Shown piece by piece: positions 1 to 64,000 of a stretch of 64,000 nucleotides of DNA. The stretch comes from Adineta ricciae. Taxonomy: Eukaryota > Rotifera > Eurotatoria > Adinetida > Adinetidae. Where the stretch lies: assembly GCA_905250025.1 (NCBI GenBank), contig CAJNOJ010000279.1, positions 37,858 to 101,857 of the forward strand, read 5' to 3'. Position 1 is the first letter of the stretch, and every line of letters starts with the position of its first letter. The translations under genes and the position numbers were made by a program. The notes beneath the pieces were generated by a model. It made no database searches, was not told the DNA's origin, and saw only the letters and a program-made list of their open reading frames with translations.

Positions 1-1
1 C

Positions 2-1483
2 AGTTTCTTTTCAACAAGCACGAAGAGAGACGTCGCTTCGATATTTACTGGAAACTCGTCATCAACTGATGTAAACATCGAATCGATCGTCTTCGAGATA
101 AAGATTGAGATTGAGAAATGTCGTCAACCATTTGCTGACATTCGATCGTTAAGTTATATGGAAGAAGAAGATGAGATACTGTTTTCAGTAGCTACGGTTT
201 TCCGTGTTGAATCAGTTGGAAGATTAGACGTGGAAGGAGTGTGGTTGGTTCGGTTGATAATGAATGGTGAAGAAGATGAAGAACTACGTATATTGTCGAA
301 GAATATCAAAGATGAAATTGGTGAATTAGATAATTTGAATACATTCTGTGGTTTGTTAATGAAGATGGGAGAACTTGGAAAAGCTGAAGAATATTGTTTA
401 ATGCTAATTAGAGACACACCAGATGACAGTTCATTGATGGTAAGATATTATTCGAATCTATCTATGTTCTATAATGAGCAAATGGAGTATGACGAAGCAT
501 TATATTGGGGCGAAAAAGCCCTTCAGATATGTCAAGATGATACGTTAATGTTAGGAATAATCCTTTGTAATATTGGTCTTTCTCACGTGCAAAAGAAGAA
601 CACGATCGAGGCTATCAATTATCTTAGCAAAGCAGTTAATATTTTGGAAGGTTTACCACATAATCACTTAGGATTAGTGTCAGCTTATTTGAATTTGAGT
701 GTAGCGTATCAAGCACAAGGGAATTATTCAAAATCAGAAGAGTTTCTTTACAGAATTATTAATTTTATTCGAAACTCACCCTCCATCAACTATTCTTTAC
801 TTGCAAGGACCTATAGTCAATTTGGAAATTTATATTACTACCAAAATAAGTATGACGTGGCATTAGAATATATGTTTAAATGTCTTAACATTCAACAAAG
901 AATACTTCCATCGAAACATAAAAATTTAGCGAATTCATATACTCGTCTCGGATTAATATATTTCAATCAATCAAAGTATACAGAGGCATACAATTCATGT
1001 CAAAAGGCATTAGAGATTATCGGTGTATCGCCAGAAGATCCGTACATTGCTCCGTTGATGTACATCTTGGGCGAATGTTATTTGAAGAGAGACAATGTGT
1101 CTGAGGCAATAGCGTGCTTTGATAAAGCTATAAATGCTCCAACAAACTCACTATTTTGCGATCAAGAATCCTTCGTACGTGTTTGCACTAACTTGGGCGG
1201 CTTATATGCTGAACGACGAGAATGGGAAAAGGCGCTGAACTGTTGTCTAAAAGCGATTCCTGTTGCTCTTGTATGTAACCACTCTCAACTTGCCATATTT
1301 TATATGATATCTGCTGATCTGTACAGCCTAATTAATGATTTTAAATCAACTGCTATATATTACGAACTAGCATTGGATATCGCCTATCAAACATTGCCAG
1401 CAGATCACACGAATATTAAATTAATCAAAGAACATCAGTCTTTATTCATGCTCTTCGCAGCGCGAGGATTAAAACTAAACTAG
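2..1483 (+). CDS. ADP-ribosyltransferase-TPR protein, 5'-partial (copy 1)
   Basis: The frame is open from base 2 and the 5' end lies outside the window. It begins at the ART 'S' motif (SFFSTSTKRD) and passes through the acidic ExE region (MEEEDEILFSV, from base 158), the glutamate motif of arginine-specific mono-ADP-ribosyltransferases. About ten tetratricopeptide helices follow, of the kinesin-light-chain type (motifs such as LGxxYxxQxKYxxAL). The family would transfer ADP-ribose from NAD to protein arginines, with the TPR part holding a partner. The fuller paralogue at 27920-30328 shows the missing N-terminus, including the VYRGQ arginine motif. The ATG at 158 is internal and not the true start. 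An AATAAA follows at about 1519. The target and pathway are unknown. Confidence 0.85.
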   Translation, partial: SFFSTSTKRDVASIFTGNSSSTDVNIESIVFEIKIEIEKCRQPFADIRSLSYMEEEDEILFSVATVFRVESVGRLDVEGVWLVRLIMNGEEDEELRILSKNIKDEIGELDNLNTFCGLLMKMGELGKAEEYCLMLIRDTPDDSSLMVRYYSNLSMFYNEQMEYDEALYWGEKALQICQDDTLMLGIILCNIGLSHVQKKNTIEAINYLSKAVNILEGLPHNHLGLVSAYLNLSVAYQAQGNYSKSEEFLYRIINFIRNSPSINYSLLARTYSQFGNLYYYQNKYDVALEYMFKCLNIQQRILPSKHKNLANSYTRLGLIYFNQSKYTEAYNSCQKALEIIGVSPEDPYIAPLMYILGECYLKRDNVSEAIACFDKAINAPTNSLFCDQESFVRVCTNLGGLYAERREWEKALNCCLKAIPVALVCNHSQLAIFYMISADLYSLINDFKSTAIYYELALDIAYQTLPADHTNIKLIKEHQSLFMLFAARGLKLN

Positions 1484-1823
1484 AAAAACTACTGGTGACA
1501 ATTGCTTGTCTTTTAAAGTAAATAAACGCTTTTGTCTTCTTTTGGTTTCCACCGTCACCCTTATGATAGTTATTGCGTAGATTGAATTTTGAAATCGAAA
1601 ATCTACATAACATCTTATCTAATGTAATCACTCTACTTCAGCTTATCATGTACGTCACATAAAGAAAAAAAACGAATAATGTATGATTAAATTAAAAACA
1701 TTTTTCTAATCTTTCTGTTGAATCAGAGAAGAAGATAAGCATTCATATAAAGAAACGAACAGATCAAGTTTGAGGACATATGTGAATCTAGCACATTACA
1801 ATTACTGCCCGAATCTTTGTGAA

Positions 1824-3366
1824 ATGAAAGGTAAATATAAGAGTTCAAATCATTTCCGAAAGTGTTCGCTCTAATTTAACAAATTGCAGGCCCGCAGCCT
1901 GTTCATAATTATTCAACCACATTGTACACTAGTAGTTGTTCAAGACTTCTAGTAAATAATCGATGGAGACTCATAATATTAGCACTATCTGTTATCATTA
2001 CTTTTTTTGTTCTGTCCATACTTATTCCCATTATTCTCGTGTATGTTATCGAAACAAATCCAACAGAAGCACCCATGACAAATGATACAACAATCAGTAC
2101 TGCAAAAGCATCAACTCTAACTACAATTTTACCGACAACGACAACAACTGTATATACTACTGTGCTCTCTACTGTTTCAATAGGAACATTCACATCCGAT
2201 GAAATCGTGGAAACAGCGCACCCAAATACATCGTTTCCAGAGGTAGAAACTACTACTGCACCACTAGATTCCTCAGAAACACAATCGATTGTGCTGTCAA
2301 CAACTGAAAGAATGACAACATCAGTATCGGATGCGACGATGACATCAATAACATCGACAATTTCAATAATTACTTCTGCTAGTAAGACTCTCAATCTATG
2401 GTTCTATTTCGTTAATGACGATTTTTAGATTTCGAAGATTCCTCGACTCATATAGTAACACCATCACTGCCAAGGCCAGGTGATGGTTTATGCTCAGCAG
2501 CCACATGGGCGCGAATAGGTGTAACTGTAGCTGGTCTTGGTGAATATGGTGGAAATCTTGATCAATTAAGGAATCCTTCTGCGGTTTTTGTCGATGAAAA
2601 TCAAACGATTTACGTCTCGGATAATGCTAATAATCGCGTTATAAAATGGCATATTGGTGATAGATATGGAGAAATTGTAGCGGGTGGAAATGGCCTAGGC
2701 GCTAATCAAAATCAACTATATGGTCCACGTGGCATTGTTGTCGATGAAAATGGAACGTTGTTTGTTGCAGATGCCGAAAATCGCCGTGTTCAACGTTGGT
2801 TTCGTGATGCTTCGACTGGTGATACGATTACCAGTGATATATATGCTCATGGTTTGGTGCAAGATGACGATGGCTCCTTCTACATATCGGATCGAGCACG
2901 TGGTGAAGTAGTAAAACTATTGCCGAACGAAACTGTTGGACAAACGATTTTGTCTCTACTGAACCATCCATATCTAATGTTTCTTGATCGATATCAATCG
3001 CTTTATGTGACTGATCGAGATAATCATCGAGTGCTAAAATTAGAGAACGGAGCAGCACCATTCTCCGTTGTTGCTGGTGGTGCTAACGATGGCGTTGGTC
3101 TTCATCAATTAAATGGGCCGGAAGGTGTATTTGTCGATAAATTTGAAACACTTTATATAGCTGATAGTTATAATCATCGAATTCTACGTTGGCCGAAAGG
3201 GAAAATATCAGGTGACGTCATTGCCGGTGGCAATGGCCCAGGTGCGCAGTTTGATCAAATGCATCTACCAACTGATGTTACGTTTGACGTTGAAGGCAAT
3301 CTTTATGTATCCGATCATAATAATCATCGCGTTCTTAGATTTGCCATTAATAAAACTTTATGTTGA
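1824..3366 (+). CDS. Type II membrane protein with extracellular NHL-repeat propeller
   Basis: Three exons are proposed: 1824-1830 (ATGAAAG), 1890-2381 and 2429-3366, with introns of 59 and 47 nt. All phases agree and give 478 aa. There is no ATG at the head of the long exon; the 7-nt first exon supplies it, and this part is inferred. Residues ~27-50 form one strong membrane segment (IILALSVIITFFVLSILIPI). A Thr/Ser-rich stalk of ~110 residues follows, then NHL units with repeated motifs such as LYVSDxxNHRVLR and VAGGNG. NHL propellers bind protein or carbohydrate ligands. The topology implies a short cytoplasmic tail and an outward propeller. It lies 340 bp after the ART-TPR gene, and the same pairing recurs at 20.9-23.9 kb. 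Confidence 0.8.
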
Positions 3367-3894
3367 TTGTACTGAAAAGATAGGATTTGAGCATGTAATT
3401 CCCTTGATAAAGATCAGTCATTTAAATATTTGCCGCTCTATTCCCCATTTTCTGTTTCCTTTCGACATATAAGGATAAAATGAACTCCAGACAAAAGAAT
3501 CCGTCGAATTTCAACAACACAGTTCATGTTTTCATAGAATCAGCATGCAAAACATCGGAAAAACACCAACGAACATCATATTGTTTTTTCACAACAACAG
3601 CATAATAAAATATTGTTTCATTTTATGATTAATAATCATGCAACAATCCCGATTCTAGAATTGGAATCAAAGTTGTTGGAAGTCGAGATCGATTCATGTC
3701 TTATTACTGCTATTATTATTACGACTTGATTTTGTTCGTTTGATTTACATCACAAACCGCATAGAATGTCGATCATCAATATACTATAAGGTATGTTTTT
3801 TAACGAATAGAAAAGTCGGAAATAAAATCAAACTGTGCAGTACTGTCCGAATGTTTTCGTCATTGATGGTATAGTATGACTCAGTGAGATGTTA
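3367..3894. other. Intergenic; holds a dispersed promoter-like segment
   Basis: No coding sequence is seen. About 3719-3889 is clearly similar to 27366-27532 and 36296-36453, which lie upstream of the ART-TPR genes of blocks A and B. Here the copy sits downstream of the NHL gene and stops at the mariner-like element. Confidence 0.6.
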
Positions 3895-4410
3895 GGTTGT
3901 CCGAAAAGTTCGTGCCACTGCCTTTCATATATATCCACAACAATTTCATCCATACCATTGTGTGGAGCGCAACATTTTATCAAGATTCACTCGTATTTGG
4001 ACAAAATGTATTAATTGATTTGTCGACAAAAAAATATCAGTATATACATCGATCGTCATATTCAAATATATTTTGTAGAAAACATGCGACATGGGCTGAA
4101 ATACAATGTTTATGCTGTGTCAGATATAACTGCAGGAAAGATTGGATGTTAGTATTTACTTTTTGTACGGAGAATTTAACAATATTCAGCTGGTTTCATG
4201 TTGAATGTTACTAAATACTCATTCTTCGCTTTTCTGAAATACACTAAGATAGGATGATGCATATACTATTTTTCTCAACAAATTAATTAACATGTTTTGT
4301 TCAAATATGAGTGAATCTCAGTAAAATTTTGCGCTCTACACGACGGTATAGACGAAACTTCCTGTGGATATGTATGACAAGTATAGTTGCACGAACTTTT
4401 CGGGCAACCT
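3895..4410. mobile_element. Non-autonomous mariner-like element (MITE)
   Basis: The left end reads GGTTGTCCGAAAAGTTCGTG and the right end is its near-perfect inverse complement (CACGAACTTTTCGGGCAACC), with one mismatch. A TA precedes the left end; on the right a TA is found 3 nt beyond the terminus. The interior of about 470 bp encodes nothing resembling a DDD transposase, so this is a deletion derivative or MITE that needs a transposase in trans. Terminal repeats of this type are typical of Tc1/mariner elements, which are known in bdelloids. Confidence 0.75.
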
Positions 4411-4497
4411 TCTATATACAAGGGAGACATCCCGTTGGGGTCCCTATATCACACACGTGAACAAGAATATATTAGTCTACTTTCAATAGTGCGTGTC

Positions 4498-5751
4498 TTA
4501 GGAAGTCGGTACAATCTCATAATTCGGTAGCACACTCTTCCGAGAAGCTTTCGAAGTGACAAGTTTTCCGATAAATCGAGCGATGTGAGGTCTAAACACA
4601 AAGCCAAGTACAGCGTTTCGCAAGGCAATCGCAGTGCGTGTTTTTGGTAAAGCCAGACGCACACTTCCAGGAATGATTTTCTGAGCTTCTGCCAGATAGG
4701 GACGCATCCATGTTTCATATTGTTTAAATGCCTCGTTGTAATCCTGATGGCGTGAAAGTTCGCCGGCAAGAATGTAAGCGCCAACAAGAGCCACGTTTGC
4801 TCCCATGCCGGTGAGCGGAGAAGGACAGTAGCCAGCGTCACCCACCAGAGTCACTCGTCCTCTCGACCATCGATCCATTCTGACCTGTCCAACAGTATTA
4901 AAATAGAAATCATCTGAGTTCGGTAGTTCACGAAGAATTCGAGGGGCTTCAAAATCAACGTCAGCAAATAACTTTTGTAATAAATGTTTTTGCATGTCGA
5001 CACCGAGGTATTCGTAGCCGCGTTCTTTACTTCGAAAGCAGAGATATATTTGCGTTCTGACTTGACTATCTGGACGAAGTGCAACTGATCGTCCTCCAGG
5101 CGCAGCATAAAAACGAACCCAATTACCATCGGAGTCGCTGCGAGGAATAGAAAAATATGCCGTGTATAAGTCAGCGTAAGCAATAGACGATTCATCGCCG
5201 AAGACAAGACGTCGAGTCTTTGAGTGTATACCATCAGCACCCACGACTAAATCGAATTCGCGAACATTACCGCTAGCAAATTTGACTTGCACTATATCGC
5301 CACGATCGTCAATAGATTGCGGCGAATCGCCGAAAACATATTCGACGTCGTTACGGATGTGTTCGTAGAGGATATTGGCTAATTCCGGACGCCGAATTTC
5401 AATCTGTTCAACAAAGTCTTTTTCGCCAAAGCTATGCGCATCGAAACTAGCTTGCGGTCGTCCCGTGCTATCGACAATGTGTATACCTTGCTCTTCAGCA
5501 ATCTTCTGACGGACTTTACTTTCGATTCCCATACGCCAAGCAACTTCTTTCCCCTCATTTTCAAGATCTACCCATTGACCAGATAGACGTATTTCCGATG
5601 CACGCTCAACCACCACAGGTTTCATACCATAACGATGTAAAAAAAAGGCTAGAGCAGGGCCAGCAATTCCTCCACCGACCACCAAAATATTATAGTTTTT
5701 CCCCGGCCTTTTAAGGTTGGATAGAGATCGACGTAACAACGTAGAAAGCAT
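4498..5751 (-). CDS. FAD-dependent monooxygenase (UbiH/PHBH-type)
   Basis: An intronless gene of 417 aa starting at an ATG. It carries the three flavin hydroxylase signatures in order: dinucleotide fold VVGGGIAGPALAFFL (~25-39), VVGADGIHSKTRR (~178) and the GD motif VTLVGDAGYCPSPLTGMGAN (~307). Enzymes of this class use NAD(P)H and O2 to hydroxylate aromatic or polycyclic compounds; TetX and fungal secondary-metabolite enzymes are relatives. The basic Ser/Leu/Arg-rich first 17 residues could target mitochondria. No intron occurs over 1.25 kb, whereas the neighbouring enzymes are heavily spliced, which fits acquisition from a bacterium or fungus. The substrate is not predictable. Confidence 0.88.
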   Translation of the reverse strand: MLSTLLRRSLSNLKRPGKNYNILVVGGGIAGPALAFFLHRYGMKPVVVERASEIRLSGQWVDLENEGKEVAWRMGIESKVRQKIAEEQGIHIVDSTGRPQASFDAHSFGEKDFVEQIEIRRPELANILYEHIRNDVEYVFGDSPQSIDDRGDIVQVKFASGNVREFDLVVGADGIHSKTRRLVFGDESSIAYADLYTAYFSIPRSDSDGNWVRFYAAPGGRSVALRPDSQVRTQIYLCFRSKERGYEYLGVDMQKHLLQKLFADVDFEAPRILRELPNSDDFYFNTVGQVRMDRWSRGRVTLVGDAGYCPSPLTGMGANVALVGAYILAGELSRHQDYNEAFKQYETWMRPYLAEAQKIIPGSVRLALPKTRTAIALRNAVLGFVFRPHIARFIGKLVTSKASRKSVLPNYEIVPTS

Positions 5752-6395
5752 TTTTCACTGTTGATAAATCCTAGAAAAAATAAGAAGAAGAATCACATAA
5801 ATGATCTCTCTAGCTATCTCTTATTCGTGCTGCTCAAGAGCTACTGAAAAAAAACTGTTAAAAAATCAGTAACATAAATAAAAACAAAAAAATCGTGTCT
5901 GAAGAATATCGAACAGTCCTATTGAGACGCGTAACAGAATGTTTTTAAGCAAAAGAATACGAGTTATCAAGTGTAAACGTTTTCAAAGTGACATAACGAA
6001 CGCACTTCTTCTATTCTGTCCGCGTGAGACAGAATAAAAGGAAAAAAAAGCATCGCTAGTCACTCGCGTGTTTGCATTCTTTCACACATTTATTTTGTAT
6101 AAAACAACGTCATTCCATGGCCTTATTTCTATCCGAAACTCTCTATGCTATTCTTCGTTTTGTAACACGTACACGGTACAGTATGATTTTGTTGTGTTCT
6201 GCTGTGTTTTTTCTTGTGCTCTCAAACAATCTTCATTCGTATTAATTCAAAGTTTATTGTAAGTGGTAGACTGAGATAACGAATAGGCTATTTTTTGTTT
6301 TCATATTGAATTAATACAATTTATCTCATGCTGCTCTCTATCGTCAACATCATTGCAACATATGATATTTCAATTTTGAATAAAATACAAAAAGA
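5752..6395. other. Intergenic, no gene recognised
   Basis: AT-rich and without convincing coding sequence. A 64-codon open frame at 6068 has no homology signal and looks fortuitous. It probably includes the upstream region of the monooxygenase. Confidence 0.6.
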
Positions 6396-6697
6396 TCAAT
6401 TTCTAAATTATTCATAAGCGTAGTAGAGATAGATTTACGTTTGCTCCAATATGAAACAGATAGAACAAGTACGCATGTTTTCATCCTATCTCTAGTGATA
6501 TTAAAAACGAGCAATTTGTAAATCTATACAACAACAAAACGAAGCAATATAAAAGCAAAGTCAAATGATTACATTTAATAATCAGAAACAATATTGAACC
6601 ATATTATTAAAAGCCCATGTCGAAATCACCAAAATTAAAATCGATATCTCCGATACCAGCACCTATATCTCCCAAGCCCGCGCCTATGTCTCCCAAG
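6396..6697 (-). pseudogene. 3' fragment of a Gly-Asp repeat protein gene, cut at gap
   Basis: Bases 6396-6697 nearly duplicate 25819-26122. The coding part (6607-6697, minus) encodes only the last ~30 residues of the Tyr/Gly-Asp family protein (GDIGAGIGDIDFNFGDFDMGF-like end). The rest is cut off at the N at 6698, and what follows is unrelated. Confidence 0.75.
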
Positions 6698-6698
6698 N
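6698..6698. other. Single-N assembly gap
   Basis: The sequence changes abruptly from Gly-Asp gene to tandem repeat at this N, so the true distance is unknown. Confidence 0.7.
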
Positions 6699-6700
6699 AT

Positions 6701-6813
6701 AGGTTTTTTCCTGCTTGATTCTTCATCATTCTTGCTTACACAACTTTCATAGGTTTTTTCCTGCTTGATTCTTCATCATTCTTGCTTACACAACTTTCAT
6801 AGGTTTTTTCCTG
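6701..6813. repeat. 50-bp tandem repeat, about 2.3 copies
   Basis: Units start at 6701, 6751 and 6801 with AGGTTTTTTCCTGCTTGATT. The first two are identical and the third is broken off after ~13 bases. The array touches the gap at 6698 and may be longer in the genome. Confidence 0.85.
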
Positions 6814-7683
6814 TTCTCCTTGCCCAGCTATCATAGCATTTATTTCTTACCGAATGAATCATCACGTTGTTGTTCTGATAAGATATTGGCCGCTGTGTAA
6901 TTTTTCTCTTGTCGCCACTTGATTTTTGCGCTTTTTATGGGTAAGTTTAGAACAGCCTGCTTTTTCCTGTTTGTTGGAAAAGGTTAAGAACGAGTTAAAA
7001 TAAGAATGTTCATTCATATGTTACTGCATCGATCATTGCACAGCAAAGACGATGAATAATACGAATTTTAAATTAAGTTTGAGGATCCGATAGGTATAAG
7101 TTGTGCTCCAATATAAGTCTAACATACTGCTTTGTACATAATCCAAGCTAAAGTTGTTTGCAACAGCTTGTTCGGATCAATTTTAACCGATAATACTTTT
7201 ACGAAGTCACACGGTTTTTTTGCTTTCCTTTTTTTCTTCTAAATAAGAATGCAATAAAGAGAAGTCATTTTTGTTCTGTTAAAACACATACTCTGTCACC
7301 GCAATACTCAAGGAGGAAACAGAAGATTTCAACAATCATAATGATGAAGATGCAGTTGAAATGAAACTTCAATTTTCGGATATTTCGACTGACTGCTTAA
7401 CACTCATTATCAACTTTTAATGAAAGAACTCAATTGCTGCTAAAGAGTACACATTACATGAGGGTGAGAGATGAGTGAGAGACAACAAAGGAGGGTGAGT
7501 TAACTGTTGTACATTCAATTCGAAAGAGAAAGCTAGACCTAAGAATCCGATAGAGGATTATCTATTTTCCTTCCACGTGTCCACAAGTCTATTCCCTCTT
7601 CCCTATTGCTCTCATTTCTCATCCAAAGAGCCACAGTAGATGCGTTCCAAAGAAGACGAACACTTCAATGGAAAGAATCCTCA
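6814..7683. other. Intergenic, no gene recognised
   Basis: Low-complexity AT-rich DNA without a credible open frame. Around 7458-7500 there are weak GAGGGTGAG-like words resembling the telomere-like tracts found elsewhere in the window. Confidence 0.5.
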
Positions 7684-7754
7684 AAATCAAGACAGGAATC
7701 GAACCTACATCTCCCAATTACCAGTTGGTTGCTCTACCGTTAAGCTACTCGATC
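7684..7754 (-). tRNA. tRNA-Thr-like gene, anticodon GGT
   Basis: Read on the minus strand, a 71-nt cloverleaf forms. The 7-bp acceptor stem GATCGAG/CTTGATT has two wobbles. The D-arm is GCTT..GAGC. The anticodon arm has loop CTGGTAA (anticodon at 7720-7722) and 4 of 5 stem pairs. The variable loop is short, and the T-arm loop TTCGATT sits inside a perfect B-box (GGTTCGATTCC). The A-box is imperfect. GGT-anticodon threonine tRNAs are normal in bacteria and organelles but rare in eukaryotic nuclear sets, so this could be a transferred, organelle-derived or decayed tRNA. Confidence 0.65.
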
Positions 7755-8163
7755 GTTGATCCAAGCTAGAATATAGCTTCATATCTAATTCTTCAGATTC
7801 GAAGTTACGAGCAAGGCGAAGTGATAGAGGGCAGGCTTAGGACACTCGTAGTCGTATAGATCTTTCTCTTTGTTCATTGCCGTACAAGGACTTGTCTTTT
7901 GTATCTTGGATCCGTTGAGCCGCTCTCTGAAATAGTTAAAGCGAACTCCTTGTCCACGAGGATAGTTTTGAAGCCATCTACAGGACAATAGAGTTACTAT
8001 TCTTAGAACCAGATATCGGAAATCATGTGCCGATCGGCTGTATCAGTGGTTACACTGCGTTTTTGTCGTTCTTCCTTCTTCATTCGACTTCTCTCTCTCT
8101 CTTTTAAGATTCCACCCTGACCCGTTTCACACCTTTGTGAAAATCCTCCCCTTTGTTGGAAGC
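7755..8163. other. Upstream region of the P450 gene
   Basis: No separate gene is recognised. A pyrimidine-rich stretch ending in AG at ~8085-8109 could be a splice acceptor in the P450 5' leader. Confidence 0.4.
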
Positions 8164-9736
8164 ATGCTTGATCTCAAGCCAACTATCTTGGGCCAGTCCT
8201 TCTTATTCGTCTTGCTGTCTCTGTTTACCTGCGCTGTCACGTTCCTCCTGCAACGTCACTGGACTTCCATTACTTCTGAAGGTTCGAACGATCTTGAGGT
8301 TGCTGCACTGATCGTATTGGGCTGCTTTTTGTGTGGCTTGTGGTTCTTCGTCCTTCATCGCGAGAAGAGGAAGTCAAGTCCTGCACCTGACTTGGAACCC
8401 ACCGTTCCCATTGTCTCTAGTGCCACCTGGAGTCAGGACCCCTTTGCGTTTCTTGTGAAGCACTCGGGTTCTGGGAACTATGCGTTCAGGAAAAATGGTG
8501 TCATGCATCTTGTTGTTCAGAGTCCTGATCAGATACGGGGGATCTTTGAGCATGTCGGGTCGGAGCTTGACCGCTTTCCCAACAACCAGAAGCGGTTTCT
8601 GCGTGGCGAACGCAGCCTTGAGTTCCTTTTTGGCGAGGAACACAAAACTCGAAAGCTCGCAGTTGTTCATGCCATGGACTTCAATTCCTTCCGCCGGCAC
8701 ATGTACACCCTTTCTACCTTGAGTGCTGCTTACGCGCGGCGGCTGGATGGGTGTGACGCTGGCCAGTGTAAATCGGTGTTGAAGAAGTTTGGACTGGCTG
8801 CGGTCTCTGTGATAATCCTGGGAAAGCAGCTGACTGCTGTTGAGCTGGAAGAGTACCTGAGGCTGTTCCACCAGCATTTCACGGGGCTCAAGGCCACGAG
8901 AAAGTGGAATATTCCTGGAACTACGTATTTCCAAGGCACACAAGCTAAGAAGGAGTTAGAGCGGCGTCTTCGGCTTCGAGTTCGCAAGTGCCGCCGGGCT
9001 AACAATGACGACGACTCCGAGTCAGTATTATTCCGACTTGCGAAAAGTGATCTGCCCGAAGATGACATTGTTGACAACCTGCTGATGCTCTGGGCTGCGG
9101 GATTTGAGCCCGTTCGCATCACCTTGGCATGGATTTTGGCGTTTCTCGGAACCCACCCTGAGGTAACAGTCATTTTTTTTTGTCACTCGTTGCTCAAATA
9201 ATACCACTTTCTAGGTGAAGCAACTTGTTCAACAAGAGGTCGAGGCACTGGCAACTCGCTTTTGCGCGGACAAGTGGGACAGCAGTTCTTCTGATGCCAT
9301 ATGGGAAGCTGTCCGTTCCATGAAGTACACTGAGTGTGTCTTGTACGAAACTCTTCGGATGCGCCCGCCTGCCACTCACGTTTCTTTTGGGATTAATCCT
9401 CGCCTGTCCTCCTATCGCGTTGGTGAAGCTGTTGTGCCAGCCGGCTGGCGAATCATATGTGGCTGGACTGGGACTTTTAATGATCCGCGCGTCTTTGAAG
9501 CTGCGGAGAGTTTTCGTCCCGAGCGATTCGAGCACGATCCTTCTCCACTGGGCTTCACTCCCTTTGGCGGAGGAATCCGCCGGTGCCCAGGTCGCTTTTT
9601 TGTCAAGTATGAAATTTTACTCTTCCTCTTTGTCCTTTTCCAGCACCACAGGCCGCACATCCAAGCCACCACCACGCCAACCATGGATAAACCCAACGTT
9701 TCGCCGCGAGATTTGCTCATCACTCTTGGTCCTTGA
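8164..9736 (+). CDS. Cytochrome P450, membrane-anchored, GC-rich
   Basis: Two exons, 8164-9162 and 9215-9736, are separated by a 52-nt intron (GTAACA..CTAG); the joined protein has 506 aa. Two hydrophobic segments near the N-terminus anchor it in the ER. P450 signatures are in place: YETLRMRPP (ExxR, K-helix), PERF, and the heme loop FGGGIRRCPGR with the cysteine ligand. The I-helix reads AGFEPVRITLAW, so the usual acid/Thr pair is atypical. The ATG at 8164 is the first in frame. Base composition is visibly richer in G+C than the surroundings. It is an NADPH-dependent monooxygenase of unknown substrate, possibly acquired horizontally and then given an intron. Confidence 0.88.
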
Positions 9737-10352
9737 TTGCCTTGAACCATGTGTCAACAAGAAAAAAGTTTTTTTTTTTTCGTTTTCAATTTTCCTTTCC
9801 TTTTTCTTTCTTTCTCTTTTGATTGTCGAGAATTACGACGATTCTCAAGGTGTTAATGAAGAGAGACAAGGTTTATTCTAGACAGAGAAAACAACAAAGA
9901 CAAGGGGTGTACAATCACCAGAGAAGAGTGTAACATAATATAAAATAAAAGATCCAACTACATGATGTTATAGCTGCTGCATTTATTCTTTTAATTGTGA
10001 TCACAATGAACAAACTAGAGAAATAGTGTTACCGATATAATCGGTGTAGAATCGATGTTCAGTCCACTATTCCATCGTCTAGTCTGCTCTCGTACAACAC
10101 AAAGCACTCGCGTTTTATGCACGCACAAGAGAGAGAAGAATAGAAGAGATAGAACAGACGTATACGCAATACATTGATGATAGCAGTAAGTTGCACAATA
10201 TTGATTAGAAATCGCCTATTGCCTCACATTCATAAAAAGTATTACTCCTATATATACGACTAGCTAAGGTACCCGGCGTTGTCCGGGAAATTTAAGACTA
10301 CATATGTGATATTGAAAATGATTTTTTATTGCAAAGCTGTTCGATATACAAC
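9737..10352. other. Intergenic with a GC-rich hairpin
   Basis: No gene is seen. At ~10271-10286 there is a short GC-rich palindrome (CCCGGCGTTGTCCGGG) in otherwise AT-rich DNA, about 70 bp before a telomere-like tract. It may be the edge of a mobile element. Confidence 0.4.
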
Positions 10353-10369
10353 GTGAGGGTGAGGGTGAG
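10353..10369 (+). repeat. Telomere-like G-rich tract
   Basis: GTGAGGGTGAGGGTGAG, i.e. tandem TGAGGG units with the G-rich strand on plus. Bdelloid telomeric repeats are G-rich hexamers of this style. Confidence 0.5.
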
Positions 10370-11039
10370 TTCCATCAAGAAGATGATTCCAAAGCGTCAC
10401 ACAACGTGTTTCGATCAGGGCTTAGTCTGATCATCATCAGGCATGTTTAGGGTTATTTCGCATTTGAAGAGTGATTAGATCGGTTGTAGAAGGATGTCTG
10501 AATGCACCATCTCCTTCAACTCTAGGTTTTTCTCTTTTTTCGACTCAGATGGCGCTGTTCTCATATAGCATGCCAGCAAGTTTTTGTGTAGATTTTGGAA
10601 GAATCTCTCGTTTTCTCTCCCATCTTCAAGCTGATGACATGCCGCAAGAAATATTGTGTCGCTGGATGAAAGATGTTGTTCTGAACTCTCACGTTGCATC
10701 AGGCTCCGCTTGAGGAACTGTTGTCGTGACTAGTCTGTTGTACAATTTCCGCTCCCAATGATTGGCAACGGTCGTTGGAGTGTCTGTCATGTCTTCAAAG
10801 TCTGTGTTTATTCTATAAAGAAATAACTGGGCCCATAATATCCTATCCTCTATTTTGGTGGTTCCATGTCGATATCCAGTGTGTGTTGACATCGATCACG
10901 AACATACATTGTCCATTGAATCACATGGTGGAATGGAAACTTCGCTCGAAATTCTCTAAGCAAGAGTTCGATTTCTCGAGAAAAGTATGCGTGAAATGCG
11001 CGCTCGTTCGCTTCGAGTTGTTTGGAGACTGGGACAGTG
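10370..11039. other. No intact gene; possible decayed sequence
   Basis: Overlapping open frames of 67-80 codons occur on both strands (10471-10713 plus; 10689-10892 and 10850-11089 minus), none with recognisable domains. It may be degraded 5' sequence of the receptor pseudogene that follows. Confidence 0.35.
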
Positions 11040-12074
11040 CTCTCGACAATCATGCCGGTCGCTTCATCGATTGTGAAAATGGAGCGCAATGTATTCAGGA
11101 AAGATCAACTTGGCCCAAAACATCCATGTGCGTCTGTCCATCGTGTTACTACGGCGCCCGATGCCAATTTTCATCCGACGGATTCGGTCTGACACTTGAT
11201 GGAATTTTAGGTTATCGCATCCAACTTCATGTCAGCATCTACGGACAGTCTTTAATTGTCAATGTTAGTTTAGCATTTACGAGTATCATTACCATCGCGG
11301 GAATGATTAATGGCATTCTGATGACAGTTACGTTTAAGAGCAAAAAATTACGACAGAATGGTTGTGAAATGTATTTGTTGTAAATATCGATTGGCAATTT
11401 GGTTACGATTGTATTTTTTGCATTGAAATTTTTTATTCTATTTGTCGCACAAAGAACATCTGATGAATCGATTGATTTTCTTCTACGTAGTAGTATTCAA
11501 ATAACTCAATGGTTACAAGCATGTGTGGCAATTGAACGAGTCATAATTGCTCTCGAAGGACTCAAATTCAACTAATCGAAGAGCAAACAAATAGCGACGT
11601 ATCGATGAAGATGATGATGAAGAAAGTAAACGAATCTGGTGTATCGTTGTTTACCCACCTACTGTCAAATTTTTAAACTCATTTCTGAATACTTTTCATT
11701 CATTCGTGCCTTTTATTATCAATATCATCACTACAATTATCATCATTGTCAAAACAGCTGGACGACGGGTAGACCTCGCACCTGATCAACAATATTTTCG
11801 GCTGGTTATTGCACAAATACGGGCACATCGTCATCTGTTTACTTCATCGGTTATTCTAGTCGTTCTTGCTTTACCACATCTAATCATATCATTTATTTCG
11901 GGTTGCATGAAATCGGTCAACGATTCGGAATTGCTTCTTACTGGTTATTTCATTTCATTGATTCCGTCGATTCTTACCTCTGTCATATTCATCGTGCCAT
12001 CGAAGACGTATAAAGAAGAGTTCTGGCAATCCATGAAACAGTATCGAACAAGATTACAAGCTTTGCTATTTTGA
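11040..12074 (+). pseudogene. EGF-like seven-helix receptor, decayed
   Basis: The frame reads an EGF-like segment (CENGAQCIQERSTWPKT..CVCPSCYYGARCQF), then helix 1 (VSLAFTSIITIAGMINGILM). An in-frame TAA at 11381-11383 interrupts at helix 2. The frame continues through helices 2-3 (WLQACVAIERVI) to a second in-frame TAA at 11573-11575. A frameshift near 11606 and loss of the helix-4 region follow. The frame then resumes with the second extracellular loop (RIWCIVVYPP) and helices 5-7, ending at 12074. Two nonsense codons, one shift and one deletion make a non-functional gene. Confidence 0.75.
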
Positions 12075-12121
12075 AAAAGACATTTTCGCTTCGCTTTATC
12101 GCACTTATATTTTCAAAAGTT

Positions 12122-13072
12122 TCAGATAGGAACAAATGCGAATGCATCTAAGTAGCTTTCCGCTGGATTGCTCGCTATAATTTTGCCATGATTTGCCAAA
12201 TCGAATGTCACTATTTTCTGCGTATTGAGATTTTTCACAATCATTGTAAAGTAAAATCCACCATAACAAGTTCCAGTCGATGCTAAATAATCATTAAAAT
12301 CAGGAGATAAAACTTCTATCGTACCATTGTAGGGATTCAAACGGATTAACCGACAACCACGTTTGCCTTCCGTTTCTTGAATGCCATAAAAAGCGTTTGT
12401 TATATTATCGTAACATAAATATGCTGGTAAACTGTGTTTGACAATTCGACTGATTTCTTTGCGACGCACAACATCAATACCTACAAGAGCATTATCGAAA
12501 GACTCGGGTGCTACTGTCACGAAGTATCGATGATCTGTTGCATTGTAAAATATGGCCATTGAATCAGGTTGTACACCAGTGGATTTTGTAATATTAACCC
12601 ATCGTTTAACTTTGAAATCTACAGGGTCTATTTGTATGATACTTATAGGATCTTCTTCAACGTCACTCATTTGTAATGTATACAATTCTCCTGTACTACT
12701 ATCAACACGTAAACCAAATAAATTAACAAATGGTTCAGTGGGAAGTGGTCGGTATTGTTGTGTACCATTGAATGGATTAACCACAAGTACCGAAAGCTCT
12801 GCTGTATCACGGTTAATAAATGCTCTGCTACCAAAGACATAGAAAACTTTATGAATAAAGTCGTAGGTAACATCATAAGCCTTGTAATCTTCCAATGCAG
12901 CAAGTGTTGAAAATTTTCCAGTCAATGGATCAATTTTACATAAGGAGTTTGATGGTGCTCCAGGTATATAAGTCGATCCTAATAAATAACCGGATGGAAC
13001 TGTTTGTGCCACATGGATAATATTTAGAAGAATGTACGCGAGTAAAAATGATAATCGGAAGTTACTATGCAT
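12122..13072 (-). CDS. Secreted propeller-like protein, unknown function
   Basis: An intronless gene of 316 aa. It starts with a clear signal peptide (LSFLLAYILLNIIHVAQT, cleavage near residue 24). The body has repeated units with motifs such as LCKIDPLTGKFSTL, VLVVNPFNGTQQY, IIQIDPVDFKV and LIRLNPYNGTIEVL, the pattern of quinoprotein/YVTN-like beta-propellers in which each blade holds a substrate- or metal-facing loop. Several N-glycosylation sites (NGT, NIT, NAT) fit secretion. The closest enzyme family is not recognisable. It is convergent with the dead receptor upstream, with only 47 bp between their ends. Confidence 0.75.
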   Translation of the reverse strand: MHSNFRLSFLLAYILLNIIHVAQTVPSGYLLGSTYIPGAPSNSLCKIDPLTGKFSTLAALEDYKAYDVTYDFIHKVFYVFGSRAFINRDTAELSVLVVNPFNGTQQYRPLPTEPFVNLFGLRVDSSTGELYTLQMSDVEEDPISIIQIDPVDFKVKRWVNITKSTGVQPDSMAIFYNATDHRYFVTVAPESFDNALVGIDVVRRKEISRIVKHSLPAYLCYDNITNAFYGIQETEGKRGCRLIRLNPYNGTIEVLSPDFNDYLASTGTCYGGFYFTMIVKNLNTQKIVTFDLANHGKIIASNPAESYLDAFAFVPI

Positions 13073-13340
13073 CGATCTAAAATATAATTTCAGATTTCGA
13101 AATTAACATAGAAATGAAAAGAAAAAGCAAGCAGCGACGCTGTATTTATCAGCTGATAAGCGTTGAAAGAGCAAATAATGAGGTATTTATCTTTCGTCAT
13201 TTTTTAGAAGACGTGATCGTGCTAGAAACTATCTAGTCATGCTGATGCTTCTATAAACAAATGCAGAAGACTTGTAATGGAGCGATAGTGTAACACTACT
13301 CTAGTTATGATAATTTATTTCTTTATTAAAACTAATTTTT

Positions 13341-15266
13341 TTAAATCAATTCATCTTGCAAGACCATATGTGCCACTTTTTCGCCAATGGCGTATGCAGG
13401 TGCTTGTGTATGTCCACTGTTAAGTATAGGCATAATAGACACATCGGCTACGCGCAAGTTTTCCACATTTCGAACACGTAGACGATGATCGACGACTCCC
13501 ATTGGATCACTATTTGGTGCCATCTTACATGTACCACCTGGGTGACCACAGCTAGTCGTGAATTCTCGTACATGTTCTTTCCAACCGTCCAAATCGGTTG
13601 GAATAGACACAGTTTTTGGCCATGGCCCACTGATAATGTCTTTGGTTGCTCGACCCTTTGTTAGCACTTCATGACCAATGCGACAACCTTCAGCAAGTAC
13701 AGCTACATCTAAATCGTTCGTAAGATAGGCATGATCAATGATCGGCTTGCTAGTTGGATCATTGGACGACAGACGTATGGTTCCTGTTGAAAGCTGTCTG
13801 CACAGAAGTGTGATCAATGTGATAACACTTTCACCATTGACTGGATTATTCGGATTCACTTCGGCATAATGAGGTGGACCGGAAAACAGTTCAGTAGTAA
13901 GAAATTCAATGTGAGGTTGGGTTGGTAATTGACCTGATGGATCATCACACTGCTGTTTCAACTTCTCGGCTTCCCAAACTGGATCGCGAATTGTTTTATC
14001 AATTCGTGTCAGTGCAAATGGACCGAATGGCACTGTTGACATCAGTCCCGTTTTCGTCTCATTCCATTCTTTGATCGCTGCGAGGACAGTTTCAGGATTA
14101 TGAAAAACCAGTCGATCCAAGGTAAGATTTGGTTCGCTCACTTGATAGGAGGTGAAAACCTACATTGCAGTGAAAATCAACATGCAAATGAACTGAAAGA
14201 AAGACTACTAACAATGGGATGATCGATTAGATTTTCTCCAACGCCAGGCAAATCAATCTTGCAATCAATATTCATTTCGATCAGATGTTCTTTTGGGCCA
14301 ATGCCTGAATGCATTAAGATCATTGGAGAGTTATAAGCACTAAGCGAAAAGAAAAATGAAGAGCTATTTGAAAGTAACCGACTTTTACCCAGCACTCAAG
14401 ATGATTTCTTTTCTTGCTTTTATGATCATTGGTTGACCGTTAACATCGTCATGTGCTTCAACGCCAACTGCTCTATATTCACGATTTTCTGCATTCGATT
14501 TACCATTATTATTCACGATAATTCGATCGACGAATACTCCCGTTTTTACAGTAAGATTTTCCAGCTTACAGTTGTGCACAAAATCTGCACTTGTACTACG
14601 AACGCCATTGTAAACACTGCGAATAGCATGTCCAACACCTAGAATGATCCTATCTCAATACTTTCCAGCAAGATGCGTTTCCGACATACCTTCATATTCA
14701 CCTTGAACAAACATATCCGGCTTATACTGAAAACCGTAGTCGATAAATGATTCGAGAGTTTTCTCTGAGATAGGTGCCAAACGGTGCGGTGATGTGTGTA
14801 AAGGTCCATCGGTACCGTGAACAGATAAATCTGCTTGGTGCCAATCGACGGGATGGAATGTTTCTGATGCTTTAAAATAAGGCATCATCTCTTGCCAGCT
14901 CCATCCTGGATTTCCCATGTCAGCAATGCGATCATAATCCGCTTTGGCTCCACGAACAACCACTGTTCCGTTCATTCCACTGGTACCTCCAAGAAAGCGA
15001 CCTCGTACAGTGATTAGATTACGATTGTTGCATCCTTTTTGAAGCACCATATCATAATTCCAATCTAATTTGGTTCTATCGATTGCTCCCATTCCACCAG
15101 GCATGTGGCTACTGTAAATATCTTCGTGACTGGGACCAGCTTCTAAGAGACAAACATTGTAATGCTTTTCACTTTCTGCTAAACGTCGTGCAACAACTGA
15201 ACCACTTGTTCCTCCACCAATCACGACGTAATCATACGTAGAAACATGATCTTCTACAGAAGTCAT
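13341..15266 (-). CDS. GMC family FAD oxidoreductase
   Basis: Four exons (14690-15266, 14389-14638, 14213-14339, 13341-14159) are separated by introns of 51, 49 and 53 nt. All phases agree and give 590 aa. It has the FAD fold [19 protein letters not shown] (~12), GMC signature 1 around [18 protein letters not shown], signature 2 [16 protein letters not shown], and the C-terminal catalytic regions [10 protein letters not shown] and [15 protein letters not shown]. Members oxidise alcohols (choline, glucose, long-chain or aromatic alcohols). No signal peptide is evident, so it is probably cytosolic. The ATG at 15266 is chosen because the frame upstream of it has no other ATG and the flavin fold begins right after it. 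Confidence 0.9.
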
Positions 15267-16716
15267 TGTAAAAACCAAGTTGCACAAAACTTTCAACTGA
15301 AATTTCGCACGATCACCGCGCGCCTCCTTCTGTGACAGTGGTTTGCATACAAAACACAAATTTATATAGATATGGCTTTCTTCTTACACAATTACTAGTC
15401 ACTGATACATTCTTCGTATCTGCCAGAGAAAAACATGATCCATTCTCTTTTTCTTTCATATATGACTTGCCTCGATACTAAAAGAAAACAGAAAAAAAAG
15501 CACGCATGCTCTGAAATATTTCGTAATTCTTTTGTCGTTCTCGACTTCACAATCTAGAGTATATTTGCGTGTTTGTTACCAGTCGATGGCAAAGTCAAGA
15601 TAACATCACATCTACCTAAATCGTTCTCAAAGGATAGAACACCTGAGGGGAAAGTACTGTTAATAACAATCCTACACAGTCGGTGATCCAGAACACCAAG
15701 TTTTGTTCGAAATGTTCTTGAAGTTAATGAGTAAATAACAAACGAATCCTAAAGAGAGAAAAAGAACAGATTGGTCTTGCAATAAATCAAAAACGAAGGG
15801 CTACCGATGCATTGATGTATTGTCAAAGAGTCACCATTTGGTAAATATAATTCTCTACGAACAACCGAAATGCCGATTTTTGATCATATTGCGTCAAGTC
15901 CGAATAAAATAAATAAATTGTTATCGGCATTGTTAGAACAATTGTGAAAAATAATTGAATAAAAAGCATTCGAAAGCGAGTCCATTCTTTTCTTTTCCGT
16001 CGTTCATTTGCCTCGATAATATTTGAATAAACTTTCTTCCGTACACGCTTCCGATTTCAAAGTGTCAATAAATCAAACAGAACCATTAATACAGATGCAA
16101 ATGGCCATCCAGAATAAGCAGTTCAAGAGAACGATTGTCTTTGTGACACCAAAACGTAGAAACCAATGTTGACTTGATCGACTCATAAATACCTAAAAAC
16201 AGCCGCTTTGTAAAACCTCAGAAAAATCTTTTCTTCATCCCGATTCATCGTTGTTAATGGCATGTACGATCGGGGTAACATTAAAAACAAGTCAACGCAA
16301 TAAAACCATAATTTACAAAATCAGATAGAGTGAACATGAACTTGAACGAAGTTTAGAACTTGAGGAAAAAACGATCACATTGAGAATCGAGCCGATATTG
16401 CCAGCACAAACAAAACATTCTAAAAGGTGAACAAGTCTTCTTCACTCCACATTTTGATAAATGAAATTGTTCGTTGAAAGAATGAACGAACATTCGTTAT
16501 GAAGTCGGATACTGGACAATTTTTATTCGGTTTTTATTCATTGACGTCATTTCATACTCGAAGATCGATATATGTAGGTCTCTCTAAAATTTAAAAAAAA
16601 CATATTTTCTGTTGCTTGATAAGATAACCAGTTAACAAACAATGGTTACCTGAAGAATGCTTCTATCCTCGACAAAAGAAAGATGTTTATCACTGTTTTT
16701 CTTCCATTTCACCACT
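15267..16716. other. Divergent intergenic region
   Basis: About 1.45 kb between the divergent GMC oxidoreductase and phosphodiesterase genes. It is AT-rich and holds no credible gene or repeat; both promoters should lie here. Confidence 0.55.
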
Positions 16717-19017
16717 ATGATGGCTTTGCAAAGAGTTGCACTCTTCGTTTTGTTCGCTGTTGCCATTTGTACAACAATCGATGCTCGAGTTATTGTAGAA
16801 GATCCGATCGATGAAGTGATAGATGATGTGACAAGTATAGACACAAAGCAGTTCTCTACCCTAATTAATTATCGTCAACGGTTCGAACATTCGAATAATA
16901 TTAAAGCCCTGAAATGGATGTTTCAACAATATAATGATCCACCGGAAATATATTGCAAAATGTGTCATATACTTCTGCCCATTGTGAGTAAAGATCGATT
17001 GTTTTTCATAACGTTGATTATCATTTGTTCCACATAGGCACGGTTACTTATCTATGCTAATCAAACAGATCGCTTTGAAAATATAACTCTACAACTTTGC
17101 AAAGAATTTAGTCTGGTTCTTGACGTTTGCAGTGGCGCTGTTCATGAATATAAAGTAAAACATTGCTACGATTTCTATCAATGCATGTCTTTATTTCAAA
17201 TAGGACGTTGTTTTTCAAGTTATTTCTCTGACGGAGTATACTGATAAAGCACTGTGTGCAATAACTTTGAATTGTGAAAAACAAACGGATTATCCGTCTT
17301 TGAATTGGACTGTACCGATTCCTGATGGAAAACCAACTCCACAACCACCCAAACCACCTTCTGTAAATATTCACTCAATTAAAAGAAGGTATTGAACTGT
17401 ATATCGTTCGTTTCACAGCCTAGTTCACCAAAACTGAACATGCTACAATTGGCTGATGTTCATGTAGATTTCGAGTACAAACCAGGCTCTGAAGCAAACT
17501 GTTTAGAGCCGTTGTGTTGTCGAAAAGGTCTACCGTGTGAGTAGTGTGATGTTTACGCATACATCCATACCTATCTGCTTCTGTTTATAAATGTAGTACC
17601 TGGTCGTCCAGCTGCTGGCTTTTGGTTTGTCTTTCTCGTGAGATGCGTACGATATCGAAGAATACTTGTTTTAGGGGAACGAGTCTTCACTGTGATATAC
17701 CAATCTGGACGGCTCAAGCCATAATTGAATATGCTGCAAGAACAGAAGAGGTGATAAACAAAACCCAGTTACCTTCCTTATCCATTGTTCTTTTTTCTTA
17801 GATTGATTTTATTTATTATACCGGTGATACGCCACCACACAATGTGTGGAATCAATCTCGTGCTGATCAACTCCATGCCATCTACACAATCAATGGTTTG
17901 GTGGCTCGAACATTTCCAAACAGAACAGTTTATGCAGCTGTGGGCAACCATGAAGCAGCTCCATGCAATCTTTTCCCAACGCCTATTATTAAGACAGATA
18001 ATATCTCGTGGTTATACGAAGCACTAGCGGATAGTTGGATAAATACATTCGGTCTACCTAACGACACGCGGGAAACGATTCTACGTGGCGGTTTTTATAC
18101 AACAGTTGTTCGTCCTGGCTTACGAATAATTTCGCTCAATACGAATTATTATCATCACGATAATTATTGGCTATTCATCAATTCGACAGATCCACTCAAT
18201 CAAGTTGAATGGGTACAAATCAATGAAACACAAAAGAGCTCACTTGAGTAGTATTCGTGTTTGTATTTTAGTTGATACAATGGTTACAATATGCAGAAAA
18301 GAATAGCGAAAAGGTTCACATCATCGCCCATCATCCACCAAGAGAATGTTTTGCTGCATTCGGCTGGAATTTTGATCGAATTGTCAATCGGTATGATAAT
18401 TAATACACGTTATCGTACAATAGTCATACTTATTTGTTGAATAGATTCGAAAATACGATCTCTGGACAATTTTATGGTCATACCCATACGGATGAATTCA
18501 ATATGTACTACGATGAAAATGATCATCAACGCCCTATTTCGATCGTAAGTGTATTCTTACTACCCGTCCGAGCTTATTTTTGATATTCTAAATTTTGTAG
18601 GCATACATCGCGCCATCGTTGACAACCGAATCGTTTTTGAATCCTGGTTATCGCATGTATACACTTGATGGTGACTATCCGCAAAGTTCTTACTGGGTAC
18701 TCGATCATCGTACTGTGATCATGAATTTGACTGCAACGAACGTTTACAATCGAACAATCCTACAAAATGAATACACTGTTCGGGATGCATATCAAATGGA
18801 AAATCTTTTTCCAGCTGATTGGGATAATTTGATCAAGAGACTTGAAAGTGATATTGATGGACCATTGATGGGAACAGTGTATAAATACTATATGAAATCT
18901 AATGCAGATGCTTCCCAATGTACTCATGCATGTCGACGATCACTTCTTTGTAGCTTTAAAACTTCTCGTGAAGATCAACCACACGCCTGTGATTCAATTC
19001 CTCCTCTTGTTGCATAA
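16717..19017 (+). CDS. Acid sphingomyelinase-like secreted phosphodiesterase
   Basis: Ten exons: 16717-16983, 17038-17154, 17204-17362, 17419-17536, 17597-17624, 17675-17750, 17802-18212, 18272-18390, 18445-18544, 18601-19017. All nine introns are 49-60 nt and in phase, giving 603 aa, close to animal acid sphingomyelinases. A signal peptide (LQRVALFVLFAVAICTTIDA) precedes a saposin-B-like region (YCKMCHILLPI..CKEFSLVLDVC). Every metallophosphoesterase motif is present: DVHVD, YTGDTPPH, GNHE, HIIAHHPP and GHTHTDEF. It would hydrolyse sphingomyelin or nucleotide phosphodiesters in lysosomes or outside cells. An in-frame ATG 60 nt upstream (16657) would spoil the signal peptide. The stop overlaps an AATAAA. 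Confidence 0.9.
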
Positions 19018-19367
19018 ATAAACTCATATCTTTTTTTGAAACATTGTGTTCACGTGTTTTGACCGGCTAGATTAAATAAAATAATAGATATTTTGCCGAT
19101 ATGTATGTGATTTAAAATGCATAGAAGCAATTGAATTGGAAATAAGTACCAAGTGCATTTGACAAGCAAAAGACAATGCTCTCGGTTTCTTCAATTATAA
19201 TGAAATCATACTGGCATTAGACAGGAAAGCTCTATTCTTCAATTTATTTAAAGAATTGCTAAGCGGAGGCGGGATTCCTGTTATGGGGAGGAGTTCACCA
19301 AAAAATAAGAATCGCTGTCGTACACTAAAACTCATCGTCTATCAGTGGATCAACGGTTTGATTCTAA
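19018..19367. other. Intergenic, nothing recognised
   Basis: Short spacer between two convergent 3' ends. No gene is recognised. Confidence 0.5.
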
Positions 19368-19647
19368 TTAGTTCTCAAATGGACAAATAGCTCTTCCAAT
19401 CAGCGCTTCCCATGTATTGGCTGCCATAAATGCTCCACGTGCCATTCGTTTTTCAGTTGAGACTGGATACATAGTGTATTCACTGCTGTGATTTACATCA
19501 GCTCCAATAAAGGCTATAAAGAAATTCATTTTTCAAAACTTTCCTAAAGAAAAAGAAGAATCGCTTACATGTCGATCGAATATTTCTGCTGCCTCGGTTT
19601 CCCATTTGAATATTGAAAATGTCTAATACTTTGTGATTCTCACATTC
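19368..19647 (-). pseudogene. 3'-terminal two exons of an unidentified gene
   Basis: Two exon-like stretches, about 19569-19647 and 19368-19513, flank a 55-nt GT..AG intron and stay in phase across it. The peptide begins ECENHKVLDIFNIQMGNRG and ends with TWEALIGRAICPFEN and a stop. Splicing, composition and the long open frame look like a genuine C-terminus, but no upstream exons or start are visible before the lipase. It is therefore probably a gene remnant. I do not recognise the family. Confidence 0.45.
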
Positions 19648-19944
19648 GCATATATATTTATATAGAACCAGAGGTGTCCTAACGGCAAAATCAAACCCTA
19701 GTTTTACTGCGAAGAAAATGACACGGCACCAACATTAAGTTTACTTGCGTCTATCAAGTAAGGCGTCTATTGAAAGCGACGATGTCTGCATAGAAAGAAA
19801 AGACTAATTCTCGTCTGTAACTAAAATAGTTCGATCAATTTAAATGCCAGTTACACTTTGACTGGTTCAAGTATTGCAATAACGATCAATATTTTATTTC
19901 TCAAATCGAGGTGAATAAGTGATATGGTAACAATTTTCGAAGTA
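19648..19944. other. Intergenic, nothing recognised
   Basis: Non-coding spacer downstream of the lipase-like gene. No upstream exons of the preceding fragment could be found. Confidence 0.4.
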
Positions 19945-20841
19945 TTAATGCTTCGTTGATAGTGCCAGTTTCTTTTCAATCCAATCCAAGATATCATTGA
20001 CAATATCCTGACGATTTGTTTCATTTAAAACTTCATGACGTGCCTCCGAGTATGATTTAAACGTAACATCTTTTAACCCTGCTGCTTGAAAACGATCGAC
20101 CAGCACTTGCACCCCAACCATTTGTTGATGTATTGGATCTAGTTCACCAACTGATATAAGCATAGGTAGATCTTTGCGAATCTGTTGTACAGCTTCTGTA
20201 TTAACCATACGTTGCCCGCCAGCGAACATACCTTTGATCGATTCCTTGTCCAATCCAAAGCCGCACAGTGGGTCATTGATGTAAGCATCGACCATCGACA
20301 CATCTCGGCTTAGCCAGTCGAAGTCAGTTCTTGCTGGTTGAAACGGTGTGTTCATTGAACTGAGTTCGAATGGTTGATCAGGATCGAATGCTGCTGCAAG
20401 TAAATCCAGTGCAACTGTTCCCGTGAGTATAGCTGCATCGATCTCACGACTATAATCGAGTAGATACTGCTGAACAGCAAAAGAACCCATACTATGTCCG
20501 AATAAAATCAAAGGAATATTTGGATTTTCTGAACGGACGTATTGAACCAGTAAATGTATGTCATTGATAAGCATTTGCCATCCATCGTGTCCCAAACTAC
20601 CTATGGTCTTCGTCAATGTTGCTGTAGCACCATGACCGCGTTGATCTTGAGCATATACAACTATTCCTTTAGCGTTGAGGGCTCGAGCAAATTCACCATA
20701 ACGTAATGCATGTTCGCCCATACCATGAGTTAGTTGTATTGCAGCACGTGGTGGTTGATTTGTATTCCATCGATAGGTCACAATTGAAAGACCATCCTTG
20801 CTACGATAATCAAACCTTACGTCGGGCTTTGTTGATCCCAT
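19945..20841 (-). CDS. Monoglyceride-lipase-like alpha/beta hydrolase
   Basis: An intronless gene of 298 aa starting at ATG 20841; upstream codons in frame lack an ATG. It has the oxyanion segment LTHGMGEHALRY, the cap-proximal QDQRGHG, the nucleophile elbow LILFGHSMGSF (Ser), acid SVGELDP and histidine SEARHEVLNE, the full Ser-Asp-His triad of the MGL/lysophospholipase group. It should release fatty acid from monoacylglycerols or lysophospholipids in the cytosol. Family length matches (~300 aa). The lack of introns may reflect bacterial origin, but metazoan relatives exist. The gene ends 60 bp before an assembly gap, so its promoter may be incomplete here. Confidence 0.88.
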   Translation of the reverse strand: MGSTKPDVRFDYRSKDGLSIVTYRWNTNQPPRAAIQLTHGMGEHALRYGEFARALNAKGIVVYAQDQRGHGATATLTKTIGSLGHDGWQMLINDIHLLVQYVRSENPNIPLILFGHSMGSFAVQQYLLDYSREIDAAILTGTVALDLLAAAFDPDQPFELSSMNTPFQPARTDFDWLSRDVSMVDAYINDPLCGFGLDKESIKGMFAGGQRMVNTEAVQQIRKDLPMLISVGELDPIHQQMVGVQVLVDRFQAAGLKDVTFKSYSEARHEVLNETNRQDIVNDILDWIEKKLALSTKH

Positions 20842-20903
20842 CGGCCTTTTTTCTTCTTTCAAAAGATTGTTATCTAGGTAACTACTGTACGAATGATAAT
20901 AAC

Positions 20904-20904
20904 N
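20904..20904. other. Single-N assembly gap
   Basis: Lipase upstream DNA jumps straight into the middle of a TPR coding frame at this N. Confidence 0.75.
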
Positions 20905-21942
20905 TATTATTCGAATCTATCTATGTTCTATAATGAGCAAATGGAGTATGACGAAGCATTATATTGGGGCGAAAAAGCCCTTCAGATATGTCAAGATGAT
21001 ACGTTAATGTTAGGAAGAATCCTTTGTAATATTGGTCTTTCTCACGTGCAAAAGAAGAACACGATCGAGGCTATCAAGTATCTTAGCAAAGCAGTTAATA
21101 TTTTGGAAGGTTTACGACATGATCACTCAGGACTAGTGTCTGCTTATTTGAATTTGAGTATAGCGTATCAAGCACAAGAGAATTATTCAAAATCAGAAGA
21201 ATATCTTTACAGAATTATTAATTTTATTCGAAACTCACCCTCCATCAACTATTCTTCGCTTGCAATGACCTATAGTGAACTTGGAAATTTATATTACTAC
21301 CAAAATAAGTATGATGCGGCATTAGAATATATGTTTAAATGTCTTAACATTCAACAAAGAATACTTCCATCGAAACATAAAAATTTAGCGAATTCATATA
21401 CTCGCCTCGGATCAATATATTTCAGTCAATCAAAGTATACAGAGGCATACGATTCATGTCAAAAGGCATTAGAGATTATCGATTTATCGTCAAAAGATCC
21501 GCACATTGCTCCATTGATGTACATCTTGGGCGAATGTTATTTGAAGAGAGACAATGTGTCTGAGGCAATAGCGTGCTTTGATAAAGCTATAAATGCTCCA
21601 ACAAATTCACTATTTTGCGATCAAGAATCTTTCGTACGTGTTTGCGCTACCTGTGGCGGCTTATATGTTAAACGACGAGAATGGGAAAAGGCGCTGAACT
21701 GTTGTCTAAAAGCGATTCCTGTTGCTCTTGTATGTAACCACTCTCAACTTGCTATGCTTTATATGATATCTGCTAATCTGTACAGCCTAATTAATGATTT
21801 TAAATCAGCTGCTAGATATTACGAACTAGCATTGGATATCGCCTATCAAACATTGCCAGCAGATCACACGAATATTAAATTAATCAAAGAACAGCAATCT
21901 TCATTTATGTTCTTTGCAGAGCGAGTATTAAAACTAAACTAG
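20905..21942 (+). CDS. ART-TPR protein, TPR part only (copy 2)
   Basis: Open from the N at 20904 to TAG. The 345 residues correspond to the TPR part of copy 1 from about base 448, with roughly 95% base identity and no stops. The ART domain is absent because sequence is missing at the gap, so whether the genomic gene is complete cannot be judged. Differences from copy 1 are mostly substitutions that keep TPR consensus positions, which suggests recent duplication or an allele-like relationship. The 3' untranslated sequence matches copy 1 for about 60 bp and then turns into a telomere-like tract. Confidence 0.8.
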   Translation, partial: YYSNLSMFYNEQMEYDEALYWGEKALQICQDDTLMLGRILCNIGLSHVQKKNTIEAIKYLSKAVNILEGLRHDHSGLVSAYLNLSIAYQAQENYSKSEEYLYRIINFIRNSPSINYSSLAMTYSELGNLYYYQNKYDAALEYMFKCLNIQQRILPSKHKNLANSYTRLGSIYFSQSKYTEAYDSCQKALEIIDLSSKDPHIAPLMYILGECYLKRDNVSEAIACFDKAINAPTNSLFCDQESFVRVCATCGGLYVKRREWEKALNCCLKAIPVALVCNHSQLAMLYMISANLYSLINDFKSAARYYELALDIAYQTLPADHTNIKLIKEQQSSFMFFAERVLKLN

Positions 21943-22006
21943 AAAAACTACTGGTGACAATTGCTTGTCTTTTAAAGTAAATAAACGCTTTTGTCTTCTT
22001 TTGGTT

Positions 22007-22060
22007 CCCACCCTCACCCACACCCACCCCACACCCTCACCCACCCTCACCCACACCCTA
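22007..22060 (-). repeat. Telomere-like C-rich tract (54 bp)
   Basis: A run of CACCC, CCTCACC and CCACACC words; on the minus strand these read as TGTGGG, TGAGGG and TGGG units. It is the longest such tract in the window. It sits exactly where homology to copy 1's TPR 3' flank ends and homology to the middle of NHL exon 1 begins. Confidence 0.75.
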
Positions 22061-22062
22061 GA

Positions 22063-23877
22063 AATTACTACTGCGCCAGTGGCACAAGCTACTACTGCGC
22101 CAGTGGCACAAGCTACTACTGCGCCAGTGGCACAAGCTACTACTGCGCCAGTGGCACAAGCTACTACTGCGCCAGTGGCACAAGCTACTACTGCGCCAGT
22201 GGCACAAGCTACTACTGCGCCAGTGGCACAAGCTACTACTGCGCCAGTGGCACAAGCTACTACTGCGCCAGTGGCACAAGCTACTACTGCGCCAGTGGCA
22301 CAAGCTACTACTGCGCCAGTGGCACAAGCTACTACTGCGCCAGTGGCACAAGCTACTACTGCGCCAGTGGCACAAGCTACTACTGCGCCAGTGGCACAAG
22401 CTACTACTGCGCCAGTGGCACAAGCTACTACTGCGCCAGTGGCACAAGCTACTACTGCGCCAGTGGCACAAGCTACTACTGCGCCAGTGGCACAAGCTAC
22501 TACTGCGCCAGTGGCACAAGCTACTACTGCGCCAGTGGCACAAGCTACTACTGCGCCAGTGGCACAAGCTACTACTGCGCCAGTGGCACAAGCTACTACT
22601 GCGCCAGTGGCACAAGCTACTACTGCGCCAGTGGCACAAGCTACTACTGCGCCAGTGGCACAAGCTACTACTGCCCCAGTGGCACAAGCTACTACTGCAC
22701 CAGTGGCACAAGCTACTACGGCACCAGTGGCACAAGCTACTACTGCACCAGTGGCAGAAAGTACTACTGCATCACTAGATTCTTCAGAGACACAAACGAT
22801 TGTACTGGCAAAACTTGAAAGAATGACAACACCAGTATCGGACGCGATGATGACATCAATAACATCGACAATTTCAATAATTACTTCTGCTAGTAAGACT
22901 CTCAAACTATGGTTCTATTTCGTTAATGATTATTTTTAGATTTCGAAGATACCTCGACTCATATAGTGACACCATCACCACCAAGGCCTGGTGATGGTTT
23001 ATGCTCAGCAGCCACATGGGCGCGAATAGGTGTAGTTGTAGCTGGTCTTGCTGGATATGGTGGAAATCTTGATCAATTAAAGCATCCTTCTGCGGTTTTT
23101 GTCGATGAAAATCAAACGATTTACGTCTCGGATAATGTTAATAATCGCATTATAAAATGGCATATTGGTGATAGATATGGAGAAATTGTAGCGGGTGGAA
23201 ATGGCCTAGGCGCTAATCAAAATCAACTATCGGGTCCACGTGGCTTTGTTGTCGATGAAAATGAAACGTTGTTTGTTGCAGATGCCGAAAATCACCGTGT
23301 TCAACGTTGGTTTCGTGATGCTTCGACTGGTGATACGATTACCAGTGGTATATATGCTCATGGTTTGGTGCAAGAGGACGATGGCTCCTTCTATATGTCG
23401 GCTCGAGCACGTGGTGAAGTAGTAAAACTATTGCCAAACGAAACTGTTGGACAAACGATTTTGTCTCTACTGAATCATCCATATCTAATGTTTCTTGATC
23501 GATATCAATCACTCTATGTGACTGATCGAGATAATCATCGAGTGGTAAAATTAGAGAACGGAGCAGCACCATTCTCCGTTGTTGCTGGTGGTGCGAACGC
23601 TGGCGTTGGTCTCCATCAACTAAATGGGCCGGAAGGTGTATTTGTCGATAAATTTGAAACAGTTTATATAGCTGATAGTTATAATCATCGAATTCTACGT
23701 TGGCCGAAAGGGAAAACATCAGGTGACGTCATTGTCGGTGGTAATGGCGCAGGTGTGCAGTTTGATCAAATGCATCTACCAACTGATGTTACGTTTGACG
23801 TTGAAGGCAATCTTTATGTATCCGATCATAATAACCATCGTGTTCTTCGATTTGCCATTAATAAAACTTTATGTTGA
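22063..23877 (+). pseudogene. NHL-repeat membrane protein, N-terminus lost (copy 2)
   Basis: Exon parts up to 22892 and 22940-23877 are joined over a 47-nt intron exactly as in copy 1. The NHL propeller (~310 aa) is intact and about 95% identical. The N-terminal 100+ residues, including the membrane segment and start codon, are absent. In their place stand the telomere-like tract and the 29-unit TTAPVAQA array. No ATG exists in frame between the TPR stop and the propeller, so the gene is probably dead unless a distant exon supplies a start. Confidence 0.75.
22067..22762 (+). repeat. Coding minisatellite, 29 x 24 bp
   Basis: 29 tandem 24-bp units (696 bp) encode TTAPVAQA in the NHL reading frame. 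Most units are identical; the last few carry single changes. The period is a multiple of three, so copy number can vary without a frameshift. Copy 1 at ~2249 has a single similar TTTAP word and no array. Confidence 0.95.
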
Positions 23878-24080
23878 TTGTAATAAAACAAATAACTCGC
23901 TGTCATTGTCGTTACTTTTGTATTGAAAAGATAGGATTTGAGTATTTCACACTTTGCTTTTTTACCGCCCTATTCTCCATTTTCTTGTTTTTTCTTCAAT
24001 ATAAAAGGATAGAACAAACATCAACATGTTCTTTCACAACAACATCAACAACAATATAATCGAAGTTTCTCAATAAAATA

Positions 24081-24937
24081 TTATTTTAACTGATGATCGT
24101 ACAGGAATAAATTTATAATAAGAATACATAACGATAATTCACATAGTATTGCGGATAACTTGTGCACTATAACATCGATGTAAAAGAATTCTTGAAGAAA
24201 TATTGTAAAATACGTCGGACTCCATCCAACAAGAAACATTAAAAACGTCTCGATCATTTGTTTCAATACTACTATCTCACAATTTCGAATTATTGTTTGT
24301 TGAAGAGAATTAGCATTTGGTTGGAGGCGATTCATCGATAACTTCACATAAACAAAAATTCGAATATTTAAAAGAATATTCAGAACCAATGGAATAAAAA
24401 CAACAATGATACACAAATATATTCTCATGTCATACAAAAACCAAACAATATTACATAGAAAATCGACGAAGTCTATTCGAGATTTGCCACAAAATCCAAC
24501 TTACTGATTGACTTCGGATTATAAACGGAAATGAAATTAATAGTTGAACAATCCATTGAATAAGAATATATACCTTCGTCCACTTTGTTTGTCTTGAAAA
24601 AGTAAGTTGTATAATGTACGAGAAAGCAGTATCGATGAAACGTGAATGTGAGAAATGAAAATGGAATTTGAATACTTGAGAAAACAAATAAATAATATCA
24701 GATTAGATAAACATTCGAAATAAGCAAGAATTCGATATTGAAATATGATATTATTCCATAAATAATCGTTTAAATCAAACTCATAATGATGGAAAAACAA
24801 ATATTGAGAATAAACACATTATTGGGATGATGAAATCGACGATTAAATAAAATAACCATCGAATACATCAATGTAAAACATAAAGTAAATATCATAAAAA
24901 TGGATTGAATCGAAAATGTTATATAAATTATATTCAT
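24081..24937 (-). pseudogene. Class A-like GPCR, decayed
   Basis: From ATG 24937 the frame encodes helix 1 (ITFSIQSIFMIFTLCFTLM) and helix 2, then meets stop codons near 24796 and 24693 and at least one frameshift. Receptor-like sequence continues in other frames (WTKVYILIQWIVQLLISFPF, then IVVFIPLVLNILLNIRIFVYV and a helix-6 WSPTYF segment) to a TAA at 24081. It has typical small bdelloid receptor layout but is broken. Confidence 0.65.
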
Positions 24938-25814
24938 ATAAGCTTAGAGATATTTCATACGAAAACAGAGTACACAGGATTTCTCAATGCTGAATTAAAT
25001 ACATTTCATTCACCAAGAATTTCACACTGAGAAATGATTTTGCTATTACACATAGTTTGCAGTTTCAAAATACTTCAATTATATGTACATGCATAAGTAT
25101 TTGACAAATTCTATCTCTGCAAGAACGAATTAGCTTGATTTTTAATTGTCCTTAATTGAGAAAAGTGTCCTACTACTAGTTCGCTTTATTTACCAGAAAT
25201 AAAATGAGTATGCCACTTCTACGTTAAATAAAAAGACTTTAATGAAAGGCTTTCTCGTTTAAACCAATCAGTAAAGGACACTTGCATGTCCATTATAGAT
25301 GACGTATCTCCTTTCTTGTTTTGCGTGATGCATTCTATGTCGTCACCCACACCCGTACTAACATAATAGAATTTCCAACGGCAAAAATAAAAGAACATCG
25401 TGTCACGCTGCGTAGCCTCTCTGAATTGAACAGCACATTACCCCTCATCTAACAGACTGATAGATCCTCGAGTGCATCCTACCAAGGATTCAGTATTCTT
25501 TCATTTTTTCAATGTGGTATATACGGTGTGCTCATTGACGAAAATATTATGGAATTTTCCATTCGTTGCATAGGAAAGCCGTTCGGTAGTAGAATTGGAA
25601 AAAAAAGGTTTTTTTTTCTGTTTTCATCTGTCTATTTAGTGTTCTAATCACCATCTTATAGTGACATTTGTGTGACATAGCTGGCTTCTCAGATTCAGCC
25701 ATCTGCATTCTAATGAAGTGCGAAAGATCTCATCACGATTTACTACGGCATGTCGTTGGTTGATCAAATAGCAATGTGAAAAAATGAGTAATAATATTTA
25801 TTTAGAAGGCTACA
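24938..25814. other. Intergenic, no gene recognised
   Basis: AT-rich. The words AAAGTGTCC near 25166 and GGACACTT near 25275 are inverted and ~110 bp apart, but too short to call an element. Confidence 0.45.
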
Positions 25815-26032
25815 AAAAAGATCAATTTCTAAATTATTCATATGCGTAGTAGAGATAGATTTACGTTTGCTCCAATATGAAACAGATAGGACAAGTACGC
25901 ATGTATTCATCATATCTCTAGTGATATTAAAAACGAGCAATTTGTAAATCTATACAACAACAAAACGAAGCAATATAAAAGCAAAGTCAAATGATTACAT
26001 TTAATAATCAGAAACAATATTGAACCATATTA

Positions 26033-26758
26033 TTAAAAGCCCATGTCGAAATCACCAAAATTAAAATCGATATCTCCGATACCAGCACCTATATCTCCCA
26101 AGCCCGCGCCTATGTCTCCCAAGCCGGCGCCTATATTTCCCAAACCGGTACCTATTCCTCCTATGCTAGGAGGTACACCTCCCATGCCTCCACCTAGCCC
26201 TCCTAAACCACCAGCAATAGCACCCAGTGGACTGAAACCGTTCCCAGGTCCTTGAAAGTTTCCTTGCTGAAGTAATCGCAAGCCGGCTCTTGCACCGCGA
26301 AAAATAAGAGGAATTGCATGTCTGGCTACCTGGATGCCCAGATTGTTTTCTCGACGTTGTGGCTTCATGGAACGCGCATTTCCAATTGGACGACGATTGT
26401 TTCTTAGAGGACCTATAAATTCATTTTCATATTATGATTAGCATAAAACAGCAATATGGGAAAGATGAAAAATTTATGCAAATTAATGATTGAATAGAGA
26501 AAAGACGCTTTTGTAGAAAAAGGACAATGGTCCACTCGCGCTATGGAATATATTCCTTTACCGATGAAGTATTCATCTGTAGTTACCTGATATTTGACGT
26601 CGAGCGACACGATTGTTACCGCTAAAATTTCGACGTGCACCGTCAGCATCAGGATATAACGAAGAGTTTTGCATGTACATATTACCATAAAAGAACGGGG
26701 GATAAGCTGGAGTATATCCGTAGTAAGAACTTGAGTAACCGTTGGAAACTGCGTACAT
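26033..26758 (-). CDS. Tyr-rich / Gly-Asp repeat small protein (family member a)
   Basis: Exons 26587-26758 and 26033-26412 surround a 174-nt intron and give 183 aa. The first exon is Tyr/Ser/Asn-rich (MYAVSNGYSSSYYGYTPAYPP). The second holds a basic stretch, a moderately hydrophobic segment (VARHAIPLIFRGARAGLRLL) and a C-terminal run of GIG, GLGDIGAGLGDIG repeats ending GDFDMGF. There is no signal peptide and no known domain. It belongs to a family with at least three other genes (34213, 41009, 43660) and two fragments in this window, all with one long intron at the same place. The function is unknown; low complexity suggests structural or condensate-forming behaviour. Confidence 0.7.
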
Positions 26759-27919
26759 TGTGAGTATATTCACTGATTAGTTGAGAAAATGTTTCTGCGC
26801 AACACTGTTTTAGTCAGGTGAAATGATTAAATGTGCAGTTCGTTCCTCATTATATAGCGTACCTGTGTGTGTAGAAAGGAAGTAAGAAGAATCATGTTGT
26901 TCGGCAAACAGGAAAAAGTACCAGAGTATTTGATTTACACGGTGAAATCGCCCACTCGGCGCGAAATGAAGTGAATTCTAGCTAATACTTGTTTGCAATT
27001 ATCTTAAATATTTTTTGTTCAATTGAATGGTTCACACTTTACTTTACTGATGATTAATTTCCCGTGGTTATTTTAGATTTTCACTCAGTGGAGAAGTCAA
27101 AAAGAAGTTCTCGATAATTGCCCCGCCAAACTAAAAAATCCTTCTTCGCTTATGAATTGAAGATTCAAAACTTGTATGAGAAAGAGTGCGAAAAAGGAAA
27201 TTGATTCAAGCTAATTATAGCTCTTATCGATACCTTGACAGCGAGAAAAGTTTTTATCGAACGATGTTTATCTTCAACATGCTGATGGCAATAAATCATC
27301 AATATTTAATTTCTTTATATTCCGTCGCTAAAATAAATGAGTACATCTTTGTTTGAAATCATGACTACCATTATTACGACTTGATTCCGCTCGTTTGATT
27401 TACATTACAAAATATGCTTTTTAACGACGAATAGAAACATCGAAAATTGAATCAAATTGCAAACTTTCCAACTTGCACACTGATAGCCGAAGATTTTCAT
27501 CGTTATTGGTATAGTATGACTCATTGAATCATGCACGCATCATTGAAGCTTCCGAATTTGTTTTTCTGTTCCTATTGATATGCACAATACACATAAGTCA
27601 CGGACGCCGACGTATAATATCGGTCAAAATAATCACAAAAAAAAATTACCTTTGATAATCAATATACTATATGGAAAATGGCAAGTTGTTTCACATTGAA
27701 GCTGAATGTAGAAATTAGAGTTCTAAAATATGCGCCGTTAAGAAAGAGAGAAACTGTTTGCTGATGCATTTTGCATCGGTTAAGCAAATACAAACATACA
27801 GCAAAGTGTTATATTACTCGCGTAGGAAGAAAAGAAACTTAAAAGGAATAATCTTTATTTTCGAAGTCATTCACATCCCGATTGAAACATTCTGTGCTGC
27901 ATTTCGTTGCCTATATTCG
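26759..27919. other. Divergent upstream region
   Basis: Separates gene a from the ART-TPR gene and is collinear with 35672-36836 in block B. It contains the segment 27366-27532 that also occurs at 3719-3889. An upstream in-frame extension from 27758 exists but looks like leader sequence. Confidence 0.55.
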
Positions 27920-30328
27920 ATGTCTACCGAATATTTTCAAACCCAAAGAAATTTCGAACAAAACAGTCTGATTTGGTTGAATGACAATCTCACTGATACA
28001 CACAAAATCAATCAAATTCAGACACAATTACGACAAGTCATCAACTACCTCAAAATTTATTCAGATGTTGATGAATGTGTTGATTATATTTCATCGAATG
28101 AACAACAACACATCTATCTCATTGTTTCTCATTCATTAGCAGAAGTTATTCTTCCACTTATCCATCAAATCTCTCAAATCAAACTTATTTACATTTTTTC
28201 TCCTAATGATCAACACCCTGATCATCTAATTCCGTCGATTGACAAAATTACCGGTACCTTTATTGATTTGACGCTTTTATGTAACACAATACGAAATCAA
28301 ACTTCGAATACTAAAAGAAGAATACAGTCGGCATGCAATGCGTCTGATTTCTTGTTATCTTCTCTACCTTCTTCATCATCATCAAAATCTCGGCTGGATT
28401 AACAGGAAGCAGAATTCATGTATTTTCGATTGTTATCCGAAGCGATCATTGCTCTAAATCATAAACAATCAACAAAAGATGAGTTCATTTCACTCTGCAA
28501 CTCTCAATACTCCGATAATCAATGTGAACTTGACAAAATCGACGAATTTCATCGTAGATATTCGAAAGAATATGCCATTCGATGGTACACACGTGATTCG
28601 TTTCTCTTTCGAATACTCAACAATGCACTCCGAACACAAAGCATCGATGTTTTGTACAAACTCGGATTCTTCATCACTGATCTTCATCATCAGTTGAAAG
28701 ATTTACACAGGAAACAACTGAATGTCTTGTCCTTACCTTCGGTTGTTTATCGTGGACAATTCATGAACAAAGATGAATTTGATTATAGAATCAAAAATAA
28801 TATTGGTGGATTTCTGTCGATCAACAGTTTCTTTTCAACAAGCACGAAGAGAGATGTCGCCCCGATGTTTACTGGAAACTCGTCATCAACTGATGTGAAC
28901 ATCGAATCGATCGTCTTCGAGATAAAGATTGAGATTGAGAAATGTCGTCAACCATTTGCTGATATTCGATCGTTAAGTTATATGGAAGAAGAAGATGAGA
29001 TACTGTTTTCAGTAGCTACGGTTTTCCGTGTTGAATCAGTTGGGAGATCGGATGTGGAAGGAGTGTGGTTGGTTCGGTTGATAATGAATGGTGAAGAAGA
29101 TGAAGAACTACTTATATTGTCGAAGAATATCAAAGATGAAATTGGTGAATTAGATAATTTGAATACATTCTGTGCTTTGTTAATGAAGATGGGAGAACTT
29201 GGAAAAGCTGAAGAATATTGTTTAATGCTAATCAAAGATACACCAGGTGACAGTTCATCGATGGCTAGATATTATTCAAATCTATCAATGATATACAATG
29301 AACAAATGGATTATGACAAAGGATTATACTATGCTAAAAAGGCTCTGCAAACAGGCACACTCGATTTTCTACTGTTAGCAACTGTTTACACAAATATGGG
29401 TCATTCGTATGCTTATCAAAATAACGCCAAAGCAGCAATCAGTTGCCTTCACGAAGCGATTAAGATTCAGCAAAATATTCTTCATTCCGATAATCTGAAA
29501 CTGATTCCAGCATATGTAAATTTGAGCTTAGCGTATGAGAAAGAGAAACAATTTCCAGAAGCAATTGAATATCTTCAAACAGTCATTGACATGCTCCGAC
29601 AATCGTCATTGATCGATCATCCGGCACTTGCAATGGCTTATACTCATCTTGGATTCATTCATGAAACACAACGCAAATACGAGGTAGCATTGACGTACTT
29701 CAATAAATGCCTCAATATCCAACAAAGAACACTTCCATCACAACACTACCATCTAGCATATACGTATATTCAGCTTGGATTAGTCTATATAAAACAATCA
29801 AATTATGCAGAAGCATACAATGCATGTCAACTAGCATTGAAGATAGTTGATACATCTTCAGAATATCCATATGTTGTCATGCTAATGTATATATTAGGTC
29901 AATATCATTTTCACAACGATAATGTGGTCGATGCAATAGTCTGGTTTGAAAAAGCATTGAGTATTAAAAGGCACTCGTCATTTTATAATAATGAACTTTT
30001 CTTACAGATTTATAGAAGTTTGAGTGTTTTATATTTTGGTCAAAAAGTATGGAAGAAAGCGCTAGATCACAATGAGAAAGCCATCGCTATCGCAATTACA
30101 TATGGCCATCATGATCTTCCGCTGTTTTATATCACATCTACAATGTGTTATGGTGCTTTGGGTGATTTTGAATCAGCTTTTAAATATTCTAAGTTGGCAA
30201 CCAATATTGCTCACAAAATCTTACCACCAGACCATCCTCACATTCAAATGGCTGAAGAGCAGAAATTTAACTTTGGTATCTTTTATAGAAAAAAACTCGA
30301 AAATGAATCCAGAAAATTCATGCATTGA
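27920..30328 (+). CDS. ADP-ribosyltransferase-TPR fusion with in-frame stop (copy 3)
   Basis: The best copy of the family. From ATG 27920 an N-terminal region (LIWLND.., IYLIVSHSLAEVILPLIHQI) leads to a TAA at 28400-28402. The same frame then continues unbroken from ATG 28418 to 30328 (636 aa). ART motifs lie after the stop: arginine VYRGQ (28745), serine FFSTSTK (28829) and the acidic ExE region from 28982. About ten TPRs follow. Block B has CAA where this copy has TAA, so the stop is a point nonsense change. Translation from 28418 would still give a complete ART plus TPR. The enzyme would modify arginines using NAD; its partner is unknown. Confidence 0.8.
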
Positions 30329-30366
30329 ACCGAAGTCGTTTAAACTATTAAAATATGTATTTAATC

Positions 30367-30391
30367 GTGAGAGTGAGGGTAGGTGTGGGTT
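30367..30391 (+). repeat. Telomere-like G-rich tract
   Basis: GTGAGAGTGAGGGTAGGTGT followed by GGGTT, 40 bp after the ART-TPR stop; degenerate inverse words (AACCCTCAACCGCCCAC) follow at ~30405-30421. Confidence 0.5.
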
Positions 30392-30536
30392 AAAGACTAA
30401 AATCTAACCCTCAACCGCCCACATGTATTATAAGAAGATAAGAAATTTCTAGAATTTGAAAATCTCGACGTAGAATATCTCGCGCCAAAGAACGAAAGAT
30501 ACAAAAGACAACATTCATTCTATTTGATTGATGTCA

Positions 30537-31652
30537 TCATATGTTGACAGGACAAATTGGTGGTGGCGGTGGTTGTAATGGTGTTCCTCCACCACCTATT
30601 GTTGTATTGCTATTGTTGATAACAACTCGTAATGATTGAAATAGTGCTAACAGATCGTTGTACCATGCAGCACCAGGCCCTGTTGAGCCAGAATTAAAAG
30701 AATAACCATATACATTTTGAAATTCATCAGTAACACCATGTTCTGTACTTATTGTGCCACGATTAGCATAGGTATCATCACATAAATATCCGCCATAATA
30801 TTTTAATACAAATAATAATTTTTGGCCTGGTAGAGTTGTGACATTGACAGAGATATTAGAAGGAATGGCAAGAAGAGAGCCGGGTGACAAATAGATATCA
30901 TTACCACCGTAATGATATGGATCTGTTGGATCGAAAGCATAACCATCACAATTCAATGCAGGCCAAATAAATCCAGGTCGTTGATTATAGTAATACTGTT
31001 TTGCATATAATTGTAGCTTGAGCGCATGTCGAATTGGTGAAGAATTCGGTAGCAATTCACCTAATCGAATAGTTCCACCAATCGAAGAAAGTCCACTACC
31101 ACCATGTGCACCCCATGTGCCATTACCCGATATGATATCATCTTTTCCCAATATATCACTTTTTAGTAGTGACAATACTGGTGATCCAGGTGTACATCGA
31201 TATAATGGTTGTGTATTAATTATACTGTGATTATCTGGTTGTAGTAGTGCAGCAGCATTATTATTACCAAATTCAGTTACTATCAAATTCGCTGGAAACG
31301 AGATATTACCAACAAGTTTGCCCGTAACGTTACAATGTGCTTTACCTCCTGGATTGCCCCACCAACCTTGATTAAACCATGGTGTTAGTGGATCATTACT
31401 ATTAGTAACAATAAAATAATCATCATCAGAAAAGAAACTATTTGGTAATGGAAATGGCGAACGAAAGATGCCTGGATCATGAAATCTTGCATTACTACCA
31501 ATGGGTGTATTCCAAATTGAGCTGGATAGGAAAGGCCATGTTTTTGCATCACGACAATCTGTATTCTTAATCAAATCATTATTTTTTCCGATAATCACTA
31601 AACATTTCATAGATAGTAAAGAAATAATAAACCAAGGACATATTAAATTCAT
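30537..31652 (-). CDS. Secreted protein, possible carbohydrate-active, unknown family
   Basis: An intronless gene of 371 aa with an N-terminal signal segment (FIISLLSMKCLVIIG). Conserved-looking blocks include SSSIWNTPIGSNARFHDPG, WFNQGWWGNPGG, AAALLQPDN and AHGGSGLSSIGGTIRLGEL. The last, rich in Gly/His with an Arg-Gly-Glu, looks like an active-site or sugar-binding loop. There are many N-glycosylation sites and a proline run (PLQPPPPPICPVNI) at the end. Proteins with similar WNTPIG and HGGSGL blocks occur, as far as I recall, in soil bacteria and amoebae, but I cannot name the family with confidence. A partial second copy lies at 37426-37736. Confidence 0.7.
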   Translation of the reverse strand: MNLICPWFIISLLSMKCLVIIGKNNDLIKNTDCRDAKTWPFLSSSIWNTPIGSNARFHDPGIFRSPFPLPNSFFSDDDYFIVTNSNDPLTPWFNQGWWGNPGGKAHCNVTGKLVGNISFPANLIVTEFGNNNAAALLQPDNHSIINTQPLYRCTPGSPVLSLLKSDILGKDDIISGNGTWGAHGGSGLSSIGGTIRLGELLPNSSPIRHALKLQLYAKQYYYNQRPGFIWPALNCDGYAFDPTDPYHYGGNDIYLSPGSLLAIPSNISVNVTTLPGQKLLFVLKYYGGYLCDDTYANRGTISTEHGVTDEFQNVYGYSFNSGSTGPGAAWYNDLLALFQSLRVVINNSNTTIGGGGTPLQPPPPPICPVNI

Positions 31653-32106
31653 TGAAAATGGATGAAAATATTGTATACTCTAAAATAAACATAAAAACAT
31701 TAGTACTCATTTATTTCAGCATTTCTTTGTCAAGATCTTATAAATTAACAGCATAGTTTTACGTACTTAACTTTTCTTTCTTTAAATATATCATCTTAGT
31801 TATCATATACGATAAGATAAGGTTAAAATATTTTTATCCTTTTAATATAAACTTACTTTAAAAAAGTACTTGAAACCGTTATTTAAATTTGAATATTTTG
31901 AATTAATTTATTTATATACTAGGGTAGATATCCGTTACAAAGTAAGAAAAAACATTTTAATCGGGTTTCACTCTCAAGATTGTATCCTCGCCCACACACC
32001 CTCACCCTCAAGATAGTAAACTAAATGTCTAATGAGCAAACCGAAGTTTATTATTATCTAATTGACAAAATAGATTTACTACAGACAAGAAAAAGTATAT
32101 TTTAAA
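31653..32106. other. Intergenic with telomere-like tract and empty MITE site
   Basis: Collinear with 37737-38400. It has GTTAAAAT once (31822-31829), where block B has the word duplicated around a 163-bp element. CGCCCACACACCCTCACCCT at 31989-32008 is a telomere-like C-rich tract. Confidence 0.65.
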
Positions 32107-33144
32107 TTATGCTTGTGGTTCTACGTGATTGTTTCTTTTGGTGAGACGAGCCCATCGATTGAAATGCAATGTAAACAGAACATAGATTAGTTGTTGACGA
32201 AATCGTTTTGATACACTTGTATAGATGTACAATGAACTCTAAAAATGAACAAGTTTCTTTTACTAAACATAAATTTTAACCTGCTCAGCACTTACCATAA
32301 AATAAGTATAGTAAAACATAGTTATTATATTTCTTATGGACTGTATAAGTACCAAAGTAAACTGATCAGTGGATGTGCCAGTAATTAAAGAATAATACGA
32401 GTAAATAAGTTGTGGTGTGAGAGCAAGAACAGTACAGAAAACTTGCACAAGAACCATTACTGTTAATTGTTTGTCTAATTCACGTCGAACTAATGGTATT
32501 GCTCGATGAGCTATTCGTTGAATATTCCGATATGATAATACACCAAATATTATCATAATTGTTATAGGCAAAATACTGGTAAGAACAGGCAAATAAAAAG
32601 AATAGAAATACTGGTGAAAAATGGCATTAGTAATCATACAAATGGGCGTATTAGTTACCGATGATAACGTATGATTATAATAGAGTATAAATGGTATTCC
32701 ATGTGATATCCAGAATATTACTGTTCCTACGACCATATAACGAGCAAATGTAATGTTATTGTATTGATGCCATCGAGGATGAGAACAAGTTGCCAGAAAT
32801 TGATCAATTGTTGCTAAGCACAAACATGTAAACGAGATTAGCGAATTAGATTGAACAAAGAATAATCGACATTTGCAATACGATAGTGATAGATTTGACC
32901 AATCGATACTAAAACCATACAACATAATGTAACTGAATAGACCAGTAAATAACTGAGAACAATTTACCACGGACATAATAGTTAAATAAAATGCACATGA
33001 ACTTTGTCGAAATGTTCGAAGACTAAGAAAGACAATGATAACCAATGGTCCACCGATCAGACCGGCAATGAAGAGACAAATACCCATATAAATGACAACT
33101 TGTTGAGACACAAAGGAAAACAATAATAACGTAGAAGTTAACAT
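32107..33144 (-). CDS. Rhodopsin-like GPCR (block A)
   Basis: Exons 32296-33144 and 32107-32238 flank a 57-nt intron (GTAAGT..TTAG) and give 326 aa. Seven hydrophobic helices are visible, e.g. helix 1 CLFIAGLIGGPLVIIVFLSL and helix 5 FYLPVLTSILPITIMIIFGV. A Cys at the start of helix 3 and one in extracellular loop 2 (TPICMIT) can form the usual disulfide. The DRY position reads TIDQFLATC, so the canonical Arg is missing. The second exon supplies the amphipathic tail (SLYIYTSVSKRFRQQL). The ligand is unknown. A near-identical gene is at 38401-39438 with the same splice site. Confidence 0.85.
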
Positions 33145-33854
33145 TCTCCGTAGTTACCGTCAACTATTATTTCAAATAACAAGACAATGATGTTTTACAT
33201 CTCCCTTTTATTCTCTATCATTAAATAATTTATGCGCTCATCATCAAACATGCTGTAATTGACTTTACGTGTTAGTATTTCAAAGACAAAAGCTCTTCGT
33301 GTGTTTCTTTCGGTGAAAAATGAAGACGTGCGTATATTATTAATAAAAATCGTATTTCTCTTTTATCTTAATTGTAATGTATTTATAAGGAGCAGAAGTA
33401 CCCCCAACAAGGGTGAAAGTTGAGAAAAGTCATCGAAACATTGCCTTGTAATAACTCCCGTTGCAAAAGTCTTCGCACAAATGTGTTATAGAGACATCAC
33501 AAGTTAGCATGAACTTTTTTCTTTCTCTACATATCACGTGATATAGAATAAATCATTTGATTCTTTGTCCTGTTTCAATGTCACACATCCAGTAGATCGG
33601 AGATGCATCACTTACACAGTCAAGAGCTTTGTGCATGTAGGTAAAACTAGTATCATATTCGAGTATTTCTTCTATGAATTCAGAGTGATGAATTAGTAGT
33701 ATATCATGTAATTACCATAACCAATTAAAAATTGAATGATTTTTTATGAAAGAATAGACAAAATCTGGAAAGAAACAAAACAAAATACTTCAATTAAAAC
33801 ACACAGAGGCATTTGATCGCGAGTAGTCGACATGTGCAGTCTCTTACAAACAAG
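33145..33854. other. Intergenic, collinear with block B
   Basis: Non-coding. Matches 39439-39860 closely and then 40440 onward; block B has an additional stretch at about 39900-40440. Confidence 0.5.
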
Positions 33855-34037
33855 ACGAAGTCGCTTTTGAACTGTTGAAGAACTTATAGATATAAAAAAT
33901 AGCTACTTTAACGAACCTTTTCACAATAGTTAGTCAAAAGCAAGACGTGACTACGTGTCATGAAAGTATTCTACAAGAAAAATAGTAAATATATTGACTG
34001 TAAAACTCTTTTCAGTCGATCTCATAACATGCGTAAA
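33855..34037 (+). repeat. Left arm of 183-bp inverted repeat
   Basis: Near-perfect (only 3-4 mismatches seen) reverse complement of 35026-35208. The two arms enclose Tyr/Gly-Asp gene b. The paralogous region near gene c (40600-40790) has the left arm only. Confidence 0.9.
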
Positions 34038-34212
34038 AGACATGAAATCTACTTTAAGAAGTGTCCGGATCACACGGTTCATGTGTGCTTTTTCCGCTGC
34101 TTCTCTTTTCTATTACCTTCGGTGAAAGATGCACATACTTATTAAAGAAAGATTGTTGCACGGAAAATTAAAGCAAAGTTTAAAAAAACGTTTATTTAGA
34201 ATGAATACTACA

Positions 34213-34926
34213 TTAAAAAAAATCTCCGACTAGATCGAACATATCACCGCCGACATCGAACATGTCAATTAGATCCGAGCCTGTATCATCGAAATCTCCA
34301 AAACCACTTATTTGACCGAAAACATGATCGAATCCTCCGGAGAAGCTACCTTGAGGCTCAAGCTGCACACCGGCCATCAGACCGTTTGCCACAAATGGAA
34401 CACCAATCATTACCACATTATCGATTACATTGGGACCTCTATAAGTTTGCGTGTGCGTAGCTAAACGTTGGTTGTTTCTTGATGATCCTATAAGTAAGAT
34501 ATATTCAAGTAATCTTAGCCTTTCGTCAACTTTCTTATTACAACACAAAAAACTGCAATGTTGATCGAATAATTAAATGAAGGAAGTATGAAAAAGAAAC
34601 GAATGTGACTTCGCATGTTTTCCGCCATCATTTCACAGTTTGTGATTTTCAAAGGAGGGAAGGAAAAAAGCTACGTACTCTAAACATTCACGTCTTGAAT
34701 TCTCCTATTCATACGCTATGATTTGCTTACCTCGTCTTATTGAAGATAGGTTTGAGCGAAAATGAAGACGCGATCCATCAAGACTAGGATAGTAGTACGA
34801 TGGATTCTGCATATGTAAACCATATCGGGGCAGCTGAGTAGCCAGATAGTTTCTGTTTATTAAATCCCTATAATAGCTTTCCATAAGCATTGTATAATTC
34901 CAATAGTTGTCAGACGATGTGTACAT
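34213..34926 (-). CDS. Tyr-rich / Gly-Asp repeat small protein (family member b)
   Basis: Exons 34731-34926 and 34213-34487 flank a 243-nt intron and give 156 aa. The N-terminal exon is rich in Tyr, Asn and Met (MYTSSDNYWNYTMLMESYYR). The second exon has GSSRNNQRL, a hydrophobic segment (VVMIGVPFVANGLMAGVQL) and an acidic Gly-Asp tail (DMFDVGGDMFDLVGDFF). The exon border is at the same residue as in members c and d. The intron is about five times longer than other introns here and conserved in length with member c, so it may carry a regulatory or RNA element. Function unknown. Confidence 0.7.
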
Positions 34927-35025
34927 GGTCGATGTGTTGCTTTTCTTTTGTCCAGTATCATTATATATACGTTTTCAAGCGGAGGCGCAACTCATTTCCG
35001 ATTTTTCTGCGCGTAAAATGTGTTG

Positions 35026-35208
35026 TTTACGCATGTAATGAGATCGACTGAAAAGAGTTTTACAGTCAATATATTTACTATTTTTCTTTTAGAATACTGT
35101 CATGACACGTAGTCACGTCTTGCTTTTGACTAACTATTGTGAAAAGGTTCGTTAAAGTAGCTATTTTTTATATCTATAAGTTCTTCAACAGTTCAAAAGC
35201 GACTTCGT
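35026..35208 (-). repeat. Right arm of 183-bp inverted repeat
   Basis: Inverse copy of 33855-34037 that ends exactly at the N at 35209. It joins normal flank of gene b at the word TTTACGCATGTAA, which is shared by both sides. Confidence 0.9.
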
Positions 35209-35209
35209 N
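35209..35209. other. Single-N assembly gap between blocks A and B
   Basis: The inverted-repeat arm ends here and block B starts inside a Gly-Asp gene (equivalent to base 26301 in block A). Confidence 0.75.
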
Positions 35210-35671
35210 AAAATAAGAGGAATACCATGTCTGACTGCCTGTCCTGCTATCTGGATGCCCACATTGTTTTCTCGACGTTGTGGCTTCATGGAACGTGCAT
35301 TTCCAATTGGACGATTGTTTCTCAGAGGACCTATAAATTCATTTTCATATTATGATTAGCATAAAACAGCAATATGAGAAAGGTGAAAAACTTATGCAAA
35401 TTAATGATTGGATAGAGAAAAGACGTTTTTGTAGAAAAAGGACAATGGTCCACTCGCGCTATGGAATATATTCCTTTACCGATGAAGTATTCATCTGTAG
35501 TTACCTGATATTTGACGTCGAGCGACANTTACCGCCAAAATCTCGAACTGCACCATCAGCATCAGGATATAACGAAGAGTTTTGCATGTACATATTACCA
35601 TAAAAGAACGGGGGATAAGCTGGAGTATATCCGTAGTAAGAACTTGAGTAGCCGTTGGAAACTGCGTACAT
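35210..35671 (-). pseudogene. Tyr-rich / Gly-Asp gene fragment (block B copy of member a)
   Basis: Exon 1 at 35505-35671 (MYAVSNGYSS start, interrupted by an N at 35528 where about six bases are missing relative to member a) and the first 121 bases of exon 2 (35210-35330). The repeat-rich C-terminus is missing at the gap. The intron length matches member a (174 nt). It is truncated by assembly rather than clearly dead. Confidence 0.7.
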
Positions 35672-36836
35672 TGTGAGTATATTCACTGATTAGGTGAGAA
35701 AATGTTTCTGCGTAACACTGTTTTAGTCACGTAAAATGATTAAATGCGCAGTTCGTTCCTCATTATATAGCGCGTACCTGTGTGTGTGTAGAAAGGAAGT
35801 AAAAAGAACCATGTTGTTCGGCAAACTGAAAAAAATACCAGAGTATTTGATTTACACGGTGAAATCGCCCACTCGGCGCGAAAGGAAGTGAATTATAGCT
35901 AATACTTGTTTGCAATTATCTTAAATATTTTTTTTCAATGGAATGGTTCACTTTACTTTACTGATGATTAATTTTCCGTGGTTATTTGAGATTTTCATTC
36001 AGTGGAAAAGTCAAAAAGAAGTTCTCGAGAATTGCCCCGCCAAACTAAAAAATCCTTCTTCGCTTATGAATTGAAGATTCAAAACTTGTATGAGTAAGAG
36101 CGCGAAAAAGGAAATTGATTCAAGCTAATTATAGCTCTTATCGATACCTTGATGATTTTAATCATAGCAAGAAAATTTTTTATCGAACGATGTTTATCTT
36201 CAACATGCCGATGACACTAAATCATCAATATTTCATTTCTTTGTATTTCGTCGCTAAAATGAATGAGTACATCTTTGTTTGAAATCACGACTACCATTAT
36301 TTCGACTTCATTCCGCTCGTTTGATTTACATTACAAAATATGCTTTTTAACGAATAGAAACATCGAAAATTGAATCAAATTGCAAACTTTCCAACTTGTA
36401 CACTGGTAGCCGAAGATTTTCATCGTTATTGGTATAGTATGACTCGTTAAGTCATGCACGCATCATTGAAGCCTCCGAATTCGTTTTTCTGTTCCTTTTC
36501 ATATATACAGCACACATAAGTCACGAACGCCGTCATATGATATCAGTCAAAATAATCACAAAAAAATAAAATTTGATAATCAATATGCGGTATGGAAAAA
36601 CAAGTTGTTTCACATTGAAGCTGAATGTAGAAATTAGAGTTCTAAAATATGCGCTGTTCGGAAAGAGAGAAACTGTTTGCTGATGCATTTTGCATCGGTT
36701 AAGCAAATAAACATACAGCAAAGTGTTCTATTATTCGCGTAGAAAGAAAAGAAACATAGAAGGAATAATATTTATTTTCGAAGTCATTCACATCCCGATT
36801 GAAACATTCTGTGCTGCATTTCGTTGCCTATATTCG
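35672..36836. other. Divergent upstream region (block B)
   Basis: Collinear with 26759-27919, about 93-95% similar by eye, with small indels. No separate gene. Confidence 0.55.
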
Positions 36837-37424
36837 ATGTCTACCGAATATTTTGAAAGTCAAAGAAATTTCGAACAAAACAGTCTGATTTGGTTGAATG
36901 ACAAACTCACTGATACACATAAAATCAATCAAATTCAGTCTCAATTACGACAAATCATCAACTACCTCACAATTTATTCAGATGTTGATGAATGTGTTGA
37001 TTATATTTCATCGAATGAACAACAACACATCTATCTCATTGTTTCTTATTCATTAACAGAAATTATTCTTCCACTCATCCATCAAATCTCTCAAATCAAA
37101 GTTATTTACATTTTTTCTCCTAATGATCAACACCATGATCATCGAATTCCGTCGATCGACAAAATCAATGGTACTTTTACTGATTTGACGCTTTTATGTA
37201 ACACAATACGAGATCAAACTTCGAATACTAAAAGAAGAATACAGTCGGCATGCAATGCGTCCAATTTCTTGTTATCTTCTCTACCTTCTTCATCAAAATC
37301 TCGGTTGGATCAACAGGAAGCAGAATTCATGTATTTTCGATTGTTATCCGAAGCAATCATTGCTCTAAATCATAAACAATCAACAAAAGATGAGTTCATC
37401 TCACTCTGTAACTCTCAATACTCC
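36837..37424 (+). CDS. ART-TPR protein, N-terminal part (copy 4, block B)
   Basis: Starts at ATG 36837 (MSTEYF) and stays open for 196 codons to the N at 37425. It covers the N-terminal domain (NFEQNSLIWLNDKLTDTHKI, YLIVSYSLTEIILPLIHQI) and runs through the position where copy 3 has its TAA; here the codon is CAA (SRLDQQEAEF). This shows the family's ART proteins normally begin about 160 residues before that point. The ART core and TPRs are missing at the gap. Confidence 0.8.
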
Positions 37425-37425
37425 N
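37425..37425. other. Single-N gap hiding about 2.8 kb
   Basis: Left flank matches block A up to 28513 and right flank matches from 31342, in the same orientation, so about 2,830 bp are collapsed here. Confidence 0.8.
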
Positions 37426-37736
37426 TTACCTCCTGGATTGCCCCACCAACCTTGATTAAACCATGGTGTTAGTGGATCATTACTATTAGTAACAATAAAA
37501 TAATCATCATCAGAAAAGAAACTATTTGGTAATGGAAATGGTGAACGAAAGATGCCTGGATCATGAAATCTTGCATTACTACCAATGGGTGTATTCCAAA
37601 TTGAGCTGGATAGGAAAGGCCATGTTCTTGCATTACGACAATCTGTATTCTTAACCAAATCATTATTTTCTCCGATAATCCCTAAACATTTCATAGATAG
37701 TAAAGAAATAATAAACCAATGACATATTAAATTCAT
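37426..37736 (-). CDS. Secreted protein, N-terminal part (block B copy)
   Basis: The first ~103 codons of the block-B paralogue of the 371-aa secreted protein, from ATG 37736 to the gap. It has the same signal segment and WNTPIG and WWGNPGG blocks, with a few substitutions. It is truncated by the N, not by a stop. Confidence 0.8.
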
Positions 37737-37907
37737 TGAAAATGGATGAAAATATTGTATAATCTAAAATAAACATAGAACATTAGTATTCATTTACTTC
37801 AGCATTGTTTTTCAAGATCTTATAAATTAAAAGCATAGTTTTACTTAACTTTTCTTTCTTTAAATATTTCATCTTAGTTATCACATACGATAAGATAATG
37901 TTAAAAT

Positions 37908-38070
37908 TAGAGGTGTTACTTTATCTTTATTTTTCTTTAAATAAAGAATAAAGATAATCTTTACTTTATAAATAAAGAAGAAAAATAAAGTCAATCTTTA
38001 TTTTTTATAAAACAAAGATAAAGAAAAATCTTTACTTTAAAAATAAAGTAAAGATAAAGTAACACCCCTA
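37908..38070. mobile_element. hAT-like MITE, 163 bp, with 8-bp target duplication
   Basis: Flanked by direct GTTAAAAT (37900-37907 and 38071-38078). Ends read TAGAGGTGTTACTTTATC and, inverted, TAGGGGTGTTACTTTATC; the interior is a long AT-rich inverted repeat of AAATAAAG words. Ends starting with TAG-GGTG plus an 8-bp duplication are hallmarks of hAT elements. Block A has a single GTTAAAAT at 31822-31829, the empty site. It encodes no protein. Confidence 0.9.
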
Positions 38071-38078
38071 GTTAAAAT

Positions 38079-38400
38079 ATTTTTATCATTTTAATATTAA
38101 TGTACTTAATAAAAAGTACTTCGAACCGTTATTCAAATTTGAATATTTTGAATTAATTTATTTTATAATACTAGGATAGATATCTGTTAAAAAGTAGAAA
38201 AAAAACCATTTTAATCGGATTTCACTCTCAAGATTGGATTCTCACCCTCACCCTACAGTCTAAAAGGTTTCGTTTAAAATCTTTTTCTCTATCAAGTAGT
38301 ACTCTCATAGTAAACTAAATGTCTAATGAGCAAATCGAAGTTTATTATTAACTAATTGACAAAACAGATTTACTACAGACAATACAAAGTATATGTCAAA
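38079..38400. other. Intergenic with telomere-like tract
   Basis: Collinear with block A. CTCACCCTCACCCT at 38241-38254 is a short telomere-like C-rich tract at the position equivalent to 31989 in block A. Confidence 0.5.
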
Positions 38401-39438
38401 TTATGCTTGTGGTTCTATGCGATTGTTTCTTCTTTTGAGAAGGCTCCATCGATTGTAATGCAATGTAAATAAAACATAGATTAGTTGTTGACGAAATCGT
38501 TTTGATACACTTGTATAGATGTACAATGAACTCTAAAAATGAACAATTGCTTTTTACTAAACATATATTTGAACCTGTTCAATACTTACCATAAAATAAG
38601 TATAGTAAAACATAGTTATTATATTTCTTATGGATTGTATAAGTATCAATGTAAACTGATCAGTGGATGTGCCAGTAATTAAAGAATAATACGAGTAAAT
38701 AAGTTGTGGTGTGAGAGCAAGAACAGCATAGAAAACTTGTACAAGAACCATTACTGTTAATTGTTTGTCTAATTCACGTCGAACCAATGGTATTGTTCGA
38801 TGATCTATTCGTTGAATATTTCGATATGATAATACTCCAAATATTATCATAATTGTTATAGGCAAAATACTGGTAAGAACAGGCAAATAAAAGGAATAGA
38901 AATATCGGTAAAAAATGGTATTAGTAATCATACAAATGGGCGTATTAGTTACCGATGATAACGTATGATTATAATAGAGTATAAATGGTATTCCATGTGA
39001 TATCCAGAATATTATTGTTCCTATGACCATATAACGAGCAAATGTAATGTTATTGTATTGATGCCATCGAGGATGAGAACAAGTTGCTAGAAATTGATCA
39101 ATTGTTGCTAAACATAAACATGTAAATGAGATTAGCGAATTGGATTGAACAGAGAATAATCGACATTTGCAATACAGTAGTGATAGATTCGACCAATCGA
39201 TACTAAAACCATACAACATAATATAACTGAATAGACCAGTAAATAACTGAGCAAAATTGACCACGGACATAATAGTTAAATAAAATGCACATGAACTTCG
39301 TCGAAATGTTCGAAGACTAAGAAAAACAATAATAACCAATGGTCCACCGATCAGACCGGCAATGAAGAGACTAATACCCATATAAATGACAATTTGTTGA
39401 GATACAAAGGAAAAAGATAATAACGTAGAAGTTAACAT
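38401..39438 (-). CDS. Rhodopsin-like GPCR (block B)
   Basis: Exons 38590-39438 and 38401-38532, with a 57-nt intron at the same codon as in the block A gene; 326 aa. Seven helices are intact, with about 95% protein identity to the 32107-33144 gene. Changes are scattered, including TIDQFLATC kept in place of DRY. Both copies are open over the full length, which suggests both are functional or very recently duplicated. Ligand unknown. Confidence 0.85.
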
Positions 39439-41008
39439 TTTCCGTAGTTACTTTCAACTATTATTTCAAATAATATGAGAATGGTGTTTTACATCTTCTT
39501 TTTATTCTCTATCATTAAATAATTTTATGCTCTCATCATCAAACATGCTATAATTGACTTTACGTGTTAGTTTTTCAAAGACAGAAGCTCTTCATGTGTT
39601 TCTTTCGGTAGGAAATGAAGACGTGCGTATATTATTAATAAAAATCGTATTCGTCTTTTATCTTAATTGTGATATATTTATAAGGATCACAAGTACTTCA
39701 ACAAGGGTGAGAAATGAGAAAAATTATCGAAACATTGTCTTGTAATAACCTCTGTTGCAAAAGTCTTCGCACAAATGTGTTATAGAGATATCACACGTTA
39801 GCATAAACTTTTTTTTTCCTTCTCTATATATCACATGATAAAGAGTTAAAAGAACTTTACTTTGATATAGAATAAATCATTTCATTCTTTATTCTGTTCC
39901 AACATACGCTAATTGTTTCAATGGTATCATTAGTGTAATTCGCTACAGTTGGTAAATGTCACATCAGAAACTTGAGAGCGAACAATATCACATATCTAGT
40001 AGATCGTAGATGCATCATTCACACAATCAAGAGTTTCGTGCATATAGGTAAAGCTAGTTTCATATTCGAATATTTCTTCTATGAATTCAGAATTGAGTTC
40101 TATATTGATTTGTTTTATTTTCAAGTAAGATCGTCGAGCAAAGAAATGACTAGCGTACTCTCTTACCTCGCATACAATGAGAAAGCATAGATGCATAATG
40201 TAATTTTATAATTGCTTTTAATTTTGTGGATAGTAGAAAAGAAACTTTTTAGAAACATATATCAACTTTTCTGCAATTTTTATTAGAATAAAATATATAT
40301 GAAGATTGACAACTAATGCATGTTTTTCGTAGTTCGAGTGATGAATAGTAGGGAGAAAACGTCATAGTGCAGAGAGTAATGTAGAACCGTCACTATACTC
40401 TCATAGCGACATTCTGGACAACGGTTATCATTCGAAATGATTGTCTCGTGATCCATATCATATAACTACCATAACCAATTAAAAATTGAATGATTTTTTA
40501 TGAAAGAATGGAGAAAATCTGGAAGGAAACAAAACAAAATACTTCAATTAAAACACACAGACGTATTCGATTGTGAGTAGTCGATATGTGCAGTCTCTTG
40601 CAAACAAGACGAAGTTTGCTGTCGAATTGTTGAAGAACTTATAGATAAAAAATGGCTACTTTAACGAATCTTTTCACAAGAGTTTGTCAAAAGCAAGACG
40701 TAACTACGTGCCATGAAAGTATTCTACAAGAAAAATAGTGAATACATTGACTACAAAACTCTTGTCAATCCATCTCGTAACATGCGTAAAAGACATGAAA
40801 TCTATTTGAAGAAGTGCCCATATCACACGGTTCATGTGTGCTTTTCTTTCTAGTACCTTCGATGAAAGATTGTTATACAGAAACCTAAATCAAAGTTTAA
40901 AAAACAACGTTTATTCTCACTCACACCCTCACAAAAATGAAATTTACAAAGATAATAGTAGTTTTTAAACTGATAAAATTCAGCCAGTGATTTAGAATGA
41001 ACGCTACA
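39439..41008. other. Intergenic, block B
   Basis: Mostly collinear with 33145-34212, with extra sequence near 39900-40440. Small open frames (39972-40190, 39996-40196) are mutual shadows without domains. CTCACTCACACCCTCAC at 40916-40932 is another telomere-like tract, just downstream of gene c. Confidence 0.5.
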
Positions 41009-41724
41009 TCAAAAAAAATCTCCGACTAGATCGAACATATCACCGCCGACATCGAACATGTCAATTAGATCCGAGCCTGTATCACCGAAATCTCCAAAAC
41101 CACTTATTTGACCGAAAACATGATCAAATCCTCCGGAGAAGTTGTCTTGAGGCTCAAGCTGCACACCGGTCATCAGACCATTTACCACAAAAGGAACACC
41201 GATCATTACCACATTATCCATTACATTGGGACCTCTATAAGTTTGCGTGCGTGTAGCTAAACGTTGATTGTTTCTTGATGATCCTATAAGTAAGATATAT
41301 TCAAGTAATCTCAGTCTTTCGTCAATTTTCTTATTACAACACAAAAAAACTACAATATTGATTGAATAATTAAATAAAGGAAGAATGAAAAAGAAACGAA
41401 TATGACTTCGCATGTTTTTCACTATCATGTCACAGTTGTGATTTTCGAAGAAGAAAAGAAAAAAAAAGCTACGTACTCTAGACATTCACGTCGTGTATTC
41501 TCCTATTCAGACGCCATGATTTGCTTACCTCGTCTTATTGAAGATAGATTTGAACGAAAATGATGACGCGATCCATCAAGACCAGGATAGTAGTACGATG
41601 GATTCTGCATATGTAAAGCATATTGGGGTAGTTGAGAAACAAGATAATTTCTGTTTATTAAATTCCTATAATAGCTTTCCATAAGCATTGTATAATTCCA
41701 ATAGTTGTCAGACGATGTGTACAT
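41009..41724 (-). CDS. Tyr-rich / Gly-Asp repeat small protein (family member c)
   Basis: Exons 41529-41724 and 41009-41283 flank a 245-nt intron and give 156 aa, about 92% identical to member b. It has the same Tyr-rich first exon (MYTSSDNYWNYTMLMESYYR), hydrophobic centre and acidic GDMFDLVGDFF end. Reading frame and exon borders are conserved while the intron has drifted, which supports coding selection. It is the block-B partner of member b but lacks the inverted repeat. Function unknown. Confidence 0.72.
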
Positions 41725-43562
41725 GATAGATGTATTGTTTTTCGTTTGTCCAGTATCTATATATATATATAAGTTTTCAAGCGGAGGCGCAACTCATTTC
41801 CGATTCTTCTGCACGTAAAATGTGTTGTTTACGCATGTAAACTTCCCGCACACGGTTATTCCGAATAAACGACGAATTAAAAATCAGGGAAACGTGAATA
41901 GTGAACGCGGCCGACAAAGCGTTGGTGTAAAACCAGAAATAGTTGTGTGAGAGTAACGACAAGATCAGAAGTATTCAAAAACGATTTCGAAAGTAAGATG
42001 ATTTATTTCCTATCTCTTTTTAAATAGACCGATTTATGCTAATTACTTTATTATAGATTTCCATTGCAACATCGGCGAACAAGAAGAAATAATATGTTAA
42101 TGATGGCTTGACCTAACATCACGATTCCTGCTATTCTGTCTGAAGATCAGACTGCTACAAAAACAACTACAATACAGTAGGATGAAACGCTGCAATGAAT
42201 AGTTACTCTTCTGATTCTAACTGTTTTGTTTTGCCGTACAGACTATAAGAAAATAACAACTTACTAGCAACGCTATTGTTTCTTGTCTTTTTCTTAGAGA
42301 ATATATTCAAGAAAAAGCTCAAACGAGACTGTTGTGTCTTTCCCTCGATATTCGAGTCTATATTAATTCTCCAACTGTTCGTGATATTAAAAAAAAAGTC
42401 AATGAGTATAGAAGCAGACGAGAAGCCACCTCAATTCTATTGAATGTTTGTATCTATATATTGCTCGTCGAAATCAAATAATGCACTCAATCGGACGAAA
42501 ACTCCACCCAATCATCTTGAACAAATTTCTACACGTCGAGGTCGTCTGCTAGAAACTAAGTAAAAGACATTTCGGTAGAATTATTCACTAATTATTTAGT
42601 TGTTTCCACAATCAGCAACTATTTGTACAATCAGATATAACTGTGCATATGTTTCATTGAAAGAAAAGAAACAGCATATCGTGTCATCATGTCTGAACTA
42701 CAATTACCTCGCGTCATTGCCGGCGACGAATATGATCTGAACGAACTAGATACTGATAAGTGTTAGAGTTCTGACGGCGGAATTGTTTCATGGGAATGAA
42801 AACTTCAGTCCATTCAGTTATTGTGCCAGCCATCTTGAATCTAGTCATTGAGTAGTCTACTGTGTAACCTTGTTGATTGTTGGACATCAGGCATACTACA
42901 GATCAACTGGCATCCAGTATGTTTTATATAACAGCTTGAATCACTTCTATTATCAGTTTTCCAATTCATATTTATATACACAGTATTGTCCGAAAAATGA
43001 GTTAAAAAGGAAGAGAGAACCTACAAATCACACAAAATGATCATACCATTTGTGACTTTATTCGTTCGCATGTTTTACCTGTAAATACATATTTTACTTT
43101 TATACATTTGAATCAAAGAACGAAAATAGCCGCACTAGATTCAGAGAAAATGACCGAGCTATGTTCGAAATGTCAATTCAATGGCTTATATGTAACTTAC
43201 AGTGAACATGTTTTCGGGAACCACCATCGTCACCGACAAACTATCGGATAAACTTCGGTAACATCTTTCATGGATTTATCTGAATCAGAATCAAATTGAT
43301 TATTATTTATAATTTCTGCTTTGAGTTTTTTGGTTATGTGTGTAAAACGTGTTCTAAGACAACAATTGCTGTTAGGAATCAGTTCTCCAGTAGACAAAGT
43401 CAATCTCAGTATTATTCTAAGCTACTGTTGAAGAAGTTTCCACGTAGATGTTCGCCATGTAGCTGACGCACTTCTCTTATATTGAAGTTATCTCATAAAA
43501 AAAACGATATAAAAAAGAAACAAAACACAGACCATATGAAATGGTCGTTTTTAGATTAAATC
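41725..43562. other. Intergenic, possible exon remnants
   Basis: No intact gene. An ATG-less open stretch at 42297-42484 (EYIQEKAQTRLLCLSLDIRV and onward) preceded by a TCTTAG acceptor-like site might be a lost exon, and a 27-codon frame starts at 42689. Both are weak. Confidence 0.35.
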
Positions 43563-43599
43563 TGAAGTAGGACAAGCACAAATGCTTGTGTCCTACTTC
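43563..43599. other. Strong hairpin downstream of gene d
   Basis: GAAGTAGGACAAGCA pairs with TGCTTGTGTCCTACTTC across a 4-nt loop, 14-15 bp with one small bulge. It lies 61 bp after the stop of the minus-strand Gly-Asp gene d, so it would be in its 3' untranslated RNA. Confidence 0.6.
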
Positions 43600-43659
43600 C
43601 ACAGAAATAAATAAAAAATAAAATACAATATCGATTCCTGCTGAGATCCAGACTACACA

Positions 43660-44473
43660 TCAAAACATATCACCGATGATATCAAATAAATCACCTGCAA
43701 TATCACCGATATCAGAACCCATGTCACCCAAATCTGAACCAATGTCACCTATATCAGAACCTATGTCACCAAATCCAGTTGCAACACCTCCTAAACCACT
43801 AGTACCACCTAGTTGACCGAAAACATCACTAAATCCTCCTGCGAAATTTCCTTGAGGTGCAGGTCGTAGGCCCCACATCAAACCATTAGCAACGAGCGGA
43901 GCACCAATCATCATAGCATTCCCCATTGATCCAGTAGTTGCATGAGAGTGTCGACGTTGGCGTCTAATGTGAGCTGCTCGTTCAGCTAAATGCTGATTGT
44001 TTCTTGATGATCCTTTGAATAAAATACATTCTGATGTTTTCAATGGTTAGAAGAAAAACACGTTATTATTTTAACTACCTTTTCTCATTACGATAGAAGA
44101 ACGATAATGTCAAATATGTCTATGTGTACCCTCTATACCATCATTTCACGGTTAATATTTTCGATAAAAAGTATAACCGATCATAGTTTTCCCCCTCTGA
44201 TCGATACAACATCATAGAGTCGAGATAAGGAAACAGTTATCTTTAATTACCTCGTATCATTGGTGGTGACGGATTTGAACGAACCATCCGATGATGGTGA
44301 TGATGATGATGACGTGAAGTATCCAGACCAGGATAGATCGAAGGATTTTTCATGTGTATAATACCCTTAAACGATGGCTGAGAAGTTGAAGTATAATTGG
44401 CAGGTGCATAAGCCAAATGGCTCTTATGATGATTTTTCATAAGCATTGTTGAATTCCGATGATTGTTGGCCAT
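43660..44473 (-). CDS. Tyr/His-rich / Gly-Asp repeat small protein (family member d)
   Basis: Exons 44251-44473 and 43660-44012 surround a 238-nt intron and give 191 aa. Compared with b and c, the first exon is His/Asn/Met-rich and has a run of seven histidines (SRHHHHHHHRMV). The second starts with the shared GSSRNNQ block, then a hydrophobic stretch (AMMIGAPLVANGLMWGL) and a longer GDIGSDLGDMGSDIGD repeat tail ending GDMF. The same exon border as the other members marks it as a divergent paralogue. The His run could bind metal. Function unknown. Confidence 0.7.
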
Positions 44474-45012
44474 TTTCTATATTGCTTTAAATTACAATGA
44501 TGAGATGTCATTTCCCTATCATATATAACGATATATTCTTCATAAAAGAGTGGGCGAAAGTCATTCAAGGCATTTACGTATTTTTTAACTTTTTTGCGTG
44601 GTCATGGTAAAAATAAGATAGAATCGAAAGGAATGAGTCATGTGCAATATTTTAATTGCTTTTATCATTCACCTATCGATCGAATGTGTGACTTCACTAT
44701 CTTTTGGTGATCTTATGTTATTCTCTGAATCGATTACACTTATTTGCTCAATGTCAGGTTTTTAAAACCACTGCGTCAGAAAAAGTTACGTTGTCCAATT
44801 TTTAATCGACAAATTTAATGACAAACGTGGGTGTAGGCGACGAAAGGAGAGTGTGCACTGCATCACTATATTCAAATACCTTACAGTGTTATGCAGGAAG
44901 ATAACAAGCAAGTTTATTGAATACTATCTATCTTTCAACTATAATTATAAGCATTGGTTTATTGCAGAGCAAGAAAACAAATACTAAATATAACATAGAA
45001 GTCTAATCGCAA
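44474..45012. other. Intergenic, no gene recognised
   Basis: AT-rich spacer that carries the promoter of gene d and the 3' end of the cathepsin-like gene. Confidence 0.5.
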
Positions 45013-46341
45013 TCAGTTGATCAACCGGGAAACGAGTGCCACTATGAGAACAATCGGAATTGAAATGAAATTATATTGTCGTACACCGTCACTTTTCTTT
45101 GTATTAGCGACTTGTACAACGTTTTCAGCGATGCGGCACATATTCTTGCCACGTGCAATACGAAAGAAGCCGTTCTCGCCCCAATTTTTACCTAAAAATC
45201 CAACAAGAATAATCAAAATACTTAAGTCTAAAATTATGATTTACCCCAGCTATGTTTACAAATCCAATACGGTTTATTCGCTTCAACTCCATATCCAACA
45301 ATTTGCACCTGAAAGTAAAGTCTTACGTCAATAAATGTTCAACATTTCTATATCATATTCTTACCACGTAATCTATAGGTCCTTCTGTACATGAAGGTAC
45401 ATCGTAAATTCCCGTGGTATACTCTTGAAAACCTTCTCCGACAACATTAAGTTCTGCCCACAGTGTAGACTCTTGAATCCACGCCTTCATGATATCTTCA
45501 TTTTTCCCCTCGAGTCTGTTGATTTTGTCAAACTGTCAATCGAAAAGAATCTTTTCTTGTTCATATCTTGGAAAAATAATGCAGATACTAACTGTGGCAA
45601 ATGGTTTACATATAGTCAGATTGCAAGAACCAAGTGAAGCTGGATAGTCACTATCAGGACAAATGCCATTCGTATTCTTTTGTATGCAGTCAAAAGCATC
45701 GGTCGGTTGTGGACAACAATCAAATATTTGTGAAATACTACCTTTGATCAGTTTACCAGTTTCAATGGCATAAAGTGTTTCGACCAGTTCTATCGAATGA
45801 GAGGAGAAATCATGTGGTGAATCTGCGTTTATTTCTATTTACCGGTGCTAACAACTGCAGTGACGTCAAGTCCAATTTTATCGGTGAAGACAGGTGAGAT
45901 TACACCTTTCACACGCCAATCGACAGTTTCAGGCAAGTCTTTTACATTAATTGACTTTTCACGTGAAATTGAACGAATTCCACGAGGAAGTTTTGTTCCA
46001 GATGCAAGTTCCTATAAAATACTCTTAGTATACCATCTGCTATTATTTACAACGAAGAAGTACTTCGATGCGTCGATCCATAAGATGGTTGATTCCCACT
46101 GTAAATGTGGCATCGGGATGATTTTGTTGAAAAGCACGCATTCGATTGACATTCTCAATGAATATCTGTTTGCGTTGATTTTCTTCAGCAATTGTCTTAT
46201 ACTGTTTATTATAATCTCGTTTGAATTTATCCCATTCGAATGATAAACCACCAAATACTGTACCGAGTAGAAGAAAGAAAACAAGAAACTAAAACAATAG
46301 ATTTACGTTTTCTATATTCATAAGAACAATCGTACCCTCAT
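45013..46341 (-). CDS. Cathepsin-like (papain family C1A) pseudo-protease, membrane-anchored
   Basis: Seven exons (46336-46341, 46064-46288, 45843-46011, 45593-45789, 45365-45532, 45245-45308, 45013-45191) are joined by introns of 47-60 nt; all phases agree, 335 aa. It has a signal peptide (FLVFFLLLGTVFGG), an I29 propeptide with ERFNIN-like spacing (EENQRKQIFIENVNRMRAF) and a C1A core (GYGVEANKPYWICKHSWG, NWGENGFFRIARGKNMCRIA). The catalytic positions are changed: the exon covering GSCWAFS reads LDVTAVVST and has no Cys, the HAV His is Tyr (IDYVVQIVGYG), and NSWG is HSWG. A hydrophobic tail (FISIPIVLIVALVSRL) could be a GPI signal or membrane anchor. It is likely a non-catalytic binding protein or decoy. 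Confidence 0.82.
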
Positions 46342-47348
46342 TGCTAAATTTTTAAATAATACGTATACAAGTGCAAAAAAATAAGATTTGTGTATTTATA
46401 CGCAACAAAACTAAATGCGCAGTAATGATAAAAATTCAGCATTGTCATCTTTGATAATTTTGTCGATTCATCTTTTCTCTTGTAATAGATAATGGTAACA
46501 CAATCTATACTCACTCATTGTGAATGTGCAATTCATTTTTTTAAATATTTGAAGTTCATCCGAAACATAATCTAAAATAAAAATTCAAACGATTGTAATT
46601 ATCGAGTTGTTTTTTTTTGTAACGATTTTCATTTAAATACTACGAGTATCAAACAATGTTTACCTGTTCTTTGTCGTACATCATTAATGTTAATGTATAA
46701 CCATCTTGGGAGTGACGGAGATAAAAATCGATTCGTTTTTTTTCTTTCGGATCTGATTCAATATATCATAGTCAACAATCGTTAGTGGAGAATGATTATA
46801 TCCATATCGGCGAATGGATATGGAGGGTTTATTGAGACTGCGCAACAGTACGATAATTTACCAATAAAATAATTTTCGTTTTAGTAACGATTGAAGTTAA
46901 GGAAATCGTATTACCGAAATATTTTGTTGACGAATAGATAACATTATAGAATGTTCTCTCAGATATGTCCGTGCACAGAATGTCTTTTATTTTTGCGTTC
47001 CGTACTTTATTGCCTGTGTTGGACAATAAGCTTGGATGAAGAGTACTTTACATCAAATATCTGAATAAACTTCAAAAGCGACAAGTTTTACTTGAAGTGA
47101 AAATGGTTCCCACTAATTGTCAGTTTTCTATGTTTAGTCGTCAATGAGAAGGAGAATGATGCGTTAAAATTTAATGATGGCTTCAAAAATTGAGCTAATT
47201 GCTTTAATTATTTCTCTCTCGCAGTTTAGATATGAATTGACATGCGATGGATATAAGTGGCTTTGTTAGTGGATAGAAAAACCCATAGAAATTTACGGAG
47301 AAGATCATTTTTTGCATTTTTCTAATCAACGATTGAGAAAGGAGTGAC
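46342..47348. other. Divergent intergenic region
   Basis: No gene. A small inverted word pair (ATCCATATCGGCGAATGGAT, ~46800-46819) is present. Promoters of the cathepsin-like gene and the receptor should lie here. Confidence 0.5.
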
Positions 47349-48409
47349 ATGTCATCTGATATTCAGTTGATTTCTTCCCTTAATTATGCGACAATGCAAA
47401 TCAATCGTCACGGAGCAGCACTGCTACTCTTATTCGGAACGATTGGTAATCTGCTTAATATTCTTGTGTTAAAAGAACATTCGTTTCAAAAGAAACCATG
47501 TGCAGTCTATCTTTCATGGTCGTCGATAACGAGTTTAATATTCATTTGGTCGGGGTTTTTAACTCGAGTTTTGCAAGGGTTAGTTGATGAAGACAATTAG
47601 AAAAGTATGATTCTTTTTTTCTTGTGTTTTTAGTTATAGTGTCAATTGGCCGAATGAAAATCAGGTCGCTTGTAAAGTTCGTCAATTTATTCTGAATGTT
47701 ACATGGGCAATGGGTGCATGGTGTCTTGTTGGAGCGAATATCGATCGATATTTCTGTAGTCATTCTTCGATCACGGTTCGTCAATTAAGTACTAATCGAA
47801 TGGCAAAACGAGTTATCCTTGGAATGTTCATTTTCTTTTGTCTATTGTTTGTGGAAGTGATTTACTGTTTTGAAGGAAGTATTCCGAATGTTCCCGTACT
47901 TTGTTACGGTCGAAATATTCCATGTCGGATGTTTAATGATTGGGCAGCGTTGCTATTTGATATTATTTTACCTAGTATCTGTTTGGCGACTTTCGGTTTG
48001 ATGACGATCCGAAATATTCGAATGAGAGTTGTTCAACCGGTGAGAAAACCAACAACAAATAGCGGGAGTCGATTGTTGACCAGGTTTAACGATCGAAATC
48101 TGACCCGAATGTTACTTATCCAAGTGAGCGATCTCTTTCAGGTTTGACTTTGCGTGCACAATGGTTTTTATTTAGGTTTTCGTTGTGCTGGCTTTGGATT
48201 TACCATTTGGAACTTACCGTGCTTACGCCAGTTTGACATCAAACATTCTAAAAAGTTCGTATCGTGTAGCTGTGGAAAATCTGATTTATTCACAAATTGT
48301 ACTTCTTATCTGTGTTACTCATTCAACTTCATTCTATTTATACACACTCACTGGCTCTGTTTATCGTCTTGCACTAAAACGTATCATCCGTCGTTTTCTT
48401 CTATTTTGA
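47349..48409 (+). CDS. Rhodopsin-like GPCR
   Basis: Exons 47349-47578, 47634-48123 and 48176-48409 flank introns of 55 and 52 nt; 317 aa. Seven helices are seen: LLLLFGTIGNLLNILVL (GN of helix 1), helix 3 WAMGAWCLVGANIDRYFCS (NIDRY in the DRY position), helix 5 ALLFDIILPSICLATFGL, helix 6 MLLIQVFVVLALDLPFG and helix 7. Conserved Cys residues sit before helix 3 and in loop 2 (VLCYGRNIPC). Its last bases overlap the 3' end of the convergent decapping-like gene by 9 bp. Ligand unknown. Confidence 0.85.
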
Positions 48410-50971
48410 GTGAAAACCCAGTTTTGTAAGCATCGCTTGTGTAATAAATGTCAAATGCTGCTCATCTTGATGAGCCACTTTGTAAAGATATAGGACATAT
48501 TTTCCAAGATTCGGATCGTAATGACGAGAAAGTAGATGGAGTTCATCTTGGTTAACATTGTTTCGAAGAAAATGCAATACTTGATGGAGATGTGTAAAAA
48601 GTTTGCTTTTGACTTCATCTTCAATGATATTCGGAGTAGGGTATTCACGAATATTTTTGAGTCGTGGTGGTTCTTCGTTTGTACAGATACCCACGATCAC
48701 TGACTGCGTGGCACCTAAACAAAATTTTATTTTCGAAATATGCCTTCCAGCCCACGAACTTACCAAGAAATGCTTGTAACCAAAAATCTGTTGAATTGCT
48801 GATATTCTTTCCGCTCGATCGACATTTCAGTTCGATGGCTCGATGCGTTGGTCTATGGACTGCATCGGCTTGTGCTGTGATCAGTGTCGCAAAATCGCCA
48901 ATTTGTCCCTCGATCAATTGTTTAAAATTGAGCTGTTGATCGTATTGTCGTGAACACATTCGTTCAAATCGAAATCCATTGGCATTGAGATCCATACTTC
49001 GTTTATCGTGACGTCTGAGAAATAATGTTGTACCGATTTTCGTCACACCCATCACATATTTTGCCCTATTCAGGGCGATTTTCGTCAAGGAATTCCTTTC
49101 GCTTATTACGTCATATTTATGAATATCGATTTTATGACGTTGCGCAGCGATTAGGATTGGAAGAATCGAAGTCTTTTTCGGTTGACGAATAAATGCTTTC
49201 CGTATTCGATTTGGAAAGGTTGAATTCACCCGTGGCTGATCGTAATATGGAATTTCAAGTCTATGCGGAATGCATTGATCATACTGACCAATATTCATAT
49301 GATCAGTAGGAACACGCTGTGTAATATTGAATGAGACGAGAAGTTCAGGTTTGTAATTGTTATAATCAACTACAGCTAAATTGTTATCGATTTCAAATTC
49401 AATACACTGAGAAGCACGACTGAAAATATCATCGCTAATCGGTAGACATCTTTTCGGCTTAGCTAGGGAAAAACGGTACGGTGTGTTTATAGTTTGGTTC
49501 GCAGCAACGTCTTCCAGAGGTTTTTGTTGAACGTCGTTGTTGAAATTCATCAAATGTTGAAATTGATTAGTCAAATCAAACATTCGAGATTCAACATATT
49601 CTACGAACGGTTGGATGAGATCGCATTGCAGGCTTTGATTATGTTTAAGTAGATCATCGATTGAGATCCATTGACATGTCTAAAGGAGTCAAACATTTAG
49701 CGATAAGGCTATTGTGAAGTAAACTCACTTGATTTTGACGTCTATCACGTAATTCAAATTTAAGTATGGGATCATCAAATAGACTGATAAATAATCCGAC
49801 TTGTTCGATAGAGTCATTTTGTACATTGTTGCGGTTCAATCGTTTTTCGATATATTTATGAGAATCCGTGTGTTGATTGTCGTGGAGATCATAAAAATGA
49901 AATATTTCATCGGTAAATTGATGTTTCGCGCAAATTTGTGTGTTGAACACGCGAAAAACTGTTTCAATAATTGTTTCTAATTGAAAATTATTATTAATTC
50001 TCCTGTGACCAATGGGAGGGTTCCAAATACCCTGATGATTTTGGATCATCAATATCTAAACACATTTTTCGTACGAAATAAAATCTAATAACTGGAGCTT
50101 ACCTGTCTTTCTGAATTGAATAATAAGATGCCATATTGAAATCTTTTCAGGACTGGTGTTTCTAAATAGTTTAATACTTGCTTTTCATCTGTTTTATGAA
50201 AATTTACTGAAAGATGAACTATGAAGAACGAATATTCATCGTACCTCGTTTGAAATGTTCTCCAATGACTTGCCGAGGAAAAGAACTAAGCATTTGCGAT
50301 GTCGTTGCGGTCCCATCTGTATCCTTCAGTTGAAGGAGACGATCTTCTTCATCTTGGATTTCTTTTAAAATTTCCATCACTTCAGTTTTAGACTTATTTT
50401 CGGAAAAGAGCCTGCAAAAGAAAGATGAATGAATTTTTAATTGATTTTGATAAATATGCTATTTACCTGTAGATTCGCTTCGGTACTCGACGGCTATTAA
50501 GATGTTTCTCATCAACATGTACGCTAAAGAATGACCGAAGAATAAGGTTTCCTACAGAATTGTGATCTTACGAATTTGACTGTTCAGGCAAACTTTTTGG
50601 AACAACAGGTGATTTCGTTTTGACGATAGGACGCCGATTACTGTTTGATGTGATTTGTTCTGATGCATAAGAATCATCGAAAAGATATTCTTCTTCTTCT
50701 TCTTCTTCTTCTTCTTTGTTGCCATAGTCACCGTAGTCTATGGGAGACCAATCTACCGGAGTCTTCCGATCGTTTTTAAACTCTAGAAGAATTACATTTA
50801 TGTTGATTTGTTTGTTATCAAATATAACCTGTGTCTTTCCATTCCGATGATTCCCTGCGTTGTTCTCTGCTTCGTCTTCTTCTCTCAGTGTTTCCTGTAA
50901 ATATCAATGTTCGAATCACCATAACTAAATCCTATGGATAAATATCTGAGCTCACCACGTCGGTTGGGCAT
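48401..50971 (-). CDS. Fusion of DCP2/Nudix-like and DXO/RAI1-like decapping domains
   Basis: Nine exons (50956-50971, 50829-50894, 50572-50782, 50467-50523, 50245-50411, 50103-50206, 49729-50055, 48764-49679, 48401-48714) joined by introns of 38-61 nt; all phases agree, 725 aa. The N-terminus is Arg-rich with an eight-Glu run. Residues ~197-345 resemble the DCP2 Nudix fold (FQYGILLFNSERQILMIQNH, WNPPIGHRR, CQWISIDDLLKH), but the Nudix-box glutamates are absent. Residues ~410-720 match DXO/RAI1: GFRFE, AQADA (canonical GEVDC, Glu replaced by Gln), AIELK and WLQAFLG. DXO enzymes remove faulty or NAD caps and degrade the RNA 5'-3'. The Gln change may weaken catalysis. Both halves relate to RNA 5'-end processing. 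Confidence 0.82.
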
Positions 50972-51455
50972 TCTTGTTTGAATACTTCAATTTATCTACA
51001 AATAACTGCGCTAAATTTTGTATTATGACTCGTCATGAAGTAAATAAATGTATGCATTTCTCGGTATTTACTACAATCCGTACTTCTTCTTGTCTTCGGG
51101 TTTTGTTTTCTATTTTCCAACGCGACTTATAAACAAGTTTTTCCCAGTCGTTTCTAGATTTTCCCCAGTCGTTTTTAGATGTTAAGGTAGAATGTGATGA
51201 GAAAATTCTTTTTTTTACCACTCTTCGCAGCTCGTTACTGTCGATGATGGTGTGTATATTTCTTTGTCAGGTGTCTATGTTTTTCATTCCTCCGCTCTCC
51301 CATATACACACATACGATAGGTATGTCGTTGTTTTTCTCGTTTTGTTGTCGTCGCGGATAAACAAATTGCAGCTAAAATCTCTATTTCGTTGATATGATG
51401 ATAGAGACAAATGAAATGATAGAATTACATATGTTCTATACGCTCTTGTAATAAG
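50972..51455. other. Intergenic, no gene recognised
   Basis: Promoter side of the decapping-like gene and 3' side of the RING gene. A 61-codon minus open frame at 51033 lacks support. Confidence 0.5.
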
Positions 51456-52209
51456 TCAAAAATAAAATCTAAAATGTTCGGTAAATGCATCCAGCGTTGT
51501 TTGATTAAAATGCCCATCGATATCATTAGCAAATTGTCTTGCAAGACGAAGATTTTTATCGCCAACATGAACGATATAACATTTGTTGATGATATTTTTA
51601 TCGATCATATTCTTGTCAGCCCGAATTTTATTACCCCTGGTAAGTATACAAAGTTTACACGTATTCACATTAGCATCTTGTTTCATTTGTTGTAACATAT
51701 TTATCGCATCGCGCAGAGTATCTTTCATATCTGTTCTAACGATCATAGGCATTTCCAGGATACTTCGTTGATTTCCTCCTTGTACAGGAAACAATCCGTT
51801 CGCCGTTTGAATGATCACTTGTGTTCCTTCTGACGAATTGATGCTATAAGAAAAAACCTATTTCGAATGAATTATATAGCCAACATAAAAACAATTACCT
51901 CTCAGGAATAATGCGGTCAAGAAAGGAACGTACTAATTGTTGTTCTTCCATAGTTGCAATATCAATCAAGTAGATTTCGGTTATTGATTTTGAGTGCATT
52001 ATTGTGCGTACACTTTGATTCAAAACCAATGGAATATTGATGTCTAGTAAAGTGCGACATAACGGACAGGCAAATTCATTGCTTGCCGAGGTTCTTTTAT
52101 GATAATTGATGTATTGTTGAATGCAAATTTCGTCAAAAGTATGACCACAGGGAATAATAACAAGCTTATGAAACACACTATGACAAAGAGAACATTCCAA
52201 ACTACTCAT
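51456..52209 (-). CDS. RING/U-box plus degenerate vWA-like protein
   Basis: Exons 51899-52209 and 51456-51843, 55-nt intron, 232 aa from ATG 52209. The N-terminal zinc-type module is CSLC..PCGHTFDEICI..CPLC; one usual ligand is Asp (FD instead of FC), as in the partner gene. The remainder aligns by eye with the vWA domain of the divergent neighbour (IYLIDIATM for YLIDTSTSM; LCILTRG for LYILTDG; YIVHVGDKNLRLARQFAND for MIHVGKTNADETRQISGQ). The metal-site residues DxSxS and TDG are lost. A probable ubiquitin ligase-related protein whose vWA can no longer bind metal; it may pair with its neighbour. Confidence 0.75.
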
Positions 52210-52283
52210 TCTTGTTGTGACCTGACAAAAACGTTTTTCATGATTTTCGTTATCTACAAGCTCCTCTAGCAATATGATAACAG
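52210..52283. promoter_or_regulatory. 74-bp bidirectional promoter region
   Basis: Only 74 bases separate the start codons of two divergent, related RING-vWA genes, so their control elements must be shared or lie in the coding ends. No TATA-like element is convincing. Confidence 0.55.
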
Positions 52284-53404
52284 ATGAAAGAATTTAAAAA
52301 TACTACGCACTGTTCTCTTGTAACGTGTGCTCTATGCAAGAAAATATTCACTAAACCTGTTACCCATAATTTATGCGGCCATTCGTTCGATCTTGAATGC
52401 ATTAGGAAAGAAAACACATGTCCTGCGCCTCATTGTGGCAAGGAAATAAAGGCAGTAGATTTTTCCATGAATTATACACTCGTAGGCATTGTCAACGATT
52501 ATAGTGAAACAGTAACCGATTCGTATCATCTTTATCTGATTGATACAAGCACATCGATGCAATCATCTGATCATTGGCTTTTTGGATGGTTTGGTAGAAG
52601 TCGATTTGAACAAGCGAAAGATTATATGATGAAAATTTTTGAAGAAGAAATGTTTGTTATCTTGTTGGGGAAAAAGATAAACAGATAAACTTTTGAAATT
52701 TTAGGAAATTGACAAAACATAAAGTGTGTTTAGCAACCTTTGATACCAACGTGATATTCAGAGTTCCATTCAAGACGGTGGATAGTGAACATGCCGCAAG
52801 ATTAGGGTTACTCGAACCAGTCGGAAAGGAAACGGCGCTTTTCGATGCTATAAAAGAATGCTTGGATCATTTCGAACATTTAAATCAAATCTATGACAAT
52901 CCTCCACGATTCCTGTACATCCTCACAGACGGTAAACGCAATGCGGGATGTAAAACTGCTGATGGTGTTGATGCTCAATCACTGAATATTCACACTAACA
53001 GGTTAAATATAGCTGGAATGATGATTCATGTTGGAAAAACAAATGCCGATGAAACAAGACAAATATCTGGTCAACTAGGATATCAATATGTGCAATTAAA
53101 CGAAGATAATATCGGTCCAACTGCAAATTCTATCATGATGTCTGTAAAAATGAAAATAAAGGCTGCTGCGACAGCCTCATCTGGATTTTCAATAGCTGCA
53201 GCTGTTGAGAAGACTTTGGCCATATGGCGAGAGACAGAGAAAAGTATTTGCACAATACCAGATCCGTGTGGTCAGGAAGGTCACTCGGATTTACCTCGAT
53301 TTCAACAACAGTCGCAACCAGAATTACGTCCACAAAGCACCATGCCGACAGCTACGTACACAGCTCCCCATCACCAGCTTGGTTTTGTGCAAGAATTAGA
53401 ATGA
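52284..53404 (+). CDS. RING/U-box-vWA protein with intact MIDAS
   Basis: Exons 52284-52651 and 52705-53404, with a 53-nt intron (GTTTGT..TTAG), 355 aa. N-terminal zinc module CALCKKIF..LCGHSFDLECI..CPAPHC (residues ~15-53). Residues ~75-280 form a von Willebrand A domain with metal-site motifs YLIDTSTSM (DxSxS), a conserved Thr region (GKETALFDAI) and LTDGK. A Pro/Gln-rich tail follows. RING plus vWA resembles copine-like E3 ligases (RGLG) but in reversed domain order. Expected role: recognition of a partner through the metal site and ubiquitin transfer. Paralogous to the divergent gene at 51456-52209. Confidence 0.82.
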
Positions 53405-53865
53405 TGGAGTCAATTCAATGACAAGACTTTTAATCTGCCTGTTGTCCGTGACTTTTTTCATATTTTATAATCAAAAAGAAAAAAAAGCTCTGGCTGTTCA
53501 TTATTTAGATTTCTTTTAACTTTCCGATACTTCTTCTTGATTATCGTCGAGTACTCAGTCAAGAGGATATTTTTGATACATGTCAGATTATTTTTTCGGG
53601 ATTCATACTCGTATCGAACGCGAATATGACTCTTCTTCCTAATAGCCAATGGTTGTTTCTCTGCCGTTATTATGAAAGACAAATGTGTCTATATGTGAAG
53701 ATTTCAGTTACTCTATCATTTAAATTTGAACAAAACAAACTATTCAAACTTAATTTGACCGTATAGAACATGTTCCTTCTCGATTTATTTCAAGTGATAT
53801 AGTAACACAAATATTAAATTTAGGTTAGAATTGTTTTATTTTGAAACGAATAGAAGAGTCAGATA
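53405..53865. other. Convergent intergenic region
   Basis: 3' flanks of the RING-vWA and LRR genes. A 74-codon minus frame at 53458 is not convincing. Confidence 0.5.
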
Positions 53866-55763
53866 TCAATCTGATTCATAACAAAGCCATTCATCTTCAT
53901 CAAAAGGATGTCGACGTTCTATTGTGAAACACCATCTTTGGTCTTCTGACGTCAACTGACTTCGTAGTTTATTCGAGATGCTGTTATTGCCAACCTTCAA
54001 CACTTCGAGCGTCTAAATACAACAAATCACTTTTGAAACAGCTGAATAAAATTGAAGCTCTTTACTCGGTTGGTTCTCAAAGCAGAAGCCAGATGTTGCG
54101 CACCAATATCGTGAATGTGGTTTGATTTTATGTCAAGTGTAAGGAGTGTCTGAATAAAAAGTTGAATATTAACAAAAATCAATCATATTAATACAATAAA
54201 TCACTCGATTGTTTCTTAAGGCATTGGCAAGATGTTTCGCTCCAACATGTCCAATTTTGGTTTCATCAAGAGTCAATGTTGTTAGCGTCTGATAAAAGAT
54301 AGAAAATAATGATTAAAAATACTTAAAGGTATTACCGTATTACTGTACAAGGCATTAGCTAAGTACTGTATTCCAGTATCCTTCATTTCGTTGTAAGTGA
54401 GGTCTAACTCTTTCAGTGTCTAAGAAAAGATTATAAATCAACTTAATGGAAAGACTGTAATATTTTACTTTATTGTTTCTCAACAAATCAGAAAGGTATC
54501 TTGCTTCATTTTGTCCCAAACTGTTACCTCGCAGATTCAATGCGGTCAACGTCTGTTTGAGAAACAAAGTCTCGTTTAAAATGTATAATATCAATGCACG
54601 CATACTTGATGATGTTGTAATTCGCTAACCAGATATTGTAGCTCTTCACTTTGTATTTGATGTCCACCTAAGTCTATCGTAGTGATGTTCTAAGAATAAC
54701 GAAAAAGATTAGAAACTGACTTTAGCAATTGCTCTCACCTCACCTTATTTCTTGCTTTCACAACTTCTTGTAGAACTGCACAGTATCCTCTGGGATTCAT
54801 ATTTAACTTTAATTCTTGTAATGTCTGTAGAAAATCAGGTGTTCATTTCAGTGAAAACAACAAGCAAGTCAAATGGTACTACTTTATTGGTTTTCAGAGC
54901 TTCAGCTAGGTATCGTGCTCCAATATCACTGACTCGACGGTCATCATTGAAATCGTAACTGTTGACAATTAACTTGATGAGCGTCTGCAGATTAAAAGTC
55001 GAACAATAGGCAAAATCGAAGAGAATCCATTACTTTGCTGTTTTTCAAGACATCAGCCAGATATTTCACTCCGTTATCTCCAAATTGATTCCCTGAAACA
55101 TCAATTGAGGTAATTGTCTATTGAGAAAGACCCTTCTTATCATCAGATATATTAATTCGAAAGAAGTTGTTTACGGTATTATTTTGCAACACATTGCATA
55201 AATTTCGCATTGCAGTATCACCAAGTTTATTAGACGAAAGATTCAATTCGAACACCGTCTATCATACAACGAATACACGTGAGAATTAACCAAAGAAATA
55301 GATGATTTATCTCACTTGGTTGTGAAGTAAAGCTTCACTTACAAACTTAATACTTTCATCATCAATACTGCCATATTGGACGCTAATTGTCGTGATCGCC
55401 TGATTATTCCGTATTTGAATTGCCGCACTCACTGCCATACCAAAGCTACCAGGATTCTTAGCGAGTTTTAGTTCCCTGAGTGTCTATATAAAAGAAGAAA
55501 CCCTGATTAAATATAAAGGATCTTATGGTAAGCTGACTTGATTATCTCTGAGGACGTTGTGTAAATATTCCAAACCAGTATTCTGCATTAGATTACTTTC
55601 AAGATTCAGCGTGATCAATGTCTGTGAAAGAAAGATGCAATGCTGGGTGCATTTATAGAAAGTATGATGAATCTGTTACTTGGTTATTTCGTAGCGCATC
55701 GGCTAAATACTGTGCGCCGGTATCACCAATTTGATTTGAAGAAAGATCCAGCTTTGTTAAGCA
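53866..55763 (-). CDS. Leucine-rich-repeat protein (ribonuclease-inhibitor/NLR type), 5' partial
   Basis: Exons (minus order): 55680-55763, 55538-55621, 55316-55483, 55175-55258, 55034-55117, 54883-54984, 54744-54824, 54606-54689, 54469-54552, 54336-54419, 54205-54288, 54066-54149, 53866-54012. Almost every exon is 84 bp, phase 0, and encodes exactly one 28-residue RI-type repeat (pattern LTKLDLSSNQIGDTGAQYLA..LRNNQ); 55316-55483 holds two. About 13 repeats and a C-terminal cap (WCFTIERRHPFDEDEWLCYE) are visible. Such horseshoes sense ligands in NLR-like immune receptors or bind proteins. The 5' end is missing at the N at 55802, so a NACHT or other effector domain cannot be excluded. Confidence 0.85.
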
Positions 55764-55801
55764 CTTTATAAATTAGAATAAAGATGAAAATGAGAGTGTC
55801 G

Positions 55802-55802
55802 N
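55802..55802. other. Single-N assembly gap
   Basis: Joins the truncated LRR gene to a GPCR that is cut in its last helix. Confidence 0.75.
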
Positions 55803-56596
55803 AAGATATCGTTGCTTTCTAAGCCAAGAAATCGACAAAACTGAAACAGTGTTCTTGGTCCCATGAAGATAAAATAGAGAATCGATGCTGATAACAATTG
55901 AATTGTCATTTTCCGTTGTTTTCGCCATTCGACTGAACGGTTCAAACGAGATTTCTGCCATAAAACTCGGAAAAGTAGAGCAATATTTAAGATAATGATA
56001 AGGGCGACAGGAAGAAATTGATGAGCAATCGTGTTGTATTTGTAGAGCACCGGATTACTCAATGCACAAGACATGGGGACGCCATTGAACGGTGATTGAC
56101 GAAGAATTTCTTCGCAAAACGGAAAAAGAATAATCCAAAAATAATAGGCAACTTGATAGACTACAACTGATGTTAATGGAACATAATGAATCCAGAAACG
56201 TCTCTTCCTTGTCGATACCCAATTGGAATGGAATATGAGAATGTGTCGTTCAATTGACGCATAAGCGAAACCGACAATTTGTGTTGAATAACACAGATAA
56301 TCAACAAATGTCCAGAAATGCGCAAACTGTGGCGAGAATGTCCACGAATTACCGTTCTGATAAAAATTAAGCATCAACGGAACACTTGTTACTTCATAGA
56401 TCAAGCCAATGAATAGAAGAACAATCATAATATGATTGTTTAATGCTTGACGAAGTGTTCGGTCAAACAGAAAATGATACAAAACAAACAATGAGCAAAA
56501 AACTGAAGAAATATTCGGAATCAAATAGAGCCAAAATCGCGTTGAAACGGATATACGCAGTTCATAGGGGTTACCAAGATCTCTTGCTTCACCCAT
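55803..56596 (-). CDS. GPCR, C-terminus missing
   Basis: From ATG 56596 (MGEARDLGNPYELRIS), open for ~265 codons into the N at 55802. Six helices are clear, including FWLYLIPNISSVFCSLFVLY, helix 3 (VDYLCYSTQIVGFAYASIERHIL, ERH in the DRY position), helix 5 FLPVALIIILNIALLFRVLW and helix 6 MTIQLLSASILYFIFMGPR. Helix 7 and the tail are lost at the gap. Intronless as far as visible. A rhodopsin-like receptor of the bdelloid-expanded type; ligand unknown. Confidence 0.8.
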
Positions 56597-57853
56597 CGTA
56601 GGCAAACTTCTGATTTAAAATGAAAAAGATATTTTTTTGTGAATATAAATTGATATTAATGAGAAAGAACTATTTTAATATAATTGGAGAGAATGAGCAT
56701 AGTATGTTATCGTCTGGGGAGGAGACGAATGATGTCTTAGTTAGGAAAACAATTTGTTGTCAGAACGTGCCATTAGATAAGAAATAAGGAACGATAGGAT
56801 AGAATTACGATCTCATTCTACTCATTGATCACGAACGTGTCAGTAGATAAGATCGAACATTTTACTCGGTAATTAAGCACCCCATCGCGAAAATCTTGGA
56901 ATTTCTCGTCTAAGGATGAGAATGTATCAGTCAGTTTTTCATTTTTAATCACATCTACAATGTTCTATTGCAAAATGTTAATTATTTCCTAATGAACAAA
57001 ATATCTGATGTCGAATATAGAAGTCCAAACATTCGCATTTACGCACAGAATCAAATGATAAATATAGCATATTTTCACGCTATAGAAAAGATGCAAGAGA
57101 ACTAAAATATCCAAAGACATAGATGAAGAAGTGTAACTTTTTCTCGTGCTGTTCAATAATCATCGATGAAATCAAAAGAATTCGAGTTTACGATACACGC
57201 TGATAATACAGCACCTGTTCGAACATTATCGTTGGTTACAAATCTTTATTGACATTTAGCAGTGGCAATATCTTCACATCTAGAATAGATCCTTGGTGTT
57301 ACTCTAGCAGGATCGTGTGACTATGCCAATAGGTATGTTGTCCAGAACAGAAAACTATTTTAAATGCATCAATAAAAAGAACCTCGTATGACGATCAGAC
57401 TGATTTTTTTTCGAAAAACAAAAAAAACACAAATCCAAGGAGGAGGACAGAGCTTAGCTGCATGCAATTTCCAACTTACGACATGACGTCTCTTTTTTTG
57501 GCGATTCAATTGCAAACACAATATAATAAGAGCGAATAAAAAAAATCATGAATTCATCCTCACTCCAGACAACACACTCAGGTTTCGGGAGAAAATGAAA
57601 ATGAATCATCATAAGGCTTTCTTTTCTACGATAGTCCGCTTGTCAAATGAATCAACACAACAATTATATTGTTCTCTGAAATAGTTTTGTTTTTACTAGC
57701 TAAAAGTGAATGAAAAATAAAAAGGTTCACGTCGAGAGAACATTGTTTTTTTTTTGCTCTTTTGCAACAACAAATTCAATACAGAGATTTTTTTCTCTTT
57801 GAAATCAAAAAGATTCTGTTTACAGTTCTTTTTCACTCATTTCACCGAAATTT
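56597..57853. other. Intergenic, no gene recognised
   Basis: About 1.26 kb of AT-rich DNA between divergent genes with no repeat or open frame of note. Confidence 0.5.
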
Positions 57854-58328
57854 ATGGAACTTCGAATACGGCTGTTTGTCGCTATCTGCTTCTTCCTATT
57901 GAAAGGTATGACTACTCATTTCCTTTTCGCTATCAGTGTAAAACCTTCTCCTAGGGCCGGCAACACTAGCATCTACTTACTCGTGCCATCAAAATAATGT
58001 TGATGTACAATTTACATTATCAATAGCAACTCATTCTGCATCGAATCCGGCATCCAATTGTTATGTACAGCAATGTAATGTAACTTCAACCGGTAATAAT
58101 ACTTGTTCTTTACCACCAGCACCTTGCTTCAATTATCTTTCAATAAACAATGTTAGTTATTGTGCTCCAGGTGTTCAATGCTCAGTTTTAGAACTCTGTG
58201 ATAACGTGACAAATACTTGTTCCTCAAACAATTCCATATGTATTGTTAATTCATGCTGTTCACCAACTGCTGTCTGTTTACCTTTGTCAGTAACAAACTT
58301 TTGTCCCCCCGGTAGGCATCGACGATGA
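57854..58328 (+). CDS. Secreted Cys-rich protein, possibly 3' truncated
   Basis: Exons 57854-57905 and 57955-58328, 49-nt intron, 141 aa. Signal peptide MELRIRLFVAICFFLLKG followed by a mature part with regularly spaced Cys (CYVQQCNVTSTGNNTC, YCAPGVQCSVLELC, CIVNSCC) and NxT/NxS glycosylation sites. The intron sits just after the signal peptide. A GTAGGC near 58312 could be another donor, and sequence beyond 58328 is non-coding up to an N at 58503, so the gene may continue. I do not recognise the family. Confidence 0.6.
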
Positions 58329-58916
58329 TACAGGAGTAGACGGCTGAAAAAAAAACAGATCCCAAGAAGAGTAACGTATTCGATTAGAAAATTACGATAT
58401 TTTCTTTCGTGTTTATGCAAACGGACTATTGTTGAAGACTATTGACTTATTGTTACGATATGAGAGTCAATCTACTATAGCTCTATATATGTTTTTGTAA
58501 AANAATTTTTGTCGATTTTTTTTACGACCTAAAAATGGGAGGTTCGGCATCTTGAAAAAATTTTTTGAAAAATTTTTTTTTGAATACTTGACACATACTG
58601 CATTCGATAGAGAATTTCACGGGCTATCCGATTCACTAGTTGGATTTCGTCGAGCTATTCTCGTTGTCGAAAAAAACTCAAAATTAAAGTGCCTTAAACT
58701 TTCTTCCCCTACTATATATTCTCTTACAGTTACATTTTTTGCAGTTATCTTTATTCATGTGACTTATAATCACTGTGTCACCGGTAAAATACCCATGCGC
58801 GCACATATATTTAAAACAAGGAAAAACACAAATCCGAGCACATTTTTTATTATTTTTTTTATTTAACTGTGAATGTGTATAAGGCAAACTAACTATAAGA
58901 TTTTGGTTATAGATTA
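58329..58916. other. Intergenic with gap at 58503
   Basis: No gene is recognised. The N at 58503 marks a gap. GGTTATAG just before the start codon at 58917 could be a 5'-leader splice acceptor. Confidence 0.45.
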
Positions 58917-61103
58917 ATGGCTACTACTCTTCCTGAACCATCCGCTCCACCATCGCCTACAGAATCAGATTATACCGTACCAGATATAGATGCTGAAACA
59001 CAAGCGCGTGCATATGCCGAACAGAAAAATGAAATTGTGGCACTTAATGAAACAGATGGCAAGTGGAAGCTTGATGTAGGTGACGCTTTCCACACTCAAT
59101 GGCAACAAATTAAAGATGAGTTAACGAACGGTGGCAGTGAGAACGATGAGAATATTTCGACTGATGATGACAATGTCTCGCTAGATGAATCTATTCAATT
59201 TCAGGAAGACAAAGTCTTTGTCATTAGTCTGTTAGGCAATACTTCGAGTGGGAAAAGTTTTGTTGCACGACATTTATTTAGTGATTCGTCAAATGAGAAT
59301 GCAATCGATGGTCCAGTCAGCGTCGATGAAGGTGAAAAAAAGGGTGCCACAACAGCTAATGTCAACTGTTATGTGTCCCAATGTGTAACAAATAACCGAA
59401 CCAAGACTCTTGTACTAGATTATGAAGGAGAAAAGGGATCCGCATTTCCGTTGTTTCTTTACGCACGACGAGGCTTTGAACATTTCACAGGATCAGCAGA
59501 AAAAGCTAAACAACGGCGACAAGCTGTCACAGATTACTTCCCTAAACTTGCTTACATTTTGAGTGATGTTGTCATGTTACTAGGGAGTGACGATTTTGCT
59601 TCAACTGATTATCTTACTCGGTGTCGTGAGTTCGCTCTAAAAGCAAATGATGGTGTCAGTCAAATGCCACATCGTCCACTACTCATTATTATACAAAACA
59701 AATCTTCTTTCGCTCAATCGGTTTCATCTGAAATTGTCACGGAAAAATTCTTTGCCATTCACGGCCAAGAAGCACAGACATTGAAGCTCTATTTTTCAGA
59801 TATTAAATGTTTCTGTTTACCCCACACTGAGCAACTACAGCGCACCAAAGGTGGTATTTTAGATGGACGTCAAATTTTTGACACACAACTGGCTGATTTA
59901 AAAGCATTATTTACGTCCGTTCGGGACCTTAATTTTCAGCGAATGCTTACTCATGCTCAGTGGCTATATTTATTGAAGCGTGTTCTCGAGATTGTACAAC
60001 GTGGCCATTCAGTATCATTACACACACTTTTGAACGAAATTGTTGGACGCGATGACAATGAGACAATTCAAATGACTGTATGTGGGTTTCTTTTTCGCTA
60101 TAATCAGCGTCCGATTCATTCTCCACAATGGTTTGCTGATTGCTCTCAATTTGCTATTCGAATTTTAGCACACTGTCTCGCCGCAAAAGCGTACGGCCAA
60201 CGTGAACTTATGTCGGAGCGAATAATTCATGAACAATGCGAAAATGCATTGGCATTGTTAGATAATAGGTTAGATGAGTTTCGACCATGTGAAGCCGTAT
60301 ATACTGGCAAGGGTCGTTCTTCGAAAAACAAGGACAGCAAATTTGTCATTTATTGCTATCAACATAAAGGTGCACATGAGGATATTCATCGAACCTGTCA
60401 GTCTGTATATGGTCTTTCCAACTGGAAAGATTTCTTGGGTTGGCCATCGACCGACGTCTGGCCCGGGAGTTTTGTCTCTTCGACAGATGTTATAGAGACT
60501 AATGACAATCGCTCAGAAGATACCATAAACGATTTATCACGTATGGTGCGAGAACGCATGCTCGCTTTTCGACAGAATCCAAAGACCATCATCTGGATGT
60601 TTACGGATCTATTTCGTGATTGTCAGGAAAACAACTTATCGGAAGTTTTTCGTCATGTTTGCTTCTGTGCACCAAAATCAGCTGCAATTCTTTCTCCTCT
60701 GTCGTCTCAAGAACAAAGTATCTTGGCAGCAGAACGGAGGTTTCTTGTCCGCAAGAGAATATTACAGCAACAATTACGCATGATGAATAGGTTTTTACTT
60801 CAAGGTCGATTTGGCTTCGGCAAATGCGCGATATGCTGGCACGAGCTTAATGATGCATGGACGCTCACTCCAGCCGTCGCTTCTGCTTTATCTACCACTT
60901 CTTCTTCTCCTCCTCCTCCTCAAGTATCTAGAGTGCAGACCGAATGTGCGATCTGTTTTCGCGAAGAACGCGATTTTTTGTTTGTTCCATGTGGTCATCG
61001 TGGTTTTTGTGAAAGGTGTGCCGACACCTTGCTTAGCCAAAATGATAAGTGCCCAATCTGCAGAACATTAATCGCTGATAAACAGCGTGTACATGATGTT
61101 TAA
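58917..61103 (+). CDS. GBP-like GTPase with C-terminal RING finger
   Basis: Intronless, 728 aa. An acidic N-terminal region (~1-95), then a G domain: P-loop VISLLGNTSSGKSF (~104-117), switch region KKGATTANV, DxxG as LVLDYEGEKG (~162) and a possible NKxD-like element IIIQNKSSF. A long helical middle follows. The C-terminus has a short zinc-like pair (CAICWHEL) and a complete C3HC4 RING (ECAICFREERDFLFVPCGHR..CERCADTLL..CPICR, ~675-715). It resembles guanylate-binding/atlastin-type large GTPases fused to an E3 ligase, as in RNF112. Such proteins act in membrane remodelling or pathogen restriction. It stands out by having no introns. Confidence 0.82.
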   Translation: MATTLPEPSAPPSPTESDYTVPDIDAETQARAYAEQKNEIVALNETDGKWKLDVGDAFHTQWQQIKDELTNGGSENDENISTDDDNVSLDESIQFQEDKVFVISLLGNTSSGKSFVARHLFSDSSNENAIDGPVSVDEGEKKGATTANVNCYVSQCVTNNRTKTLVLDYEGEKGSAFPLFLYARRGFEHFTGSAEKAKQRRQAVTDYFPKLAYILSDVVMLLGSDDFASTDYLTRCREFALKANDGVSQMPHRPLLIIIQNKSSFAQSVSSEIVTEKFFAIHGQEAQTLKLYFSDIKCFCLPHTEQLQRTKGGILDGRQIFDTQLADLKALFTSVRDLNFQRMLTHAQWLYLLKRVLEIVQRGHSVSLHTLLNEIVGRDDNETIQMTVCGFLFRYNQRPIHSPQWFADCSQFAIRILAHCLAAKAYGQRELMSERIIHEQCENALALLDNRLDEFRPCEAVYTGKGRSSKNKDSKFVIYCYQHKGAHEDIHRTCQSVYGLSNWKDFLGWPSTDVWPGSFVSSTDVIETNDNRSEDTINDLSRMVRERMLAFRQNPKTIIWMFTDLFRDCQENNLSEVFRHVCFCAPKSAAILSPLSSQEQSILAAERRFLVRKRILQQQLRMMNRFLLQGRFGFGKCAICWHELNDAWTLTPAVASALSTTSSSPPPPQVSRVQTECAICFREERDFLFVPCGHRGFCERCADTLLSQNDKCPICRTLIADKQRVHDV

Positions 61104-61179
61104 GATTTTTTCACTTTATATAATCAAATATTGATAATGAACGTAATTCTCCTGGTAAAAATATACTGAAAAGCTTGTC

Positions 61180-61810
61180 TCATCCAGAGATAGGACGCAA
61201 GTACATGTACTTGTACTTGTATTTTAGGAAGAATACTGTATACCTGTATTTCAGTCTGCGAAGTGATACCACAACGGACCAATGGGATTTCAGCATTCAT
61301 TTGCCCATTCTCTTGGCTATTCTCAAGGAGAATCCCTTGGTTACCTGTACCAATGATGTGGTAATCGAGTACGATCTTTCATTCTAGTATAGGTAACTAA
61401 GGGTTCTCCCTTCAAAATAGCGAAGAAAATGAGTCTCGAANCAAAGGTTTCCTCTCCAGAATAGGGAGGAAAGAGCTGTCTGAGCTCAGAGTCAGCGAAA
61501 AATGGACCAATGGGATTTCGAGACTCATTTTCTTCGCTATTTTGAAGGGAGAACCCTTAGTTACCTATACTAGAATGAAAGATCGTACTCGATTACCACA
61601 TCATTGGTACAGGTAACCAAGGGATTCTCCTTGAGAATAGCCAAGAGAATGGGCAAATGAATGCTGAAATCCCATTGGTCCGTTGTGGTATCACTTCGCA
61701 GACTGAAATACAGGTATACAGTATTCTTCCTAAAGTACAAGTATATCCATACACGTACAAGCACTTGTACGTGTACTTTGTGTACGTGTACTTGCCCTAT
61801 CTCTGATCTC
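61180..61810. repeat. Large fold-back (inverted-repeat) element
   Basis: Arms 61180-61440 and 61517-61810 are near-perfect reverse complements over about 260 bp, spanning an N at 61441. Each arm contains the word CCAATGGGATTTC and a related ~70-bp unit (GGAGAATCCCTTGGTTACCT and GGAGAACCCTTAGTTACCT), so it is built from diverged tandem units. The outer ends hold ACGTAC-type short repeats, longer on the right. The same 57-codon frame is read from both arms because they mirror each other; no coding is implied. Confidence 0.85.
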
Positions 61811-63259
61811 ATCGAACTTTCCAAACTAATAAATAATAGGAATGAAAGAAATAACAGTTACAAATCATTATTTTGCTATGTCACTGATTCTTGTTGGCGT
61901 TTGAATGATCATAATATATCACATGGTATAACATAACGGAAAAAAATTATACCAAGGTCGAACATTACGGAGATTGCGAACGGTCGTAAACTGCCGTTTA
62001 TGATGGTACTACAGCCTAACTAAAAGGATTTCATCAGGATTTCATGGGATTTAATCAGAGCTAATTGGACGTCTAGGATCCATCCTATGTGAAAGACATG
62101 GAAATACAAAAGAGGCACCTCTATATATGCCTCCCTCTTGAAATCCTGAAGGACGAAAGATGGATTTCAGAATGTTGTAGAAGAAATCTACATTAGGACA
62201 TCATCTCGCGTCGGATATGAAATACATAGAAATACAAAATAGGCACCTTTCTGATTACGTTAGATATAAATGGCAAACGTATAAAGCCATAGTGCACGGT
62301 AGGCGTAAAATACAGGGTGTAAAAAAACCAAATCGCCCCCCCCCCTTCCAGTCCTAAACACCAAATATTACCCCCAACAATTTTATACCAAATGAAAGCC
62401 CGCAAAAAGCTACGTCGAGTGGCATAGTCAGAACAAATATAGTTTGTAATATTATAACGATTCTAAGCTCAATACATCATTTTCACTTATATATCACAGT
62501 TTCATATCAATTGAAATGATAGAAATTATCTTTTTTTAATTTTCGAATTACGCATGAATAGATCGTAGTTTTCATGGCTCCAAGTTTTTACTAAATGTAC
62601 GATATCCTATACTAACATGTCATGTATTTTGCCAAATTTTCGATTTCTAAAGTCACATTTGAGTATCACAAAGCACGTGAGCGAGTTGAGTAATGTTTAC
62701 TGTGAATTATCAAAAGCCTTACTATTGATGACTGATAACGAGAAGAAGGAACAGAAAAAAAGAAAGTTATGTGCACATTTATGCACGAACAGATAAGAAG
62801 AGAATACGCTCAAAGATCTTGAAAATGATACAGATCTTTTTATTGACTTTTGATGGTCGATGCGAAAAAGATTCGATGCACTCAGGGCTGCTGATGGGGG
62901 TCATACGAAGTTCTGAAACTTACGAAAAAGTACTTTTTAGTATTCCATATTATCAATAAACTGAACAATTAATGATTCACAACTTAAGTTACTGTTGAGC
63001 ACAACGGTTTTTGACATACGCGAGATTGTGACATATAAGTGAAAATGATGTATTCAATTCAATAATGATGATTATTGTTTATCAAAACCAATCTTTAAGA
63101 TTTTTAATCACACAACTTTATCTCTTGATGCGAACCATCCATGTAATTGTTTTATATTTATGTTGAAAAATATAACTTATACAGAACAGGAATCACTTTG
63201 TCGATCAAATCAATCAATTATCGATGGACTGACACGAGAATGTATGAATATTGATTCTT
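61811..63259. other. Intergenic, dispersed short repeats
   Basis: No gene. Includes two similar ~27-bp words (GAAATACAAAAGAGGCACCT near 62099 and a variant near 62230) and a C10 run at 62336 followed by TTTTATACCAAATGAAAGCC (62382), a word repeated at 63889. Confidence 0.5.
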
Positions 63260-63433
63260 ATTGCTCACCTAAAAGAAATAGTACAATATCACCATCAAAT
63301 GATTCCTTCAACAGTTATCGTTATTGTTTTGTCTATAATTGGTTTTTATATATTTAAGAAGCGTCAGCAAAACACATCAAATGCAAATACTGTGATGCAA
63401 AGAGAAATCGTGAATATGTTTGCTGAAAAATAA
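63260..63433 (+). CDS. Possible last exon of a membrane protein
   Basis: An open frame ends in one strong membrane helix (STVIVIVLSIIGFYIFKKRQ) and a short cytoplasmic tail with a stop at 63433. CAACAG at 63309-63314 could be the acceptor, with the exon starting at 63315. The overlapping frame upstream (63160-63357) has extracellular-like Cys residues. No start or upstream exon is identified, so this is tentative. Confidence 0.3.
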   Translation: MAHLKEIVQYHHQMIPSTVIVIVLSIIGFYIFKKRQQNTSNANTVMQREIVNMFAEK

Positions 63434-64000
63434 ATTTTTATTGTTCATCAAGTACTTTCTGATTTCTATATAATTACAGAGTAGGGAAATCATGATTTTT
63501 CGTAGAGATAGCCATGGGGATGTGAATGAGATTGATATACAAATATAATACCCACATCCTTCTTACATATGTAATGTAACAAGTGAATATAAGATTACAC
63601 AGCAAAATATATTTATTTAAAAAGAATTGATAATGAACTCCTCTTTATAATAGATAAGATATGAAAAAAGTATTAGAATAATTCAATCACTAATTACAAT
63701 TGTGAAAACGAGAAAAGTTTAGTAACTTGTAATGAAAATCTTCTAAGTAACGAAATTTTTATCGATTGTTTAACATTTTCATCAGGTGGACAACGATATA
63801 ATATATTTAAATCCTTCTACAGGGTCGGAAAGAATATTATTCAAGGGGGGTAACGATATAATCCCGAGTCGGAGGTATGATGAATTTTATACCAAATGAA
63901 AGCCCATGAAAAACGGGGTTTAGTGATGCTAAACACAAAGGCTTTAAAAAACTTTCATATATCAAACTCTTTAAAAGACTACGTTTTGTTGAAAAAAAAT
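63434..64000. other. Intergenic to window end
   Basis: AT-rich; GGGGGG-containing stretch at ~63845 followed at 63889 by the repeated word TTTTATACCAAATGAAAGCC. No gene. Confidence 0.5.

Follow-up and report, generated by a model that had tools for sequence, protein, structure and literature searches.

A gene family of the rotifer genus Adineta that joins a Nudix-like domain to a DXO/RAI1-like domain, with an altered metal-site residue in A. ricciae

Both of the folds that meet in the protein described here also occur in proteins without catalysis: NUDT21, which has a Nudix fold, binds RNA, and eIF3d and Cutoff, which have a DXO-type fold, are not known to carry a Nudix part. NUDT21 and DBC1 are described as non-catalytic Nudix proteins, the former with the box GX5EX7RLX2EIXGR, and the Nudix domain of DBC1 as a non-catalytic platform for binding or for partners (PMC5389931); eIF3d and Cutoff are likewise listed as non-catalytic homologues of DXO (PMC7293010). 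Non-canonical RNA caps are reported to be removed by DXO enzymes and by several Nudix enzymes, and in mammals NAD caps are taken off by NUDT12 as well as by DXO (PMC7337524). A joined form of DXO and Nudix is the subject of no paper among the literature matches listed, judged by titles and the openings of abstracts.

The window analysed here, a stretch of 64,000 nucleotides, is part of contig C279 of the 130-Mb Adineta ricciae genome. For its minus strand, a sequence-only reading had claimed nine exons, joined in phase into a protein of 725 residues. This gene model is borne out: the nine exons, running from 50971 to 48401, splice in phase to 725 codons and a stop, the eight introns are all GT-AG and 38-61 nt long, and both the second haplotype and a protein of A. 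steineri (P0003) agree with it. The exons and domains are as follows.

48401..50971, minus strand: fusion gene, nine exons, 725 aa and stop (from splicing, second haplotype and relatives)
50956..50971, minus strand: exon 1, with the ATG
50829..50894, minus strand: exon 2
50572..50782, minus strand: exon 3, acidic, low-complexity N-terminus
50467..50523, minus strand: exon 4
50245..50411, minus strand: exon 5, conserved stretch including IQDEED
50103..50206, minus strand: exon 6, start of the Nudix-like domain (YGILLFNSERQ)
49729..50055, minus strand: exon 7, core of the Nudix-like domain with the degenerate Nudix helix
48764..49679, minus strand: exon 8, end of the Nudix-like domain (CQWISIDDLL) and DXO-like motifs I-V, one open exon
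48401..48714, minus strand: exon 9, C-terminal end of the DXO-like domain and stop
49593..50135, minus strand: Nudix-like domain, aa 197-345, interrupted by introns
48404..49427, minus strand: DXO/RAI1-like domain, aa 401-725

All strings that had been quoted as landmarks are located in the 725-residue protein: YGILLFNSERQILMIQ at aa 197-212, CQWISIDDLL at 318-327, GFRFE at 551-555, ELK at 599-601 and WLQAFL at 616-621. CQWISIDDLL and DXO motifs I-V share one exon of 916 nt (49679-48764), which makes the fusion independent of any splice junction; two separate genes are ruled out, as both the close of the Nudix-like domain and the DXO motifs are encoded in this exon, and a single protein with Nudix-like and DXO-like parts is supported at the level of the sequence. 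The conserved stretch of exon 5 (IQDEED), presumably helical, matched no family in a Pfam search or with hhalign.

The second A. ricciae haplotype carries its copy (copy b) on contig C528, as an open frame of 719 aa with eight of eight introns kept, identical in length and all GT..AG; the matches of C528 are collinear with 42.2-58.5 kb of the window, some stretches between them being unmatched. The deposited A. ricciae protein, P0001, has the same residues as the window protein wherever the gene models agree; it is 15 residues short where exon 6 begins, and treats intron 8 differently, which takes its end into another frame. P0003 (699 aa) has both domains and matches the C-terminus of the nine-exon model, which is therefore in closer accord with the relatives than the deposited model is. 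Among the eight proteins found, both parts are present in five (P0001-P0004 and P0006, from A. ricciae, A. steineri and A. vaga), so that the architecture recurs in two other Adineta species; the annotated A. vaga model is missing several stretches from each part. P0005 holds the Nudix part and the beginning of the DXO domain, stopping before motif III, while P0007 (a partial Rotaria entry) and P0008 hold the DXO part only. A second protein search yielded further fragments with the Nudix part (P0009 and P0010), and a third, made with the eight-sequence alignment, no additional protein. In the A. ricciae genome, C55 carries a relative that has the DXO part only and, in the stretch read, every motif, and canonical DXO genes occur at seven other loci (C149/C191, C5/C2, C145/C185 and C13), with E-x-D, E-x-K and Gln in all seven (frames read by eye); the 7-kb stretches around these eight loci gave no match to the N-terminal part at E 1e-3. 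Taken whole, and including the end-binding role set out below, the explanation towards which we lean, with modest confidence, is a gene family, present in three species of Adineta, whose proteins have a conserved stretch, then a non-catalytic domain of the Nudix fold and then a domain of the DXO/RAI1 type.

The DXO-like half carries the following landmarks.

49086..49103, minus strand: SERNSL, with the Arg of DXO motif I
48963..48977, minus strand: GFRFE, DXO motif II
48870..48872, minus strand: CAA codon of Gln586, where mouse DXO has Glu234 (motif III)
48822..48836, minus strand: IELKC, DXO motif IV
48765..48782, minus strand: WLQAFL, with the Gln of DXO motif V

Pfam RAI1 scores above its cut-off for three of the eight relatives scanned (P0004, P0007 and P0008), and a Pfam search with the window protein alone gave no RAI1 match. 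The family profile matches Arabidopsis DXO1 (6dkn) at E 1.6e-6, and hhalign scores 42.7 against four canonical bdelloid DXO genes, with decoys at 12-13. With motifs I-V in order and these profile and hhalign matches, the kinship of the C-terminal half with DXO/RAI1 (PF08652; Arabidopsis DXO1, mouse DXO) is solid as judged by sequence comparison. The window protein differs from that family by the conserved stretch and the Nudix-like domain in front, and by its motif I, which reads SERNS where the canonical DXO genes of the same genome have WRG (CRR in one pair); a further difference, confined to A. ricciae, lies in motif III.

Of the catalytic site, the window copy keeps Arg511, Glu555, Asp588, Glu599, Lys601 and Gln618 (motifs I, II, the Asp of III, IV and V); the earlier statement that GFRFE, D, ELK and the Gln of WLQAFL are kept thus stands, and what had been overlooked is the Glu-to-Gln replacement at residue 586. 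The two A. ricciae copies have Q-A-D as motif III, with Gln586 two residues before the Asp, where DXO has Glu, and in the family alignment to 6dkn it falls on the motif III Glu. This Glu is present in all five other family members that cover the site (two from A. steineri, one each from A. vaga and Rotaria, and P0008) and in the eight other DXO-like loci read in the A. ricciae genome (8/8). In copy b, the motif IV Glu has in addition become Lys, and the motif II Gly is also lost. Mouse Glu234 is described as a metal ligand of DXO, and E234Q belongs to a mouse triple mutant whose design drew in part on eIF3d and Cutoff, homologues that lack catalysis, and which is predicted to hold caps but not to hydrolyse them; a double mutant of S. 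pombe Rai1, E199A/D201A, is called inactive there as well (PMC7293010), and the spacing of its two residues suggests that they are those of motif III. Since the motif III Glu is replaced in both haplotypes, the A. ricciae protein is placed here as a member of the DXO fold family, and is not filed as a decapping enzyme. In this it would resemble eIF3d and Cutoff, a DXO-type fold without catalysis, going by how these two are described (PMC7293010). Some residual activity with Gln586 is possible, since the mouse mutant is a triple one, E234Q not being tested singly in the account of it (PMC7293010). Alternatively, the A. ricciae protein may have remained an active decapping nuclease whose DXO part has one weaker metal site and whose Nudix part does no more than position the substrate. 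This would accord with the six residues kept in the window copy and with a report in which Glu192, and not Glu234, carries the second metal, itself partly occupied (PMC13213243); the protein would have to cut, however, with Gln in the place of the second-metal ligand in both haplotypes and with the motif IV Glu also lost in copy b, and we consider this alternative distinctly improbable.

The N-terminal half had been called a DCP2-like Nudix fold, which combines two claims, one on the fold and one on the subfamily. As to the fold, ordinary profile searches over residues ~197-345 do not yield it: HMMER searches of the window protein and its relatives gave no Pfam or NCBIfam Nudix match for the N-terminal part, and a purpose-built Nudix profile stayed at noise (P0009 8.1 bits, P0002 6.2, the window protein 5.3, the best shuffle 6.4). 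A sequence search of the PDB gave only insignificant matches, with an ADP-ribose pyrophosphatase at E 1.1 and antibody chains ranked higher; this match and one to Ndx1 (E 1.4, insignificant) both lie in the claimed register. Two AlphaFold predictions are of low confidence (pLDDT 31 and 43). A match to RhoGAP (E 6e-4, below the cut-off) appeared in one of eight members and was taken as chance.

Profile-profile comparison does detect a Nudix match. The pooled template comprised 21 sequences: 10 of 19 Nudix loci of the A. ricciae genome (leaving out L027, L033 and L035 as near-copies and L039-L044 as isomerase-like or short), all seven bacterial loci, and pieces of S. pombe DCP2, 3id9, 2yyh and NUDT15 from PDB alignments; human DCP2 was added for the subset, single-template and leave-out runs, making 22. 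As hhalign E-values refer to one pair, shuffles and decoys served as the yardstick, with 300 shuffles for the pooled profile, 200 per template for subsets and 60 per template for single-template and leave-out runs. Against the pooled template the Nudix-like part scores 35.8, where 300 column shuffles reach at most 18.9 and the reversed query 12.7, and the match is collinear over 105 columns; in a full-length alignment it falls at aa 213-333, the next best place scoring 13.1 and decoys 12-13. The score stays at 34.2-38.2 when any single query row is dropped, is 38.9 with human DCP2 added and 42.4 when the best single template is then removed, 30.0 without the NudC group (shuffle maximum 18.5), and 24.5 with the CQW end cut off and all templates kept (shuffle maximum 19.9). 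When the CQW end and the NudC-type templates are both taken out, it falls to 19.8, inside the shuffles (maximum 23.6). Small templates are mostly at noise: NUDT15-like (10.8), the L034 group (12.0) and L029/L032 (12.4), all three run without shuffles of their own; a NudC-like set of four (18.0), a mixed four (13.6) and four others (17.9), all below their own shuffle maxima. Of the 22 single templates, 20 fail to beat their shuffles, so that the Nudix signal needs the pooled profile. That the N-terminal part is a lineage-specific domain with a chance resemblance to Nudix would fit the silence of Pfam and NCBIfam, the antibody chains above the Nudix chain in the PDB, the low pLDDT, the RhoGAP match, the subsets at noise and the score inside the shuffles once the CQW end and the NudC-type templates are gone; against this, the pooled-profile scores lie far above shuffles and decoys, in a collinear match that survives the loss of any query row, of DCP2, of the NudC group or of the CQW end, and we hold a chance resemblance to be very improbable. 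The N-terminal part is thus taken as Nudix-like, on profile-profile comparison only.

As to the subfamily, DCP2 is unproven. Landmarks of the Nudix fold are shared with DCP2, and a profile of four DCP2 sequences reaches 21.3 (z 3.5), slightly over its shuffle maximum of 19.3, where three other four-sequence Nudix sets reach z 0.9, 2.6 and 2.7; DCP2 is, however, not clearly preferred over other Nudix proteins, as a seven-sequence NudC-like set reaches z 5.1 and the pooled score rises from 35.8 to 38.4 when DCP2 is left out. Box A of DCP2 was not found in the window protein with a three-sequence template (hhalign 12.1; shuffle mean 10.1, sd 2.1, maximum 18.4), and PF05026 matches nothing in the genome except its separate DCP2 gene, on C244 and C129. 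Of the 22 single templates, the best is L030 (C28:445812-446147), at 32.5 and z 9.7 over 36 columns at the domain end; two DCP2 rows come next (z 3.5 and 2.8), and the remaining two DCP2 rows are at 0.2 and -0.5. We take L030 to be of the NudC/NUDT12 type, from its zinc ribbon and SQPWPF, signatures of that type; by eye, the window protein has no zinc ribbon and no SQPWPF, and it is without the catalytic box. With NAD-cap removal shared by NUDT12 and DXO, as reported, the hint of a NudC type is worth testing, and no more.

The catalytic glutamates of the Nudix box had been called lost, and the relatives agree. The degenerate Nudix helix of the window protein, FQLETIIETVFRVFN (49942..49986, minus strand), keeps E-x7-R (E234 and R242), which is present in all eight sequences that cover the box; at the catalytic positions the window protein has V243 first, and then directly T246 and Q247. 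The first catalytic Glu, that of RE, is V, A or G in all eight and the last is Q or L in all eight; the middle one is kept in five, and is Thr in both A. ricciae copies. The box Gly is present in four of the eight, with five extra residues between it and the Glu of E-x7-R, and the full catalytic box, GX5EX7REUXEEXGU, in none of the eight. The Nudix module would thus be non-catalytic. The likeness to NUDT21 and DBC1 as described (PMC5389931) lies in a Nudix fold with an incomplete catalytic set, the window box reading E-x7-R-V-F-N-T-Q; the five extra residues and the fusion to DXO set the window protein apart.

One rival account is decay of the gene in A. ricciae. Of the segments compared with A. 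steineri, the Nudix part is conserved best, with 96 of 150 residues identical to P0003 (185 of 324 in the DXO part) and 90 of 159 to P0004 (139 of 314), so that it has been kept between these species. Between the two A. ricciae haplotypes, dN/dS (NG86) is 0.51 overall, and by segment 1.18 for aa 1-110, 0.74 for aa 111-190, 0.94 for the Nudix part and 0.42 for the DXO part, with few changes in aa 1-350; YN00 returned no value for two segments. These values would allow for relaxed constraint in A. ricciae. Differences between the haplotypes are rarer at sites on which the relatives all agree (P0001, whose model is cut short, being excluded from the counts): in the DXO part, 4 of 64 conserved sites are changed against 81 of 261 variable ones (one-sided Fisher, p 1e-5), one of the four being the motif IV Glu, and in aa 98-350, 8 of 92 against 28 of 132 (p 0.009); in the Nudix part alone the bias is not significant (6 of 63 against 12 of 82, p 0.25). 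Relaxed selection in A. ricciae, under which both copies would be losing the function that the fused enzyme keeps in other Adineta, would account for the motif III Glu gone in both copies, for the motif II Gly and motif IV Glu gone in copy b, and for the high ratios in the Nudix part and in aa 1-110; it is at odds with two intact reading frames, with eight of eight introns intact, and with the avoidance of conserved sites in the DXO part and in aa 98-350, and we judge it rather unlikely.

As a function, we moderately favour that of a factor of the DXO type that acts on RNA 5' ends and whose Nudix module is without catalysis; it would probably cut in A. steineri and A. vaga, and chiefly bind in A. 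ricciae. The DXO cleft would, as in DXO itself, engage the 5' ends of RNAs (incomplete or metabolite caps, or 5' phosphates), and the Nudix module may provide a binding platform for a ligand, RNA or partner, like the non-catalytic Nudix domains elsewhere. The A. steineri and A. vaga proteins are probably decapping nucleases, since all readable metal-site residues are present; the A. ricciae protein would, most likely, bind ends and hydrolyse them barely or not at all, given the motif III Gln of both haplotypes and the motif IV Lys of one. This 5'-end binder comes close to the sensor or scaffold proposed by the sequence-only reading; for the role in anti-RNA defence also raised there, nothing was found to speak, the gene neighbours being GPCR-like (7tm_1 below the cut-off) and RING/VWA-like.

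It is possible, but doubtful, that the change went further, and that in A. ricciae a decapping enzyme has turned into a cap reader. Two unrelated domains, each from a family of RNA 5'-end hydrolases and each altered at its metal site, would there make up one protein that recognises, and shields or sorts, RNAs with metabolite or incomplete caps, the DXO half being active in the sister species. The natural Glu-to-Gln change sits at a metal ligand that structural biologists have altered to trap cap complexes, and thus offers a direct test of a passage from eraser to reader; as species of one genus differ at the motif III residue, the comparison is feasible with few purified proteins. Should the cap-reader reading be true, the genus Adineta would hold both the state before and the state after the change.

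Between the two haplotypes of the fused gene, the DXO half is more divergent than most of its surroundings: compared with C528, the contig carrying the other copy, the four 250-base bins that cover window positions 48500-49499 show only 79-87% identity, while most other bins show 88-100%; the bins at 48000 and 51000 are likewise low (86-88%). The same pattern is seen at synonymous sites, with a dS between haplotypes of about 0.36 in the DXO half against 0.06 in the Nudix-like part, and intron 8, which separates the last two exons, also differs between the two copies. The DXO half looks like a mosaic produced by gene conversion or by exchange with a deeper lineage; a DNA search of the assembly found no donor for it.

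At its 3' end, the stop codon of the fused gene (48401-48403, minus strand) overlaps that of the open frame of a plus-strand GPCR-like gene (ending at 48409), the two apparently forming a convergent pair with overlapping coding ends. Elsewhere, the window contains the following features:

22066-22770, tandem array of a 24-bp unit, 29 copies, 98% alike; several frames open, on both strands
28403-30325, plus strand, one continuous 641-aa reading frame in which a region matching NAD:arginine ADP-ribosyltransferase (E 4e-6) is joined to TPR repeats
51895-52688, two divergent, adjoining open frames, both with RING-finger matches; the plus-strand frame also has a weak VWA match

Beyond the fused gene and its haplotype copy, the genome holds eight more DXO-like loci (on contigs C149/C191, C5/C2, C145/C185, C13, and C55). 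If the paired contigs are haplotypes, these represent about five further DXO-like genes, which is above the usual number for an animal.
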